DNA from: an uncultured Porphyromonadaceae bacterium
Lineage (GTDB): Bacteria > Bacteroidota > Bacteroidia > Bacteroidales > Muribaculaceae
Direction: 5' to 3'
NCBI GenBank assembly: GCA_947573485.1
Contig: CANPGB010000016.1
Location: 1-64,000, forward strand
DNA length: 64,000 nt
Shown here: positions 1 to 64,000 of the stretch, piece after piece
How positions within the stretch are numbered: position 1 is the first letter of the stretch
How the letters are laid out: every line of letters begins with the position of its first letter
Notes under the pieces: generated by a model
Told to the model about the DNA's origin: nothing
Seen by the model: the letters and a program-made list of their open reading frames with translations, nothing else
Database searches by the model: none
Position numbers and translations under genes: made by a program

Positions 1-52
1 GCTCACCTCGACACTGCCAGTGTCGCGCTCTAGCCAGATGAGCTAGTACCCC
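1..52 (-). tRNA. tRNA-Ala (anticodon GGC), 3' end truncated by the window start
   Basis: Reverse complement GGGGTACTAGCTCATCTGGCTAGAGCGCGACACTGGCAGTGTCGAGGTGAGC has a D-arm, a CGACA/TGTCG anticodon stem and loop CTGGCAG. Confidence 0.88.
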
Positions 53-206
53 GTTGTTTGCGGTGCAAAGTTAGGAAGGATTTGCGGGCTGTGCAAGCGT
101 TTTGACAAGTTTAACTTACGTTAATATTTTCACACAATCTTTAGATATTCTGTTCCAAATTTTTGCACTACCTTTGAGCGCACATTATAGACAACCTGTA
201 ATACCC

Positions 207-1421
207 ATGAAATTTTATCTCAAAAACCTCGTCTGGCTCGCCGTAATGCTCTTTGCCGCATGCGGGAGCAAGGCTCAGACCGACAAAGCGACTACCGACG
301 AAAACGTTGAAAAAGAAGTAATTGTAGGCGCAGCCCGCACCGACCAGTACATTGATTCTCTCAAGGGCAAACGCGTGGCTCTTTTCTCTAACCACACGGG
401 CAAGGTGGGCGACAAGCACACCCTCGACCTCATGCTTGAGAACGGCATCGACGTTGTTACCCTCTTCTCGCCCGAGCACGGCTTCCGCGGCGATGCCGAT
501 GCCGGTGAGCACGTGGCAAGCGGCGTCGACGGCCCCACAGGAATTCCCATTGCATCGCTCTACGACTCCAAGCAGGACCGCATGCCCAAGAAAGAAATCA
601 TGGACAGCATCGACGTTATCGTTTGCGACATCCAGGACGTAGGTCTCCGCTACTATACCTATTACTGCTCGATGGTCGACCTGATGAACGCCGCCAAGAA
701 ATATGACAAGGAGTTCATGGTGCTCGACCGCCCGAACCCCAACGGCATGTATGTCGAAGGCCCTATCCTCGACATGAAATATGAGTCGGGCGTTGGCCGC
801 CTGCCTATCCCCGTGGTTCACGGTCTCACCCTTGGCGAGATTGCCACCATGGTTAACGGCGAAGGCTGGCTCCGCGAGGGCGGCAAAGCCAAACTCACAG
901 TAATCCCCTGCGAGAATTACACGCACGCCACCCGCTACCGCCTGCCTATCCCCCCGTCGCCCAACCTCCGCGACATGCTCGCTATCTACCTCTACCCCTC
1001 GACCTGCTACTTCGAGGCCACTCCCGTGAGCCTTGGCCGCGGCACCGATTTCCCCTTCCTTGCCTACGGTCACCCCGACATGAAGGACCGCGACTTTGAG
1101 TTCACTCCCCGCAGCGTGCCCGGCGCCAAGAACCCGCCCCAACTCGATGTTCTCTGCCACGGTGTTGACCTCCGCGGCATAAGCGAGGAAGAAGCCATAG
1201 CACAGGGAATCAACCTCGAGTACCTCATCGACGCTTACCGCGACTTAGGCATGGGCGACAAGTTCTTCCGCTCGTTCTTCGAGCTTCTCATAGGCCGCGG
1301 CGACATCCGCCAAATGATAGAAGATGGCAAGAGCGCCGCCGAAATCAAGGCCACATGGGCCGGCGATGTGGAGAAATTCAAGGCACAGCGCGCGCCATAC
1401 CTCCTTTACCCCGAAAACTGA
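207..1421 (+). CDS. DUF1343 lipoprotein, NamZ-like exo-beta-N-acetylmuramidase
   Basis: ATG at 207 gives a lipoprotein signal (MKFYLKNLVWLAVMLFAACGS); contains LFSPEHGFRGDADAGE and DIQDVGLRYYTY motifs typical of DUF1343. Confidence 0.85.
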   Translation: MKFYLKNLVWLAVMLFAACGSKAQTDKATTDENVEKEVIVGAARTDQYIDSLKGKRVALFSNHTGKVGDKHTLDLMLENGIDVVTLFSPEHGFRGDADAGEHVASGVDGPTGIPIASLYDSKQDRMPKKEIMDSIDVIVCDIQDVGLRYYTYYCSMVDLMNAAKKYDKEFMVLDRPNPNGMYVEGPILDMKYESGVGRLPIPVVHGLTLGEIATMVNGEGWLREGGKAKLTVIPCENYTHATRYRLPIPPSPNLRDMLAIYLYPSTCYFEATPVSLGRGTDFPFLAYGHPDMKDRDFEFTPRSVPGAKNPPQLDVLCHGVDLRGISEEEAIAQGINLEYLIDAYRDLGMGDKFFRSFFELLIGRGDIRQMIEDGKSAAEIKATWAGDVEKFKAQRAPYLLYPEN

Positions 1422-1498
1422 CACATTATTAAATAAGACAACAAGAATAAAGAGGGTGCCGCCATGGGCGACACCCTCGCAATTATCAAAGCACATCG

Positions 1499-2962
1499 AT
1501 GAGTTTACCTGTAATTGTAATTATTACGATAGCGGCCTACTTCGGGCTGCTTATGCTCGTGTCGCACTTTGCCTCGCGCGGCAGCGACAACTCCACCTTC
1601 TTCACAGGCAACCGCCGCAACCACTGGGCGCTTGTTGCATTTGCCATGATCGGCGCCGCGATATCGGGCGTGACATTCATCTCCGTACCCGGCATGGTTG
1701 CCGCCAAGGGTTACGCCTACCTTCAGATGGTGCTCGGTTTCATTGTAGGCTATTTTGTGATTGCCTTTGTGCTGGTGCCGCTATTCTATAAGAAGAATCT
1801 GATATCGATTTACGGCTATCTTGAAGAGCGTTTCGGCCGCTCGACCTATCGTGCCGGCGCGTGGTTCTTCTTCGTATCGAAGATGCTCGGCGCCGCCGTG
1901 CGCTTCTTTGTGGTGTGCGCCGTGCTTCAGATGCTGGTGTTCTCGCCGCTGCACATACCCTTTATCTTCAACGTGATTGTCACTATCGCCCTCATATGGC
2001 TCTATACCGTGCAGGGCGGTGTGAAGACCCTCATCTGGACCGACACCCTCAAGAGCTTCTGCCTTATAATGTCGGTTGTTCTGTGTATTTTCTTCGTGGG
2101 TCAGAACCTTGGTTTCTCTTTCGGAGAGATGACCTCGGCTATCGCCGACCACCCCACCTCGAAGATGTTCTTCTTCGACAACCCCAAAGAAGGCACCTAC
2201 TTCTGGAAGCAGTTCCTCGCCGGTGTATTCATGGCCATTGCCACCACCGGTCTTGACCAGGACATGATGCAGCGCAACCTTGCCTGCGCCGACCACCGCC
2301 AGAGTCAGAAAAACATGATTGTGAGCGGCATAATCCAGTTCTTCGTCATCGCCCTCTTCCTGCTCCTCGGCACCCTCCTTGTAATGTTTATCGACAACAA
2401 AGGCATAGCCATGCCCGAGAAGAGCGATGAGCTCTTCGGCCTCGTTGCCACACACCCCGACGTGCCTATCGTAGTGGGCATACTCTTTGTTCTCGGCCTC
2501 ATCTCGGCAGCCTACTCGGCAGCAGGCTCGGCACTTACATCGCTTACCACCTCGTTCACCGTCGATATCCTCGGTGCCCACAAGAAGCAGGACGATGCCA
2601 AGCTCACCAAGACGCGCAAGGGCGTGCACATGGCCATGTCGTGCATCATGGGTTTGGTAATCATCGCGTTCTATTACCTCAGCAACCAGGACGCTATCTC
2701 GGCCGTATATACCCTGGCGTCGTATACCTACGGCCCGATACTCGGACTCTTCGTGTATGGCATGTTCTGGAAGAAGCCCGTGCACGACAAATGGGTGCCT
2801 GCCGTGTGCATCGCCGCACCGTGCCTCTCGTGGGTTCTACAGCTTGGCCTCAAAGAGCTTTTCGGCTACGAGACGAGCTTCGAGCTCCTGATTATGAACG
2901 CCTTGATTACAGTCATCGGTCTGCGCCTGCTCTCTATCGGACGCAAACCCCAGGCCGCTTGA
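1499..2962 (+). CDS. sodium:solute symporter (SSS) family transporter
   Basis: 487 aa, multiple hydrophobic TM segments, GNRRNHWALVAFAMIGAAISGVTFISVPG typical of SSS proteins. Confidence 0.85.
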   Translation: MSLPVIVIITIAAYFGLLMLVSHFASRGSDNSTFFTGNRRNHWALVAFAMIGAAISGVTFISVPGMVAAKGYAYLQMVLGFIVGYFVIAFVLVPLFYKKNLISIYGYLEERFGRSTYRAGAWFFFVSKMLGAAVRFFVVCAVLQMLVFSPLHIPFIFNVIVTIALIWLYTVQGGVKTLIWTDTLKSFCLIMSVVLCIFFVGQNLGFSFGEMTSAIADHPTSKMFFFDNPKEGTYFWKQFLAGVFMAIATTGLDQDMMQRNLACADHRQSQKNMIVSGIIQFFVIALFLLLGTLLVMFIDNKGIAMPEKSDELFGLVATHPDVPIVVGILFVLGLISAAYSAAGSALTSLTTSFTVDILGAHKKQDDAKLTKTRKGVHMAMSCIMGLVIIAFYYLSNQDAISAVYTLASYTYGPILGLFVYGMFWKKPVHDKWVPAVCIAAPCLSWVLQLGLKELFGYETSFELLIMNALITVIGLRLLSIGRKPQAA

Positions 2963-2978
2963 GCACACCCCCGACCCC

Positions 2979-3893
2979 ATGGCCCGCGACCTTTTCAACC
3001 GTTATATATGGCTCGTAGACACCATACGGCGCTACGGGAGGATTACACGCGGGCAGATAGATGAATTGTGGATGCGGTCGGCTTTCTCCGAGGGCCGTCC
3101 GCTGCCACGCCGCACATTCCACAACTACCGTCAGGCCGCCGAGGAGATGTTCAACATCGACATAAAGTGCGACCCTGTGACCTTTGAATACTATATCGAC
3201 GACCACGGCGACGCCGGTGTTGAAGGCGTTGCCGACTGGTTGTTGAACTCGGCGGCAGTCAACGAGGTGCTCTCGCACAGCAGCGATGTGGCATCGAAGG
3301 TATTCCTTGAAGACGTGCCCTCGGCGCGCCTCCACCTTGCCACCGTTATCGACGCCCTCCGCGACAACCGCATCATAAGTTTCGACTACCAATCGTACAC
3401 GCGACGCCGGCCCACACCAGATGTGAGGCTGGCGCCGCTGTTCCTGAAAATCTTCAGGCAGAGGTGGTATATAACGGGGCTCAACAGTGCCGACGGCAAA
3501 ATCAAGACCTACGCCCTCGACCGCATGATATCGCTCCGCATCCTTGCCGAGACTTTCACCCCGGACCCCGCTTTCGACGCCGCCGAGTACTCGCGCGACG
3601 CCTTCGGCGTGGTGTTCTCGCAGGGCGAGGTAAAGAAAATCGAGCTCAAGGTCTGGCCCCGCCAAGTAAAATATTTCCGTGCCCTGCCGCTACACCACTC
3701 ACAGGAGGAATTTGTACACGACGACTACTCGATTTTCACCTACCGCATGCGCGTCACGCCTGACCTTGTGTCGGAGCTCATGAGCTACGGAGCTCGTATA
3801 GAGGTGCTCGCGCCGCCCGAATTGCGCAGCATGGTTCAGCAGGAGTTGAGCGAGGCTCTTGCCAACTACGGAGCAGTTAACATAAATTTTTAA
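2979..3893 (+). CDS. WYL-domain transcriptional regulator
   Basis: 304 aa; N-terminal HTH-like region and WYL-type core (ISFDYQSYTRR...LAPLFLKIFRQRWYITGLN). Confidence 0.8.
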   Translation: MARDLFNRYIWLVDTIRRYGRITRGQIDELWMRSAFSEGRPLPRRTFHNYRQAAEEMFNIDIKCDPVTFEYYIDDHGDAGVEGVADWLLNSAAVNEVLSHSSDVASKVFLEDVPSARLHLATVIDALRDNRIISFDYQSYTRRRPTPDVRLAPLFLKIFRQRWYITGLNSADGKIKTYALDRMISLRILAETFTPDPAFDAAEYSRDAFGVVFSQGEVKKIELKVWPRQVKYFRALPLHHSQEEFVHDDYSIFTYRMRVTPDLVSELMSYGARIEVLAPPELRSMVQQELSEALANYGAVNINF

Positions 3894-3981
3894 ACCGGCT
3901 CCTATTCTTAAACAAGGTATAAAAAAGTGACGCAAGCGCAAATAAAGTATAACAGAAGTGTGCCCAACCGCTCTTTAGCAT

Positions 3982-3989
3982 TATATTTG
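3982..3989 (+). promoter_or_regulatory. Bacteroidetes -7 element TATATTTG upstream of htrA-like gene
   Basis: Matches TAnnTTTG, 36 nt upstream of ATG 4025. Confidence 0.5.
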
Positions 3990-4024
3990 CAGTATTAAAG
4001 CTACAATCTATCAAGTATAAAGCA

Positions 4025-5530
4025 ATGAGAAAAGGAATCATCACACTTGCCATAGCTGCCGCAGCGGCAGCAGGCTTCTATACCGCTTCCGTAGCCCGCG
4101 AGAGCTCCACGACTCCGGGCGCGCTTTTCGTAACCGCCGACGGCAGTGACGAGGCTGCCGACGCACCCTTTATCTCGCAGGCCGACTTCACCCGTGCCGC
4201 CGAGAGCACCGTCAATGGCGTGGTATCGGTCAAGAGCTATGCCACACCTCAGCGCCGCAACAACCGCCAGCAACAGTACTACGGCGACCCCTTCTTCGAC
4301 TTCTTCTTCGGCACACCCCGCCGCCAGGCACCGCAGCAGCGCGAGGAGCCCAAACAGCAGCAGATCGGTCTGGGCTCCGGCGTCATAATCAGCGCCGACG
4401 GCTATATCGTGACCAACAACCACGTGATAGCCGATGCCGAGCGTCTCGAAGTGACCCTCAACGACAACCGCAATTTCGAGGCCAAGGTGATAGGCTCTGA
4501 CGCCGACACCGACCTCGCCCTTATCAAAATAGAGGCTCCCGACCTCCATGTGATACCCATGGGAAACTCCGAGAACCTCAAAGTGGGCGAGTGGGTTCTT
4601 GCCGTGGGCAATCCTTTCGGTTTCACCTCCACCGTCACCTCGGGCATTGTGAGTGCCAAGGCGCGAAATATATCCACCACCACAGGCATGCCCGCCTCCG
4701 GTGGCATTGAATCGTATATCCAGACCGACGCCGCCGTCAACAGCGGCAACTCCGGCGGCGCCCTCGTCAACCTCAAGGGCGAGCTCGTGGGTATCAATAC
4801 AGCCATCTACTCGCAGACCGGCAACTATGTGGGCTGCTCCTTTGCCATCCCCACCTCTATAGTGCAGAAGGTAGTGGGCGACCTTCACAGCTTCGGCGCC
4901 GTGCAGCGCGCCTACCTCGGTGTCACCTTCCGCGAACTCACACCCGAACTCATATCGGAGCTCCACCTCCAGGGGCCGACCGCCGGCATCCACGTTGAAG
5001 AGGTGCTCGACCGCTCGGCAGCCCGTGAGGCAGGCATCGCCAAAGGCGACATAATTGTTGCTATCGGCGGCAAAGCCACCCACTCCACCGCCCAGCTCCA
5101 GGAAGCTATCACGAGCTTCAGCCCCGGCGACAAGGTAAGCATTGAATACTGGCGCGACGGCAGCATGCACACCACCGAGGCAACCCTGCGCAACAACAAC
5201 GGCGGAGTGGCAGTGACCCGCCCCGACAACGAGAGCTCGCTCGGCGCAGAATTTGCCCCCGTTGACAGCGACACCGCCCGCAAGCTCGGCATAAGCCGCG
5301 GTCTTAGCGTGAAATCGCTCGACTCCAACGGCCGCTTCGCCGCACAAGGCATGCGCGAGGGTTTCATAATCCTTGAAATAAACGGCATTGCCATAAACTC
5401 GGCCGAGGATGTTGCCAAGCTCTACAAAGCAATCACAAAGACAAGCTCAGGCCTCAACAAGGTGATGTTCATCTCGGGCGTATATCCCGACGGACGCACC
5501 GCTTTCTTCGCCGTTCCGCTCAACGAGTGA
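4025..5530 (+). CDS. Do/DegP (HtrA) family serine protease with PDZ domains
   Basis: Catalytic GNSGGALVNLKGELVGINTAI, VTNNHVI and two PDZ-like regions. Confidence 0.93.
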   Translation: MRKGIITLAIAAAAAAGFYTASVARESSTTPGALFVTADGSDEAADAPFISQADFTRAAESTVNGVVSVKSYATPQRRNNRQQQYYGDPFFDFFFGTPRRQAPQQREEPKQQQIGLGSGVIISADGYIVTNNHVIADAERLEVTLNDNRNFEAKVIGSDADTDLALIKIEAPDLHVIPMGNSENLKVGEWVLAVGNPFGFTSTVTSGIVSAKARNISTTTGMPASGGIESYIQTDAAVNSGNSGGALVNLKGELVGINTAIYSQTGNYVGCSFAIPTSIVQKVVGDLHSFGAVQRAYLGVTFRELTPELISELHLQGPTAGIHVEEVLDRSAAREAGIAKGDIIVAIGGKATHSTAQLQEAITSFSPGDKVSIEYWRDGSMHTTEATLRNNNGGVAVTRPDNESSLGAEFAPVDSDTARKLGISRGLSVKSLDSNGRFAAQGMREGFIILEINGIAINSAEDVAKLYKAITKTSSGLNKVMFISGVYPDGRTAFFAVPLNE

Positions 5531-5608
5531 ACAATCGGGCGAGTGCGGCGTTAACATTAAAGAACAAAAAGTAAAAATACAAACATAACCCTCAAAAACA
5601 TCAACGAC

Positions 5609-5812
5609 ATGAAAGGACTTCCCATTATCATCGCCGCACTCGGCGGCGCACTCGTAGGCGCAGCCACAGCTCTTCTTCTTGCACCCCAGAAAGGCAGCGA
5701 GACCCGCGAAGCTATCAAAGACTTCATCCTCTCTCACGTGCCCGGCATCAAGGCAAGCGAGCTCGAGAGCCTCGCCGACCAGATTGCAGAAGAAATCAAG
5801 GAAGTAAAATAA
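5609..5812 (+). CDS. YtxH-domain small protein
   Basis: 67 aa; glycine/alanine-rich N-terminal TM then LLLAPQKGSETREAIKDF. Confidence 0.7.
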   Translation: MKGLPIIIAALGGALVGAATALLLAPQKGSETREAIKDFILSHVPGIKASELESLADQIAEEIKEVK

Positions 5813-5833
5813 CATAAGGCTCCAAGTACGACC

Positions 5834-6025
5834 ATGAAAGGATTCATGACCTTCCTCTTCGGAGCCGCTGTCGGCGCCGCCGCCACCGCGCTGCTCACCC
5901 CCACCACCGGTCCCGAGCTCCGCGCACGCATCAAAGTGATACTCCAGAAAAAAGGTATCATCGCCGACGACGACATCGATGAGCTCGTCGAAATGATTGC
6001 AGCCCAGGTCGAGGATAAGAAATAA
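5834..6025 (+). CDS. YtxH-like small protein (second copy)
   Basis: 63 aa; FLFGAAVGAAATALLTPTTGPELRARIK. Confidence 0.65.
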   Translation: MKGFMTFLFGAAVGAAATALLTPTTGPELRARIKVILQKKGIIADDDIDELVEMIAAQVEDKK

Positions 6026-6042
6026 CCCGACTCAATAATATT

Positions 6043-6074
6043 CCGGGTCGCGGCCGGCGCCACGACCCGGTTCT
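6043..6074 (+). terminator. stem-loop terminator
   Basis: CCGGGTCG...CGACCCGG followed by TTCTTTTCTT. Confidence 0.6.
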
Positions 6075-6092
6075 TTTCTTAACTATCGCATT

Positions 6093-6485
6093 ATGTCGAA
6101 CACCGAACAAAGCGCCTCTACCCTGTCGAGCCTCGGCAACACCTTGTCGGCCTACGGCAAACTCCTTATCGAGGATACACGTCTGAGCGTCGCCGAGAAA
6201 CTCACCCGTGCACTCTCGGCCATAGCGCTGTGCTCAATGCTGGTGTTGCTGGTTATGGCAGCCATAGTCTTCGTGTCGATAGCCGCTGGTCTGTGGCTTT
6301 CGTCGGTCATGGAACCCTCATGGGCTTTCGTGATAGTGGCGGCCTTCTATATAGTAGTGGCCATTGTGCTCATTGCCTGCCGCACGGCGCTGCTTGTCAA
6401 CCCCATTTCCCGATTCATAACGCGCCTGGTGCTCCCGGCGCCCAAAAAGACCGTGAACGATGATAAACCTGCCACCGTATCCTGA
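6093..6485 (+). CDS. putative Actinobacterial-holin-like / phage holin family membrane protein
   Basis: 130 aa, two TM helices; LIEDTRLSVAEKLTRALSAIAL. Confidence 0.55.
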   Translation: MSNTEQSASTLSSLGNTLSAYGKLLIEDTRLSVAEKLTRALSAIALCSMLVLLVMAAIVFVSIAAGLWLSSVMEPSWAFVIVAAFYIVVAIVLIACRTALLVNPISRFITRLVLPAPKKTVNDDKPATVS

Positions 6486-6744
6486 CCGCCCCGACACAGA
6501 GTGGGCCGGCCTCACCCTCAGGGAAATACAGATGCGCCGGGCTCTTGTGCAGGCGCGAATGGAAATACAGAAGTTCAAGCTCTCGGCCCACGCCGACAGC
6601 TACCGCGAGCGCGCGCCGCTTTTCGGCGGAGCCAACTCGCTGTTCTCCCGTCTTTCGGGCGCCCTAACCCTTGCCGAATACGGCTACCTCGGGCTTAAGG
6701 CCGTGCGCTTCCTGGCGCCGCTCTTCAGGCGTCGCAAACGATAG
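6460..6744 (+). CDS. hypothetical protein, overlaps the preceding holin-like gene
   Basis: 94 aa ORF starting inside the preceding gene; same order and strand as the YtxH/holin cluster. Confidence 0.6.
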   Translation: MINLPPYPDRPDTEWAGLTLREIQMRRALVQARMEIQKFKLSAHADSYRERAPLFGGANSLFSRLSGALTLAEYGYLGLKAVRFLAPLFRRRKR

Positions 6745-6773
6745 CTACCAACTACCATAACGTAAACCAATCA

Positions 6774-8066
6774 ATGAAGAAGATACTCATTGCCGCAGTG
6801 GCTTTCCTTGCCGCTGCCGGCACTTTTGCACAGAATTACCGCCAGGACGTGAAGGATGTTCCCGAACGTGCCGGCGGCGTTTATTACGCCTACCCCGAAG
6901 AGGGGCTCACAAGCGCCTACGAGCTCCCCAAGGGCTATGAACCCTTCTATGTGAGCCACTATGGGCGCCACGGCTCCCGCTTCCTTATCTCCGACGACGA
7001 CTACAAGCGGGTGGTCGACCGCCTCGCCGACGCCCACAAAGCCGGTGCCCTCACTGCCGCCGGCGAGAAACTGCGCATGCAGCTCGACACCATATGGGAC
7101 GAAGCCCGCGGCCGCGGAGGCGAGCTCACACCCCTTGGCGCACGCCAGCACCACGACATTGCCTTGCGCATGGCCGAGGCATATCCGCAGGTATTCGCCA
7201 TGCCCGGCGCCGATGTCACCGCAGCCTCAACCCAGGTAATGCGCTGTGCCCACTCGATGTTCAACTTCGTGGATGGCCTCAAGGAGCTCAACCCCACGCT
7301 CGACGTGCCCATGGAATCGTCGCAGCGCAACATGGTATACCTCTGCCACCACACCCCCGAGTCGGCGGCTCTCGGTCGCACCACAGGCCCGTGGTATCAG
7401 GATTTCAAGCGCTTCAAGGCATCGCGTACCAAGCCCGAGCGCCTCATGAACACCCTCTTCTCCGACAAAAATTATGTGGATATGTGGGTAGACACCGACG
7501 CCCTGATGTGGGACCTCTACTACATTGCCGTCGACCTGCAGAACATGGAGACCGACATCAACCTGCTGCCCCTCTTCACCAACGACGAGCTCTTCGGGCT
7601 ATGGGAAGTGTTCAACTTCAACTTCTTTGCCTGCAACTCATCATATATCCGCGCCAACGGCCTCCACGTGGCAAACTCGCGCAACCTGCTGCGCAACATT
7701 ATCGACGGCGCCGACACCTACATAGCCCAAGGCAAGCACGGAGCCACTCTGCGCTTCGGCCACGACGGCAACATCATACCCCTGCTCGCCCTCCTGAAAG
7801 TGGAACACTGCTACTCTGATGCCGAACGCCCCGAAGACCTCTCGGCCGAGTATGCCGACTTCTATGTTTGCCCCATGGGCACTAACCTGCAGCTGGTGTT
7901 CTTCAAGCCTGCCAAAGGCGAGGGCGACCTGCTGGTGCGCATACTCCACAATGAGAAAGACGCCGTGCTCCCCGTGCCCACCGCCAACACAGGCACCTCG
8001 ACACGCTACTACCGTTGGGCCGACCTCCGCCCCTACCTCACCTCGCTTGCATATCCCGAGAAATGA
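6774..8066 (+). CDS. histidine-type phosphatase (MINPP/phytase-like)
   Basis: Signal peptide; YGRHGSRF (RHGxR) motif and C-terminal FGHDGNIIP (HD) motif. Confidence 0.75.
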   Translation: MKKILIAAVAFLAAAGTFAQNYRQDVKDVPERAGGVYYAYPEEGLTSAYELPKGYEPFYVSHYGRHGSRFLISDDDYKRVVDRLADAHKAGALTAAGEKLRMQLDTIWDEARGRGGELTPLGARQHHDIALRMAEAYPQVFAMPGADVTAASTQVMRCAHSMFNFVDGLKELNPTLDVPMESSQRNMVYLCHHTPESAALGRTTGPWYQDFKRFKASRTKPERLMNTLFSDKNYVDMWVDTDALMWDLYYIAVDLQNMETDINLLPLFTNDELFGLWEVFNFNFFACNSSYIRANGLHVANSRNLLRNIIDGADTYIAQGKHGATLRFGHDGNIIPLLALLKVEHCYSDAERPEDLSAEYADFYVCPMGTNLQLVFFKPAKGEGDLLVRILHNEKDAVLPVPTANTGTSTRYYRWADLRPYLTSLAYPEK

Positions 8067-8767
8067 GTTTCCCCACGATATTCGTGCTCCACGTTTCGGA
8101 GGGATACGACGACCGAGCCGCGCACATCGAATCGATGATGACACGGCTCGGGCTACCCTTTGAATATATCCTGCGCGGCGACAAGGCCGAACTCACACCC
8201 GAGGTCATGGAGCGTTTCTTCGACCCCGCCGGAGAGCTCGGCAAGCCGTCGGGCGCCACATCGTGCGCCTACAAGCACCTTATAGCCTGCGAAGAAATTG
8301 TGAAGCGCAATCTCGACGGCGCCTTCGTGCTCGAAGACGACATAGCGCTCTCCGACCGCTTTGCCGCGGTTGCCCTGAAAAGCCTCGAAGAGCTCCCCGA
8401 CGTACCCTCGATTATCAACTACGAGGATACCCGCCTGCGCTTTGTGCCTGCCAGCATGCGGCGCAAGGGCCAGGTGCTCTACCCCGGCGACCGCGACAGG
8501 TTTGCTGGAGCGCTGTACATCAACCGCAAAGGCGCTGAGGCAATTCTTCAATCAGCTCAGAGCGAGAAACTTGCCGTGCCTATCGACATCTACCACCGAC
8601 GCCTGCTTGACAGAGGCACGATACGCTATTGGTGGTCGCACCCATGCGTAGCCACCCAAGGCAGCCACAACGGAGCTTTCGCAAGCACGCTCGAACCGCA
8701 GAGAGGAAAGATACTGATGTGGCACATCAAGAAAGCTTACCGCAAACTGCTGTATAGGCTGAGATGA
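8063..8767 (+). CDS. glycosyltransferase family 25-like protein
   Basis: ATGA overlap with the previous stop; IFVLHVSEGYDDRAAHIESMMTRLGLPFEYILRGDK and VLEDDIALS. Confidence 0.7.
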   Translation: MSFPTIFVLHVSEGYDDRAAHIESMMTRLGLPFEYILRGDKAELTPEVMERFFDPAGELGKPSGATSCAYKHLIACEEIVKRNLDGAFVLEDDIALSDRFAAVALKSLEELPDVPSIINYEDTRLRFVPASMRRKGQVLYPGDRDRFAGALYINRKGAEAILQSAQSEKLAVPIDIYHRRLLDRGTIRYWWSHPCVATQGSHNGAFASTLEPQRGKILMWHIKKAYRKLLYRLR

Positions 8768-8793
8768 GTCCAGAAGAACCTTAAAATCAAAAA

Positions 8794-8829
8794 CCGCCGA
8801 TATTACTTACCATGTAGTAGCATCGGCGG
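8794..8829. terminator. bidirectional stem-loop between convergent genes
   Basis: CCGCCGAT...ATCGGCGG, 20-nt loop. Confidence 0.55.
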
Positions 8830-8854
8830 CTCTTAATTTGCAATACAAAAATCC

Positions 8855-10585
8855 TTAACGTATAATCTTGAAAGAAGCTGTTCCTGACCTGACTATATAA
8901 ACGCCTTTAGAAAGCTTCTCAAGCTCTTTGCGGTGCACATTCTGCTTTAAGAGCACACCTTGCATATTAAATACGCTGAACTTTTCGTCCAAAGTATCCA
9001 TGGCTATATTGTCTACAGAGGCCGATTCTTCAAACTCGATTTCCAATTTAGCATGATTTGATAGTTTCCCGATTTTCAGATGTCCGTCTGCCGGCACCTC
9101 TCTCGATTTTCCGTCCAAAGAGATATAAGAAATCACATAACCTATTTCGGGGGTTATATCAACCACTACCTCTGCGGTCTCCAGGACTTCAAATGCCTGA
9201 TAGCCGGAATATACTGCACCGTATTTCTGTTCTACAAATGTTCCATTATAACAGGCCTTTCCGTTTGGCCCTACATTTATCGACAACGTATTGCATACCT
9301 CCAAAACATCTTTTATGTCATTGAACTCCCGCCAGCCTTGCGCTCTCCAATAAGCGGAGGCACTCCCCTTAGGAACATATAAAGTCCCTTTGGTACAATT
9401 AGACCCAGTGGCAAAAGAATAATAGAACGATGTTGTAGGAGGTTCTTTCGCATAGCAATACACATCGGTCAAATTGCGGCATCTATAAATGGATACATCA
9501 AAGTTAACCAAAGAAGAAGGCAGATACAACGAAGTCATTGGCATATCGTCATAACCTCCATTGAGACTCTCCCGGTTCAAAGTAACGACACCTGGCGGAA
9601 TCAACATCTCATGCAGAGATTGGCACTGCAAAAGAGCACCATTTGTCAACACTGTGCAATATTTTGGAAATCGTATCCGCTTTAGATTCTTCATCCATGC
9701 AAAAGCATAATCCGGCATATCGGCGATATCATCGGTGTAAAGATAATCTTGCCAAGCCTTCACGTACCATTTTCCGCCCTCAACAAACACGGCGTCTTTC
9801 AGATCGAGAGCAATAAGTTTACCTGCGGTTGTGCCATTGGTTTCATTCAATCCGCACATATCTCTGAGCAGGCGGAGGTCAGTACCATTCAATGGGCCTT
9901 TTACAGTTAGATTTGTTATATTATATTTTAAGTCAGCAGTTATATAATCTTCAAGCGTACCTGGCGATTCGACAGCAACAACAGTAGTTTTAGAGGTATC
10001 CCAAGAATCATAATACATGGCAGCGCCGGTTTGATTTCCGCCGGAAGCGGTTGCATTTACCGTAACATTACAAATTTCAGAATTAGTGCCGAGATTCGAC
10101 TTCACATGTATTTTGGTAACCCCCTCTGCCTTTGCGGTAACAAGTCCGACAGGAGAAACCGAGAGTATATTTTGGTCATATCCTGTAAACTGAATCGACG
10201 GATTAAGGAAGGTTGTGGTGTTAAAACTCCAGGAAAGTTGAAACGAATCGCCTACTTTCAAACTTTTAAATATTGGAGCAATCGAAATTTTAGTATCTGC
10301 GCAGCTAAAAGACCAGCGACGTGTACGAGTATAGGACGTTGAGCCTATCCGATCTTGATATGTGCAAGTAACAGTTGCCGTTCCTCCGAAATAAGCCTGT
10401 GCGATGACATGGCATAGAAAGCCAACAGAAGAAAGATGAAGCGTGGGATTGTCGGTTGTCCATACAGGTGAATGCTCGCCTGTTGTCGGCTCGAAAGAAA
10501 CATCTACACTTTGACCGGGAGATAACACCGACGCATGCACCACAGAGAATACCAACGATAGCAGTAGGATTAGTAGTCCTCTCAT
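8855..10585 (-). CDS. secreted protein with Ig-like and leucine-rich-repeat-like (BspA-type) regions and C-terminal sorting-like tail
   Basis: 576 aa, signal peptide, YVPKGSASAYWRAQGWREF pattern and tail VYIVRSGTASFKIIR. Confidence 0.6.
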   Translation of the reverse strand: MRGLLILLLSLVFSVVHASVLSPGQSVDVSFEPTTGEHSPVWTTDNPTLHLSSVGFLCHVIAQAYFGGTATVTCTYQDRIGSTSYTRTRRWSFSCADTKISIAPIFKSLKVGDSFQLSWSFNTTTFLNPSIQFTGYDQNILSVSPVGLVTAKAEGVTKIHVKSNLGTNSEICNVTVNATASGGNQTGAAMYYDSWDTSKTTVVAVESPGTLEDYITADLKYNITNLTVKGPLNGTDLRLLRDMCGLNETNGTTAGKLIALDLKDAVFVEGGKWYVKAWQDYLYTDDIADMPDYAFAWMKNLKRIRFPKYCTVLTNGALLQCQSLHEMLIPPGVVTLNRESLNGGYDDMPMTSLYLPSSLVNFDVSIYRCRNLTDVYCYAKEPPTTSFYYSFATGSNCTKGTLYVPKGSASAYWRAQGWREFNDIKDVLEVCNTLSINVGPNGKACYNGTFVEQKYGAVYSGYQAFEVLETAEVVVDITPEIGYVISYISLDGKSREVPADGHLKIGKLSNHAKLEIEFEESASVDNIAMDTLDEKFSVFNMQGVLLKQNVHRKELEKLSKGVYIVRSGTASFKIIR

Positions 10586-10656
10586 AGTTTAAATTGTATT
10601 CCAGTCGGCCCCGAGGAAACTAATTGTTATAAGAAACGTGAGCCGACTACGCCACG

Positions 10657-10788
10657 TCTTGTATTTGGAGGCCCTGAGAAAACCTTAGTATATAGATATG
10701 GTGATAGTAGCCCACGCTATATGCGCGAGAACCACTATGCCTTCTCTCATATACTATTCAGAAGTTTCTCAGGTTTCCAAATACGAGA
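10657..10788. repeat. 132-bp imperfect inverted repeat
   Basis: Left arm TCTTGTATTTGGAGGCCCTGAGAAA, right arm TTTCTCAGGTTTCCAAATACGAGA. Confidence 0.65.
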
Positions 10789-10960
10789 TAAGCATAACGC
10801 TTCCTTTTTCCAAAATGTAATGAATCGACCTGTGGTCAATTCGTTGGCAAAGATATACAAAATATTTAATGCAGCAATATACTCTCAACAAATTACTGTA
10901 AAATTTCTGTGTAATTATTACTATACTGATAATTCCGACTTATGAACATAGAGTTATATA

Positions 10961-10980
10961 AATCACACTATATTGTGATT
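10961..10980. promoter_or_regulatory. palindromic operator O1 upstream of hipB-like gene
   Basis: AATCACA-CTATAT-TGTGATT. Confidence 0.65.
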
Positions 10981-11007
10981 TTACCGTAAAATCCCATTTA
11001 TTTTTTG

Positions 11008-11015
11008 TATATTTG
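11008..11015 (+). promoter_or_regulatory. -7 element TATATTTG between the two operators
   Basis: TAnnTTTG match between O1 and O2. Confidence 0.5.
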
Positions 11016-11017
11016 CA

Positions 11018-11045
11018 CCAAAATCACAACGCACTGTGATTTTGG
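11018..11045. promoter_or_regulatory. palindromic operator O2 just upstream of hipB-like start codon
   Basis: CCAAAATCACA-ACGCAC-TGTGATTTTGG, 11-bp perfect arms. Confidence 0.7.
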
Positions 11046-11052
11046 TGTTTTT

Positions 11053-11256
11053 ATGAACTATCAGCAAATCGGCCAAACAATCAAAGAGCGACGCAAGTCG
11101 TTGCATATAAACCAGTATACTCTGGCCTCCCTGGCCGGTGTGGGTCTGAATACTCTGGTGGCGATAGAGCGAGGCAATGGCAACGCCAAGATTCAAACCA
11201 TAATAGCTATACTCGACACTCTCGGCCTAAAAATAGATGTAACCCTTAAAGATTGA
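11053..11256 (+). CDS. XRE-family HTH regulator, HipB-like antitoxin
   Basis: 67 aa; MNYQQIGQTIKERRKSLHINQYTLASLAGVGLNTLVAIERGNGNAKIQTI. Confidence 0.85.
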   Translation: MNYQQIGQTIKERRKSLHINQYTLASLAGVGLNTLVAIERGNGNAKIQTIIAILDTLGLKIDVTLKD

Positions 11257-11261
11257 TATTT

Positions 11262-11588
11262 ATGAGAAAATGCAAGGTCTATGTAAATGGTATTGAGGCA
11301 GGTGTCTTGTCTGAGCTTGATAATCCGCGCGAATACGTATTCAAATACAGCAGTGATTATCTTTTGGACCGACTGCCTTCGGTGTGTCTCTCCATGCCTC
11401 TTAGGGAAGAGGAGTATAGGTCGCGCACGCTTTTCCCTTATTTTTTCAATCTCCTTTCGGAGGGGGAGAACAGAGCCATACAATCGTCGCTGCTGCATAT
11501 CGACAAAGACGACGACTTCGGTATACTTTTAGCAACAGCACAATATGATACTGTTGGTGCCGTCACTGTAAAACCTGTCAAAGACTAA
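11262..11588 (+). CDS. HipA N-terminal-domain protein (HipS-like)
   Basis: 108 aa; VYVNGIEAGVLSEL...LSMPLREEEYRSRTLFPYFFNLLSEGENR is the HipA N-subdomain only. Confidence 0.8.
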   Translation: MRKCKVYVNGIEAGVLSELDNPREYVFKYSSDYLLDRLPSVCLSMPLREEEYRSRTLFPYFFNLLSEGENRAIQSSLLHIDKDDDFGILLATAQYDTVGAVTVKPVKD

Positions 11589-11591
11589 GAT

Positions 11592-12599
11592 ATGAATCCC
11601 ACTGAAATAAATATTTGCCCGTCGCTGCTGACAGACGGTCATTGCTCCTACTCTCCCACGGCCCTGAAAAGATTGTTTGACGGCAGAGTGGTAAGCCATA
11701 TACTGAATTTCGATTCTCCGGCCTCAATGAACCTCGCCGGCCTGGAGGCCGTGAAAAATGTGCGCCGCCTGTCTCTCTCGGGAGCACAGCCTAAATTCGG
11801 GCTTGTGCTTGGCGATGACAATAATCTGAGATATTCAGCCGAACACGAACAAAGCACCTATATTCTGAAACCCCGCCCGACGGGCTACCAAATAATCAAC
11901 CACGATTATTGTGCAGCCAATGAGAATCTTACCATGCAGATTGCCGCACAGGTTTATGGTATAGAAACGGCAGCCAACGGTCTGTGCTTCTTTCGCGACG
12001 GCCAGATGGCCTATATCACCCGTAGGTTTGATGTTCATGCCAAGGGGAAATTTGCGCAGGAAGATTTCGCTTCTCTTATGGGCTTGACCAAAGCAGACGG
12101 TGGCTCTGACTTCAAATACAATAACGGCAGTTACGAAGAGTGCGCCGAGATTATCCGCAGATATGTCAAGACCGCTACTGTGGATATACTGCGATTTTTC
12201 AAGGTGGTGCTGTTCAACTTCATTACGCTTAATGATGATGCTCACCTTAAAAATTTCAGTCTGGTGAGCGACGGCAGGGAGTATCACCTTTCCCCGGCAT
12301 ACGACCTTGTGAACACCTCGCTTCAATTATATGAACCACGCATTTTCGCGTTGGATAAAGGTCTGTTTAAAGAAGGGATGCAACTTACGGATACCCGACA
12401 AGTTACATCGGATGATTTCGTTGAACTCGGCAGGAGGATAGGATTGCCCGAAAGAGTTGTTATGCAGGAAATCACACGCTTTACGCGCCCCAGCGAAAAA
12501 GCCGATGCGATGATTGCACGTTCATTCCTGTCAGACGATTTGAAGCGGACATACCGCTTAGGCTACCATTACCGCCAATCAATGATTCGCCCTGAATAA
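11592..12599 (+). CDS. HipA-family serine/threonine kinase core (HipT-like toxin)
   Basis: 335 aa; LSLSGAQPKFGLVL loop, LNDDAHLKNFSL catalytic loop, LSPAYDLVNT metal-binding motif. Confidence 0.85.
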   Translation: MNPTEINICPSLLTDGHCSYSPTALKRLFDGRVVSHILNFDSPASMNLAGLEAVKNVRRLSLSGAQPKFGLVLGDDNNLRYSAEHEQSTYILKPRPTGYQIINHDYCAANENLTMQIAAQVYGIETAANGLCFFRDGQMAYITRRFDVHAKGKFAQEDFASLMGLTKADGGSDFKYNNGSYEECAEIIRRYVKTATVDILRFFKVVLFNFITLNDDAHLKNFSLVSDGREYHLSPAYDLVNTSLQLYEPRIFALDKGLFKEGMQLTDTRQVTSDDFVELGRRIGLPERVVMQEITRFTRPSEKADAMIARSFLSDDLKRTYRLGYHYRQSMIRPE

Positions 12600-12649
12600 T
12601 TCCGGGCCGAAAACTAAAGGCTCAGCGTCTGCCGCCCGCATGGTTCAGA

Positions 12650-12681
12650 TTTGCAACTGTCGGCAGAAATGGTTAATTTTG
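12650..12681 (+). promoter_or_regulatory. Bacteroidetes promoter, TTTG-N20-TAATTTTG
   Basis: -33 TTTG (12650-12653) and -7 TAATTTTG (12674-12681) upstream of ATG 12712. Confidence 0.6.
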
Positions 12682-12711
12682 CATCATAAAAACAACCAAT
12701 AAACCCACATC

Positions 12712-14799
12712 ATGCACAAAATAGCAATGACAGCAACGGCTGTTCTGGTAGCGGCAAGCGCCGCAGCCGCCGAGACACCGGTGTTCAAGAGCCCCGACGG
12801 GTGCTTTTCAATCGACGCCCTCGAAGCGCTCGGCCGCGTGTCGTCGCCCTCGGTAAGCCCCGACGGCAAGACAGTGCTCTTCGGCATCTCGTATGAGAAT
12901 CTTGCCGAGAACAACGCAAACAACGACCTCTATACCTTGGCCGTAGACGGCAAGGACGCCCAGCCACGACGCATTACCGACACTCCCAAGAGCGAGAGCT
13001 CGGCAGTGTGGTACGACGGCGGCCGCCGCATAGCATTCCTCTACCCCGACGCCGACGGCAATGCCCAGCTGTGGACAATGAACCCCGACGGCACCGACCG
13101 TGTGCAGGCTTCGGAGCACCCCGGCGGTATCTCGGGCTTCCTTATCTCGCCCGACGAGACCAAGATTGTGGTTATAGGCAATGTGAAGTATGCCCGCAGC
13201 GCAGGCGACCTCTATGCCGACCTGCCCAAGGCCACCGGCCGCGTTATCGACGACCTCATGTACAAGCACTGGGACGAGTGGACCACCGAGATTCCTCACC
13301 CCTTTGTTGGCGATTTCGCCGAGGGTAAGGTAAGCGGTCTCAAAGATATTATGGCCGACGAGCCTTTCGAGGCACCTATGAAGCCTTTCGGCGGTTCGGA
13401 GTCGTTCGCATGGTCGCCCGACAGCAAGACACTCGTTTACGTGTCGCGCAAGAAAACCGGCCTTGAGTATGCCATATCCACCAACTCCGACCTCTATCTC
13501 TACCACGTAGAAAGTGGCCAGACCCGCAACCTCACCGAGGGTATGATGGGCTATGACACCGCACCCGCGTTCTCGCCCGACGGCCACTACCTGGCATGGC
13601 TGAGCATGGAGCACGACGGCTATGAGAGCGACAAGAACCGCCTCTTTATCCTCGACTGCCAAACAGCCGAGCGCCGCGACCTCACTGCCGACTGGGATTA
13701 CACTATTGACGAGTTCGCATGGGCACCCGACGGCCAGAGCCTCTACTTCATTGCCGCCAAAGACGGCGTGATACCCGTGTTCAACATCAAGCTCGCCAAC
13801 GCCGAAGTAAAGCAGCTCACCGACGAGGTTGCCGACTTCACCTCTCTCGCTCCCGTGGGCAAGGATAAAGTTGTGACCATGCGCCACAGCATGCTCCGCC
13901 CCAACGAAATCATGCTTCTGAGCCTCAACGGCAAGAAGGCACCCACAGTGAAACCGCTCACCGACATCAACGGCTACATCTTCGCTCAGCTCGATATGCC
14001 CACCGTTGAGAAGCGCCTCGTGCCCACTACCGACGGCAAGCAGATGGTTACCTGGGTAATATACCCGCCCAAGTTCGACGCCACCAAGAAATACCCCTCG
14101 ATACTCTACTGCCAGGGCGGCCCGCAGCAGGCAGTTAGCCAGTTCTGGAGCTACCGCTGGAACTTTGCCCTCATGGGCGCCAACGGCTACATTGTAATCG
14201 CCCCCAACCGTCGCGGCCTCCCCGGCTTCGGCACAGAGTGGAACGCACAGATTTCAAAGGACTATCCCGGCCAGAATATGGCCGACTACCTCGCCGCTGT
14301 CGACGACCTCAAGCGTGAAAGCTACATCGACCCCGCCCGCATAGGCGCTACAGGCGCAAGCTACGGCGGCTTCTCGATTTACTATCTTGCAGGCCACCAC
14401 GAAAAGCGCTTTGCAGCCCTCCTTGCCCACGCCGGTATCTTCAACATGGAAGCCCAGTACCTCGAAACCGAGGAGATGTGGTTTGCCAACTGGGATATGG
14501 GTGGCGCATATTGGGAGAAAGACAATGCCGCAGCGCAGCGCACTTTCGCCAACTCGCCCCACCGCTTCGTCGACAAATGGGATACCCCTATCATGATTTC
14601 GCACGGTGAGCTCGACTACCGTATCCTTGCCTCGCAGGGCATGGCAGCTTTCAACGCAGCCAAGCTCCGCGGCATACCCGCCGAAATGGTAATCTACCCC
14701 GACGAGAACCACTGGATTCTCAAGCCTCAGAACGCCGTTCTCTGGCAGCGCCTCTTCTTCCGCTGGTTCGACAAGTGGCTCAAACCCGAGCAGAAATAA
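12712..14799 (+). CDS. S9 family peptidase (DPP/acylaminoacyl-peptidase-like)
   Basis: Beta-propeller repeats plus GATGASYGGFSIYYLAGHH nucleophile elbow. Confidence 0.9.
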   Translation: MHKIAMTATAVLVAASAAAAETPVFKSPDGCFSIDALEALGRVSSPSVSPDGKTVLFGISYENLAENNANNDLYTLAVDGKDAQPRRITDTPKSESSAVWYDGGRRIAFLYPDADGNAQLWTMNPDGTDRVQASEHPGGISGFLISPDETKIVVIGNVKYARSAGDLYADLPKATGRVIDDLMYKHWDEWTTEIPHPFVGDFAEGKVSGLKDIMADEPFEAPMKPFGGSESFAWSPDSKTLVYVSRKKTGLEYAISTNSDLYLYHVESGQTRNLTEGMMGYDTAPAFSPDGHYLAWLSMEHDGYESDKNRLFILDCQTAERRDLTADWDYTIDEFAWAPDGQSLYFIAAKDGVIPVFNIKLANAEVKQLTDEVADFTSLAPVGKDKVVTMRHSMLRPNEIMLLSLNGKKAPTVKPLTDINGYIFAQLDMPTVEKRLVPTTDGKQMVTWVIYPPKFDATKKYPSILYCQGGPQQAVSQFWSYRWNFALMGANGYIVIAPNRRGLPGFGTEWNAQISKDYPGQNMADYLAAVDDLKRESYIDPARIGATGASYGGFSIYYLAGHHEKRFAALLAHAGIFNMEAQYLETEEMWFANWDMGGAYWEKDNAAAQRTFANSPHRFVDKWDTPIMISHGELDYRILASQGMAAFNAAKLRGIPAEMVIYPDENHWILKPQNAVLWQRLFFRWFDKWLKPEQK

Positions 14800-14803
14800 G
14801 TTA

Positions 14804-15340
14804 ATGTCGAAATCAAGCCTCAAAAAAGAATTGGTCACCTTCACCAACGAGCAGTTGGTGGAGGTGATTCTTAATGCCTACTCCTCATCGAAAGAGGCCA
14901 AGGCCTACTTCGAGTTTTTTCTCAACCCCGATGTCGACGCACTCTTCGAGAAGAAAATCGACATCATAGCCAAGGAGCTCAACCGCACCAAGTGGGGCTA
15001 CTGCAAGGCGCGCATAAGCATTATCCGCGGCTGCATACGCGACTTCGAAAGCTTCGGTGTCGGAGCCGAGGCGGTTGCAAAACTCATGTACAGCACCCTG
15101 CGCATGCTCGTGGGGCAATACCGCTACCTCAACTACGGCGAACCACTGATGAAAGGTGTGGGCAAACTCACTGCCGACTACATCGCCTACGCACACACCA
15201 ACGGCTTTGCGTCTACAGCCCTGGCAAACATCAACGCCCTCGCCTCAGAAGAGGGTCTCGGCACACCGCAGATGCGCGCCGCCGTCAAAAAACGCGCCCT
15301 CGACACCGTGGAAGAACTTACATCGGGCGCCGGGAGGTGA
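14804..15340 (+). CDS. DUF6155-like hypothetical protein
   Basis: 178 aa; MSKSSLKKELVTFTNEQLVEVILNAYSSSKEAKAYFEFFLNP. Confidence 0.6.
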   Translation: MSKSSLKKELVTFTNEQLVEVILNAYSSSKEAKAYFEFFLNPDVDALFEKKIDIIAKELNRTKWGYCKARISIIRGCIRDFESFGVGAEAVAKLMYSTLRMLVGQYRYLNYGEPLMKGVGKLTADYIAYAHTNGFASTALANINALASEEGLGTPQMRAAVKKRALDTVEELTSGAGR

Positions 15341-15370
15341 GATACTTATCTACCCGCACCAATATAAAAA

Positions 15371-15410
15371 GGAGACCGCATCAGTCAAGACGCGGTCTCC
15401 TTTAGTTTTT
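15371..15410. terminator. bidirectional terminator between convergent genes
   Basis: GGAGACCGC...GCGGTCTCC with A tract upstream and T tract downstream. Confidence 0.75.
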
Positions 15411-15423
15411 TATTGGCTGCGGT

Positions 15424-17351
<1,928 letters not shown>

Positions 17352-17512
17352 GATAGATATATAGTTTATGTTTTATATTTTTTCTTCTGCAAGACATTTA
17401 TGCAAATACCTTGCCAAACGGGCTTGTGTCAGTCAGCGACTGCCATTTTGTCAACCCGGAGGTATAACGCCCCGGGGCATGGCGAGGTTTAGGGCGAGTG
17501 TAATATTTTAAA

Positions 17513-17520
17513 TATCTTTG
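17513..17520 (+). promoter_or_regulatory. -7 element TATCTTTG upstream of ABC transporter genes
   Basis: TAnnTTTG match. Confidence 0.5.
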
Positions 17521-17575
17521 CGTCTAATATACCAAAACCCCGGAAAAATTATAAACATAATCATATAAACCTGCA

Positions 17576-18535
17576 ATGGACAATATTTTAACAGCCACGC
17601 ACATCACCAAGGACTACGCCGGCCACCGCGCCCTCGACGACGTATCCATTTCGGTGCCGCGCGGCAAAGTCTACGGTCTGCTCGGCCCCAACGGCGCGGG
17701 CAAAACCACTCTAATCCGCATCATCAACCACATTACGGCGCCCGACAGCGGCGAGGTGACTTTCGACGGTCACCGCCTGACTGCCGACGACATTGTCAAC
17801 ATAGGCTACCTCCCCGAGGAGCGCGGTCTTTACAAGAAAATGAAAGTCGGCGACCAGGCAGTGTTCTTCGCCCGCCTCAAAGGGCTGTCGAAGTCCGACG
17901 CCGAGGCCCAGCTCCGCTCATGGTTCGAGCGCCTCGACATCAGCGAGTGGTGGGATAAGAAGGTTGAGGAGCTCTCAAAGGGCATGGCACAGAAGGTGCA
18001 GTTCATAGTCACCGTGCTCCACCGCCCCAAGCTGCTCATCTTCGACGAGCCTTTCTCGGGCTTCGACCCCATAAACGCCGGCATCCTCAAACGCGAGATT
18101 CTCAAGCTGCGCGACGAGGGCGCCACCGTGATATTCTCGACCCACAACATGGGCAGTGTCGAGGAGCTTTGCGACGAGATTTCGCTCATCAACCGCTCGC
18201 GCAATATCCTCTCGGGTCCTGTGCGCGACCTGCGCGAGAAGTTCTCCGACAACCGCTACGCCCTGGCCTTTATCGGCAATCCCGACACTCTTCGCGCCGC
18301 CGTGGCGCCTGCCTGCACATCGTTTGAGCTCGGGGCTATAGACACCGACGGCAATGCCACTGCAATAGTGTCGCTGCCCGGCGCCGACGCCCTCAAACCT
18401 TTCGTGGCCGCCGCCAACGATGCCGTGATTATCAACTCGTTCCGCAGGCTCATGCCCTCTATGGACGATATTTTCGTTTCTGCCGTCGAGGCCTATAACC
18501 GTGCCGACGACGCCCAAAGTTCCATACAGCAATGA
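17576..18535 (+). CDS. ABC transporter ATP-binding protein (NatA-like)
   Basis: Walker A GPNGAGKTT, signature LSKGMAQK, Walker B LLIFDEPFSG. Confidence 0.93.
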   Translation: MDNILTATHITKDYAGHRALDDVSISVPRGKVYGLLGPNGAGKTTLIRIINHITAPDSGEVTFDGHRLTADDIVNIGYLPEERGLYKKMKVGDQAVFFARLKGLSKSDAEAQLRSWFERLDISEWWDKKVEELSKGMAQKVQFIVTVLHRPKLLIFDEPFSGFDPINAGILKREILKLRDEGATVIFSTHNMGSVEELCDEISLINRSRNILSGPVRDLREKFSDNRYALAFIGNPDTLRAAVAPACTSFELGAIDTDGNATAIVSLPGADALKPFVAAANDAVIINSFRRLMPSMDDIFVSAVEAYNRADDAQSSIQQ

Positions 18536-19794
18536 AATCAGCACTCAGCATAATAATATCGCGCGAATACCTTGAGCGCGTCAAACGCAAGAGCTTCATC
18601 ATAAGCACCTTGCTCGTGCCCTTCTTCATGATTCTGCTCATGTTCGCACCGGCTGCCATAATGATTTTCCAGACCCCGGAGTCGAAGACTGTGGCCGTCA
18701 TCGACGACAGCGGCGTGGTGGCACAGCGCCTGCGCAACAGCGATGAAGTGAAATTCGTGCCCTACACCGCCGCCCTCGACAGCGCCCGCGCCGACGAGAG
18801 CATCGAGGCAATCCTCACCATTGGCGCCAAGGCTGTCGACCGCCCCGATGGCGCCATAAGCCTCTATTTCCGCGGCGCTCCCTCTATGGCAACCGACAGC
18901 TACATCTCGGGCCAGCTCAAGCAGGCTATTGAGGATATCCGTCTCGAAGCCTACAACATCGAGAACATTCGCGAGATTCTCAAGGAAGTTGAGGTCAACA
19001 TAAGCTACCCCACTATCCGCATCGACAAAGATGAGGATACGGGCACATCATCGGCCCTCTCCTATGTCATAGCCCTGATGATGGATATGATACTCTATAT
19101 GTTTATCCTCATCTACGGCCAAATGGTAATGACAAGCATTATCGAAGAGAAGAACAACCGCGTGCTCGAGATTGTGGTATCGTCGGTCAAGCCCTCGTCG
19201 CTCATGCTCGGCAAGATTCTCGGCATAGGCCTTGTGGCTATCACACAGATACTTATATGGGCTGTTCTCATCGGCGCCTGCTCGGCTTGGGCAGTGCCCT
19301 TCCTCGGTGAGATGCCCGCCATGGCCGACGAACCCGAGCTCATGGGAGCCATAGCGCAGCTCAGCGACTTCGGCTACGTGGCCTCGCTCTTCATCTACAT
19401 GATACTGTTCTTCATCGGCGGCTACCTCTTCTACTCGGCAATCTACGCAGCCATAGGCTCGGCAGTAGACAATGTGCAGGACGCCTCGCAGCTCTCCACC
19501 ATAGCCACCATGCCGGTGATAATCGGTATCATAGCCTCAATGTCGGTAATACAGAACCCCGGGTCAACGCTGTCGTTCTGGATTTCGATCTTCCCCTTCA
19601 CCTCGCCTATGGCCATGATGAGCCGCCTGCCCTTCGGCGTTCCTTTCTGGGAAATAGCCCTCGCCCTGGTGGTGCTCTACGCAAGCTTCCTCGGCCTCAT
19701 ATGGCTCTGCGCCAAAATCTACCGTGTGGGCATATTCATGTATGGCAAGAAACCCACTCTCATAGAGATTCTCAAGTGGTCGCGATATAAATAA
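18532..19794 (+). CDS. ABC transporter permease (NatB-like)
   Basis: 4-bp overlap with the ATPase gene; ISREYLERVKRKSFIISTLLVPFFM and ITSIIEEKNNRVLEI-type region. Confidence 0.9.
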   Translation: MKSALSIIISREYLERVKRKSFIISTLLVPFFMILLMFAPAAIMIFQTPESKTVAVIDDSGVVAQRLRNSDEVKFVPYTAALDSARADESIEAILTIGAKAVDRPDGAISLYFRGAPSMATDSYISGQLKQAIEDIRLEAYNIENIREILKEVEVNISYPTIRIDKDEDTGTSSALSYVIALMMDMILYMFILIYGQMVMTSIIEEKNNRVLEIVVSSVKPSSLMLGKILGIGLVAITQILIWAVLIGACSAWAVPFLGEMPAMADEPELMGAIAQLSDFGYVASLFIYMILFFIGGYLFYSAIYAAIGSAVDNVQDASQLSTIATMPVIIGIIASMSVIQNPGSTLSFWISIFPFTSPMAMMSRLPFGVPFWEIALALVVLYASFLGLIWLCAKIYRVGIFMYGKKPTLIEILKWSRYK

Positions 19795-19817
19795 ATACAA
19801 GCGAATTTAAGCAACGA

Positions 19818-19856
19818 CAGAGGCCGGCTCCCGCGTGGGAACCGGCCTCTTATATT
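19818..19856 (+). terminator. terminator hairpin, copy 1
   Basis: AGAGGCCGGCTCCCGCGTGGGAACCGGCCTCT followed by TATATTTCTT. Confidence 0.75.
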
Positions 19857-19909
19857 TCTTACAGAAGTTTAGAACAGGTAAGCTGCCAATTTTAAAAACA
19901 GGGGTGCTG

Positions 19910-20149
19910 TTACTTTACTTCCACTCCATTTTCATAAAGCCACTCAGGCGAGATGTCGGAGCCGTTCGCCCAAAAGATAGTCTCATCGAGGCCAAATTGA
20001 GTAAACCGTGCTTCATCTTTTAAATCTTGATAGGCAGGATACTTCAGCAAGGGTGATAAATCAACTTGCTTAATGACTCCGGTACTGAAGGTGCATAACA
20101 ATATATAGGCACCAAGATATTTAACTTGTGTTACTGTCAGAAAATCCAT
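19910..20149 (-). CDS. DUF2442-domain small protein
   Basis: 79 aa; VKYLGAYILLCTFSTGVIKQVDLSPLL...FWANGSDISPEWLYENG. Confidence 0.75.
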   Translation of the reverse strand: MDFLTVTQVKYLGAYILLCTFSTGVIKQVDLSPLLKYPAYQDLKDEARFTQFGLDETIFWANGSDISPEWLYENGVEVK

Positions 20150-20267
20150 ATTCCGGTTGCGAAAATAATAAACCGCTCAAAAACTGCCAAATAAAACTAA
20201 ATAAAAAGATATTCTTCTAACGAAATAGGCATATATCTCACTAAGTAATCTATTTTACTACTGACTA

Positions 20268-20300
20268 CAGAGGCCGGCCCCGCGTGGGAACCGGCCTCTG
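20268..20300. terminator. terminator hairpin, copy 2
   Basis: ACAGAGGCCGGCCCCGCGTGGGAACCGGCCTCTGT, nearly identical to copy 1. Confidence 0.75.
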
Positions 20301-20323
20301 TCTGTGTATATGCTATAATAGGA

Positions 20324-22720
20324 TTATCGGATAACTACCGTGCGCGAGAAGTCGCCGATGTGCACGATGCACACCATGCCGGGGCGAAGACCCTCGAAGG
20401 TGTTGATACCTGCTTTGAAGCGGCCGGCAAAGAGAGTGGTGCCGTCCACGCAGTATACGGCGCCTTCGAGATCGTCGTTGCGGAGGTCGACGGTGAGGAT
20501 GCCGTCGCGGCTGTAAGCGGCCCACTGGTGGCGTTCTGCGGCGGGGTCATCGAGGCCCGAGGTCGCGTCGGTGATTGCGATGTCGTCGATAAGAATACGC
20601 TTGCCCGACTTCTGCATGATGCGTATGCGGGCGGGAGTGCGAACACCTACGTGGGCGGTGTATTCGGCGTAGGTTGTGCCGCTGATCTTGAATGTAGTGA
20701 CAGGGGTGTAGCTGTTGCCTCCGTCGGTGGAGTACTCAAGAGCATATTCAGCCTCGGGGTCGGTCTGATAGCGACGGGCCCAGAACGATACTTTGCCAAT
20801 GCCGCGCTGGCGGTCGGTAGCCATTTCAATTTCGCCGGTACCGTCGCGGCCTACGCGGAGAGCCTGGTCGCCTGAGTGAGCGGGGTCGTCCCATATACCG
20901 GCGTTGTTGAGGTTCCAGTCGCATGCGTTTCCACTGTACACCTGGGCTTTATATGTTCCGTATTCGCCGGTGGCCTCGAAGTCCTCGATGAATGAGGGGC
21001 TCGACGATGCGGTGCCAATGGCAGCGGCATCATCGCTCACATAATCACCCCATACGGCAGTAAGCGATGTGTTGAACGTACCTTCTTCATCGCTGTTGAA
21101 GCGGAGGTAAACGCGGCTGTCATCGGGGCTCAGGGTGAGTTTCTGACGCCAGTCAGAGAGGTCGAACGATATTTCAAATGGCGCCTTCACGCTGAGCTCG
21201 TAGTCGCCTTCGATGTTGTCGGTGGTAATCATAACCTCGACTGCATCAGAGGGTTCGCCGGGCTTGGTATTGAAAGCAAGCTCGCCGTCGAAATAGAAGT
21301 CGATGCTCGGGATAGCCTCGGCGGTGCGTACAAAGAAGTAGTCGCTCGTCATTGTCGAGGAGCTGAGCTTGTAAGAGTAGTCGGTGTCGGGCATAAGGCC
21401 TTCAACGGTATAACGACCGCTCTTGGCATCGACGGCCTTGGGATAGCCTTCGAGAGCACCGGCATCGTCGGCCACGAGGAGGGTGTAGCAACCTGCGGCA
21501 TCGGCATCACCAACATAAGTCCAGTTTACGGTAAATGAGTCGTCGGCAATCTGCGAAGCCGCACCCACGGGGAGGCCGTCGACAGCCTTGGCGGTGAGCG
21601 ACACGGTGTTCGTTGCCTCTCCGGCGCTCACTGTAAGTGTGCCTGTGAAAGAGCCTGTTGTGGCGGGGAGGAATTTAACGGTGACATCGGCTCCGGCATT
21701 TGCGGTGGCAGCCGAGAGGCTCGCGGGGCTCACAGAGAAGCCGCTGCCGCTCACGGCCACGCCCACGTTGGTGTTGGCATTGGTGGTGAGCACATGCACG
21801 GTTTTCTCTACAGCGAAGCCTGCTGCTGTCACGCCCAGGTCAATGGTAGAGCCGTTGGCGGGCTGGTTAACCACCGTTTTCACGGCGCCGTCGGCCGTCC
21901 ATTTCTCGTTCTTACGGTCGCCCCAGATGAAGTCGACGAGCTCGGGGTGGTCAATAAAGGGGTTGCGGTTACGTTGCTTCTTATAAACGGCCTCCTGGCG
22001 GTCGAGCTCTTTCTGGCTCACGGGGTCCATTTCATGCCATTTGAGCAGGAGGTTCAGAGCCCATGTTGTGAACACGGGGTACTTGTTCTTTGCGAGCATG
22101 TCGCTGCTCCACGACGAGATGCGGTCGTTATAGCAGGCAGCCATATAGAAATATGAACGCGCGAAGTCGCCCTTATACTCGTCGTCGGGCTCGAATACCT
22201 TGCCCGAGTATCCGGGGAAAGTGCTCGTGCCGAGCTTCCCGAGGGGCTTTATCGAACCATTGGCCTTTTCAGATGTGCCGTTGGCACACTCGCCGTAAGG
22301 GTAATTGCTTCGCTGACCGTTTACCTTACCGTCGGTGGGATAGAGGTGGAAGGCGTCGCTGTACATAGGCGAGGCATCGTTGAACCAGCTCTTGGGCATA
22401 GAGTGCTCGCGGTTGTAGCAATCGCCCACAATCGAGTAGTTGCCGCATTTTTCGCCGGGGTTCCAGTGCTTTGTGGAGTACATATCCCAAATCTTGCCGT
22501 CGGGATATACATCTGAGGTCTTATAGAGGTCTATAAGTCCGTCGTAACTTACTACGGTGTGGTTTGTGATAGTGTTGAAGAGAGCTGTGAGCAAGGCTTG
22601 TCCACCCTTGTTCTCACAAGAGGAATAGTAGCCGGCCGGGGCCTCGGCAAGCACCTCAGTCGCAGGGGTGGCAGCCGTGGCAGCAGCACACAGGAGCATT
22701 AATTTCTTAAATACGTTCAT
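20324..22720 (-). CDS. secreted endonuclease I family protein with C-terminal adhesion-like modules
   Basis: NREHSMPKSWF...DAFHLYPTDGKVNGQRSNYPYGE is the endonuclease I signature; signal peptide. Confidence 0.85.
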   Translation of the reverse strand: MNVFKKLMLLCAAATAATPATEVLAEAPAGYYSSCENKGGQALLTALFNTITNHTVVSYDGLIDLYKTSDVYPDGKIWDMYSTKHWNPGEKCGNYSIVGDCYNREHSMPKSWFNDASPMYSDAFHLYPTDGKVNGQRSNYPYGECANGTSEKANGSIKPLGKLGTSTFPGYSGKVFEPDDEYKGDFARSYFYMAACYNDRISSWSSDMLAKNKYPVFTTWALNLLLKWHEMDPVSQKELDRQEAVYKKQRNRNPFIDHPELVDFIWGDRKNEKWTADGAVKTVVNQPANGSTIDLGVTAAGFAVEKTVHVLTTNANTNVGVAVSGSGFSVSPASLSAATANAGADVTVKFLPATTGSFTGTLTVSAGEATNTVSLTAKAVDGLPVGAASQIADDSFTVNWTYVGDADAAGCYTLLVADDAGALEGYPKAVDAKSGRYTVEGLMPDTDYSYKLSSSTMTSDYFFVRTAEAIPSIDFYFDGELAFNTKPGEPSDAVEVMITTDNIEGDYELSVKAPFEISFDLSDWRQKLTLSPDDSRVYLRFNSDEEGTFNTSLTAVWGDYVSDDAAAIGTASSSPSFIEDFEATGEYGTYKAQVYSGNACDWNLNNAGIWDDPAHSGDQALRVGRDGTGEIEMATDRQRGIGKVSFWARRYQTDPEAEYALEYSTDGGNSYTPVTTFKISGTTYAEYTAHVGVRTPARIRIMQKSGKRILIDDIAITDATSGLDDPAAERHQWAAYSRDGILTVDLRNDDLEGAVYCVDGTTLFAGRFKAGINTFEGLRPGMVCIVHIGDFSRTVVIR

Positions 22721-22774
22721 GTGTTTGTTTTGCTAAGAAATGTGTATTAGTAGATTAGGGTGAGGGGGGGGACG

Positions 22775-24004
22775 CTACTGCCGCGTCTGCCCTGCACCGG
22801 TAATGAGATATTTATAGGTTGTTATCTCGCGCAAGGCCATGGGGCCGCGTGCGTGGAGTTTCTGTGTGGAGATGCCGATTTCGGCACCGAGGCCGAACTG
22901 TGCACCGTCGGTAAAAGCTGTCGAGACGTTGGCGTAGACGCAGGCGGCATCCACCTCGTTGAGGAAGCGCTGGGAGGCCTCCATGTTCTCGGCCACGATG
23001 CACTCGGAGTGGTGGGAGCCGTTGGCGGCGATGTAGTCGAGGGCTTCGTCGATGTCGGCCACGGTGCGCACGGTGAGCTTGTAGTCGAGCCACTCGCGGC
23101 CGAAATCGTCCTCGTCGGCGTGTACGAGATTGGGGTATGCGCCTTCGAGGGCAGCATAGGCCTCTTCGTCGGCATGAATCTCCACGCCCTTCTCGGCCAT
23201 GCGGTAACATAGTGCGGGCAGGGAGTCGAGACGTGCGCGGTCGATAAGGAGGCAGTCGAGGGCGTTGCATACGCTCACTCGGCGGGTTTTGGCGTTGAGA
23301 ATAATGTCGCTGCCGGTGGCCGTGTCGCCCGAGGCGTGGAAATATGTGTGGCAAACTCCGGCGCCGGTCTCGATGACGGGCACGAGGGAGTTGTCGCGCA
23401 CAAAGTCGATGAGGCGGCGGCTTCCGCGGGGAATAATAAGGTCGATAACGCCGCGTGCCTTGAGCATTTCGGCGGCAGCCTCGTGTGTGGGCGGCAGGAG
23501 CACGGCGGCATCGGGGCTGACACCTGCGGCGGCGAGGGCGTCGCGGATTATCTCTATCGACTTGGCATCGCTCTCGGCAGCCTCGTGGCCACCTTTGAGC
23601 ACGCATGCGCTGCCTGCCTTGAGGCAGAGAGCGAAAATATCGAAAATGACATTGGGGCGCGCCTCAAAGATAGCGCCTATTATGCCGAAGGGCACCGACA
23701 CGCGGCGTATGAGCATGCCGTTGGGGCGCTTGGTGCTGTCGAGAACCACACCGAGGGGCGAGGGCAAAGCTGCCACATCGCGCAGGCCTGCCGCTATGCC
23801 TGATATGCGTCCGGGGGTGAGCATGAGGCGGTCGTAACGCGGGTCGGCGGCGTCCATGCGGGCGAGGTCGGCGGCGTTGGCCTCAAGCAACTCTGAAGAG
23901 CGGGCTTCGAGGGCGTCGGCAACGGCCACAATAGCGGCGTCGACGGTTTCGCCGGAGAGACGCGCTATGCTCTTCGACGCTTCTTTACTTGCTGAAAAAT
24001 TCAT
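22775..24004 (-). CDS. proA: glutamate-5-semialdehyde dehydrogenase
   Basis: GIIGAIFEARPNVIFDIFALCLKAGSACVLKGG; followed by proB. Confidence 0.97.
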   Translation of the reverse strand: MNFSASKEASKSIARLSGETVDAAIVAVADALEARSSELLEANAADLARMDAADPRYDRLMLTPGRISGIAAGLRDVAALPSPLGVVLDSTKRPNGMLIRRVSVPFGIIGAIFEARPNVIFDIFALCLKAGSACVLKGGHEAAESDAKSIEIIRDALAAAGVSPDAAVLLPPTHEAAAEMLKARGVIDLIIPRGSRRLIDFVRDNSLVPVIETGAGVCHTYFHASGDTATGSDIILNAKTRRVSVCNALDCLLIDRARLDSLPALCYRMAEKGVEIHADEEAYAALEGAYPNLVHADEDDFGREWLDYKLTVRTVADIDEALDYIAANGSHHSECIVAENMEASQRFLNEVDAACVYANVSTAFTDGAQFGLGAEIGISTQKLHARGPMALREITTYKYLITGAGQTRQ

Positions 24005-25104
24005 AATCGTCGGGTATTTAGCGAATCGGTGTCGACATAAATATAGTCGGCATGAATCAGAGGTTTTCCGCCCGACAGCCCTATCGCTGCCCGGGCGGTG
24101 TCGGCGTCGGCACTTATACGGCCCCAGGCTATTATGCGGCCCGAGGCATCGGCCACGGTAACGATGTCGTCGGCATCGAAGTCGCCGTCGACAGCCGTGA
24201 CGCCCACCGGCAGGAGGCTCGCACCTGAGGCCAGTGCCTCGGCAGCGCCGTCATTGACAGTGAGGTTGCCCTTGGCAAAGGCGTCGGCGTGGGCTATCCA
24301 TTTTTTAAGCCCGGAGGCAGGCTTGGGCGAGGCCACAAAAAGGGTGTGAGGCACTGTGGCATCGCTGCCTATGCCTGCAAGGGGCACAATGACGCCCTCG
24401 CGCTTGCCGTTGGCAACCACAACTTCAATGCCCTCAGAGGCTACACGGCGCGCTATACGGCACTTCGACACCATGCCACCGCGGCCGAGGCTCGATTTCG
24501 AGCTGCTGATGAAGGCTGCGGGATCCTGCCCGGGTTCGAGGCGCTCTATGAGGGTTGATTCGGGGTCGGCGGGGTCGCCGGTATAGAGGCCGTCGATATT
24601 GCTGAGGATAATGAGGCGGTCGGCGTTCATCATTGATGCTATGAGGCCCGAGAGCTCGTCGTTGTCGGTGAACATAAGTTCGGTTACCGACACCGTATCG
24701 TTCTCGTTTACTATAGGTATCACGCCATTGTCGAGCATGGCCGCCATGCAGTGTTTCTGGTTGAGGTAGTGGCCTCGGCAGGCGAAATTCTCTTTTGTGG
24801 CGAGCACCTGGCCGCAGTGTATGCCATGCTCGCGGAAGAACTCGTAGTAGCGGTTGATGAGCTTTGCCTGGCCCACGGCGCTGAAAAGCTGTCGTGCCGA
24901 GAGAGCGTCGAGGCGGTCGGTGACCACATCGCGCAGCTCTCCCCTACCCGACGCCACCGCGCCCGACGACACGAGTATAACCTCTATGCCGTGGCTGCGG
25001 AGCTCGGCAACCTGGTCGACTATGGCGCTCATGCGCGTGATGTCGAGCAGGCCGTCGGCACGGGTAAGCACATTGCTTCCTATTTTAATTACAATTCTTT
25101 TCAT
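24001..25104 (-). CDS. proB: glutamate 5-kinase with PUA domain
   Basis: MKRIVIKIGSNVLT, NENDTVSVTEL, GRGGMVSKCRIARRVASEGIEVVVANG. Confidence 0.96.
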   Translation of the reverse strand: MKRIVIKIGSNVLTRADGLLDITRMSAIVDQVAELRSHGIEVILVSSGAVASGRGELRDVVTDRLDALSARQLFSAVGQAKLINRYYEFFREHGIHCGQVLATKENFACRGHYLNQKHCMAAMLDNGVIPIVNENDTVSVTELMFTDNDELSGLIASMMNADRLIILSNIDGLYTGDPADPESTLIERLEPGQDPAAFISSSKSSLGRGGMVSKCRIARRVASEGIEVVVANGKREGVIVPLAGIGSDATVPHTLFVASPKPASGLKKWIAHADAFAKGNLTVNDGAAEALASGASLLPVGVTAVDGDFDADDIVTVADASGRIIAWGRISADADTARAAIGLSGGKPLIHADYIYVDTDSLNTRRL

Positions 25105-25106
25105 TG

Positions 25107-26870
25107 TCAATCGAGGCGCAGCTTGTATTTGTTTATGAGCTGCCCTACTGCGGGGTGGTTTGCCACAATATGGTCGAGCACCTGGGCATCGGTCCAGAAC
25201 GCGGGTGGAATCTCACCCTCGCACACCGCTACGGTGAGCTCTACGGAGTCGTTCTCCAGTAGGTTTCGCAGGGTGCGGTTAATTGTGGCGAGCTGTTTAC
25301 CCACGATATCGGCCTGCATGGGGGTGCCCACGGCAAGCTCGAAGCTGTCGCCGTCCTTACGGGCAGGTACCGCGGCTTCTATTATACCCGTGAGCATGGG
25401 CTCGGCGGGGAATGAGCGGCGCACAGTGCCCCAGGCGCGCTCTACATCGGCATCGCTGTAAGGCTTGCTGCGGTGCAGCTCTACGGGAGCCGGTGCAGCA
25501 GGGCTCGGCTCTGTTGGAGCCTTTGCTGCCGATGCACCGCGGCTGCGGAGCGAGAGGCCGCCGAGCGAGTAGGCGGTGGCGGCAGGCGGGGGTGCCACGG
25601 GTTGCACCGGGGCATGCACTGCCGCGGGGGCAGCCGGCGTCGGAGCCTTTGTCGGTGCCGCTGCCGGAGCAGGTTGAGGCGCGGGTATATCAATGGGGTG
25701 CGGAGCCGGTGAAGAGGTAGTAAAACTCTCCAAGGGCCTCATTTGCCCCTCGTCGCTTCCGCTTTCATCGGGCGAGGGGCTGAGTAGTTGGCACAGTTTG
25801 ATGAGCGTCAACTCTATTAGGAATTGTTTGTTACTTGCCTGGCGGAAGTTGAAGTCGGCATCGTTGCAGAGGCTCATCGCCTTATAGAGGAAGGTGGGGT
25901 GCAGCTTGGCAGCACGCTCGGCCATTTGCTGCCGCACGTCGTCGGTAGCCTCCAAAAGGGTGAGTGTGGCCGGATTGGCAGCAACCATGAGGTCGCGCAG
26001 GTAAAGCCCGAGGCCGTTGATAAAGAACTGCGAGTCGAAGCCTTTCTCCCTAATTTCCTTGTATATGAGCAATGAGGTGGCCACATCCTGCGCCACGAAG
26101 GCATCGACAAGGCGGTTGTAGTAGCTCTGGTCGAGAACGTTGAGGTTCTCGATAGTGGCCTGATAGGTGATTTTGCCGCGCGAGCTGGCGGCAACCTGGT
26201 CGAAAATCGAGAGCGCGTCGCGCATGGCGCCGTCGGCCTTGCGGGCGATGACGTTGAGTGCGGCAGGCTCAGTCTCTATGCCTTCGTTGGCAGCCACGGC
26301 CTGCATGTGCTTTACCATGTCGGCAATGGAGATGCGGTTGAAGTCGTAGATCTGGCAACGCGAGAGGATTGTGGGGATAATCTTGTGCTTCTCAGTGGTG
26401 GCGAGGATGAAAACTACATACGACGGCGGCTCCTCGAGGGTCTTGAGGAAGGCATTGAAGGCCGATTGCGAGAGCATGTGCACCTCGTCGATGATGAACA
26501 CACGGTAGCGGCCAACGCTCGGGGGCACCATTACCTGGTCGACGAGCTGACGGATGTCGTCGACACCGTTGTTCGAGGCGGCGTCGAGCTCGATGATGTT
26601 CATCGAGCGGTTTTCATTGAACTGCCTACACGAATCGCACTGGTTGCACGCCTCGCCCTGCGGGGTGCGGGCGGTGCAGTTGATAGTCTTGGCAAAAATA
26701 CGCGCGCACGAGGTCTTGCCCACCCCTCGCGAGCCGCAGAAGAGGTAGGCATGGGCGAGGCGGTCGGTGGCGATGGCGTTCTTCAACGTGCCCGTAAGGG
26801 CCTGCTGACCGACAACACTCGCGAAAGTCGACGGGCGGTATTTCCGTGCCGATACGATGTATTGTTCCAT
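25107..26870 (-). CDS. dnaX: DNA polymerase III subunit gamma/tau
   Basis: MEQYIVSARKYRPSTFASVVGQQALTGTLKNAI, HAYLFCGSRGVGKTS, zinc-binding cysteines; Ala/Pro-rich linker. Confidence 0.97.
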   Translation of the reverse strand: MEQYIVSARKYRPSTFASVVGQQALTGTLKNAIATDRLAHAYLFCGSRGVGKTSCARIFAKTINCTARTPQGEACNQCDSCRQFNENRSMNIIELDAASNNGVDDIRQLVDQVMVPPSVGRYRVFIIDEVHMLSQSAFNAFLKTLEEPPSYVVFILATTEKHKIIPTILSRCQIYDFNRISIADMVKHMQAVAANEGIETEPAALNVIARKADGAMRDALSIFDQVAASSRGKITYQATIENLNVLDQSYYNRLVDAFVAQDVATSLLIYKEIREKGFDSQFFINGLGLYLRDLMVAANPATLTLLEATDDVRQQMAERAAKLHPTFLYKAMSLCNDADFNFRQASNKQFLIELTLIKLCQLLSPSPDESGSDEGQMRPLESFTTSSPAPHPIDIPAPQPAPAAAPTKAPTPAAPAAVHAPVQPVAPPPAATAYSLGGLSLRSRGASAAKAPTEPSPAAPAPVELHRSKPYSDADVERAWGTVRRSFPAEPMLTGIIEAAVPARKDGDSFELAVGTPMQADIVGKQLATINRTLRNLLENDSVELTVAVCEGEIPPAFWTDAQVLDHIVANHPAVGQLINKYKLRLD

Positions 26871-27157
26871 GTATAAAAAAGAGCCTCCGGAAGTAAGCGC
26901 CAAAGGCAAGTGCAAATATAAGCATTTTTTTGCCACGACCCACTCAGAGGCCATAATTTTATGCCGGGTACCCCTGTTAACATTTTTTCGTAATTGCCAC
27001 TAAAATGGCGCTACAGCATTGTGTGCGTGCGTTTTAGCGCAAATGCAGCTCATTGTTGCAAAGAGCGCAGCTCAGAAAAATTTCCGTAGTTGGAGAATTT
27101 TCACTTACTTTGCAGCGCAAAAAAACGAAATCACTAATAATCAAAAATACACACATC

Positions 27158-27394
27158 ATGTCAGAAATTGCAGATCGCGTGAAAAACATCGTAGTTGACA
27201 AACTCGGTGTTGAGCCCGAAAAAGTTACCCCTGAAGCAGCATTCATCACCGACCTCGGTGCTGACTCGCTCGATACAGTAGAACTCATCATGGACTTCGA
27301 AAAGGAATTCGGCATCACCATTCCCGACGAAGAAGCTGAGAAAATCAAGACTGTAGGCGACGCTGTAGCTTTCGTTGAGGCTGCTAACGCGTAA
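27158..27394 (+). CDS. acpP: acyl carrier protein
   Basis: [23 protein letters not shown]...[13 protein letters not shown]. Confidence 0.98.
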
Positions 27395-27421
27395 GCAGAA
27401 GTCCGTCTCTGCACAGTAAAG

Positions 27422-27538
27422 CCGCCGTGGCGTTTCTTTACGAAATAGTACGGCGGTTATATTTATTTGCGCGTACGCACGTACGCGCATAAGCTATTAG
27501 AGCTCCGCAGAACCGGAGTACCGCCCCCCGGAAGGCGG
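27422..27538. promoter_or_regulatory. four consecutive stem-loops in the acpP-fabF intergenic region
   Basis: CCGCCGT/ACGGCGG 27422-27456; GCGCGTACG-CA-CGTACGCGC 27469-27488; CTCCG/CGGAG 27503-27518; CCGCC/GGCGG 27521-27538. Confidence 0.6.
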
Positions 27539-27589
27539 CTCCGACAACACCAATTTCTGAACTTCTCAAACCAACCCAAGAATTCACAA

Positions 27590-28864
27590 ATGGAACTTAA
27601 AAGAGTAGTAGTCACCGGCATGGGTGCCATCACCCCCCTCGGCAACGACGTTGCAACCACCTGGGAGAACGCCAAAGCCGGCGTAAGCGGCGCAGGCCCC
27701 ATTACCCACTTCGACGCAAGCCTCTTCAAAACGCAGTTTGCCTGCGAGGTCAAAGACTTCAAACCCGAAGAGCACTTCGACCGCAAGAAGATGCGTCAGC
27801 TCGACCTCTATGCACAGTATGCCCTTGTGGCTGCCCGCCAGGCAGTGGCAGATGCCAAGCTTGAGGATGAAGCCGACGACAAGCTCAACAAAAACCGTGT
27901 AGGCGTTATCGTTGCCGCCGGTATCGGTGGCCTCCACACCTTCGAGGAAGAGGCCGGATACTACGCCCTCAACGCCGACAAGGGCCCCAAATACAACCCC
28001 TTCTTCATCCCCAAGATGATTGCCGACATCGCTTCGGGTCACATCTCGATGGAGTACGGCTACCACGGCCCCAACTACGGCGTGGTTTCGGCTTGCGCTT
28101 CGTCGAACAACGCTATCATCGACGCTTTCAACCTCATCCGCCTCGGCAAGGCCGACGTTATCCTCACCGGTGGTGCCGAAGCCGCTATCTTCCCCGCAGG
28201 CGTGGGTGGCTTCAACTCGATGCACGCCCTCTCGACCCGCAACGACTCCCCCAAGACAGCCTCGCGCCCCTTCAGCAAGAGCCGCGACGGTTTCGTAATG
28301 GGCGAAGGCTCGGCAGTACTCGTTCTCGAAGAACTTGAGCACGCTCTTGCCCGCGGTGCCAAAATCTACTGCGAGGTTGCAGGCGGTGGTCTCTCGGCCG
28401 ACGCTTATCACCTGACAGCCACTCACCCCGACGGCCTCGGCGCCAAACTCGCCATGGAGAACGCCCTCGAAGACGCAGGCATGAAGCCCGAAGACATCGA
28501 CTACATCAACGTTCACGGCACCTCGACCCCCGTTGGCGACGTTTCGGAAGTGAAAGCTATCGTTGACGTATTCGGCGAGAGCGCACACAAGCTCAACATC
28601 TCGTCGACCAAGTCGATGACCGGCCACCTCCTCGGTGCCACCGGCGCCCTCGAAGCTGTATTCTCGGTGAAAGCCGTTGAAGAAGACATCGTGCCCCCCA
28701 CTATCAACCACGACCCCGAGGACATCGACGAAAACATCGACTACAGCCTCAACTTCACCTTCGACAAGGCTCAGAAGCGCACCGTGCGCGCTGCCCTCTC
28801 GAACTCCTTCGGTTTCGGCGGCCACAACGCCACCGTTATCGTCAAGAAATTTGAAGGCAAATAA
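27590..28864 (+). CDS. fabF: beta-ketoacyl-ACP synthase II
   Basis: MELKRVVVTGMGAITPLGNDV; VVSACASSNNAI active-site Cys; NSFGFGGHNA. Confidence 0.98.
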   Translation: MELKRVVVTGMGAITPLGNDVATTWENAKAGVSGAGPITHFDASLFKTQFACEVKDFKPEEHFDRKKMRQLDLYAQYALVAARQAVADAKLEDEADDKLNKNRVGVIVAAGIGGLHTFEEEAGYYALNADKGPKYNPFFIPKMIADIASGHISMEYGYHGPNYGVVSACASSNNAIIDAFNLIRLGKADVILTGGAEAAIFPAGVGGFNSMHALSTRNDSPKTASRPFSKSRDGFVMGEGSAVLVLEELEHALARGAKIYCEVAGGGLSADAYHLTATHPDGLGAKLAMENALEDAGMKPEDIDYINVHGTSTPVGDVSEVKAIVDVFGESAHKLNISSTKSMTGHLLGATGALEAVFSVKAVEEDIVPPTINHDPEDIDENIDYSLNFTFDKAQKRTVRAALSNSFGFGGHNATVIVKKFEGK

Positions 28865-28883
28865 TCAATACACCGTATTCTGA

Positions 28884-28926
28884 AAGCCGGGTGGCGACTG
28901 CGTGTCACCACCCGGCTTCTTTTTTA
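28884..28926 (+). terminator. rho-independent terminator after fabF
   Basis: AAGCCGGGTGG...CCACCCGGCTT then TCTTTTTT. Confidence 0.85.
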
Positions 28927-28936
28927 CAGCATAGCA

Positions 28937-29614
28937 ATGACAATAGGTATAATAGTGGCCATGGATAAGGAGCTGCAGCTCCTGCTCCCCCTCTTAGGCG
29001 ACTGCTCGGAGGCCACCGTAAACGGTTTCACATTCCACACCGGCACCTCGGGCAAGCACAAACTCGTGGTGTGCAAATGCGGCATAGGCAAGGTAAACGC
29101 CGCTATCGGAGCCCTCACGCTCATCGACAGCTACCACCCCGCGCTCGTTATCAACACCGGCGTGGCAGGCGGCACAGGCGCCACCGACGACCCTGCACGC
29201 GTGCTCGACGTTGTCCTCGCCTCCGAGATAGCCTATCACGACGTGTGGTGCGGCCCCGGTACAGTTCCCGGCCAGGCAGCGGGCTGCCCCGAGCGCTTCT
29301 CGTGCCCCCTTCCGGCCGACATCATCGCGAAACTCGACGTGAAACGAGGCCTCATAGCATCGGGCGACATATTTGTTGACGACCCCGCCGACCTCGCACG
29401 CATACTCCGTCTGCACCCCGACACCAAAGCCGTCGACATGGAGTCGGCAGCAATAGCACACGCATGCCACATCAAGAGCGTGCCCTTTGTGTGTGTGCGC
29501 GTGATAAGCGACACCCCCGGCGACGGTGGCAATGCAGCTGCATATGAATCGTTCTGGCAGGACGCTCCCGCCCGTACTTTCACACAGGTCGAAAAACTGC
29601 TCTCGCTGCTTTGA
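28937..29614 (+). CDS. MTA/SAH nucleosidase-like (phosphorylase superfamily) protein
   Basis: MTIGIIVAMDKELQLLLPLL, NTGVAGGTG, VDMESAAIAHACH. Confidence 0.85.
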   Translation: MTIGIIVAMDKELQLLLPLLGDCSEATVNGFTFHTGTSGKHKLVVCKCGIGKVNAAIGALTLIDSYHPALVINTGVAGGTGATDDPARVLDVVLASEIAYHDVWCGPGTVPGQAAGCPERFSCPLPADIIAKLDVKRGLIASGDIFVDDPADLARILRLHPDTKAVDMESAAIAHACHIKSVPFVCVRVISDTPGDGGNAAAYESFWQDAPARTFTQVEKLLSLL

Positions 29615-30264
29615 AAGACCTTAAAGCCATACGCGGCGCCCGACTGCTCAGAGAAATGGTGGCCGAAGGCGAGCACGTGAGGCAAGACTTCAAATTCGCG
29701 ATTTCAGACGCCCGCAAGATTGCCCGCTCGCTCTCTGCCTTCGCCAACAACCAAGGCGGCCGTCTGCTCATAGGCGTCAAAGACAACGGCGTGATAGCCG
29801 GTGTGCGCAACGAAGAAGACGTGTACGTCGTCGAGCAGGCAGCCGAGCGCTACTGCACGCCTCCGCAGCACGTGGAGTTCAAAGCCTACCGCCTCGACGC
29901 CGGCATCTGCGTTATTGTCGCCGAAATCGAAGCCTCGCCCGTGCGCCCGGTGGCAGTGTTGGAGAAAGACGGCACCCGGCGCGCCTACTTCCGTGTGGCT
30001 GACGAGAACATCGCCGCCCACCCGCTCATGGAGCGCGCATGGCGCATGGCTGCCGACGACACCGTGCCTCCCCTCACCGACCGCCACTATGCCCTCGCTT
30101 CGCTATTCGACGAGCCCGGCACGCGCCTCGACGAGCGCACCATAGCCACCCGCCTCCACATATCGCTGGCCGAGGCCGAAGCCCTGGTGGCGCGCCTCGC
30201 CGCCGCCGGAATCATTACTTTCGCTTTCGACGGCACCCGCTTCCTTCCGGCCTCCTTGCCGTGA
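29611..30264 (+). CDS. AlbA_2 (Schlafen-like) putative DNA-binding domain protein with C-terminal winged-helix region
   Basis: EGEHVRQDFKFAISDARKIARSLSAFANNQGGRLLIGVKDNGVIAGV. Confidence 0.8.
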   Translation: MKDLKAIRGARLLREMVAEGEHVRQDFKFAISDARKIARSLSAFANNQGGRLLIGVKDNGVIAGVRNEEDVYVVEQAAERYCTPPQHVEFKAYRLDAGICVIVAEIEASPVRPVAVLEKDGTRRAYFRVADENIAAHPLMERAWRMAADDTVPPLTDRHYALASLFDEPGTRLDERTIATRLHISLAEAEALVARLAAAGIITFAFDGTRFLPASLP

Positions 30265-30302
30265 TACAATAATAATCAATTGGCGCCTCCTTGCCGTGAA
30301 AA

Positions 30303-31010
30303 GCGTCTGCAAGACGCTGATTCATCTCATAACCCCGTACGCCGAAGCTCTTGCGGAGGCGTGCGGGGTTAGCTATGCCCTCACGGGTGGCGTCCGCATG
30401 GACGCCGATTAAAATTTGCGTCCTAAGCTATTTCTTATTACTTTTGTACATGAGTCACACGTCACTGACATATCACATTGTATTCGGCACTTGGTGTCGA
30501 TTCCCGGCGATTGTAGAAGAGCACGAGAGAGAGCTTTATAAGTTTATTCATACCTTCTCAACCGAGCGCGAAATCGTGATACGGCGAATAGGAGGAATGC
30601 CCGACCATATACATATTTTATGTGATATACCGGCAAAGATAGCGCTTGCCGACTTTGTGAAGTCACTGAAATCAGAGTCAAGCAAGTTCATGCGGGTGAA
30701 TCCACACTTCTCGAATTGGAAGAGCTGGGCAGAGGGCTATGGTGCTTTTACCGTAGATTCGTCGCTTCGAGAAACAAGAAAACTCTATATAATGAATCAA
30801 AAACAGCATCATCGCGTTCTATCTTTTGAAGATGAATATAGCTGTTTATTAAAAGAAGCCGGAGTAGAATTTTCCGGATTCGAACATTAGCAAACGTTCT
30901 TAATCAGCGTCCTGCCGGACGCACTCCCGAGCGCCGGGCACTACCCCTGCACGCCTACGCCAAGGCTTCGGCGTACAGGGTTACGAGATGAATCAGCGTC
31001 TTTCAGACGC
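30303..31010. mobile_element. putative RAYT/IS200-like element with nested inverted hairpins
   Basis: Hairpins A1 30303-30317, B1 30331-30370, A2 30389-30406, A3 30907-30922, B2 30945-30980, A4 30996-31010 placed symmetrically around a Y1 transposase gene; 30303-30335 and the reverse complement of 30978-31010 match at about 31/33 positions. Confidence 0.75.
30450..30890 (+). CDS. Y1 (HUH) transposase, REP-associated tyrosine transposase / IS200-like
   Basis: 146 aa; GGMPDHIHILCDIP HUH motif and candidate catalytic Tyr in KLYIMNQKQHH. Confidence 0.9.
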   Translation: MSHTSLTYHIVFGTWCRFPAIVEEHERELYKFIHTFSTEREIVIRRIGGMPDHIHILCDIPAKIALADFVKSLKSESSKFMRVNPHFSNWKSWAEGYGAFTVDSSLRETRKLYIMNQKQHHRVLSFEDEYSCLLKEAGVEFSGFEH

Positions 31011-31079
31011 TCAAATGCCCCACCAAAGCTGAAAAGCCACACTCCCCAAAAATTTCTTTTCAAAAAAATTGAAAAAAAT

Positions 31080-31110
31080 TTTGGCGAATAAAAAAAAGTG
31101 CGTAACTTTG
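31080..31110 (+). promoter_or_regulatory. tRNA promoter, TTTG-N19-TAACTTTG
   Basis: -33 TTTG and -7 TAACTTTG with 19-bp spacing, 12 bp upstream of the tRNA. Confidence 0.65.
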
Positions 31111-31121
31111 CACTCGCAAAC

Positions 31122-31195
31122 GGCGGGATAGCTCAGTTGGTTAGAGCGTCGGATTCATAACCCGGAGGTCACGAGTTCAATTCTCGTTCCCGCCA
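31122..31195 (+). tRNA. tRNA with CAT anticodon (probably elongator tRNA-Met)
   Basis: GGCGGGA...TCCCGCC acceptor stem, full cloverleaf, loop TTCATAA. Confidence 0.92.
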
Positions 31196-31220
31196 CAGCC
31201 TTATAGACCAATCATCAATA

Positions 31221-31249
31221 AAGCCGAAGCCTCAAGCTCCGGCTTTTTT
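31221..31249 (+). terminator. terminator after tRNA
   Basis: AAGCCGAAGC...GCTCCGGCTT followed by TTTT. Confidence 0.65.
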
Positions 31250-31257
31250 CTTGTATT

Positions 31258-32022
31258 ATGAAACACCAGCTAACCATGCGCGTCGGGTTTGTGCGTCGCC
31301 TCCGCGGAGGAAACGTGCACATCGGTCTTCACCCCGCCGACGCAAATGCGCTGCCCCCGATGCAGCCGGGGCAGTTTGTCGAAGTCGCCGTCGACAAAGC
31401 CAAAGTGCTCCTCAACCGCCCGTTCTCAATTTTCAACAGCAGCCCCGAGTGTCTGGAGCTCCTCGTAAAGCCCCTTGGCCGCGCCAGCGCCGCCATAGCC
31501 GACTATGAGGAAGGCGACACACTGCGCGTGATAGCCCCGCTCGGCCGCGGCTTCTCGCTGCCCGAAGCACCCGCACGCGTGCTGCTCGTCGGCGGTGGCG
31601 TGGGAGTGGCTCCCATGTACTATCTTGCCCGCGCCCTCAATGAGCGAGGCATACGCCCCGTGCTGGTCTACGGCGAGCGCACCGCCCCCGACCCCGCTCT
31701 CAAAGAGCTACTCAGCCGACACGCCGAGCTGCACATATGCACCGACGACGGCTCTGAGGGCTTCCACGGCTTTGTAATCGACCACCCCGCAGTCACTCAG
31801 GGCGAGTACGATTACGCCAAAATATGCGGCCCGGAGAAAATGATGAAGTTCATGCACAACTACATCGCCACCAACAAGAACTGGGACACTGAATTTTCAC
31901 TCGAAAATAAAATGGCCTGCGGCCTCGGAGCCTGCCTCTGCTGTGTGGAGAATACCACCACGGGCAACCGCTGCGTGTGCACCGACGGCCCCGTTTTCAA
32001 TCTCACCGAACTGCCATGGTAG
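31258..32022 (+). CDS. pyrK: dihydroorotate dehydrogenase electron transfer subunit
   Basis: [50 protein letters not shown] Fe-S motif; followed by pyrD. Confidence 0.93.
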
Positions 32023-32927
32023 ACCTCTCGACACGTATTGGCGACCTCGCCATTAAAAACCCCGTGCTCACCGCTTCGGGCACTTTCGGCTTCGGCCTCG
32101 AGTATGCCGACTTTGTAAATCTCTCGAATCTCGGTGGCTTCATTGTAAAAGGCACTACCCTGGAGCCCCGCGAAGGCAACCCCTACCCGCGTATGGCAGA
32201 AACTCCCTCGGGCATGCTCAATGCCGTAGGGCTTCAGAACAAGGGTGTTGACCACTTCATAAACCACACTTACCCTCAGCTCGAAGGCATAGGCACCGAA
32301 GTTATTGTAAACGTATCGGGAAAGTCGGTCGACGACTATGTAGCCGTGGCCGAGAAGCTTGCCGCCCTGCCCGAAATCCACGCCATAGAGCTGAATATAT
32401 CGTGCCCCAACGTCAAACAGGGAGGTATGGCCTTCGGCACCACCTGCGAAGGAGCCTCGGCCGTTGTCAGCGCTGTGCGCAAGGCGTGGCCGCGTCACCT
32501 CATGGTTAAGCTCTCGCCCAATGTAACCTCGATAACAGATATAGCCAAGGCTGCCGAGGGCGCCGGGGCCGACAGCCTCTCGCTTATCAACACCCTCTTG
32601 GGCATGGCTATAGATATAGAACGCCGACGCCCGATGCTCTCCACCGTTACCGGCGGACTCTCGGGGCCGGCGGTGAAACCTGTGGCCGTGCGCATGGTGT
32701 GGCAGGTGGCAAAGGCCGTAAATATCCCTGTGGTAGGTCTTGGCGGTATAGTATCGGCTGAAGACGCCATAGAGTTTATAATGGCCGGAGCCGTTGCCGT
32801 GCAGATTGGAACAGCCAACTTCATCGACCCCTCTGCCACTCAGAAGATTATCGACGGCATGGAGCAGTGGTGCGAACGCCACGGCGTGCGCTCAATAGCT
32901 GAACTGAGGGGCTGCATCAACGCCTGA
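32016..32927 (+). CDS. pyrD: dihydroorotate dehydrogenase, catalytic subunit
   Basis: [43 protein letters not shown]. Confidence 0.95.
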
Positions 32928-33905
32928 TCAGCGCTCACGCTTCATCATCACGTTATATTTCCGCAACTTGAAAGCGGGGTGATACGACTCCTTGGCAAAG
33001 CGCAGGCCGGGGTCGCCTGAATCGTCCTCGCGGTTGATATACTCTATTGCCGGGTGCAGCGAAAGCATGCGCTCGGCAAAAAGTTTATTTATGGCCTCGC
33101 CTGCGCCCGACACATCGTGGCGCATCTTCTCTATATGCAGCACGAGCGTATCGCCTGAAATCTCACCTGCGGTAAAAGCCACGATAGCACCTGTGCCGTC
33201 GCGCAGGATGGCACCCTCAAATGGATAGCTGCCGAAGTTGCGCAGCACATCGAGGCACTGCTCGCGCTCATATTCGGCCATTACGGGGTCGGCCTTGGCA
33301 CTCTCAATGTCGAGGGCGCTGAAGAAAGCTATAAGCTCGGGCAGATTTGCGGCACTTATGGGCTCGAGCGCATAGCCGGGGTTATCGGCTATGAAGCGGT
33401 TTACGTGGTTACGTTTCTTGCTGTAGGCTTTGCCCGAGAGGGTGGCGAGGTCGGAGGCGCGGTACACATAGTCGGCCCAGTCGGGGAGCTCTTCTATGTA
33501 CTCCACGCCGAGTTCCTTAAGCTCGTCAAGTCGGTCTTCGGGAACTGCAGAAAAGAAAAGCTCATCTCCGGTAGCGCGGCAGTGCTCGCGCAGGGTCTCG
33601 ACTGCCTCGGCCAGCGGCATGCGCCCCACCGGGAGCGAGAAGGCCGGGCGGCGCGAGAAATCTTCCGACAAGCCTTTGATAAACAATGTGTCGCCGCCGA
33701 CAATGGCGCGCTGGTATCCGAAGTAATCTATCCACATAAAAACACCCCCGGCTGTGAAATCGCAGGAGCGTGAACGGCTACATCGCAACATGGGCACGGT
33801 GCTGTCAATGTCTCGGTGGCTAAATGGTTCAAACAGCAGTTTCTTGGCCGGTTCGGCCACAATAACCGGGCGGCAACACCGCCGGTCGCTTGAATTTCGG
33901 GTCAT
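32928..33905 (-). CDS. DUF2156 / phosphatidylglycerol lysyltransferase-like protein
   Basis: GAT-like fold sequence: MWIDYFGYQRAIVGGDTLFIKG...KKRNHVNRFIADNPGY...INREDDSGDPGLRFAKESYHPAFKLRKY; start codon uncertain. Confidence 0.75.
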   Translation of the reverse strand: MTRNSSDRRCCRPVIVAEPAKKLLFEPFSHRDIDSTVPMLRCSRSRSCDFTAGGVFMWIDYFGYQRAIVGGDTLFIKGLSEDFSRRPAFSLPVGRMPLAEAVETLREHCRATGDELFFSAVPEDRLDELKELGVEYIEELPDWADYVYRASDLATLSGKAYSKKRNHVNRFIADNPGYALEPISAANLPELIAFFSALDIESAKADPVMAEYEREQCLDVLRNFGSYPFEGAILRDGTGAIVAFTAGEISGDTLVLHIEKMRHDVSGAGEAINKLFAERMLSLHPAIEYINREDDSGDPGLRFAKESYHPAFKLRKYNVMMKRER

Positions 33906-33912
33906 GATGAAT

Positions 33913-33981
33913 TGGGTTAGGGGTTAGGGGTGAGGAGTTAGGAGTTGGGGGTTAGTGGTGAGGGGTTGGGGGTGAGGGGTT
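33913..33981 (+). repeat. telomere-like G-rich imperfect repeat
   Basis: GGGTTAGGGGTTAGGGGTGAGGAGTTAGGAGTTGGGGGTTAGTGGTGAGGGGTTGGGGGTGAGGGGTT. Confidence 0.8.
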
Positions 33982-33998
33982 AAATAGTTGAAAGTTGA

Positions 33999-34044
33999 GG
34001 GTTGACAGTGATGCGATAACAATTAGATCACTCACTGTCAACCC
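33999..34044. terminator. 13-bp perfect inverted repeat, possible terminator
   Basis: GGGTTGACAGTGA...TCACTGTCAACCC. Confidence 0.55.
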
Positions 34045-34055
34045 ACTACACTGTA

Positions 34056-34796
34056 TCAATCGTCGAGCACGACGTCTTCGCCGGGCTTGTGGAGGCAGTA
34101 TATTTCTGTGCGGTTGAGCACCTGCTCGGGCAGGTTATATGTGGCGAAGTAGAGAGCCTGCTCGTAGTCGCCCTTGTAGTGCATCGGGAAGAAATAGTTG
34201 ACGCGTATTGTTTCTATGAACTTTTGGGCACCGGCGGCGCAGTTGGCACCCTGACGGACGTCGACGGGGAAGAAAGCGACATCTACAGCGGGGACTTCGG
34301 AGGCGATGCGGTGGAGCTCGACATCGAAGAGCTCGGTAGCCTTGTGCACCTCGCGCGGGGTGCTCTCCTTATCCCAATGCCAGAGGTTGAGGTCGCCGGC
34401 ATGGAAAATCTTGTAACCGTCGGAGAGGGTCACGAGGTAGCTCACACCGGCGTCGGTCGAGCCGTAAGCCTTGACGGCGACGCCTCCGGGGAGGTCTTCG
34501 ATGAGGTCGCCTCGGCTCATCCAGTCGATAGGCATATCGTCGTGAATCTCACGCGTGGGAATATCGTTCGAGAGAACGAAGATGCGGCGGTGGTTCTGAC
34601 CGAGGTTGAAGATGTCGGTGTTGAAGTGGTCGTGGTGGTTATGGGTGACCAGGAATATTACGGGTTTTCCGGGTTCGCGCTCAAGCGCTTTCACAACGCT
34701 GTGTGCGGGGTCGCGGTAATAGTCGAAAACAAGGAATACATCGGGAGTTTCAACGAGGAAACCCGAGTTGTCAAGGTAAGTGATTTTTGTTGCCAT
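34056..34796 (-). CDS. MBL-fold metallohydrolase (UPF0173-like)
   Basis: MATKITYLDNSGFLVET...VTHNHHDHFN. Confidence 0.85.
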   Translation of the reverse strand: MATKITYLDNSGFLVETPDVFLVFDYYRDPAHSVVKALEREPGKPVIFLVTHNHHDHFNTDIFNLGQNHRRIFVLSNDIPTREIHDDMPIDWMSRGDLIEDLPGGVAVKAYGSTDAGVSYLVTLSDGYKIFHAGDLNLWHWDKESTPREVHKATELFDVELHRIASEVPAVDVAFFPVDVRQGANCAAGAQKFIETIRVNYFFPMHYKGDYEQALYFATYNLPEQVLNRTEIYCLHKPGEDVVLDD

Positions 34797-35604
34797 TATC
34801 TAAGCGTTTATCGTCGGGAATTATTATCTGACGACGGTCGCTGGCAGGGAAGACATTTTCGGGCAGTTGCTTTTCGAGCTCGCTGTGCAAGCCTATCTGG
34901 TGACTGAAGTGTGTAAGCCAGGCCTGTCGCGGTTCCGTCAATTTAATAACGTCCAAAGCCTGGCTAAGGTTTAGGTGTGAGAAGTGGGGTTCGTGCCTGA
35001 GGGCATTGATGACAAGGGTGTCGACGCCGCGCAAGGCTTCGATGGTAGCCGGGGGCACGACGCTCGCATCGGTTATATAGGCGAAGTTGCCGAATCGGTA
35101 GCCGAGTATCGGCAGGCGCCCGTGTATGACTTCGAGGGGGAGCACCTCCATACTGTGCCCTGGCGCGTATTCAAGCATGAAAGGCTTGTATGGTTCAACT
35201 ACCCGGAGGTCGAATTGCGGCACGCCCGGATAAGGCGCCTCAGAAAAACAATACGGCACCCTCGCGCGCAGGTCGGCGGCCACATCGGCGCGGCAATACA
35301 GCGGGAAGTGCTCGCCGGGCACGGCGTAGCTGTAGGGGCGCAGGTCGTCGATGCCGCCCACATGGTCGTAGTGGCTGTGGGTGAGCACGGCGCAGGATAT
35401 GTCGGGGCAGTCCTCGCGCAGCATCTGTGTGCGGAAATCGGGACCGCAGTCAATGAGAATACCCGGCTTGCCCTCCTCGGGTTGGAGAATTGCCGAGCAT
35501 CGCAGACGTTTGTCGTGGGAGTCTGAGGAGGTGCACACATTGCAATTGCAGCGCATCTGAGGCACCCCGGTAGATGTTCCGGTACCTAAAAAAGTGAGTT
35601 TCAT
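34771..35604 (-). CDS. MBL-fold metallohydrolase (PhnP/RNase Z-like)
   Basis: LTFLGTGTSTGVPQMRCNCNVC, LTHSHYDHVGGIDDLRPY. Confidence 0.88.
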   Translation of the reverse strand: MKLTFLGTGTSTGVPQMRCNCNVCTSSDSHDKRLRCSAILQPEEGKPGILIDCGPDFRTQMLREDCPDISCAVLTHSHYDHVGGIDDLRPYSYAVPGEHFPLYCRADVAADLRARVPYCFSEAPYPGVPQFDLRVVEPYKPFMLEYAPGHSMEVLPLEVIHGRLPILGYRFGNFAYITDASVVPPATIEALRGVDTLVINALRHEPHFSHLNLSQALDVIKLTEPRQAWLTHFSHQIGLHSELEKQLPENVFPASDRRQIIIPDDKRLDNGNKNHLP

Positions 35605-36569
35605 TGTCGGAAACGGGTGAGATAACCGTCGTCAAAAATGAGATAAACGCCGTCGGAGTAGCTCCAGTGCTCGCGCATGCCTCCGTAGGTGGGAGTGCGC
35701 AGCACCTCGTGCGGAGCGCCGAGGGCAAGCCTGCATTCAACGCGGGTCATGCCCTCGCGGAGCTTCGACGCCACAATATATTCCCACACATCATCTTTAA
35801 TCTCGGGGTAAGACTTGCGGGGATCGGTAAAAGAGAAGAGGGTGTCGAAATTGCGTGTGGCCGCCCTCCCGGAGCCGGTGCTCATAAAGAGCATGCGAGC
35901 CTCGCCTGCGGGCGCTGTGCGGCGCAGCATGGCGCTGTCGGTGGCGTGGAAATAGACGGCAGCAACGAAATTCTCGTCTCCGGGGCCTACGCTGTCGATT
36001 TCCACCTCTATCTGGCGCAGGCCGTTGACGGGCATGCGGGTGGTGGCGTCGTACCACGCCGGAGTGCGCACAAAGTATCGCTTGCCACGCATGGCCGAGT
36101 CTACTTTCGCCACTATGCCGAGGTCTACTGTGAAGGGCACGGCGAGGTTTGCAATGGTGTCGAAGCGCTCTTTCGAGAGACCGGGCACGCGGTAGAAATA
36201 GCTGCGTCCATCGCCGGTGGTGAACACGAGTTCGCCGCCGTCGTCGCCGGTGAGGCTGCGGGCAGGTCGGAAAGAATCGAACTCGAGCACCGTGCCCGTC
36301 ATGTGACGGGTGTCGGCCGAGGCCGTGGTGAAGATAAGCGAGATGCGGTCGTTGGCCACAAGGAATCGCTTGCCGCGCTGCCATGCCGCCGGAGCCTGGG
36401 CTTGGACGTCGGCAAGGAAATCATGCTCGGGGCTCACCGTGGCCGCTCCCTCGCGCTTCACATCGTCGAGCTTGATGCGCGGAGTGCTCTCCACGCCCGT
36501 AAAACAGCCCCCGGCACCCAGAGCGAGTGCCGGAAGCATTAGATATATTACTGCCTTGCGGAGTATCAT
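35601..36569 (-). CDS. hypothetical lipoprotein
   Basis: 322 aa, lipobox-like LGAGGC; C-terminal SmpA/BamE-like LREGMTRVECRLALGAPHEV. Confidence 0.65.
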   Translation of the reverse strand: MILRKAVIYLMLPALALGAGGCFTGVESTPRIKLDDVKREGAATVSPEHDFLADVQAQAPAAWQRGKRFLVANDRISLIFTTASADTRHMTGTVLEFDSFRPARSLTGDDGGELVFTTGDGRSYFYRVPGLSKERFDTIANLAVPFTVDLGIVAKVDSAMRGKRYFVRTPAWYDATTRMPVNGLRQIEVEIDSVGPGDENFVAAVYFHATDSAMLRRTAPAGEARMLFMSTGSGRAATRNFDTLFSFTDPRKSYPEIKDDVWEYIVASKLREGMTRVECRLALGAPHEVLRTPTYGGMREHWSYSDGVYLIFDDGYLTRFRQ

Positions 36570-38704
36570 TCAGCAGTTTTGGGAGTGATGCCGAGGTTGT
36601 TGTAAATAAAGGAGTAAATGTCGGTGTACTCGTCAACGACCTTTGCAACGGGCTTGCCTGCACCGTGGCCGGCCTTGCTGTCGATGCGGATGAGCTTGGG
36701 AGCATCGCCGGTATCGGCTGCCTGGAGGGTGGCGGCATACTTGAAGGAGTGCGCGGGCACCACGCGGTCGTCGTGGTCGGCGGTGGTCACCATGATTGCA
36801 GGATAGGGAGTGCCGTCGTTGCTTATGTTATGCACGGGCGAGTAAGCGAGGAGGTATTTCGCCATTTCGGGGCTGTCATCGGCGGTGCCGTAGTCGGGCG
36901 CCCAGTTCCAGCCGATAGTGAAGAGGTGGTAGCGCATCATATCCATAACGCCCACACGGGGTATAGCAACCTTGAAGAGATCGGGGCGCAGGTTTACGGT
37001 GGCGCCTACGAGCAGACCGCCGTTGCTTCCACCCTCGATAGTGAGGAGCTCGGGGGTAGTCCAGCCATTGTCAATCATATACTCGGCAGCGGCAATAAAG
37101 TCGTTGAACACGTTGAGCTTGTTCTGCTTCGTGCCTGCCTTGTGCCACTCCTCGCCATACTCGGCACCGCCGCGCAGGTTAGCCTGGGCGTAGATACCAC
37201 CGTTCTCGAGCCACAGCAGACGGTTGGGACTGAAAGTGGGGTTGAGAGTTACGTTGAAGCCTCCGTAGCCGTAGAGGTATACGGGGTTCTTGCCGTCTGC
37301 CTCAATGCCCTTGCGGCGAACGGTGAACATGGGCACGCGGGTTCCGTCGGCCGAGGTGTAGAACACCTGCTCGGTGATATAATCTTCGGGGTTGAAGCCC
37401 TCGATTTCGGTGGCATGGAAGAGCTTGCTCTTGCCCGAGGCGAGGTCGTAGCTGTAGACGGCGGCAGGATAAACAAACGATGAGAATGTATAGAAAACAT
37501 CGTCGGTCGAGCGGTCGGCCGATACGGCTACGGTGCCGTAGGTGGGCAGCTCAATCTCGCGCACGAGTTTGCCGTCGGTGGTATAGACAAAGGCGTGGTT
37601 CGAGGCATCGCGGTCAAATACGGCGATAATATGGTCTTTGCCGGCGAAATTAACCGACGAGAGCACGCCTCCTTCGGGGTCCTGCGGAATTATTTCCTTC
37701 CAGTCGTCACGCGCGGGCTTGGCAGGGTCTACACACACGAAGCGGTTTGCGGGAGCGTCGACAGAGGTGAGCATGTACACCTTGCCGTCGATTATGCCTA
37801 TGATTTCGTTGGTGAAGTCCTGCGAGGGCTCGATGCTCACCCATTGCGCGCCGGGCTTGCGCATGTCTTTGATCATCACCGACTCTCCCGAGCCTTCACC
37901 GCCGCCGATAATAGCAAGGGCGCTGCCGTCGTGAGCGGTCTCGGCAGAGTGGAAGCGCAGGGGCTTCTCGGCGTCGTGGTAAACCACGGTATCGTCGGAC
38001 TGCGGAGTGCCTATCTTGTGGTAGTATACACTGTGAAACTCATTGGCATTGCTGAACTCCTTGCCGGCTTCGGGGCGGGGATATGCGCTGTAGTAGAAAC
38101 CGCGGCTGCCGTCCCATGCCGCGCCGGTAAACTTAGCCCACTCGATATGGTCGTCGAGGAGCTCGCCGGTGGCGGTGTCGAGCACAAAGATTTCAGTCCA
38201 GTCAGAGCCTGAGCGCGATATTGTGTAGGCAGTATACTTGCCGTCGGGGCTCTGGAAGAGGCCTGTGAGCGCCACGGTGCCGTCGTCGGAGAGCTTGTTG
38301 GGATCAAGGAAAACCTCGGCCTCACCGCCGGGAGCTTCGCTGCGGTAGATTATAGCCTGGTTGTGCGAGCCGTCGTTGGCCGAGAAGTAATATTTACCGT
38401 CGTCGCCCTTCCAGGGAGCGCCCTGACGGCTGTAGCGGTTGAGGGCGTCGAGGCGCTTGTGCAGGGCGTCGCGGAATGGAATCTGCGCGAGGTAGTCCTG
38501 CGTGAGTTTGTTCTCAGCCTCCACCCATGCCAGGGTTGCGGCTGCGGTGTCGTTCTCGAGGGGGCGGTAGGGGTCGGCCACCTCGATGCCGAAGACTTCG
38601 TAAGTGGTGCTGTCGTTCGGAGCCTGCGGATAGTCGAGCTTCGCGGGCTTGTTGGAGCATGAACCGAGAATAAGGGTCATTGCAAAAAGTGGAAAGTATC
38701 TCAT
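36566..38704 (-). CDS. prolyl oligopeptidase family S9 peptidase
   Basis: Lipoprotein signal at MRYFPLFAMTLILGSC; EGGSNGGLLVG nucleophile motif; HGAGKPVAK. Confidence 0.93.
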   Translation of the reverse strand: MRYFPLFAMTLILGSCSNKPAKLDYPQAPNDSTTYEVFGIEVADPYRPLENDTAAATLAWVEAENKLTQDYLAQIPFRDALHKRLDALNRYSRQGAPWKGDDGKYYFSANDGSHNQAIIYRSEAPGGEAEVFLDPNKLSDDGTVALTGLFQSPDGKYTAYTISRSGSDWTEIFVLDTATGELLDDHIEWAKFTGAAWDGSRGFYYSAYPRPEAGKEFSNANEFHSVYYHKIGTPQSDDTVVYHDAEKPLRFHSAETAHDGSALAIIGGGEGSGESVMIKDMRKPGAQWVSIEPSQDFTNEIIGIIDGKVYMLTSVDAPANRFVCVDPAKPARDDWKEIIPQDPEGGVLSSVNFAGKDHIIAVFDRDASNHAFVYTTDGKLVREIELPTYGTVAVSADRSTDDVFYTFSSFVYPAAVYSYDLASGKSKLFHATEIEGFNPEDYITEQVFYTSADGTRVPMFTVRRKGIEADGKNPVYLYGYGGFNVTLNPTFSPNRLLWLENGGIYAQANLRGGAEYGEEWHKAGTKQNKLNVFNDFIAAAEYMIDNGWTTPELLTIEGGSNGGLLVGATVNLRPDLFKVAIPRVGVMDMMRYHLFTIGWNWAPDYGTADDSPEMAKYLLAYSPVHNISNDGTPYPAIMVTTADHDDRVVPAHSFKYAATLQAADTGDAPKLIRIDSKAGHGAGKPVAKVVDEYTDIYSFIYNNLGITPKTAE

Positions 38705-38708
38705 TATG

Positions 38709-39785
38709 TTAGCTTGTGTGAACGTCGAGTTGAGGGAAGGGGAAAGAAATGCCTGCCTGGGGCAATTCATTGTAAATTCGCTCGTTGATGCCATAGAACA
38801 CGGCCCAGTAGTCAGGCGTCGAAACCCATGCCGTGCACTTGAGGTCGACACTGCTGGCGGCGAGTTCGGCGACCCACACGCGGGGCGAGCGGTCGACTGG
38901 CGCCGAGATAATGGCTTTCTCGGAGGGAAGGTCGGGGATGCTTGGCTTCACCTTTGCGCCGAACATGCGGCCGAAGAAACCGCGCTTTTTCTCGGGTTCG
39001 GGCGCCGCGGGCTCATCGCCGGCATGGGCGACAAGTTCTTCGGCGGCGCGGCGTTTGCGGTCGTCCTCGATGAATTTTTTCACTATGCGGTCGTCGGAGG
39101 CGAAGATTTCGAGAATCTTTGCACGGGCAGCCTCGACGTTGTCGCCGTAGCTTATGCCTACAGTCCAGTCGATACGGCGGTAATCCTCACGCGACCAATT
39201 GTTTACCGAGCCGGTAGAGAGGCCGCCGTTAGGAATGATTATCGATTTGTTGTCGCCGGTGCATATTATGGTGTGGAAAATCTGAATCTCGCTGACGGTA
39301 CCGGCATAGCCCTGGGCTTCGATATAATCGCCTATCTTGTAGGGCTTGAGCAGGAGTATGAGCACACCGCCTGCAAAGTTCTGCAGGGTGCCGCTCAGAG
39401 CCATACCGATAGCGACACCGGCAGAGGCAAAGATTGCAATGAACGACGACGTCTCAATTCCTAAAATGCCTATCACCGTGACTATCAAGATGAAGTACAG
39501 CACTATGCGCACCATGCTCAGCACGAAGGTGGTGAGCGAGCGGTCGAGCTTACGTTTGACGAACACGCCACTGAGGAAGCGGTACAGCTTATTGATAATC
39601 AGGCGGCCGATGTAGAACACCACGATAGCTATCGCCAGATTGATGGCGAAGGTGACCATGGAGTTTACAAGACGCGTCATGAGCTCGTCGAAGGGGAGCG
39701 AGCGGAGCACCTCCATTTCCTGCGAAGGTGTTGGCACAGAATCTGCAAGCGCGGGAGCGATGTCGGGAATCTGGAGTCGTATCAT
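38709..39785 (-). CDS. MscS-family mechanosensitive ion channel
   Basis: GIETSSFIAIFASAGVAIGMALSGTLQNFAGGVLILLLKPYKIGDYIEAQG. Confidence 0.95.
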   Translation of the reverse strand: MIRLQIPDIAPALADSVPTPSQEMEVLRSLPFDELMTRLVNSMVTFAINLAIAIVVFYIGRLIINKLYRFLSGVFVKRKLDRSLTTFVLSMVRIVLYFILIVTVIGILGIETSSFIAIFASAGVAIGMALSGTLQNFAGGVLILLLKPYKIGDYIEAQGYAGTVSEIQIFHTIICTGDNKSIIIPNGGLSTGSVNNWSREDYRRIDWTVGISYGDNVEAARAKILEIFASDDRIVKKFIEDDRKRRAAEELVAHAGDEPAAPEPEKKRGFFGRMFGAKVKPSIPDLPSEKAIISAPVDRSPRVWVAELAASSVDLKCTAWVSTPDYWAVFYGINERIYNELPQAGISFPFPQLDVHTS

Positions 39786-41002
39786 TATTTAAATGTGAGT
39801 TTTGAAGCGATGTCGGAGTACCATGAGAGCGTGGTGTAGTTGTAGAGGTCAAGGGCATCGGCGTTCTCGGGAATATAAGTGGTGAGACCGCTGCAGCTCT
39901 TTATGGGCGTCGCACCGCCGAAAACATAATCCATATATCCGTTATAGAGCACGCAATCGTCCATGGCAGCCTTGAAAGTATCGAGCTTGGCCGAGGCACC
40001 GTCGAAGCGCTCGGCACCTTCGGGGGTGAGGCAGAGGTCGCTCACATATTTGCCGAAATCAAAATAAAGCTTTGCATAGCTGAAACGGCCGAAAGGCTGC
40101 GGCTCCATATCGGCAGGCGAATGGTCGGGGGCAACCTCGTAGATGCGGGCGGTAGCCTCGGCAAGCGCGTCGACACGGCGGCTGTCAACCACACTCATGG
40201 TGCAGTAACGGTCGGTGAAATTCGGAAGCGAATACTCAGGCAGGCGCCCGGCTTCTTTCCACTTGCGGTAATAATCAACCGTTGTGGATGCCGCATTAAC
40301 CACTCCCTGAGGCATGGGCTCGAAGAAGTGGCCGAGAGTGCGGTGATAAGGCATGCCCTCGGCTGCTATCTCCATTGCGCTGAAAGCTATGTAAGGCGCC
40401 ACGGGGGCAAGTTCATAAGCCACTTCTACGCCCGCCATATAGCAGCAGTCGAAGTACACGAAGTCGAAGCCGGGGCCTGCGGCGAGCGTCGAAGCGAGGG
40501 TAGTCATATTCATCCACTCGGTGAGGTTATCGCCGCCGTAGCTGCGACGCTTGGGCGCGCGCTCCTTGCCGTCCTGCATCCAGCCCGAACCGTGACCCCA
40601 GAGTATGAGGCCGTAGCTCTCGGCAGGAGCTTTTTCGACGACATCATGGAAAACCTCGCGCATGCGGTCGGAGGATACCGACGAGAGCGCGTCGCTATAC
40701 ATTGCCAAAGTATCGAGCCCGGTTTTCTTGAGCTCCATAAGAACCTGTACATTGCCGCTGCGACGGTTAAAAACCAGCACACGGCCGTCGGCGGGAATCT
40801 GCCCGGCGGCAGCGCCATCTATCATCTCGCGGATGTCGGAAGTGCTGTTACCTGCAAGACCATTCTGATTGGCAACCTGGTATACAAGCACCGTGCGTGC
40901 CACTACCTCGGGCTCGCGGTTTGGAATAGGAGCGGGCTCATCGCCGCCGCACGATGTGAAGAGAGTCGCGGAAAGCAGTGCCGCGTAGATATACTTTTTC
41001 AT
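39785..41002 (-). CDS. clostripain-related (C11) cysteine peptidase lipoprotein
   Basis: MKKYIYAALLSATLFTSCGG; GLILWGHGSGW and FVYFDCCYMAGVEVAYEL His/Cys motifs. Confidence 0.88.
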   Translation of the reverse strand: MKKYIYAALLSATLFTSCGGDEPAPIPNREPEVVARTVLVYQVANQNGLAGNSTSDIREMIDGAAAGQIPADGRVLVFNRRSGNVQVLMELKKTGLDTLAMYSDALSSVSSDRMREVFHDVVEKAPAESYGLILWGHGSGWMQDGKERAPKRRSYGGDNLTEWMNMTTLASTLAAGPGFDFVYFDCCYMAGVEVAYELAPVAPYIAFSAMEIAAEGMPYHRTLGHFFEPMPQGVVNAASTTVDYYRKWKEAGRLPEYSLPNFTDRYCTMSVVDSRRVDALAEATARIYEVAPDHSPADMEPQPFGRFSYAKLYFDFGKYVSDLCLTPEGAERFDGASAKLDTFKAAMDDCVLYNGYMDYVFGGATPIKSCSGLTTYIPENADALDLYNYTTLSWYSDIASKLTFK

Positions 41003-41196
41003 AGAATACAAAATTACTAATTTTCCCGCAAATAAGGCCAACAACGGCGGCATTGCAAAATATTCTTTGCCTATATTTAGCAATTCATAACAATTATAGC
41101 ACCGCACGCATGCCAAAATGTCAGATTTCCCGATTGGCATTTCTTTTGTATAATTGTTATTCAAACAATAGAATAAAATCGAAAAATAAATATACT

Positions 41197-43251
41197 ATGC
41201 AAAAAGGAACCATTGGCGTGACCACGGAGAACATCTTCCCGGTCATCAAAAAATTTCTTTACAGCGACCACGAGATTTTCCTCCGCGAACTGGTGTCGAA
41301 CGCCGTCGACGCCTCGCAGAAAATCCGCACTCTCGCTAACTTCGGCGATTTCAAAGGCGAGCTCGGCACCCTCGACGTTCGCGTGACTATCGACAAGGAA
41401 GCCGGAACTCTCACCGTGTCGGACCACGGCATTGGCATGGACGCCGAAGATGTGGATAAATACATCAACCAGATAGCCTTCTCGGGCGCCGAAGACTTCC
41501 TGAACAAATACAAGGATAACGCCGCCAACATCATAGGTCACTTCGGCCTCGGCTTCTACTCGGCTTTCATGGTGGCCGAGAAAGTGGTTATCAACTCGCT
41601 GAGCTACAAGGAAGGCGCCAAGCCCGTGCGTTGGTCATGCGACGGCTCGCCCGAATACTCTATGGAGGAAGGCGACCGCACCGAACGCGGTACCGACATC
41701 ATACTTTACATAGATAAAGACAGCGCCGAGTTCCTCGACCAGCAGCGCGTCGACCTGCTCCTGCGCAAATATTGCCGTTTCCTGCCCGTGCCCGTAATCT
41801 CGGGCAAGGAGCGCGAGTGGAAAGACGGCAACTGGGTCGACACCGACCGCGACCTGGTGGTAAACGCCACCGAGCCCCAATGGATGAAGAAACCTTCGGA
41901 GCTCACCGACGACGACTACCGCCGCTTCTATCAGGAGCTCTATCCCGGCGAGGAAGACCCTCTCTTCTGGATTCACCTCAACGTAGACTACCCCTTCACC
42001 CTCACCGGCATACTCTACTTCCCCAAAATCAAGAACAACTTCGACATCAACCGCAACCGCATACAGCTTTACTGCAACCAGGTGTACGTAACCGACTCCG
42101 TAGAGGGTGTTGTACCTGAGTTCATGCAGCTCATGCAAGGTGTGATTGACTCGCCCGACATCCCCTTGAACGTATCGCGAAGCTACCTGCAGGCCGATAC
42201 CGCCGTAAAGAAAATTTCGGGATACATCACCAAGAAAGTGGCTTCGCGCCTCGACGAGCTCTTCCGCGCCGACCGCAAGGAATTCGAGAAGAAATGGGAC
42301 GACATCCGCATCTTCATCGTCTACGGCATGCTTACCGACGAGAAATTCTGCGACGCCGCCCTCAAATTCCTCCTCCTGCGCGACACCGAAGGGCAGTACT
42401 TCACCACCGAAGAGTACAAGACCCTCGTTGAAGCCTCGCAGACCGACAAAGAAGGCAAGATCGTGTACCTCTATGCCACCGATGCCCAGGCCCAGTACAA
42501 CTACATTAAGGCTGCCAACGACAAGGGCTACAACGTGCTCCTGCTCGACGGCCAGCTCGACAACCACTTCGTTGGCCTTCTTGAGCAGAAACTCAAAGAC
42601 ACCCGTTTGGTGCGCGTCGACTCCGACGTTATCGACAATCTCATCCGCCGCGACGACCGCCGCAACACAGGCCTCAGCGCCGTACAGACGGCTATCCTCT
42701 CGCAACTCTTCTCGGCCGATACCGCCAAGGTCGACAAAGCTTCGTTCACCGTTCAGTTCGAGGCTCTCGGCGCCAACGCCCAGCCTATTACCCTGACTCA
42801 GAACGAGTATATGCGCCGAATGAAAGAAATGGCAGCCCTGCAGCCCTCAATGAACTTCTACGGCGAGCTCCCCGACAGCTACTCGTTAGTGGTCAACACC
42901 GAGCACCCGCTCGTTAAAGACATCGTAGCCAAGGCCGACACTGCCCTGCTCTCCTCTGTCGAACCCCTGCTGCAGACTATCGACAGCCGCAACGCCGATG
43001 CCGAAGCCATACGCAAGGCCGCGCCCGAAGGCAAGACGAGCGCCGAAGAAGATGCCCGCATAGCCGACCTCGAAAAGGAAGTTGCCGCCGCACGCACCGA
43101 AATGGCCGACGCAATAAGCAAATACGGCAAGAGCGAAGGCGCCGACGACGTCCGCCAGCTCGTTGACCTCGCACTCCTCGGCAACGGCCTCCTCAAAGGA
43201 CAGAACCTCGCCGACTTCATCAGCCGCACAGTGGCCATGATGCAGAAATAA
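41197..43251 (+). CDS. htpG: molecular chaperone HtpG (Hsp90)
   Basis: MQKGTIGVTTENIFPVIKKFLYSDHEIFLRELVSNAVDA; HFGLGFYSAFMVA. Confidence 0.98.
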   Translation: MQKGTIGVTTENIFPVIKKFLYSDHEIFLRELVSNAVDASQKIRTLANFGDFKGELGTLDVRVTIDKEAGTLTVSDHGIGMDAEDVDKYINQIAFSGAEDFLNKYKDNAANIIGHFGLGFYSAFMVAEKVVINSLSYKEGAKPVRWSCDGSPEYSMEEGDRTERGTDIILYIDKDSAEFLDQQRVDLLLRKYCRFLPVPVISGKEREWKDGNWVDTDRDLVVNATEPQWMKKPSELTDDDYRRFYQELYPGEEDPLFWIHLNVDYPFTLTGILYFPKIKNNFDINRNRIQLYCNQVYVTDSVEGVVPEFMQLMQGVIDSPDIPLNVSRSYLQADTAVKKISGYITKKVASRLDELFRADRKEFEKKWDDIRIFIVYGMLTDEKFCDAALKFLLLRDTEGQYFTTEEYKTLVEASQTDKEGKIVYLYATDAQAQYNYIKAANDKGYNVLLLDGQLDNHFVGLLEQKLKDTRLVRVDSDVIDNLIRRDDRRNTGLSAVQTAILSQLFSADTAKVDKASFTVQFEALGANAQPITLTQNEYMRRMKEMAALQPSMNFYGELPDSYSLVVNTEHPLVKDIVAKADTALLSSVEPLLQTIDSRNADAEAIRKAAPEGKTSAEEDARIADLEKEVAAARTEMADAISKYGKSEGADDVRQLVDLALLGNGLLKGQNLADFISRTVAMMQK

Positions 43252-43272
43252 GCATTTACACCACTCATAGAA

Positions 43273-43308
43273 AAGTCGGGTCGCCCCTTTCGGCAACCCG
43301 ACTTTTTT
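43273..43308 (+). terminator. terminator after htpG
   Basis: AAGTCGGGT...ACCCGACTT then TTTT. Confidence 0.8.
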
Positions 43309-43320
43309 ATGCTCAGGCAG

Positions 43321-43408
43321 TTCATACCTGCGCATTATTGCTGTTTCAGCACTTTTCACACCTGCGCATAATTGGTGTTTTAAGGCTTTTCATACATGCG
43401 CTTTATTG
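43321..43408. repeat. 34-bp tandem repeat, about 2.6 copies
   Basis: Units start at 43321, 43355 and 43389: TTCAYACCTGCGCATWATTGSTGTTT...CTT. Confidence 0.8.
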
Positions 43409-43422
43409 AAGCAAACAGTCTA

Positions 43423-46200
43423 TTACCTTATCACCTTGCTTGTTACACCACCACGGCGCATGATGTAGACACCACGGTTGAGGCGGGAGGCATCCACACG
43501 GCGGCCGTTGAGGTCGTAATACTCCGCTTCGGCGTCGCTTGCGTCAAGTTCCGGGAGTTCAACCCCGCTCTCTATAGGCCTGAAATTGCTGAAATAATTC
43601 CAGCCTGCATCATTGCGGTAAAGGTCGAGAGAGGCTGCGGGAACGTAAACAGTTACGGCGTCGGCAGGGATATCGCGGAACGCATTATTTACAAGGTCGT
43701 GCGGAGGCGTAACAGCCGGGCAAATTATGGTACGCATAGCCGTGCACCAGGCCATAGCTGAGTTGCTGAGTGTGTTCAAGGTCGAGGGCAGTTTTACCTC
43801 TGCTAAGGAAGTGCAACCTCCAAGAGCCCAACTGCCTATTTCTTCAAGGCCTTCGGGTAAGTTTAGGTCGGTCAATGCCGTGCAGTTGTTGAAACAGCCT
43901 CGGCTAAGCACCTTTACACCCTCGGGAACCACGGCGTTTTTCAAATCGGCACAAGAACCGAAGGCAAATTCTCCAATCTCGGTAACTTTCTCAGGGATAA
44001 TGGCTTCGGCAATAGCGCTGCCCTGGAAAGTCTTGTTGCCTATCTTAGTCAGATTTTCAGGGAAATCGACCTTGGTAAGCGACTTGCACCCATAAAATAA
44101 ATTATCTCTGAAAATTGTGAGCCCTTTGGGAATATTCACTGATGCGAGGGAGGAGCAACCCTCGAAGCAGCCCGCGCCGATGTCGGTAAGGGCTTCGGGA
44201 AGAGTAATTGCCTCAAGCTTGGCACAACCTTTGAAAGCATTATCGCCAAGATAATCAATAGCGCTGCCCAAACTTACAGTTTTCAGCGATTCGCAACCCG
44301 CAAAAGTAGACTCCCCGATTTGCTTGACACCGGCGGGCAAGCTCACCGCTTCAAGAGAGCGGCAATAGGAGAAAGCGCGAGCCTCAACCGACTCAAGCCC
44401 TGACGGCAGCGAAATCGCGGGCAAGGCAAAGCAGCAACTGAAAGCGCTATTGCCGATGTGAGTCAGCGTTGACGGCAGACTGAGTGTAACAAGGCTTTCG
44501 CAGTCGAGAAAGGCATTATCACCGATATGGGTAACCATTTCAGGCACAGCAAAGTAGGTGTATCCACCGGGCACTCGCACCAGTTGGGTCATGTCATAGC
44601 TGAAAATTGCCCCGTCGTATGCCTTGAAATGCGTGTTGGCAGCATCAACAGTGAATCTTTTCAGAGCAGGACAGCGGTAGAATGCTGACGCTATTATCGT
44701 CTTAACTTCCGAGGGGATATTAACACTCGTAAGAGCCGAACAGCCATTGAACAACTCTGAGTTTATCAACTCAAGAGACTCAGGCAGCGTTACCGTACGC
44801 AGCGACGAGCACTCGGCAAAAGCGTTCCAGCCTATTGTTTCAACCGTGTCGGGAATACTGAGCGACGTAAGCGCCGAGCAGCCGTAGAAAGCGAAATTGC
44901 CGATAGATGTAAGCGTTGTCGGAAGCCATATCTTGGCGAGGGCCGAGCAGCCTTTGAAAGCTGAGGTTTCTATTGTTTCGAGCGTTTCCGACACATATAT
45001 TCCGGTCAGCGCCGAGCACCCCTCGAAAGCGCTGTAACCAATATGTTTGATTGTCGGAGGCATATGCACATAAGTTACATCAGTACAGTTAAGAAAAGCA
45101 TAGGTCCCCATGCCAAGCTCAGGCGCCCCTACGTACTTGTTCTTGCCTATCGACGTCACGGTATACATCTCGCCGTTGCACATCACTGTCTGCGGTATAG
45201 TCACCTCACCACCGTTGCCCTCGTAATGCACAAGGTCGAGAGTGCGGTCAGCTGTCGATTCGACGCGGAAAATGAAGTCGTCCGAACTGAAACACTCGCC
45301 CTCGGCAGCGGTTACGCCGTCGCCTTCAAGGATTTTGCTGAAAGTGTTCCAGCCCTCGGCAGCGCGGTAAGTCTCGGCGCAGCCTTCGGGAACGTAGAGG
45401 ATTGCCGATTCGGGGATGTTGGTGAACGGAGTTTTTCCTAAAGCCGGGGGAGTTGCTCCCTTCATCACGACTGTGACAAGCGAAGTGGCATAGCTGAAAG
45501 CATAGTCGCCTATAGAGGTGAGACTCTCCGGGAGTGTTACCGAAACGAGATTCACGCAACGCGAGAAAGCCTGTGTGCCTATGCTCTCGGTGCCCTCGGG
45601 CACGGCGTAGCTCACAGTGGCGGGAGGCGCTATTTTGAAAGTTTTCATATCGAGGCTGTACACAACGCCGTCGGCGTTGGAGCGGAAAGCCGGGTTACCC
45701 TCCTCCACATATATGTGTTCAAGAGATGTACACAGCAGGAATGCGAAAGTAGAAATGCCCGTCACCGACTTCGGGAGTGTCACCGAGCTAAGCGATGTGC
45801 ACTGCGAGAATGCCATATAGGAAATACGTGTAAGCCCGGCTCCGAACTCCACGGACTGGAGATTATAGCATCGGTAGAAAGCATAATCGCCTATCTCCTT
45901 TACCGTATCGCCAAAGCGTACCTCAGTTATTTTCGAGGGGGCAAAGGCGCCGTCGTCCTGCGATGCGGCATCGCGGCTCACATATTCCACCGTATAATTC
46001 TTGCCTGCTTCATTGCGCACATAGGTAGGGATAGTGATAACAAAGGCCGAGCCGGTGTATTTGCGGATATTGACCGTGCTCTCGGCTTCCGACACTACTT
46101 CAACCTCATAGTCGTCGGCATAGAACACATCGCCGTCGTCAGCCAAGGCCGGTAGGCTTGAGCCACATGCAAACAGCAATAGCTGAACTAACTTTTTCAT
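43423..46200 (-). CDS. BspA-family leucine-rich-repeat surface protein with C-terminal sorting-like tail
   Basis: 925 aa, many LRR_5 units (FxGCSSLxxVxLPxxLxxIGxxAF), tail GVYIMRRGGVTSKVIR. Confidence 0.9.
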   Translation of the reverse strand: MKKLVQLLLFACGSSLPALADDGDVFYADDYEVEVVSEAESTVNIRKYTGSAFVITIPTYVRNEAGKNYTVEYVSRDAASQDDGAFAPSKITEVRFGDTVKEIGDYAFYRCYNLQSVEFGAGLTRISYMAFSQCTSLSSVTLPKSVTGISTFAFLLCTSLEHIYVEEGNPAFRSNADGVVYSLDMKTFKIAPPATVSYAVPEGTESIGTQAFSRCVNLVSVTLPESLTSIGDYAFSYATSLVTVVMKGATPPALGKTPFTNIPESAILYVPEGCAETYRAAEGWNTFSKILEGDGVTAAEGECFSSDDFIFRVESTADRTLDLVHYEGNGGEVTIPQTVMCNGEMYTVTSIGKNKYVGAPELGMGTYAFLNCTDVTYVHMPPTIKHIGYSAFEGCSALTGIYVSETLETIETSAFKGCSALAKIWLPTTLTSIGNFAFYGCSALTSLSIPDTVETIGWNAFAECSSLRTVTLPESLELINSELFNGCSALTSVNIPSEVKTIIASAFYRCPALKRFTVDAANTHFKAYDGAIFSYDMTQLVRVPGGYTYFAVPEMVTHIGDNAFLDCESLVTLSLPSTLTHIGNSAFSCCFALPAISLPSGLESVEARAFSYCRSLEAVSLPAGVKQIGESTFAGCESLKTVSLGSAIDYLGDNAFKGCAKLEAITLPEALTDIGAGCFEGCSSLASVNIPKGLTIFRDNLFYGCKSLTKVDFPENLTKIGNKTFQGSAIAEAIIPEKVTEIGEFAFGSCADLKNAVVPEGVKVLSRGCFNNCTALTDLNLPEGLEEIGSWALGGCTSLAEVKLPSTLNTLSNSAMAWCTAMRTIICPAVTPPHDLVNNAFRDIPADAVTVYVPAASLDLYRNDAGWNYFSNFRPIESGVELPELDASDAEAEYYDLNGRRVDASRLNRGVYIMRRGGVTSKVIR

Positions 46201-46446
46201 AGCTTGAATTTTTAGTAACAGGATATAATGGTGCTTTCGCTCCCAAAGTTACTGAATAATTGGCAAACCTCAAAAAAATGTAAATCTCCAATTAAAAATT
46301 ATTAGCTAACTTTAATCAAAAGGCATGAGCAAGAGGCGCCGCAAGTTGTTATACTACTAAAGAAAAAGAAAGGAGCATCCCTCGTTGTGCAATCGAGTAG
46401 TGATACTGGGCTGCACGACTCTCATAAATAAATAGTTGAAACGTGG

Positions 46447-46480
46447 AAGGCCTCCCGGGCACAAGTCCGGGAGGCCTTTT
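46447..46480. terminator. terminator downstream of glycogen phosphorylase
   Basis: AAGGCCTCCCGG...CCGGGAGGCCTT. Confidence 0.7.
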
Positions 46481-46511
46481 GTGTATTGTCTTTTACGCCC
46501 GAGGTGCTGTA

Positions 46512-49070
46512 TTAGAACCAGCGGGTGTAAGCGAAGTCCTGGCGGTGGGGCAGTTCGGCGTTCTTGGGATAGATGCGGAAGCCGTAGCGGAATACGCCTG
46601 CATCTTTAACCTTGGTCGAGAGCTCGTAGGTGAGCACGTTGCCGTCCTGCTTCACAATCTTGAAGGGCTCGGTGCGCACGAAGCTTTCCTTGCCGTCGGC
46701 CTGGCGGTAGATTACCATTTCGAGACCGAGGTCGCGGCCAATGCCGTTGGTGTCGACAGTAACCTCAACGCGGAAGGGCTCGCCGGTGAGCGAAGAGCTC
46801 ATCTCGCCGCTGTGGCGCACGTCGAGAACCTTGATACCGTCCCACTCCGAAGCAACTTTCTCTTTCCAAGCAACGATGCTCTTGGCAAGAGCGCAGTTGT
46901 CGGCGCGGAGGCGCTTGCTGCGGGCAGCTTCGGGGTCGTAGAAGCGTGCGATGTAGTCGTCGATCATGCGCTTCATGGTGAAGTGGGGAGCGATGTCGCC
47001 GATAGAACCCTTGATATACTGAATCCAGCGGGGCGAGTAGCCTGCCGAGTTCTTCTCGAAGTAGAGAGGTATGATCTCGTTCTCGAGCATCGAGTAGATA
47101 GTGGCTGCGTCGAGCTTATCCTGCTGACCCTGGTCGGTGTAGGTACGCTTGTCGGTGAGAGCCCAGCCAGCCTGCTCGTTGAAGCGGTAGCCTTCGTACC
47201 ACCAGCCGTCGAGCACCGAGAAGTTGAGCACGCCGTTCATCTCGGCTTTCTCGCCCGATGTACCCGAAGCCTCGAGAGGACGGGTGGGGGTGTTGAGCCA
47301 GATGTCGACACCGGTAACGAGGCGCTTGGCAACAATCATGTTGTAGTCTTCGAGGAAGATGATCTTGCCGAGGAACTCGGGACGGTGGCTGATTTCGACG
47401 ATGCGCTTGATGAGGTCCTGACCGGCGCCGTCGGCGGGGTGAGCCTTACCGGCGAAGATAAACTGCACGGGGAACTTCTCGTTGTTTACAATCTTGGCAA
47501 GACGGTCGAGGTCGGTGAAGAGGAGGTGTGCGCGCTTGTAGGTGGCGAAGCGGCGTGCGAAACCGATGATGAGGGCGTTGGGGTTGATGCGGTCGAGGAT
47601 ATTCACAACCGAACCGGGATCGCCCTGGTTTGCAAGCCATTTTTCCTTGAAGTCGCGGCGGAGGAAGTTGATGAATTTGTTCTTCATCGTCTGGCGCATG
47701 CCCCAGATTTCGGCATCGGGCACCTCAAAGATACCTTTCCATGCCTCGGGGTCGCTCTGGTTCTTGAACACCTGGCTGCCGAGCTTCTCGCTGTAGAATT
47801 CTTTCCACTCCGATGCGGCCCAGGTGGGCATGTGCACACCGTTGGTAACATAGCCAACGTGGCTTTCTTCCCAGGAGTAACCTTTCCAGATACCGGCGAA
47901 CATGCGCTTCGAAACCTCGCCGTGGAGCCAGCTCACACCGTTAGCTTCCTGGCAGGTGTTGAGGGCGAATACGCTCATCGAGAAGCGTTCGTTGGTGTCG
48001 GGGTTCTCGCGACCCATGTTCATGAGGTCGTTCCAGCTGATGCCGAGTTTTGCGGGATATTCACCCATATATTTGCCGAAGAGGCCTTCGTCGAAGTAGT
48101 CGTGACCGGCGGGCACGGGGGTGTGCACGGTGTAGAGCGACGAAGCACGCACGAGCTCGAGGGCTACGTTGAAGCTGAGGCCGTCTTTCTGCACGAAGTC
48201 AACGAGACGCTGGAGGTTGAGGAGCGCAGCGTGGCCTTCGTTGCAGTGGTAGAGCTGCGAGTTAACGCCGAGTTTCTGCAGCATGAGCACGCCGCCGATA
48301 CCGAGGAGGTATTCCTGCTTGATGCGGTTCTCCCAGTCGCCGCCATAGAGCTTGTGGGTAATGGGGCGGTCGAACTCGCTGTTCATGTCGAAGTCGGTGT
48401 CGAGGAGGTAGAGCTTCATGCGGCCCACGTTCACACGCCAGATGTGGCAGTAGATGATTCGGCCGGGGTAAGGAACCTCGAGAATCATGGGGCGGCCGTC
48501 CTCTTCAAGAACCTGCTCGATAGGGAGCTGGTTGAAGTTCTGGGGCTCGTAGTTGGCAATCTGCTGGCCGTCGACGCTGAGGGTCTGTGTGAAGTAGCCG
48601 TAGCGGTAGAGGAAGCCTACAGCGGTCATGTCGACGCAGCTGTCGGAAGCTTCTTTGATATAGTCGCCGGCAAGCACACCGAGACCGCCTGAGTAAATCT
48701 TGAGGCAGTTGCAGAGGCCATATTCCATAGAGAAATACGATACCGAGGGCACGTCCTTGCGCATGGGCTTGGCCATGTACTCCTTGAAGTCGGCGTAAAC
48801 CTTGGCGAGCTGAGCCATGAAGTCGGCGTCGGCGAGGAGTTCGGCGATACGGTCGGAAGTGAGCGACTGAATCTGCATCACGGGGTTCTCGCCGTTGGTG
48901 CGCCAGAGGTCGGGGTTAATAGAGCGGAAGAGAGCTTTACCTTCGCTGTACCATACCCACCAGAGGTTCTTGGCAAGTTCCTCAAGGGGTTTGAGCTGGG
49001 CGGGGAGCTCAGATTTCACTGTAATGTCGCGCCACACGGGGGCGTTTGTGTTGCTTACAGAAAGTTTCAT
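46512..49070 (-). CDS. glgP: alpha-glucan phosphorylase (GT35)
   Basis: [74 protein letters not shown]. Confidence 0.93.
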
Positions 49071-49089
49071 ATATGCTTGGTTTGTATTT

Positions 49090-50760
49090 CTATTTTTGCA
49101 GGCGCAAGTCGCGGTCGGAGAGAGCCTTGCAGAATGCGCTGTAATAATATTTCATAAAGTCGGACCACTGAGCCTTGGCAGCGGTTGCAGCTGCGGCTTT
49201 GCGGGCAGTGGCTATGGCCTTGCTGTCGGCACCGCACATTGCCAGGATGTCAGCGGCGATGCGTGCCGTGGCCTCGGCATAGTTGCTGTCGGTGCGCTCA
49301 ACCACTTCAACGCCGCAGGAGGCGAAGGTAGGTTTGCTGTCGATTTCCATTACCCAGCGGCCGAAGCCTGCCAGGGTGGTGGTCACGGTGGGCACGCCGA
49401 AAGCCACGCTCTCGAGCGGGGTGTAGCCCCAGGGCTCGTAGTAAGAGGCGAATACGGTGAGGTCGAGGCCCGGAAGAAGTTCGTAATAGGTGAGGTCGAA
49501 GATACCGTCGGCGCCGTCGAGGTAGCAAGGCACGTATATGACGGTGACATCGGCAGCCCGGTCGTTGGTGAAGCCGAGCTCGTGTATGCGGCGGTTCACG
49601 GGGTCGTCGCCGTAGTTGTTGAGCTTATGGGTGAGCACGGGGTCGCTCAGACGCGAGAAATTCTGCATGGCAAGCTGCTGCGCAAGGTCGGGGCGCGGGC
49701 CTCCGCACCAGGCGGGTACAAGAACGAGTGCCAGAACCTTATGCGCGGGAGAGCTTGCACCCACGGCGCGCACGGCGTCGAGGTACATGTCTATGCCCTT
49801 GTTGCGGTATTCGCAGCGGCCCGAAGTGGCTACTATAAAGGTATCGGCGGGAAAATCGACTCCCGTCAGGGCATGTGCCACATCAAGGATTTTCTTGCGC
49901 GATGTCTCGCGGGCTGCGGTATAATTCTTTTTTGAAGGAACGAAGTTGAGCTCGAAGCCGTTGGGGGTTACCACAGGGCGTATGCCAAGGAGCTGCTCGG
50001 CCTCGTCGGCGGTCACGTCGCTCACGGTAGTGAAGCAGTCGGCGTTCCACGCTGCGGCTTTCTCGAGCGAGTGCTTGGCCTCCATATTGAGCTCGCGGGC
50101 CATTTGGTCGCCGTTATAGTTATGGAGCTGGTCGTAGAGGGGTTTGCCATTACCGCATATGCTGCGGCCAATGCTGGTGGCATGGGTGGTGAAGACCGTA
50201 GCCACATCGGGCATATCGGCTTTGAGCTCGAGTAGCCCCATGGCGGTGGTCCACTCGTCGAAGAGCGCCACTACATTGCGGGGATTAACCTTGCTGAAGC
50301 GCACAATGCTCTCTATAACCTGAGCCGAGGCGCGCGCAAAGGCACAGCCCTCGTCGTAGTCGCCGTAAGCATGCAGGGAGTCAACATTATACAGCTCCCA
50401 CATGCGGCCATAGGCGGCGTCTTTAGAGGCGTACATACCCTCGAATTTCACAAGAATAGCAAGGGGCTTGCCGGGCACATCCCAACGGCCAACCCTTACA
50501 TCGACACCTTCGGGCAGCATGGCATTGCGGAGCCACGGGCGCAGCAGTGTTTTCGATTCTATAAAATAAGGTGAGGGATTTTCTTCGCTCCAGACGTCCG
50601 GACCGATAAAAATAAGCTTGTCCTTGAACTGCTCCTTGAGAGTTTTTGCCTTGCTCGACAGCACGGTATATATGCCGCCGATTTTATTGCAAACCTCCCA
50701 ACTTGACTCAAACAACAAATCTATCTCTTGGCTACAATTGTCCATAAAGTGTAACTTCAT
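49090..50760 (-). CDS. glycogen synthase, GT3-like
   Basis: [55 protein letters not shown]. Confidence 0.9.
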
Positions 50761-50814
50761 TCTTTTCGAGCCGCAAAGGTACGAAAAAAAAACGTAATAT
50801 CAAAATAATGATTC

Positions 50815-51588
50815 TCAACCTTTCAGCACGGGCGCCCTGAAAAGCGAGAGGGTGATAGCAGTGGCAACGGCCACATTGAGGCTCTCGACGCTTCCGCCGG
50901 GGTACGGAGGTATTAGCAGGCGGTGCGTGACAGCAGCGCCCACAGCGTCGGAGATTCCGTTACCCTCGTTGCCCATTACAATCACGCCTTCGGTGCTAAG
51001 TGCCGTCGAGTAGATGTTCTCGCCGTCGAGAAAAGTGCCGTAGACGGGCACGGGCACGTCTCTGAGCACCTCAGAAAGGTCGGTATATATAATATTGACG
51101 CGCGCGAGGGCTCCCATGGTGGCCTGCACAACCTTTGGGTTGAAAGCATCGACAGTATCGCGCGAGGCGAGCACGGTGCGTACGCCCATCCAATCGGCGG
51201 TACGGAGTATGGTGCCGAGGTTGCCGGGGTCCTGCACACGGTCGAGGGCAAGAATCAATTGTCCTTTGAAGTCGCCGGACTGAGGCAACTCCGGGCTTTC
51301 GGGAAGCTCAAAAAAGGCTATAACGGGCTGGGCGGTAGTCAGATGCGAGAGTTCTTTAATCTCGCCGGGGCGAAGTATATTCACTGTACATCCGGCCAGC
51401 TCCGTGCCATGGGTTTCTACCCACGCCTCCGTTGCGAACACATGGCGGGGACGGAAACGCACGGCAAGCTCAAGCACGCATTTGGTGCCTTCGGCCACAA
51501 AAAGGCCGGTGCGACGCCGCCATTTGGCATCGTCGAGCGACGACAATTCTTTGCGAAGCCTGTTGGTAAGCGGCGATTCAAAATTCAT
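50815..51588 (-). CDS. TrmH/SpoU family RNA 2'-O-methyltransferase
   Basis: ALDRVQDPGNLGTILRTADWMGV, VIVMGNEGNGIS, IPPYPGGSVESLNVAVATAI. Confidence 0.93.
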   Translation of the reverse strand: MNFESPLTNRLRKELSSLDDAKWRRRTGLFVAEGTKCVLELAVRFRPRHVFATEAWVETHGTELAGCTVNILRPGEIKELSHLTTAQPVIAFFELPESPELPQSGDFKGQLILALDRVQDPGNLGTILRTADWMGVRTVLASRDTVDAFNPKVVQATMGALARVNIIYTDLSEVLRDVPVPVYGTFLDGENIYSTALSTEGVIVMGNEGNGISDAVGAAVTHRLLIPPYPGGSVESLNVAVATAITLSLFRAPVLKG

Positions 51589-52558
51589 AACCGGCTTCCG
51601 CACAGAGTTTTTTATCTTCGGCCACGGTTGAGCCGAGGGTGGTGAGGAGGTCGCCTACAATAGCGCCGTTGACTCCGGCGCGGAGTGCCTTGAGCTGTGT
51701 CTCGCGGCTCAGACGGGCACGGCCGCCGGCGAAACGTATCTGCACACGCGGGTGGGCAAAGCGGAAGAGCGCCACAGTGAGCAGCACCTCGTCCTCCGCA
51801 ATAAGCTCGGTGTCGGCCAAGGGGGTGCCGGGTATGGGGCAAAGAATATTTATGGGAATCGACACGGGTTCGGCCTTGCGGAGCTCAATGGCGAGCTCCA
51901 TGCGCTGGCGGCGCGTCTCTCCCATGCCTATGATACCGCCTGAGCATATCTCGAAGCCAATTTTGCGGGCTGCTTCTATGGTGGCGAGTTTATCGGCTAT
52001 GGTGTGGGTGGTGACGAGCGAGCCGAAATATGAGGGCGCCGTCTCGAGGTTGCAGTGGTAGCGGTGTACTCCGGCATCCCAAAGTTGCTGCAGCTCAGCT
52101 TCGTTGAGCAGCCCGAGCGATGCGCAGGTGTTGATATTGTCTTCTTCGGCCACTTCTTTGAGCAGAGTGCATACCTGTGCGAGAGCTTTGCCGCGCACGG
52201 CCTTGCCACTGCCTACGAGCGAGAAGCGCCCTATGCCGAAAGAGGCGTTGTAGCGCGCCACATGGCGTGCATGGTCGTGGTCTACAATATCGTAGGTCTC
52301 GCAGCCGGTGTTGTAGTGGGCCGATTGCGCGCACCACTTGCAATTCTCGGAGCATCGGCCCGAGCGTGCGTTCACTATCGAACAGGTATCGAATTTGCGG
52401 GGCACATATTTCTCGGTTATGCGGCAGGCGCCTTCTATTATGGCGTCTTTACCCTCGGCGCTGTCGATGGCAGCAAGGGCGTAAAGGGTATCGGGTTCGA
52501 GCGTTTCGCCCGCGAGCACACGCTCAAGGGCTTCGGCTACTATATTGAGGTCGTTCAT
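51578..52558 (-). CDS. bioB: biotin synthase
   Basis: NARSGRCSENCKWCAQSAHY radical SAM cluster, ICSGGIIGMGETRRQRMELA, PIPGTPL. Confidence 0.97.
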   Translation of the reverse strand: MNDLNIVAEALERVLAGETLEPDTLYALAAIDSAEGKDAIIEGACRITEKYVPRKFDTCSIVNARSGRCSENCKWCAQSAHYNTGCETYDIVDHDHARHVARYNASFGIGRFSLVGSGKAVRGKALAQVCTLLKEVAEEDNINTCASLGLLNEAELQQLWDAGVHRYHCNLETAPSYFGSLVTTHTIADKLATIEAARKIGFEICSGGIIGMGETRRQRMELAIELRKAEPVSIPINILCPIPGTPLADTELIAEDEVLLTVALFRFAHPRVQIRFAGGRARLSRETQLKALRAGVNGAIVGDLLTTLGSTVAEDKKLCAEAGYEF

Positions 52559-52616
52559 TGCGTTTGCTTTTAATTACGGCGCAAAGTTACTCAACATAAG
52601 CCGAACCTCCAAGGTA

Positions 52617-54845
52617 TCAGCCGAGAATATTCATTGCATCGGTCCAGCTGCTGTACACACGCCCGGCACCCTCGGGTGAGTCTACGATCCTGAGACCCTG
52701 CGCATTGGCCATTATGCGCAGAAGCTCGCCTATACTTGCCTTGGCCGCGAGCCGACGCAGCAAGGCAGTCACGGCTTCGGTGTCGAGCGAGCGCAAAGAG
52801 CGGCCGTCGAAAGGCATTTCGAGCCATATGATTTCGCCTGCCTCTACGTCGAGAACACCGAACACGAGGCCTTTGGAGAGGTCTTTGGCAGAAATTCGCA
52901 CCATGTGCGAGACTGTCGAGGGGTCGTAGGCGACACCCGTTGCGTCGCTCACCTCCATAGGGTTGGCAGAGTCCATCCACCCCACCATAAGGTTAGGCTG
53001 CAGCGAGCCGTCGGTATACGCATTGCAGGTGAAGGTCACATACTGCGCGCCGCCGCGGCGTAGTTCGTCGAGGTCGAGCTCTATATATTCGGCTGTTCCA
53101 ACCATATCGGGAATAAACTGAATATCACCGCTGTGGGTGGCTCCTGCGAGTGTAAGACTATAGTAAGCGCACTCGGCGACCCCGCCGTCGGCATAGGCAA
53201 TGCGGCAACTGAGGTCCATGTCGAGGTGTTGGGCAGGCAGCCCCTTGCCCCACTGCAGGAAGAGGCGCACGGCATTACCTTCGACCTTGAAGCGCTGGCC
53301 GGGGAGAGCCATATCGGTGTCACTCACGGTGTTGGAACGGTCGCCAAGGGGCACTGGCACGGCAAAAAGCTCGGGAGCGATATACACGGTAGCGCCTTTT
53401 TCGTGAGGCTGAGAGGCAAAGAAGGAGCTGAGCCCTTCGAGACACCCCCTCTTAACATCGGCTGCCATTTTTGAGCGGGCGTCCTCTGTGTAGAGGCTCA
53501 ATAGCTTATTGACAGGCACCTCAACGCGCACACCGCCGGGGAGCTCAACACGGCGGGTGTCGCCCTCGGGCTTGAAATATATGTCGGCGGCATTGGCAAG
53601 CGAGAGCAGCAGGCGCGGCGCGAGAGCAGGAGTCACGGTCTTGAAGCGGTCGAGGGTGACATCGGCACCAAACCACAGCATTGAAGCGAAAAGCGAGCGC
53701 GCGAAAAGGCCGGGGCGACTTTCGAGCATGGCAAAAAACTCCTCGGGATTGCGGCGCTCGCGGGCGGCGGCGAGGCGCCCCGCCCACACGTCGTAATCCT
53801 TGCGGTAGAAGCGGTCGAGAAGCTCGGCAAGTTTCCCGTAGCCGGGTTTACGGGCGAACTCGCTCAGGCGCAGGGCTCGGATAAAGCGCACCCACATCCC
53901 GCGCCGCGGATTCATAAGCTCGCACATAGCCTCGGTGCTGAGGCTCATGGAGTTGAGCAGCGAGGCATAGCGGCGGCATTCAGCGCGATCGTAGTAGAGT
54001 TTCAGTTTAAGGCGAGCCTCGGCAGCTTGCTCTGCGCGTGCCTCTTCGGTGCGGTAAGCACCGGCTTTGCGTGCCACAATGGCCGCAGGAGGTGTGATGC
54101 GCAGATTATCGGTATGGCGGTACCAAAGATAGCGGAGCAATATGGCCGGGTCGGGCAAAAGTGGTACCACTTTTTCAAACTCGCCACGGTCTTCGAGATA
54201 GGCGGCTATCATCAAAGTGTTATCTACAAGGATATTGCGGTCGAGTTGTGGCAAGCCGTAAGCTTTAAGGAGGGCAAGGAGCGTCACCCACTGGGTTGCG
54301 TTGAGTGGAAGAGGTGAATACACAAGACTGTCGCGCAGCTTTATGAAATCACTCTCTTGCCAGAGCGTCAGAACTTTAACGTGACTGCCCGTGCCTTTGT
54401 ACACTATTTTTGAAAGCTCGAATGGGGTGCCGCAGAAAGGGCAACCGTTGTAGCGCTCAAGCGGGAAAGTGCCGTCGGGTATGAAATGCCCGCAGGGCAA
54501 AACCGTTCCGGCCATATCGCCCGTAGGGAAAAGGTTAGCGAAGAGCGTCACTATATGGTCGAGGCGGCTCTCGCCCGTAGGTGTCTGCCATGCTTTGACC
54601 AGAGGCGCCCAGTTGAGGCCTATGCCATATACTTCATCGATGCAACGCACGACGTCGGCGAGCACCGTGGGGCTCACCGCATTGGCAGCTGCAAGGGCGT
54701 GGGAGTCAAGTTCATAACCTTTCTCAGCGAGCGACGCGGCAAAGGCTGCCGCCGGTGCGCCGAGTTCGCGTCTATCGGTAATTGGCACATCGCCGAGCCA
54801 CAGGGCGCCGTGGCGCAGGGCTATCTTTATGAGCTCGCTGTTCAT
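52617..54845 (-). CDS. large cytosolic protein with RING-like Cys/His motif and C-terminal TerD-like region (MXAN_6230/SCO0854-like)
   Basis: CGHFIPDGTFPLERYNGCPFCGTPF in N-terminal third; LFLQWGKGLPAQHLDMDLSCRIAYADGGVAECAYYSLTLAGATHSGDIQ resembles TerD. Confidence 0.65.
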   Translation of the reverse strand: MNSELIKIALRHGALWLGDVPITDRRELGAPAAAFAASLAEKGYELDSHALAAANAVSPTVLADVVRCIDEVYGIGLNWAPLVKAWQTPTGESRLDHIVTLFANLFPTGDMAGTVLPCGHFIPDGTFPLERYNGCPFCGTPFELSKIVYKGTGSHVKVLTLWQESDFIKLRDSLVYSPLPLNATQWVTLLALLKAYGLPQLDRNILVDNTLMIAAYLEDRGEFEKVVPLLPDPAILLRYLWYRHTDNLRITPPAAIVARKAGAYRTEEARAEQAAEARLKLKLYYDRAECRRYASLLNSMSLSTEAMCELMNPRRGMWVRFIRALRLSEFARKPGYGKLAELLDRFYRKDYDVWAGRLAAARERRNPEEFFAMLESRPGLFARSLFASMLWFGADVTLDRFKTVTPALAPRLLLSLANAADIYFKPEGDTRRVELPGGVRVEVPVNKLLSLYTEDARSKMAADVKRGCLEGLSSFFASQPHEKGATVYIAPELFAVPVPLGDRSNTVSDTDMALPGQRFKVEGNAVRLFLQWGKGLPAQHLDMDLSCRIAYADGGVAECAYYSLTLAGATHSGDIQFIPDMVGTAEYIELDLDELRRGGAQYVTFTCNAYTDGSLQPNLMVGWMDSANPMEVSDATGVAYDPSTVSHMVRISAKDLSKGLVFGVLDVEAGEIIWLEMPFDGRSLRSLDTEAVTALLRRLAAKASIGELLRIMANAQGLRIVDSPEGAGRVYSSWTDAMNILG

Positions 54846-54868
54846 GGTAAGGCAGAAAATAAAAAAAA

Positions 54869-54932
54869 AGCGCGGCAATCGGGCGGCTGAAAGCCTAATC
54901 AATGGTGTGGAAGTAAGCCGCCCTTGGCCGCG
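54869..54932 (-). terminator. long bulged terminator hairpin
   Basis: GCGCGGC-n4-GGGCGGCT...AGCCGCCC-n3-GCCGCGC next to an A8 tract at 54861-54868 (T tract on the minus strand). Confidence 0.75.
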
Positions 54933-54954
54933 CCGTATGAGGTAAAAGATATGT

Positions 54955-55707
54955 CTATTTCGTGTCGTCTTTCTCTATCTCGATAGAAACTTTACGCCAC
55001 AGAGGGTCGGGAATCAAGCGCCACAGCGCGGTCACAACCGCCCAACGCGAGTCTATAACGGCCACACGTTTGCCGCGCAGAATGGCTTTCTCGAGGCGTG
55101 GAGCCACATAGTCGATGCTCATTTCCAGCGGGTATGAGTTGCCGTTGAGCAGGGGTGTATCCACAAAGCCGGGGCGGATGTCGGTAATGGCTACGTTGAC
55201 GTGCTGCTGGTGGGCGAGCTGGTCGAGGGCCTGGAGATAGGTCCACTGGTAGCGCTTCGATGCCGAGTAGGTTGCCGATATGCCTATGCCCTTGGTGCCT
55301 GCCACCGAAGTTATCGCTGCAATATGGCCGCGGGTGACGTTGGCGGTATCTTTGTAGTACTTGTAGGCGGCGTTTACTATTGTGGTAAAGCCTATTACGT
55401 TGACGTCGAGAGTACGGCGGTCGAGGGCACGGTCGAGTTCGGGGTTTCGCCAGCCGCAACCGGCGGCATACAGCAGGTAATCCATACCGCCGAGGGTCTC
55501 TATAAGATTATAGAAGCGGTCGACGGCATCTTCGGCAGTGACATCGAGGGTTGTGTACTCTACCCTGCCGGGATATTGTTCCTTGAGTTTGCGCAGAGGC
55601 TCTTCGGTGCGTGCGGCCACGCCCACACGCCAGCCGAGGCGTGCGAAATCGGCGGCTACGCGCTGGCCCATGCCCGACGAAGCGCCTATTATTATAATTC
55701 TTTTCAT
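54955..55707 (-). CDS. SDR family oxidoreductase
   Basis: MKRIIIIGASSGMGQRVAADFARLGW; YSASKRYQW. Confidence 0.92.
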   Translation of the reverse strand: MKRIIIIGASSGMGQRVAADFARLGWRVGVAARTEEPLRKLKEQYPGRVEYTTLDVTAEDAVDRFYNLIETLGGMDYLLYAAGCGWRNPELDRALDRRTLDVNVIGFTTIVNAAYKYYKDTANVTRGHIAAITSVAGTKGIGISATYSASKRYQWTYLQALDQLAHQQHVNVAITDIRPGFVDTPLLNGNSYPLEMSIDYVAPRLEKAILRGKRVAVIDSRWAVVTALWRLIPDPLWRKVSIEIEKDDTK

Positions 55708-56642
55708 TGCTCTTGAGTGCTTGCTTGTTGCGGGGTGATTTCCCCTTCGCTTATAACATCGGCAGCCTTGGGCTTGTTCAGATGACCTAAACCGAAAGTA
55801 TATACGACAGAGAAAGAACCGTTGATTGTCGAGGAGCGGGCGCCGTAGCCGGGGATGTACCACGGGTCGCCGTAGCTGCACTTGCTGCTGTGGAGTATGG
55901 CCTGGTATTTCACCGTCCAACCCGCCGACAGCGGGCCCCAGAGCTTCACGCGCAGCCCGAGGCAGAACTCAAACCAGCCCACGGTGGCATGCTGCGCAGG
56001 TATGTTGAAAGTGGTGGTCTCGTGCCAGTAGGGTGAATTTACGGTAATATTATCCACGCTGAAACTGAAAGGCGAGAAACCGTAGCGCACTCCGGCAAAA
56101 AATGAGTAGTCGGGGTTGGAATTGTAGAGGAAATTGTAGTTGGCACCTACCCTGAAATAGAAACTCAGCGGCGAGCGGTAGGTGTAATTTCCACCCGAGG
56201 GTGTATGGTCGGCAAGACCGAGACCGGCCTCGAATACAGGCTTGTAGCGGTTGTGCAGCGAGAGCTCCACCCATGCGTCGGCAAGGCCATATTGCTGCCC
56301 GAAAGCGCGCATCAGTGGGTCCCACACATTAAGCCCGACGCTGAAAGCATCGAAAAGCGGGTATTCCATTTTGGGCACGCGCTTGATAAGGGTGGAGTCC
56401 ATCCACTCCTCACCCGTAATGGTGTCGACGTATACGGTCTGCCCCTTTTCGTTGAGGTAGCTCACCGAGTTGGCGCGGCGCTTGGCGTTGATGCGCGAGG
56501 TGTCGGAGGCGGTTTCGTTTACCGACTGCGTGGTAGTTGCCTGTGTTGTGACAGGCGTCATGCGCCTCTTGGTCTGCGCGCTCAGGGCGAAGGCCACAGT
56601 CAGCAGCAAGGCTGCGCATATTATGGCAAAGGAGCGTTTCAT
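55704..56642 (-). CDS. DUF6048-like putative outer-membrane protein
   Basis: Signal peptide; beta-barrel-like C-terminal two thirds; adjacent to DUF6452-like gene. Confidence 0.65.
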   Translation of the reverse strand: MKRSFAIICAALLLTVAFALSAQTKRRMTPVTTQATTTQSVNETASDTSRINAKRRANSVSYLNEKGQTVYVDTITGEEWMDSTLIKRVPKMEYPLFDAFSVGLNVWDPLMRAFGQQYGLADAWVELSLHNRYKPVFEAGLGLADHTPSGGNYTYRSPLSFYFRVGANYNFLYNSNPDYSFFAGVRYGFSPFSFSVDNITVNSPYWHETTTFNIPAQHATVGWFEFCLGLRVKLWGPLSAGWTVKYQAILHSSKCSYGDPWYIPGYGARSSTINGSFSVVYTFGLGHLNKPKAADVISEGEITPQQASTQEQ

Positions 56643-57160
56643 TGTTCAGGCTCCTCCTCTTCGTCGCCGGCCTCTGCCGTGCGGAAATATATGCTTATGC
56701 GCTCGATGTCTACGTTGGTAATCAGCGAGTCGGTTATCACCACAGAGTCAATGAGATGCGTGGTATAGCTCATGCGCGTGATATTGTAGTAGTACATTGC
56801 ACCGCACTCCTCCGAGGCAAAGAAAGGCTCGGAGGTATAGTCGAACACAATGGTATCGTTGTTGGCGGGGTCGTCGAGCCCTTCCTGGGTGTAGTGGAAG
56901 CACCAGGCCGTGCTCTGCTTTGTGGAGCGCATGGGCAGATAGAGCTGCGATGCCGAGGTTCCCGAGGCGAGGAGGAGCGAGTCGTTGGGCGCACCCACAC
57001 CGCTCACATCGAGGGCCGAGAGGGCTATGCTCTTGCCCGTGGCGCTGTCGTAGAAACCCGCAAGAGGGATGGCGCTCTGGTTGTCGAGGCAGCCCGAGGT
57101 ATTGCAGGCCGCCACAAGCAGGGCTGTGAGGCAAATAAATATGTATGTTGCTTTCTTCAC
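56639..57160 (-). CDS. DUF6452-like lipoprotein
   Basis: 173 aa; MKKATYIFICLTALLVAACNTSGCL. Confidence 0.65.
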   Translation of the reverse strand: MKKATYIFICLTALLVAACNTSGCLDNQSAIPLAGFYDSATGKSIALSALDVSGVGAPNDSLLLASGTSASQLYLPMRSTKQSTAWCFHYTQEGLDDPANNDTIVFDYTSEPFFASEECGAMYYYNITRMSYTTHLIDSVVITDSLITNVDIERISIYFRTAEAGDEEEEPEQ

Positions 57161-57681
57161 AGTTCGATGATATTGTCGTCGAGCCCGCGGCGCACCTTAG
57201 CCGGGATTTTGATTCCCTCGGCAGGGAATCCCAAAGGCATTATAGCCACAGGCACGAGTCCTTCGGGCAACCCGAGACCCTCAGCAAGGACTTCGGGCTT
57301 GAAGTTGCACACCCAGCATGTGCCCAGGCCGTGTGCCGAGGCAGCAAGGCAGAAGTGCTCGGTGGCAATGGCCACATCGATGTCGGTGTGGTTCTTATTG
57401 TCATCGGGGCGCACCCAGCCTTCAGCGGGCACTGCACACATTATTATATATAGGGGAGCCGATGCAAACCACTCGCGGTTGTAAGCCTGCTGCACGCAGC
57501 TGCGGCCTTGGGCGCTGCGCACAATGGCAAAGCGCCACGGCTGGCGGTTGCAGGCCGAGGGGGCGAGGCGGGCGTCGTCGAGCACGGCGCGAAGCAGGCT
57601 CTCGGGCACGGCTTCGGCCGAATATGCGCGGCACGAGTAGCGGGTGGCGCAGAGAGTGTCGAAAGTATTGTTTTCAGTCAT
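57157..57681 (-). CDS. nitroreductase family protein
   Basis: RYSCRAYSAEAVPESLLRAVLDDARLAPSACNRQPWRF; LGTCWVCNF. Confidence 0.93.
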   Translation of the reverse strand: MTENNTFDTLCATRYSCRAYSAEAVPESLLRAVLDDARLAPSACNRQPWRFAIVRSAQGRSCVQQAYNREWFASAPLYIIMCAVPAEGWVRPDDNKNHTDIDVAIATEHFCLAASAHGLGTCWVCNFKPEVLAEGLGLPEGLVPVAIMPLGFPAEGIKIPAKVRRGLDDNIIEL

Positions 57682-58657
57682 CGTTGCTATGTTTTACGTT
57701 TTCACCGAGCACTTCTTCAATCTCATACTCGTTACGTTTGGGCGAATTGCGCACCACAAGCTCGCCAACGAAACCGGCCAGGAAGAGCTGTGAGCCAAGG
57801 AGCATGAGCACCAGCGAGATATAGAAATAGGGCGAGTCGGTGACAAGGATATAGTGCGCGCCGGTGTGCATGTTGTAGAGCTTGGTGGCTCCTACCACAA
57901 TCACCGCCACGAGACCCAGGAAGAACATCAGACTGCCCAGTAGCCCGAAGAGGTGCATTGGCTTCTTGCCGAAGCGACCTGTGAACCACAGCGTGAGCAG
58001 GTCGAGGTAACCGTTCACAAAACGGTCGAGGCCGAATTTGGTTTTACCGTATTTGCGTGCCTGGTGCTTGACCACTTTCTCGCCTATGCGGTTGAAGCCG
58101 GCGAGTTTGGCAAGGTAAGGTATATAGCGGTGCATATCGCCGTACACCTCTATGTGCTTCACCACGGCATGACGGTAGGCTTTGAGGCCGCAGTTGAAGT
58201 CGTGGAGGTTGTGTATGCCGCTCACTCTGCGGGCTGTGGCATTGAAAAGCTTGGTGGGTATTGTTTTGGAGAGGGGGTCGTAGCGCTTCTGTTTATAGCC
58301 GCTCACAAGGTCGTAGCCCTCGTTCTTTATCATGCTGTAGAGAGCCGGAATCTCGTCGGGACTATCCTGAAGGTCGGCATCCATAGTTATCACCACATCG
58401 CCCTTGGCAAGGCGGAAGCCGGTGTTGAGGGCCGGCGACTTACCATAGTTGCGGCGGAACGAAACCCCGCGCACATGCTCGGGGTCGGCCTTGTGGAGGC
58501 CGTCGATCACGCTCCATGAGTCGTCGGTCGAGCCGTCGTTCACATATATCACCTCGTAGCTGAAGCCCTCGGCAGCCATTACACGCGCTATCCAGGCGTT
58601 GAGCTCGGGGAGCGACTCGGCCTCGTTATACAGAGGCACTACTACAGAAATATCCAT
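57674..58657 (-). CDS. glycosyltransferase family 2 (DPM1/ArnC-like)
   Basis: MDISVVVPLYNEAESLPEL...VVITMDADLQDSPDEI; two C-terminal TM helices. Confidence 0.94.
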   Translation of the reverse strand: MDISVVVPLYNEAESLPELNAWIARVMAAEGFSYEVIYVNDGSTDDSWSVIDGLHKADPEHVRGVSFRRNYGKSPALNTGFRLAKGDVVITMDADLQDSPDEIPALYSMIKNEGYDLVSGYKQKRYDPLSKTIPTKLFNATARRVSGIHNLHDFNCGLKAYRHAVVKHIEVYGDMHRYIPYLAKLAGFNRIGEKVVKHQARKYGKTKFGLDRFVNGYLDLLTLWFTGRFGKKPMHLFGLLGSLMFFLGLVAVIVVGATKLYNMHTGAHYILVTDSPYFYISLVLMLLGSQLFLAGFVGELVVRNSPKRNEYEIEEVLGENVKHSNDD

Positions 58658-59226
58658 TATATGTTATTCTCTTTAGCACGGGAAAGGCGGCTGTTCATAC
58701 TGTTGGCTTTCACGATGATAGCCGTGACAAGCGAGAGCACCGTGCCCGTGATTATGTTGAACGAAATGAGTTGTGCGGTGACATCGGCTGCCGTTGGCAT
58801 ACGCACGGCCACGGCACTCTCAAGGAGGTCGGCCATGCCTATGGCCTCATCGGTGCCCATTGCGCGGTAGGCCTCGATAGCTGCGCTCACAGTCTCGGCA
58901 ATGAAACCGGGCCACACAAAGCGGAGGCATACGTAGGCGAACACCCCCGGAAGCAATGTGCCGAGGAAAAAAGTGCCTATGCCTTCGGCCCATATCTCGG
59001 GGAAACCGAGTGTGCCGCCCGCTGCCTGATTGCTGCGGCGCAGCATGCGGTAGAATACCACCGGGAAGCACGCCGTGCCCGCAATGAGCAGAAGCACTGC
59101 CGCCGACAAGCGCGTGCTGAGACCGGCGCAGAGCACCAGCCCGCATATCATGAGCCCCACTATAAAGCCGTTTTCACCGGCACGGGCAAGTATTGGCCGC
59201 GGAGGAGGAGTTGGGTTGCCGTTCAT
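58657..59226 (-). CDS. DUF4199-domain membrane protein
   Basis: 189 aa, four TM helices, directly upstream of the GT2 gene. Confidence 0.7.
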   Translation of the reverse strand: MNGNPTPPPRPILARAGENGFIVGLMICGLVLCAGLSTRLSAAVLLLIAGTACFPVVFYRMLRRSNQAAGGTLGFPEIWAEGIGTFFLGTLLPGVFAYVCLRFVWPGFIAETVSAAIEAYRAMGTDEAIGMADLLESAVAVRMPTAADVTAQLISFNIITGTVLSLVTAIIVKANSMNSRLSRAKENNI

Positions 59227-59423
59227 TTTTATTTATCAGGTTTATTCAGACTACAAAATTACGCATTTTAATATAAACCGCAAAAACAGATTTGGCCCGG
59301 GAGCACATGCATTGGCTTCATATAAATGCGGGCAGGAGATAATATGAAGCACACGCCCCGCATATCAGACACCCTCGGCCGCATTTTCAACATTCTTTAA
59401 CTAAACGGTTGTAATTTCTTGCG

Positions 59424-59431
59424 TATCTTTG
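59424..59431 (+). promoter_or_regulatory. -7 element TATCTTTG upstream of M16 peptidase
   Basis: TAnnTTTG match 41 bp upstream of ATG 59472. Confidence 0.5.
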
Positions 59432-59471
59432 CGTCACATATAGCAAAGAAAAACCAACTATATTACATAAG

Positions 59472-62312
59472 ATGAAAAAACTGATTTTGCGCGGCATAGC
59501 AGCAGTGATAGCTGTGACAGCCGCATGGGCACCTGTAAAAGCTCAGGAGCCCGGGCAGATTCCGAGCCTCCCGCTCGACCCGGAAATCCGCACAGGCGTG
59601 CTTGACAATGGCATGACTTATTACGTCCGCCACAACGACACCCCCAAGGGCCAGGCCGATTTCTACATTGCCCAGAAAGTAGGTTCTATCCTTGAAGAAG
59701 ACCACCAGCGCGGTCTCGCCCACTTCCTCGAACACATGTGCTTCAATGGTACACAGAATTTCCCCGGCAAAGGCATCATCAACTGGCTTGAGACCAAAGG
59801 TGTGAAATTCGGCCAGAACCTCAACGCCTACACCGGCGTCGACGAGACCGTTTACAATATCTCGAACGTGCCCTGCGCCTCCAAAGCCGTGCAGGACTCC
59901 TGCCTCCTCATTCTCCACGACTGGTCGTGCGCCCTCACCCTCGACCCCGCTGAAATCGATGCCGAGCGCGGCGTTATCCACGAAGAGTGGCGCCAGAGCA
60001 TGGCCGGTCAGATGCGAGTTATCGAGCAGCTCCTCCCCACAATGTACCCCGACAGCCGCTACGGCTACCGCCTCCCCATTGGCACAATGGAGGTTGTCGA
60101 CAACTTCCCCCCGCAGGCGATCATCGACTACTACCACACATGGTATCGCCCCGACCAGCAGGGCATTATCGTAGTAGGCGACATCGATCCCGAATACATC
60201 GAGGGTAAAATCAAAGAGATGTTCTCGCCCATACCCATGCCCGAGAACGCACGCGAGCGCGAATACTTCGAGGTGGAGGAAACTCCCGGCACTATCTTCG
60301 CCCTTGGCGCCGACAAAGAAATCAAGTCGGCAGGCATAGAGATGCTCTTCAAGACAAACGCCATGAAGCTCCCCAAAGAGTACCGCAACACTGCCGCACA
60401 CTTCATGACCGAATACATGCGCCGCATGATTACGTCGATGCTCAACAACCGCCTTGCCGACCTCGCAAGCAAGCCCGAAACCGAATATGCACGTGCACGC
60501 GTGTCGATCGGCGACTACTTCCTTGCCAAGACCACAGGCGCCCTCGACCTCGACGTCGTAGCCAAGGATACCGACGTGGTTCCCGCCTTCCAGCAGGCTT
60601 ACCGCGAGCTTCTCCGTGCCGCACGCGGAGGCTTCACCGTGGGTGAATACGAGCGCGCCCGCGCCGAACTCCTCTCGGGCGTTGAAAAAGAATACAACGA
60701 GCGCGACCACCGCCAGAACGAGACCTTCTCACGCGGCCTCGTGCGCACCTTTGTCGACGGCGTGCCCTTCACCGACATGGCCACCTACAAGGCTATGTAC
60801 GACCAAATGGCCAACATGCTCCCCCTCGAGCAGCTCAACACCGTTCTCCCCCAAATGATTACCGAGGACAACCGCGTTGTTCTCGCCCTCATCCCCGAGG
60901 CCGAAGGCTACACCCTCCCCACCGAGGAAGGCCTCACCGCCGCTATCGAGGCTGTTGAGGCCGAAGAACTCGAGCCCTATAAGGACGAGATGCGCACCGA
61001 CCCCCTCATTCCCTCGCTCCCCGCTCCCGGCACCATTGCATCTACCTCGCACAACGCCGAGTGGGACGCCACCGAGTACGTGCTCTCCAACGGCGTGAAA
61101 GTGCTCGTGAAGCGCACATCGTTCAAGCCCGGCGAAATCTTCTTCGGCGCAATTGCCCAGGGTAACGCCCTCGCCGACATCGACCCCGCAAAGGCTTCGT
61201 CGGTGAAATTCCTCCCCGTGGCAATGATGAACGAGGCTTACTACGACTACTCAAACTCCGACCTCAAGAAGTACATCCAGGGCAAGCAGATTGAAATCGG
61301 TCTCAGCGCCGACGGCTACACCCGCTCGCTCCAGGGCCAGACAGTAGCCAAAGACCTCCCCACCGCTATGGAGCTCATCTACTCTCTCTTCACAGGCTTC
61401 AACCTCAAAGAAGATGAGTTCGAGGCTCGCCGCAGCGCCATCGCAGGTATCATCGCCAACCAGGAGACCGACCCCCAGTTCGTGTTCCAGAAGAGCTTCC
61501 TCAGCGTGCTCTTCGGCTCGCCCATGCGCCAGGCCATGTCGCTCGAAGATGTGAAAGCCGCCAACCGTGAAGACATCATCGCCATGGTTCACAACATGAC
61601 CGCCAACGCCGCCGACTACCTCTTCGTGTTCACCGGCGACATCGACGATGCCTCTTTCATACCCCTCATGGAGCAGTACATCGCCACTCTCCCCGCCGAC
61701 GCTGCAAAAGCAACCCGCAACTACACCGTCAACAAGGGCTTCGAGTTTGTGACAGGCACCGAGACCAACACCTTCACTACCCCGATGCAGACCCCGCAGA
61801 CATGGGTGCTCATAATCCTCAACGGCGACATGCCCTACAATGCCGAGAACAAAGCCCTCACCGAGGCAGCCGCACAGGTTCTCTCGAAGCGTCTGCTCAA
61901 CAAGATCCGCGAGGAAATGGGCGCCGTTTACTCTATCGGTGCCGCAGGCATGATGACCCGCACAGGTGAAAACAACACTATCTTCCAGATCGGTTTCCCC
62001 ATGAAACCCGAGATGAAAGATGAGGCTCTCGCCGAAATCAAGAACATTATCTGGAGCATGCCCACAACAGTGACAGCCGAAGAGGTTGCACCCGCTGTAG
62101 AGTTCATGCAGAAAGACATCAAAGAAAAACTCGAGAAGAACGAAGAGTGGGCCGAGTCGATGACCGCCACCTCTATCAACGGCGTGCAGACCTTCCTCAA
62201 CACCGCCGACGTTCTCCCCGGCATCACCGCCGAGAAGGTTCAGAAATTCATGCAGGATATTATCAATCAGGGCAACTACCGCGTGATTGTAGTAGACCCC
62301 GAAACTAAATAA
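59472..62312 (+). CDS. M16 family metallopeptidase (pitrilysin-like)
   Basis: HFLEHMCFNGTQNFPGKGI (HxxEH) and duplicated M16 domains. Confidence 0.95.
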   Translation: MKKLILRGIAAVIAVTAAWAPVKAQEPGQIPSLPLDPEIRTGVLDNGMTYYVRHNDTPKGQADFYIAQKVGSILEEDHQRGLAHFLEHMCFNGTQNFPGKGIINWLETKGVKFGQNLNAYTGVDETVYNISNVPCASKAVQDSCLLILHDWSCALTLDPAEIDAERGVIHEEWRQSMAGQMRVIEQLLPTMYPDSRYGYRLPIGTMEVVDNFPPQAIIDYYHTWYRPDQQGIIVVGDIDPEYIEGKIKEMFSPIPMPENAREREYFEVEETPGTIFALGADKEIKSAGIEMLFKTNAMKLPKEYRNTAAHFMTEYMRRMITSMLNNRLADLASKPETEYARARVSIGDYFLAKTTGALDLDVVAKDTDVVPAFQQAYRELLRAARGGFTVGEYERARAELLSGVEKEYNERDHRQNETFSRGLVRTFVDGVPFTDMATYKAMYDQMANMLPLEQLNTVLPQMITEDNRVVLALIPEAEGYTLPTEEGLTAAIEAVEAEELEPYKDEMRTDPLIPSLPAPGTIASTSHNAEWDATEYVLSNGVKVLVKRTSFKPGEIFFGAIAQGNALADIDPAKASSVKFLPVAMMNEAYYDYSNSDLKKYIQGKQIEIGLSADGYTRSLQGQTVAKDLPTAMELIYSLFTGFNLKEDEFEARRSAIAGIIANQETDPQFVFQKSFLSVLFGSPMRQAMSLEDVKAANREDIIAMVHNMTANAADYLFVFTGDIDDASFIPLMEQYIATLPADAAKATRNYTVNKGFEFVTGTETNTFTTPMQTPQTWVLIILNGDMPYNAENKALTEAAAQVLSKRLLNKIREEMGAVYSIGAAGMMTRTGENNTIFQIGFPMKPEMKDEALAEIKNIIWSMPTTVTAEEVAPAVEFMQKDIKEKLEKNEEWAESMTATSINGVQTFLNTADVLPGITAEKVQKFMQDIINQGNYRVIVVDPETK

Positions 62313-62338
62313 ATCCGCGTACTATCCTACCCTACACA

Positions 62339-62370
62339 GCAAGGGCTGTGCCGCACGGCACAGCCCTTGC
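62339..62370 (+). terminator. terminator after M16 peptidase
   Basis: GCAAGGGCTGTGCCGCACGGCACAGCCCTTGC followed by TGTTTTCT. Confidence 0.8.
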
Positions 62371-62423
62371 TGTTTTCTCGTCCGAAACTCATGGCAGCCC
62401 GTACGGAAAGAGGCATCACTATG

Positions 62424-62796
62424 GCGTCCGCCAGGACGCTGATTAACCCGTAACCCCCACGCCAGGGCGTCCGGCAGGACGCTGATTAACCAGTAACCCC
62501 GTACGCCGAAGCTTTAGCGGAGGCGTGCGGGGCTGAAAGACACACAGGAAAGCGTCCGGCAGGACGCTGATTAAGGTGAGGCTCAACGCCTTACAATTTT
62601 AATCGGCGTCCATGCGGACGCCATGCCTTGTGGTATTGCTGACCCCGCACGCCTCCGCTAAAGCTTCGGCGTACGGGGTTACTGGATTAATCCGCGTCCT
62701 GACGGACGCGACTTCGCCGGTTTGCTATCCCGGGCACGCCTACGCCTGCGGCTTCGGCGTACCCGGTTACGAGATTAATCGGCGTCTTTCAGACGC
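62424..62796. repeat. REP-like hairpin array, head-to-head arranged; same A/B hairpins as the RAYT locus
   Basis: A hairpins at 62424-62439, 62467-62482, 62552-62567, 62605-62622, 62693-62710, 62782-62796; B hairpins at 62497-62532, 62643-62678, 62730-62766. B3 and B4 are exact 36-bp reverse complements. Confidence 0.88.
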
Positions 62797-62964
62797 ATTT
62801 AGGCCTCCGTAGACCGCTTGTTGGCGTTTGTTGCGAGGAGCTTAAGGTCCTCCGAGCCATTACATCCGGCATGATTCTGTATATATATGACCAAGTATAA
62901 GAAATCGGCCCCGAGACGCTATGCCCGGAGCCGATTTAATCATTTATCGTTAAGATTCCTCAGC

Positions 62965-64000
62965 TCAGCCCAGCGCCTGCAGCGAGGCGTTGAGAGTGGC
63001 GAGTTTGGCGTCGGCGTCGGCGAGTTTCTTTCGCTCGGCGGCGACTACAGCCTCGGGGGCGTGGCTTACGAAGCGCTCGTTGGAGAGCTTCTTCTCTACC
63101 GAAGCCTTGAAACCGTTGAGGTAGTCGATTTCCTTGGTGATGCGGGCACGCTCGGCTTCAACGTCGATGTTGGCGCTCTGGGGTATGTTGAACTCAAGGC
63201 TGCCCACGAGGAAGGAGTTTGCTGCGGGGTCTTTAGCGGCGTTCTCCTCAATTTTCTCTATGCCACCGAGGCGCTCAACCATAGGCTTGATTTCGGCGGG
63301 GATGGTGCCGAGCACGCGCAGGGTGAGCTGCTCGCGGGGCGAGATGTTGCGGCGGGCACGCACGGCGCGTATGCCGTTGATAATATCCTGAGCCTGCGCC
63401 ACGAGAGCGATGAGTTCTTTGTCGGGAGTACCGGCTTCGGGCATCGAGGCGTACATTATCGATTCGCCCTCGGCACGCTGTGCCAGGTGCTGCCAAAGCT
63501 CTTCGGTGATGAAGGGCATGAAGGGGTGCAGCAGGCGCAGGAGCTGGTCGAGGAAGTTCTTGGCCTCGGCCATTGTGCGGGCGTCGACAGGCGAGCCGTA
63601 GGCAGGCTTGATCATCTCAAGGTACCACGACGAGAAGTCGTCGCGGAAGAGGCGGTATACAGCCATGAGGGCCTCCGAGATGCGGAACTTGCTGAAGAGG
63701 TCGTCGACCTCGGCGACTGTGGCCGAGAGTGTGGCGCCGAACCAGCGGGCGGCGAGGGCGGCGAGAGCGGGCTGCTCGAGCTTGTCGTCGGTCTGCCAGC
63801 CCTGGATTAGGCGGAAAGAGTTCCAGATTTTATTGCAGAAGTTGCGGCCGAGCTCCACGAGCTTGTCGTCGTACATGATGTCGTTACCGGCGGGTGCGGC
63901 GAGCATGAGACCCATGCGCACGCCGTCGGCGCCGTAGTCGCGGATAAGGTCGAGGGGGTCGGGCGAGTTGCCGAGCATCTTGCTCATCTTGCGGCCTATG
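62965..64000 (-). CDS. valS: valyl-tRNA synthetase, C-terminal part (gene continues past the window end)
   Basis: Frame reads IGRKMSKMLGNSPDPLDLIRDYGADGVR (KMSKS-like); C-terminal coiled coil FNIPQSANIDVEAERARITKEIDYLNGF. Confidence 0.95.
   Translation of the reverse strand, partial: IGRKMSKMLGNSPDPLDLIRDYGADGVRMGLMLAAPAGNDIMYDDKLVELGRNFCNKIWNSFRLIQGWQTDDKLEQPALAALAARWFGATLSATVAEVDDLFSKFRISEALMAVYRLFRDDFSSWYLEMIKPAYGSPVDARTMAEAKNFLDQLLRLLHPFMPFITEELWQHLAQRAEGESIMYASMPEAGTPDKELIALVAQAQDIINGIRAVRARRNISPREQLTLRVLGTIPAEIKPMVERLGGIEKIEENAAKDPAANSFLVGSLEFNIPQSANIDVEAERARITKEIDYLNGFKASVEKKLSNERFVSHAPEAVVAAERKKLADADAKLATLNASLQALG

Follow-up and report, generated by a model that had tools for sequence, protein, structure and literature searches.

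An IS200-class transposase gene between inverted copies of a dispersed compound hairpin repeat in a Muribaculaceae genome: a probable REPtron-like system

At positions 30303 to 31010 of the window, the 64,000-nucleotide stretch of an uncultured Muribaculaceae genome that we analyzed, a small transposase gene, tnpA, lies between mirrored groups of hairpins. An earlier note, made from the sequence alone, had read the locus as a RAYT/IS200-like transposase in a REP/BIME-type context. The question that the locus raises is to which class of single-strand transposase the protein belongs and whether the hairpins around its gene are the ends of an insertion sequence (IS) or members of a repeat family with a life of their own.

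The 146-amino-acid HUH/Y1 transposase between mirrored hairpin sets was confirmed: its reading frame matches Pfam PF01797 (Y1_Tnp) at 1.4e-22, and all six hairpins were located (Table 1). The description of three hairpins of two types per side holds in that the hairpins are real, but they are better seen as a ~110-nt unit, hairpin A-hairpin B-hairpin A, that occurs in two inverted copies bracketing tnpA and belongs to a dispersed family. The upstream flank and the reverse-complemented downstream flank agreed at 96/106 aligned positions (z = 47 against shuffles), and a repeat search returned an inverted repeat of 71 nt at 87% plus an inner one of 23 nt at 83%. Over 33 nt, the left end and the reverse complement of the right end agree at exactly 31/33 positions, the approximate figure given before, and the inner A hairpins do face the gene with GATTAA on the left and TTAATC on the right. 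The folding check that the note had proposed also bore it out. Folded as single strands, the left and right units gave z values of -6.3 and -3.4 on the plus strand and of -5.3 and -4.4 on the minus strand, and no shuffle reached the stability of either unit. Hairpin B, for which a stem of 36 to 40 bp had been claimed, is a hairpin of ~42 nt with a stem of ~14 bp; the earlier figure is roughly the length of the whole hairpin. In an Rfam scan, the neighboring tRNA alone exceeded a cut-off, with no known RNA family for the units, and no tnpB adjoins tnpA. Adjoining the left edge of the element is an exact 15-bp direct repeat, GCCTCCTTGCCGTGA, at 30250-30264 and 30285-30299, and the former copy contains the end of an AlbA/Schlafen-domain gene.

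Table 1. Positions in the window of the element, its parts, and a second site of the same repeat family
Feature	Position	Strand	Remarks
tnpA	30450-30890	+	146 aa, MSHTSLTYH...FEH; HUH/Y1 transposase, IS200 class, subclass 1.2 signature
Left A-B-A unit	30303-30412	+	One copy of the ~110-nt dispersed family (own genome: at least 72 DNA matches, at least 90 by covariance model)
Outer hairpin A, left unit	30303-30317	+	GCGTCTgcaAGACGC, then TGATTCATCTC
Hairpin B, left unit	30330-30371	+	5' foot (A)TAAC
Inner hairpin A, left unit	30389-30406	+	Followed by GATTAA
Right A-B-A unit, inverted	30900-31010	-	Matches reverse complement of left unit
Inner hairpin A, right unit	30907-30922	-	TTAATC just before the hairpin on the + strand
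Hairpin B, right unit	30945-30980	-	Foot GTAAC on the - strand
Outer hairpin A, right unit	30996-31010	-	Sharp right boundary of the element
Gene-less array of the A-B-A family	62401-62796		Tail-to-tail dimer 62467-62574 (+) / 62599-62709 (-) with a 24-bp spacer; extra and partial units; intergenic

Next, we consider the class of the protein. In the published division of these transposases, class 1 is defined by Y---Q and class 2 (TnpA-REP) by Y---NP, and subclass 1.2 has the signature Y---Q--HH, a DH[IV]H motif, a length of ~148 amino acids, and members in Cyanobacteria and Bacteroidetes (Quentin et al. 2018, PMC6006769). The window protein contains DH53-I-H55 and, in the sequence YIMNQKQHH, Y113-x3-Q117-x2-H120H121; the class 2 hallmark Y-x3-NP is absent, and Y-x3-Q stands in its place. 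The catalytic residues, the glutamine included, were invariant across 47 homologs, and the signature Y---Q--HH occurred in all 80 homologs from GTDB genomes and in 81/82 rows, the sole exception being the decayed second copy of the gene on contig C49. The protein passed the NCBIfam model for IS200/IS605 (NF033573; 67 bits, cut-off 55), and the closest entries in a PDB sequence search were the Deinococcus radiodurans and IS608 transposases. When its AlphaFold (AF2) model (pLDDT, 92.6) was compared with the PDB by Foldseek, structures of ISDra2, IS608, and IS200 were retrieved at E values of about 1e-8 to 1e-7, and the Escherichia coli RAYT 4er8 followed behind them at rank 30, at 9e-5. By motif, NCBIfam model, PDB sequence search, and fold, the window protein is a class 1 IS200-type TnpA of subclass 1.2. 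A RAYT in the strict sense is ruled out by the Y-x3-Q motif, by failure against the NCBIfam model of the REP-associated tyrosine transposase (REP_Tyr_transpos; 28 bits, cut-off 80), and by the ranking of folds. Thus, of the label RAYT/IS200-like, the HUH/Y1 enzyme and its REP/BIME-like setting stand, and the assignment to RAYTs, which are class 2 proteins with Y-x3-NP, does not.

A search of the window's own 2.88-Mb genome with the left flank alone, as the note had suggested, recovered at least 72 places, and a covariance model built from 40 copies, including units of five related genomes, recovered at least 90. The latter number is probably an undercount because units are interrupted by the ends of many contigs. 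Copies follow the consensus GCGTCCGNCAGGACGC-NGATTAATCCAGTAA-(B: CCCCGTACGCCG..AGC..GCGGAGGCGTGCGGGG)-ATAG-about 20 variable nt-GGCGTCCGNCAGGACGC-CGATTAA. In the unit alignment, 98.1% of cells were paired, and two-sided (compensatory) changes were observed in 16/24 consensus pairs (61 cells), compared with 5.4 pairs and 9.4 cells in shuffles and 2 to 4 pairs in slid structures; this covariation extends over both A hairpins and B.

The arrangement of the units is equally regular. Among the matches listed, neighboring units within 200 bp stood tail to tail, with their GATTAA ends facing, in 19 pairs and head to head in 3, and same-strand tandem neighbors were counted 24 times. Several tandem arrays share one A hairpin, which gives a period of ~88 nt. 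Seventeen tail-to-tail pairs have a 24- to 25-bp spacer, and these spacers are on average 75% identical, whereas the 25 nt outside them are only 26 to 33% alike, and no conserved target motif was found next to the dimers in these outer flanks. Inverted doublets, the mark of REPINs and BIMEs, are the main dispersed form in the window's genome. In two further pairs, a decayed piece of tnpA (143 or 189 nt) takes the place of the spacer, and two others, that of the window and that on C49, have a full-length tnpA there; the C49 gene is 84% alike to the window copy and contains an internal TAG. Because the spacers of dimers are sometimes tnpA, whole or decayed, the window element is one such pair in which the gene takes the spacer's place. 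Genome-wide, ~90 units face only two full-length copies of tnpA.

The same pairs could be read from the side of the gene. In that reading, the locus is an ordinary IS200/IS605-family IS whose inverted ends are unusual, mobility belongs or belonged to the tnpA element as a whole, and the units are MITE-like deletion derivatives of it. The class 1 protein, the two tnpA remnants between inverted units, and the resemblance of the dimers to an element in which a short spacer has replaced the gene are all consistent with this. However, tnpA has a very low copy number, and its two full copies differ far more than expected from subclass 1.1, whose mean identity is 99.4% (36.2% in subclass 1.2; PMC6006769). 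Furthermore, the known ends of such elements are hairpins of the same sense that are recognized on one strand, with no long inverted repeats, and the dimer spacer (GATGAGNNTCAACGCCTTACGTTT) is no obvious piece of tnpA. We therefore consider an ordinary IS unlikely and prefer the reading in which the pair of units is itself the recurring element.

The window holds a second, gene-less site of the family, an array that lies in the gap between two convergent genes, an M16-type peptidase gene that ends at 62312 and, on the minus strand at 62965-63987, a ValRS-like gene. Units were intergenic wherever their location was inspected. Elsewhere in the genome, at contig ends (G000:C29:41849-41901, G000:C39:1-43, and the start of G000:C48; loci L080, L074, and L095), units are cut at the foot of B and joined to a common sequence, AAATCTAGGACTTGCGCAAGGAAAAAGTGTTAAATTTTTAATT, and L036/L109 have similar junctions; AAATCTAGGACTTGCGCAAGGAAAAAGTGTTAAATTTTTAATT is probably a multicopy IS that targets hairpin B, like the REP-targeting ISs. 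The dimers at G000:C30:121-229 and G000:C36:6950-7059 have ~148 nt of outer flank in common (85%). This flank resembles a gene's 3' end, perhaps that of a restriction specificity subunit, and its presence at both sites probably reflects a segmental duplication after insertion.

To place the locus among its relatives, we used homologs sampled from one query alignment, in MAG assemblies with one genome per species. In a tree of 86 proteins, in which some branches are long and the details unsure, the window protein fell into a clade of 19 (support, 95/100) made up of Muribaculaceae, Duncaniella, and other Bacteroidales MAGs. Covariance-model units lay on both sides of tnpA in 19/19 clade members; L124, labeled as one sided since a unit lies 11 nt past the distance limit, is counted here as two sided. 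At G017:C9, an apparent exception among the close relatives, the covariance model found the units as well. Relatives with the gene but without hairpins, one of two outcomes that the note had named as fatal to its reading, were not encountered in this clade. Across Bacteroidales, 70/79 homolog loci had inverted flanks scoring at least 40, compared with 0/183 control windows from those loci. When flanks were mismatched, 33/632 wrong pairs also reached 40, which reflects repeat families common to related loci; the control windows therefore provide the cleaner comparison. Folding recovered the A-B-A order also for proteins only 40 to 45% identical (L140, L149, L155, L162, and others). The L162 unit occurs 34 times in the genome that carries it, chiefly in tail-to-tail arrangement, and the L126 unit has only 5 matches in its own; thus, not every homolog has a large repeat family. 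At L165, the flanks are single 49-nt near-perfect palindromes and not A-B-A, and the near-identical L169 probably has such flanks too.

Stems differ among these families, but a short motif beside them is often kept. At 80 loci, we examined the 5' foot of the hairpins in either flank for every possible tetranucleotide. TA[AG]C, the C of which is the first base of the stem, was present on both flanks in 42/80 loci, whereas the next class of equal degeneracy reached 5 and shuffled flanks reached 0. The contexts in these loci were GTAAC (38), ATAAC (24), TTAAC (12), GTAGC (7), and ATAGC (3), the preceding base being mostly G or A. Behind this foot stand 24 distinct 8-mer stem sequences, and it occurs in 8/16 protein clusters formed by single linkage at 60%. 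In REPs, the 5' GTAG is needed for the activity of E. coli TnpA-REP and sets the cleavage site in the Marinomonas REPtron (PMC8266576). The unpaired GT[AG]G foot of class 2 systems was not what we found; here the foot is TAAC or, less often, TAGC. TA[AG]C takes the position of the GTAG guide in REPs and, by analogy, is a candidate guide.

Across the family (297 genomes), we then compared the presence of units with that of the gene. Units occurred in 16/16 genomes with a close tnpA (profile score of at least 190 bits) and in 25/281 others (Fisher, 9e-16, with shared ancestry uncorrected). With the model-building genomes left out, they occurred in 11/11 genomes with a close tnpA (Fisher, 2e-11, likewise uncorrected for ancestry), and 14 control genomes contained zero units. 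The second fatal outcome, hairpins equally common without the gene, was thus not observed, although orphan families exist. Five genomes (G007, G120, G139, G239, and G290) have 9 to 73 matches to the units and no detected tnpA. G054 has at least 100 units and a close tnpA only as truncated pieces on contig C11, one squarely between inverted units (L227) and one beside a unit (L228). Its repeats are an orphaned family, and those examined are mostly single or tandem, unlike the paired units of the window's genome. Genomes with units but without tnpA indicate that the repeats can outlive the gene and can spread or persist independently of it. REPs, too, are known to outlive their tnpA gene.

Such orphans, together with intergenic positions and with compensatory changes that show selection on structure, would also suit units that are host elements (terminators, mRNA 3' structures, or binding sites) which selection maintains and recombination or a different transposase spreads, tnpA being an occasional passenger or parasite. 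We hold this to be quite improbable given the association with tnpA (its Fisher value not corrected for phylogeny), the inverted placement round tnpA at homolog loci but not in control windows, and a foot motif that is kept where stems differ. Transposition by an enzyme of another kind has to be weighed as well. In G004, G221, G253, and G277 (L235-L243), the outer flanks of dimers are conserved over 20 to 45 nt and are TGTGTCAAAA-like, and in G054 (L227-L230), those of dimers and units are conserved over 20 to 45 nt and are GAGGGTGTTG-like. These flanks in other genera may represent longer element ends, preferred target sites, or a different MITE. They would be expected if the units rode inside MITEs of a DDE transposon with ends beyond the outer A hairpins, but the window's genome has mostly unique outer flanks and a sharp boundary at the outer A, and we regard this origin as highly improbable.

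Taken together, these results favor, with a probability of roughly 0.7, a REPtron/REPIN-like system whose enzyme is a single-strand transposase of the IS200 class (subclass 1.2), with the A-B-A unit as the recognition substrate, the tail-to-tail pair as the recurring element, and tnpA in one of the spacers. Judging from work on IS608, ISDra2, and REPs, a TnpA dimer would bind the hairpins of single-stranded DNA, for example, on the lagging-strand template, and the (G/A)TAA left unpaired next to the B stem would be the guide, in the role that GTAG has in REPs. Tyr113 may cut at a short site, either within the linker between A and B or adjacent to A. A unit or dimer could then be excised, joined, and reinserted, and this would yield the dispersed dimers and the tandem arrays that share an A. 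For those arrays, the two same-sense A hairpins of each unit would allow excision and reinsertion at A, although ordinary recombination explains them too. Expressed from very few gene copies, TnpA would act in trans, and its gene may decay and leave orphan repeats. Against this reading, no movement was seen among the genomes compared, each of a different species, copies are 75 to 90% alike, and no clean empty site was found; ten congeners lack the element at the tRNA-Met/PyrK locus, but they also have a different gene upstream. In addition, TA[AG]C is present on both flanks in only about half of the loci.

We give even odds to a broader proposal, that REP-like systems have a second origin, in the IS200 class, and that Bacteroidales subclass 1.2 TnpAs each drive a cognate A-B-A family through a TA[AG]C foot, the counterpart of GTAG REPs and class 2 RAYTs. 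If true, it would show that single-strand transposases can be tamed more than once into sources of small dispersed repeats. The system described here breaks the published split, in which class 1 means an insertion sequence or no repeats and class 2 means REPs, and it gives subclass 1.2 cognate repeats and a candidate guide tetranucleotide, neither of which had been assigned before. It also accounts for part of the repetitive intergenic DNA, and for several contig ends, in these gut bacteria. With the foot motif and a compact enzyme in hand, guide-directed cleavage is open to direct test.

How, then, does the element compare with known systems? With REPtrons and their RAYTs, REPs, BIMEs, and REPINs, it shares a Y1 HUH gene placed between inverted copies of a genome-dispersed hairpin repeat, inverted doublets, few copies of tnpA against many repeats, and orphan repeats after gene loss. 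It differs in its class 1 protein (Y-x3-Q, not the Y-x3-NP of class 2), in a ~110-nt A-B-A compound where a REP is a single hairpin of 20 to 40 nt, and in a foot of TAAC (RTAA next to the stem), with GTAGC rare, rather than GT[AG]G. A CGTC-tagged REP was considered: the hairpins here contain GCGTC, and that family has Bacteroidetes members. It is ruled out, as GCGTC here lies inside the A stem and not as an unpaired tag beside an 8- to 9-bp stem, and GCGTC is not conserved across the homologs. With subclass 1.2, the protein shares DH[IV]H, Y---Q--HH, the length of ~148 amino acids, the occurrence in Bacteroidetes, and low copy number. However, for that subclass, REPs are given as "no" and typical terminal IS200 structures as generally absent (Quentin et al. 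2018, PMC6006769), whereas the genes here are placed within inverted A-B-A repeats, which are dispersed in the genomes examined. The catalytic core, the fold (Foldseek E of about 1e-8), the match to the NCBIfam IS200 model, and the class 1 Y1 enzyme are those of IS200/IS605 elements such as IS608 and ISDra2. Those elements have same-sense subterminal hairpins and multiple near-identical copies; here, there are inverted multihairpin flanks, no adjoining tnpB, two full and diverged gene copies (84%), and many gene-less units.

The note had known of no described Muribaculaceae element with this nested two-hairpin layout, and in the open-access literature on REPs, RAYTs, and REPtrons in Bacteroidales or Muribaculaceae, we likewise found no earlier description, yet one broad label does fit. 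TIRtrons, with their TIRYTs, are described as Y1 genes in long inverted repeats unrelated to GTAG REPs, as here, and some of those repeats form families with dimers and clusters, and some are doubly palindromic (Di Nocera et al. 2013, PMC3733652). The likeness lies in the layout of gene and repeats, and the text of PMC3733652 compared here contains no Bacteroidales case and no A-B-A/TAAC layout. Thus, the element is no member of the RAYT family, nor does it act as a standard IS200/IS605 IS would; a REPtron with REPINs describes how it works, and the broad label of a TIRtron fits as well.
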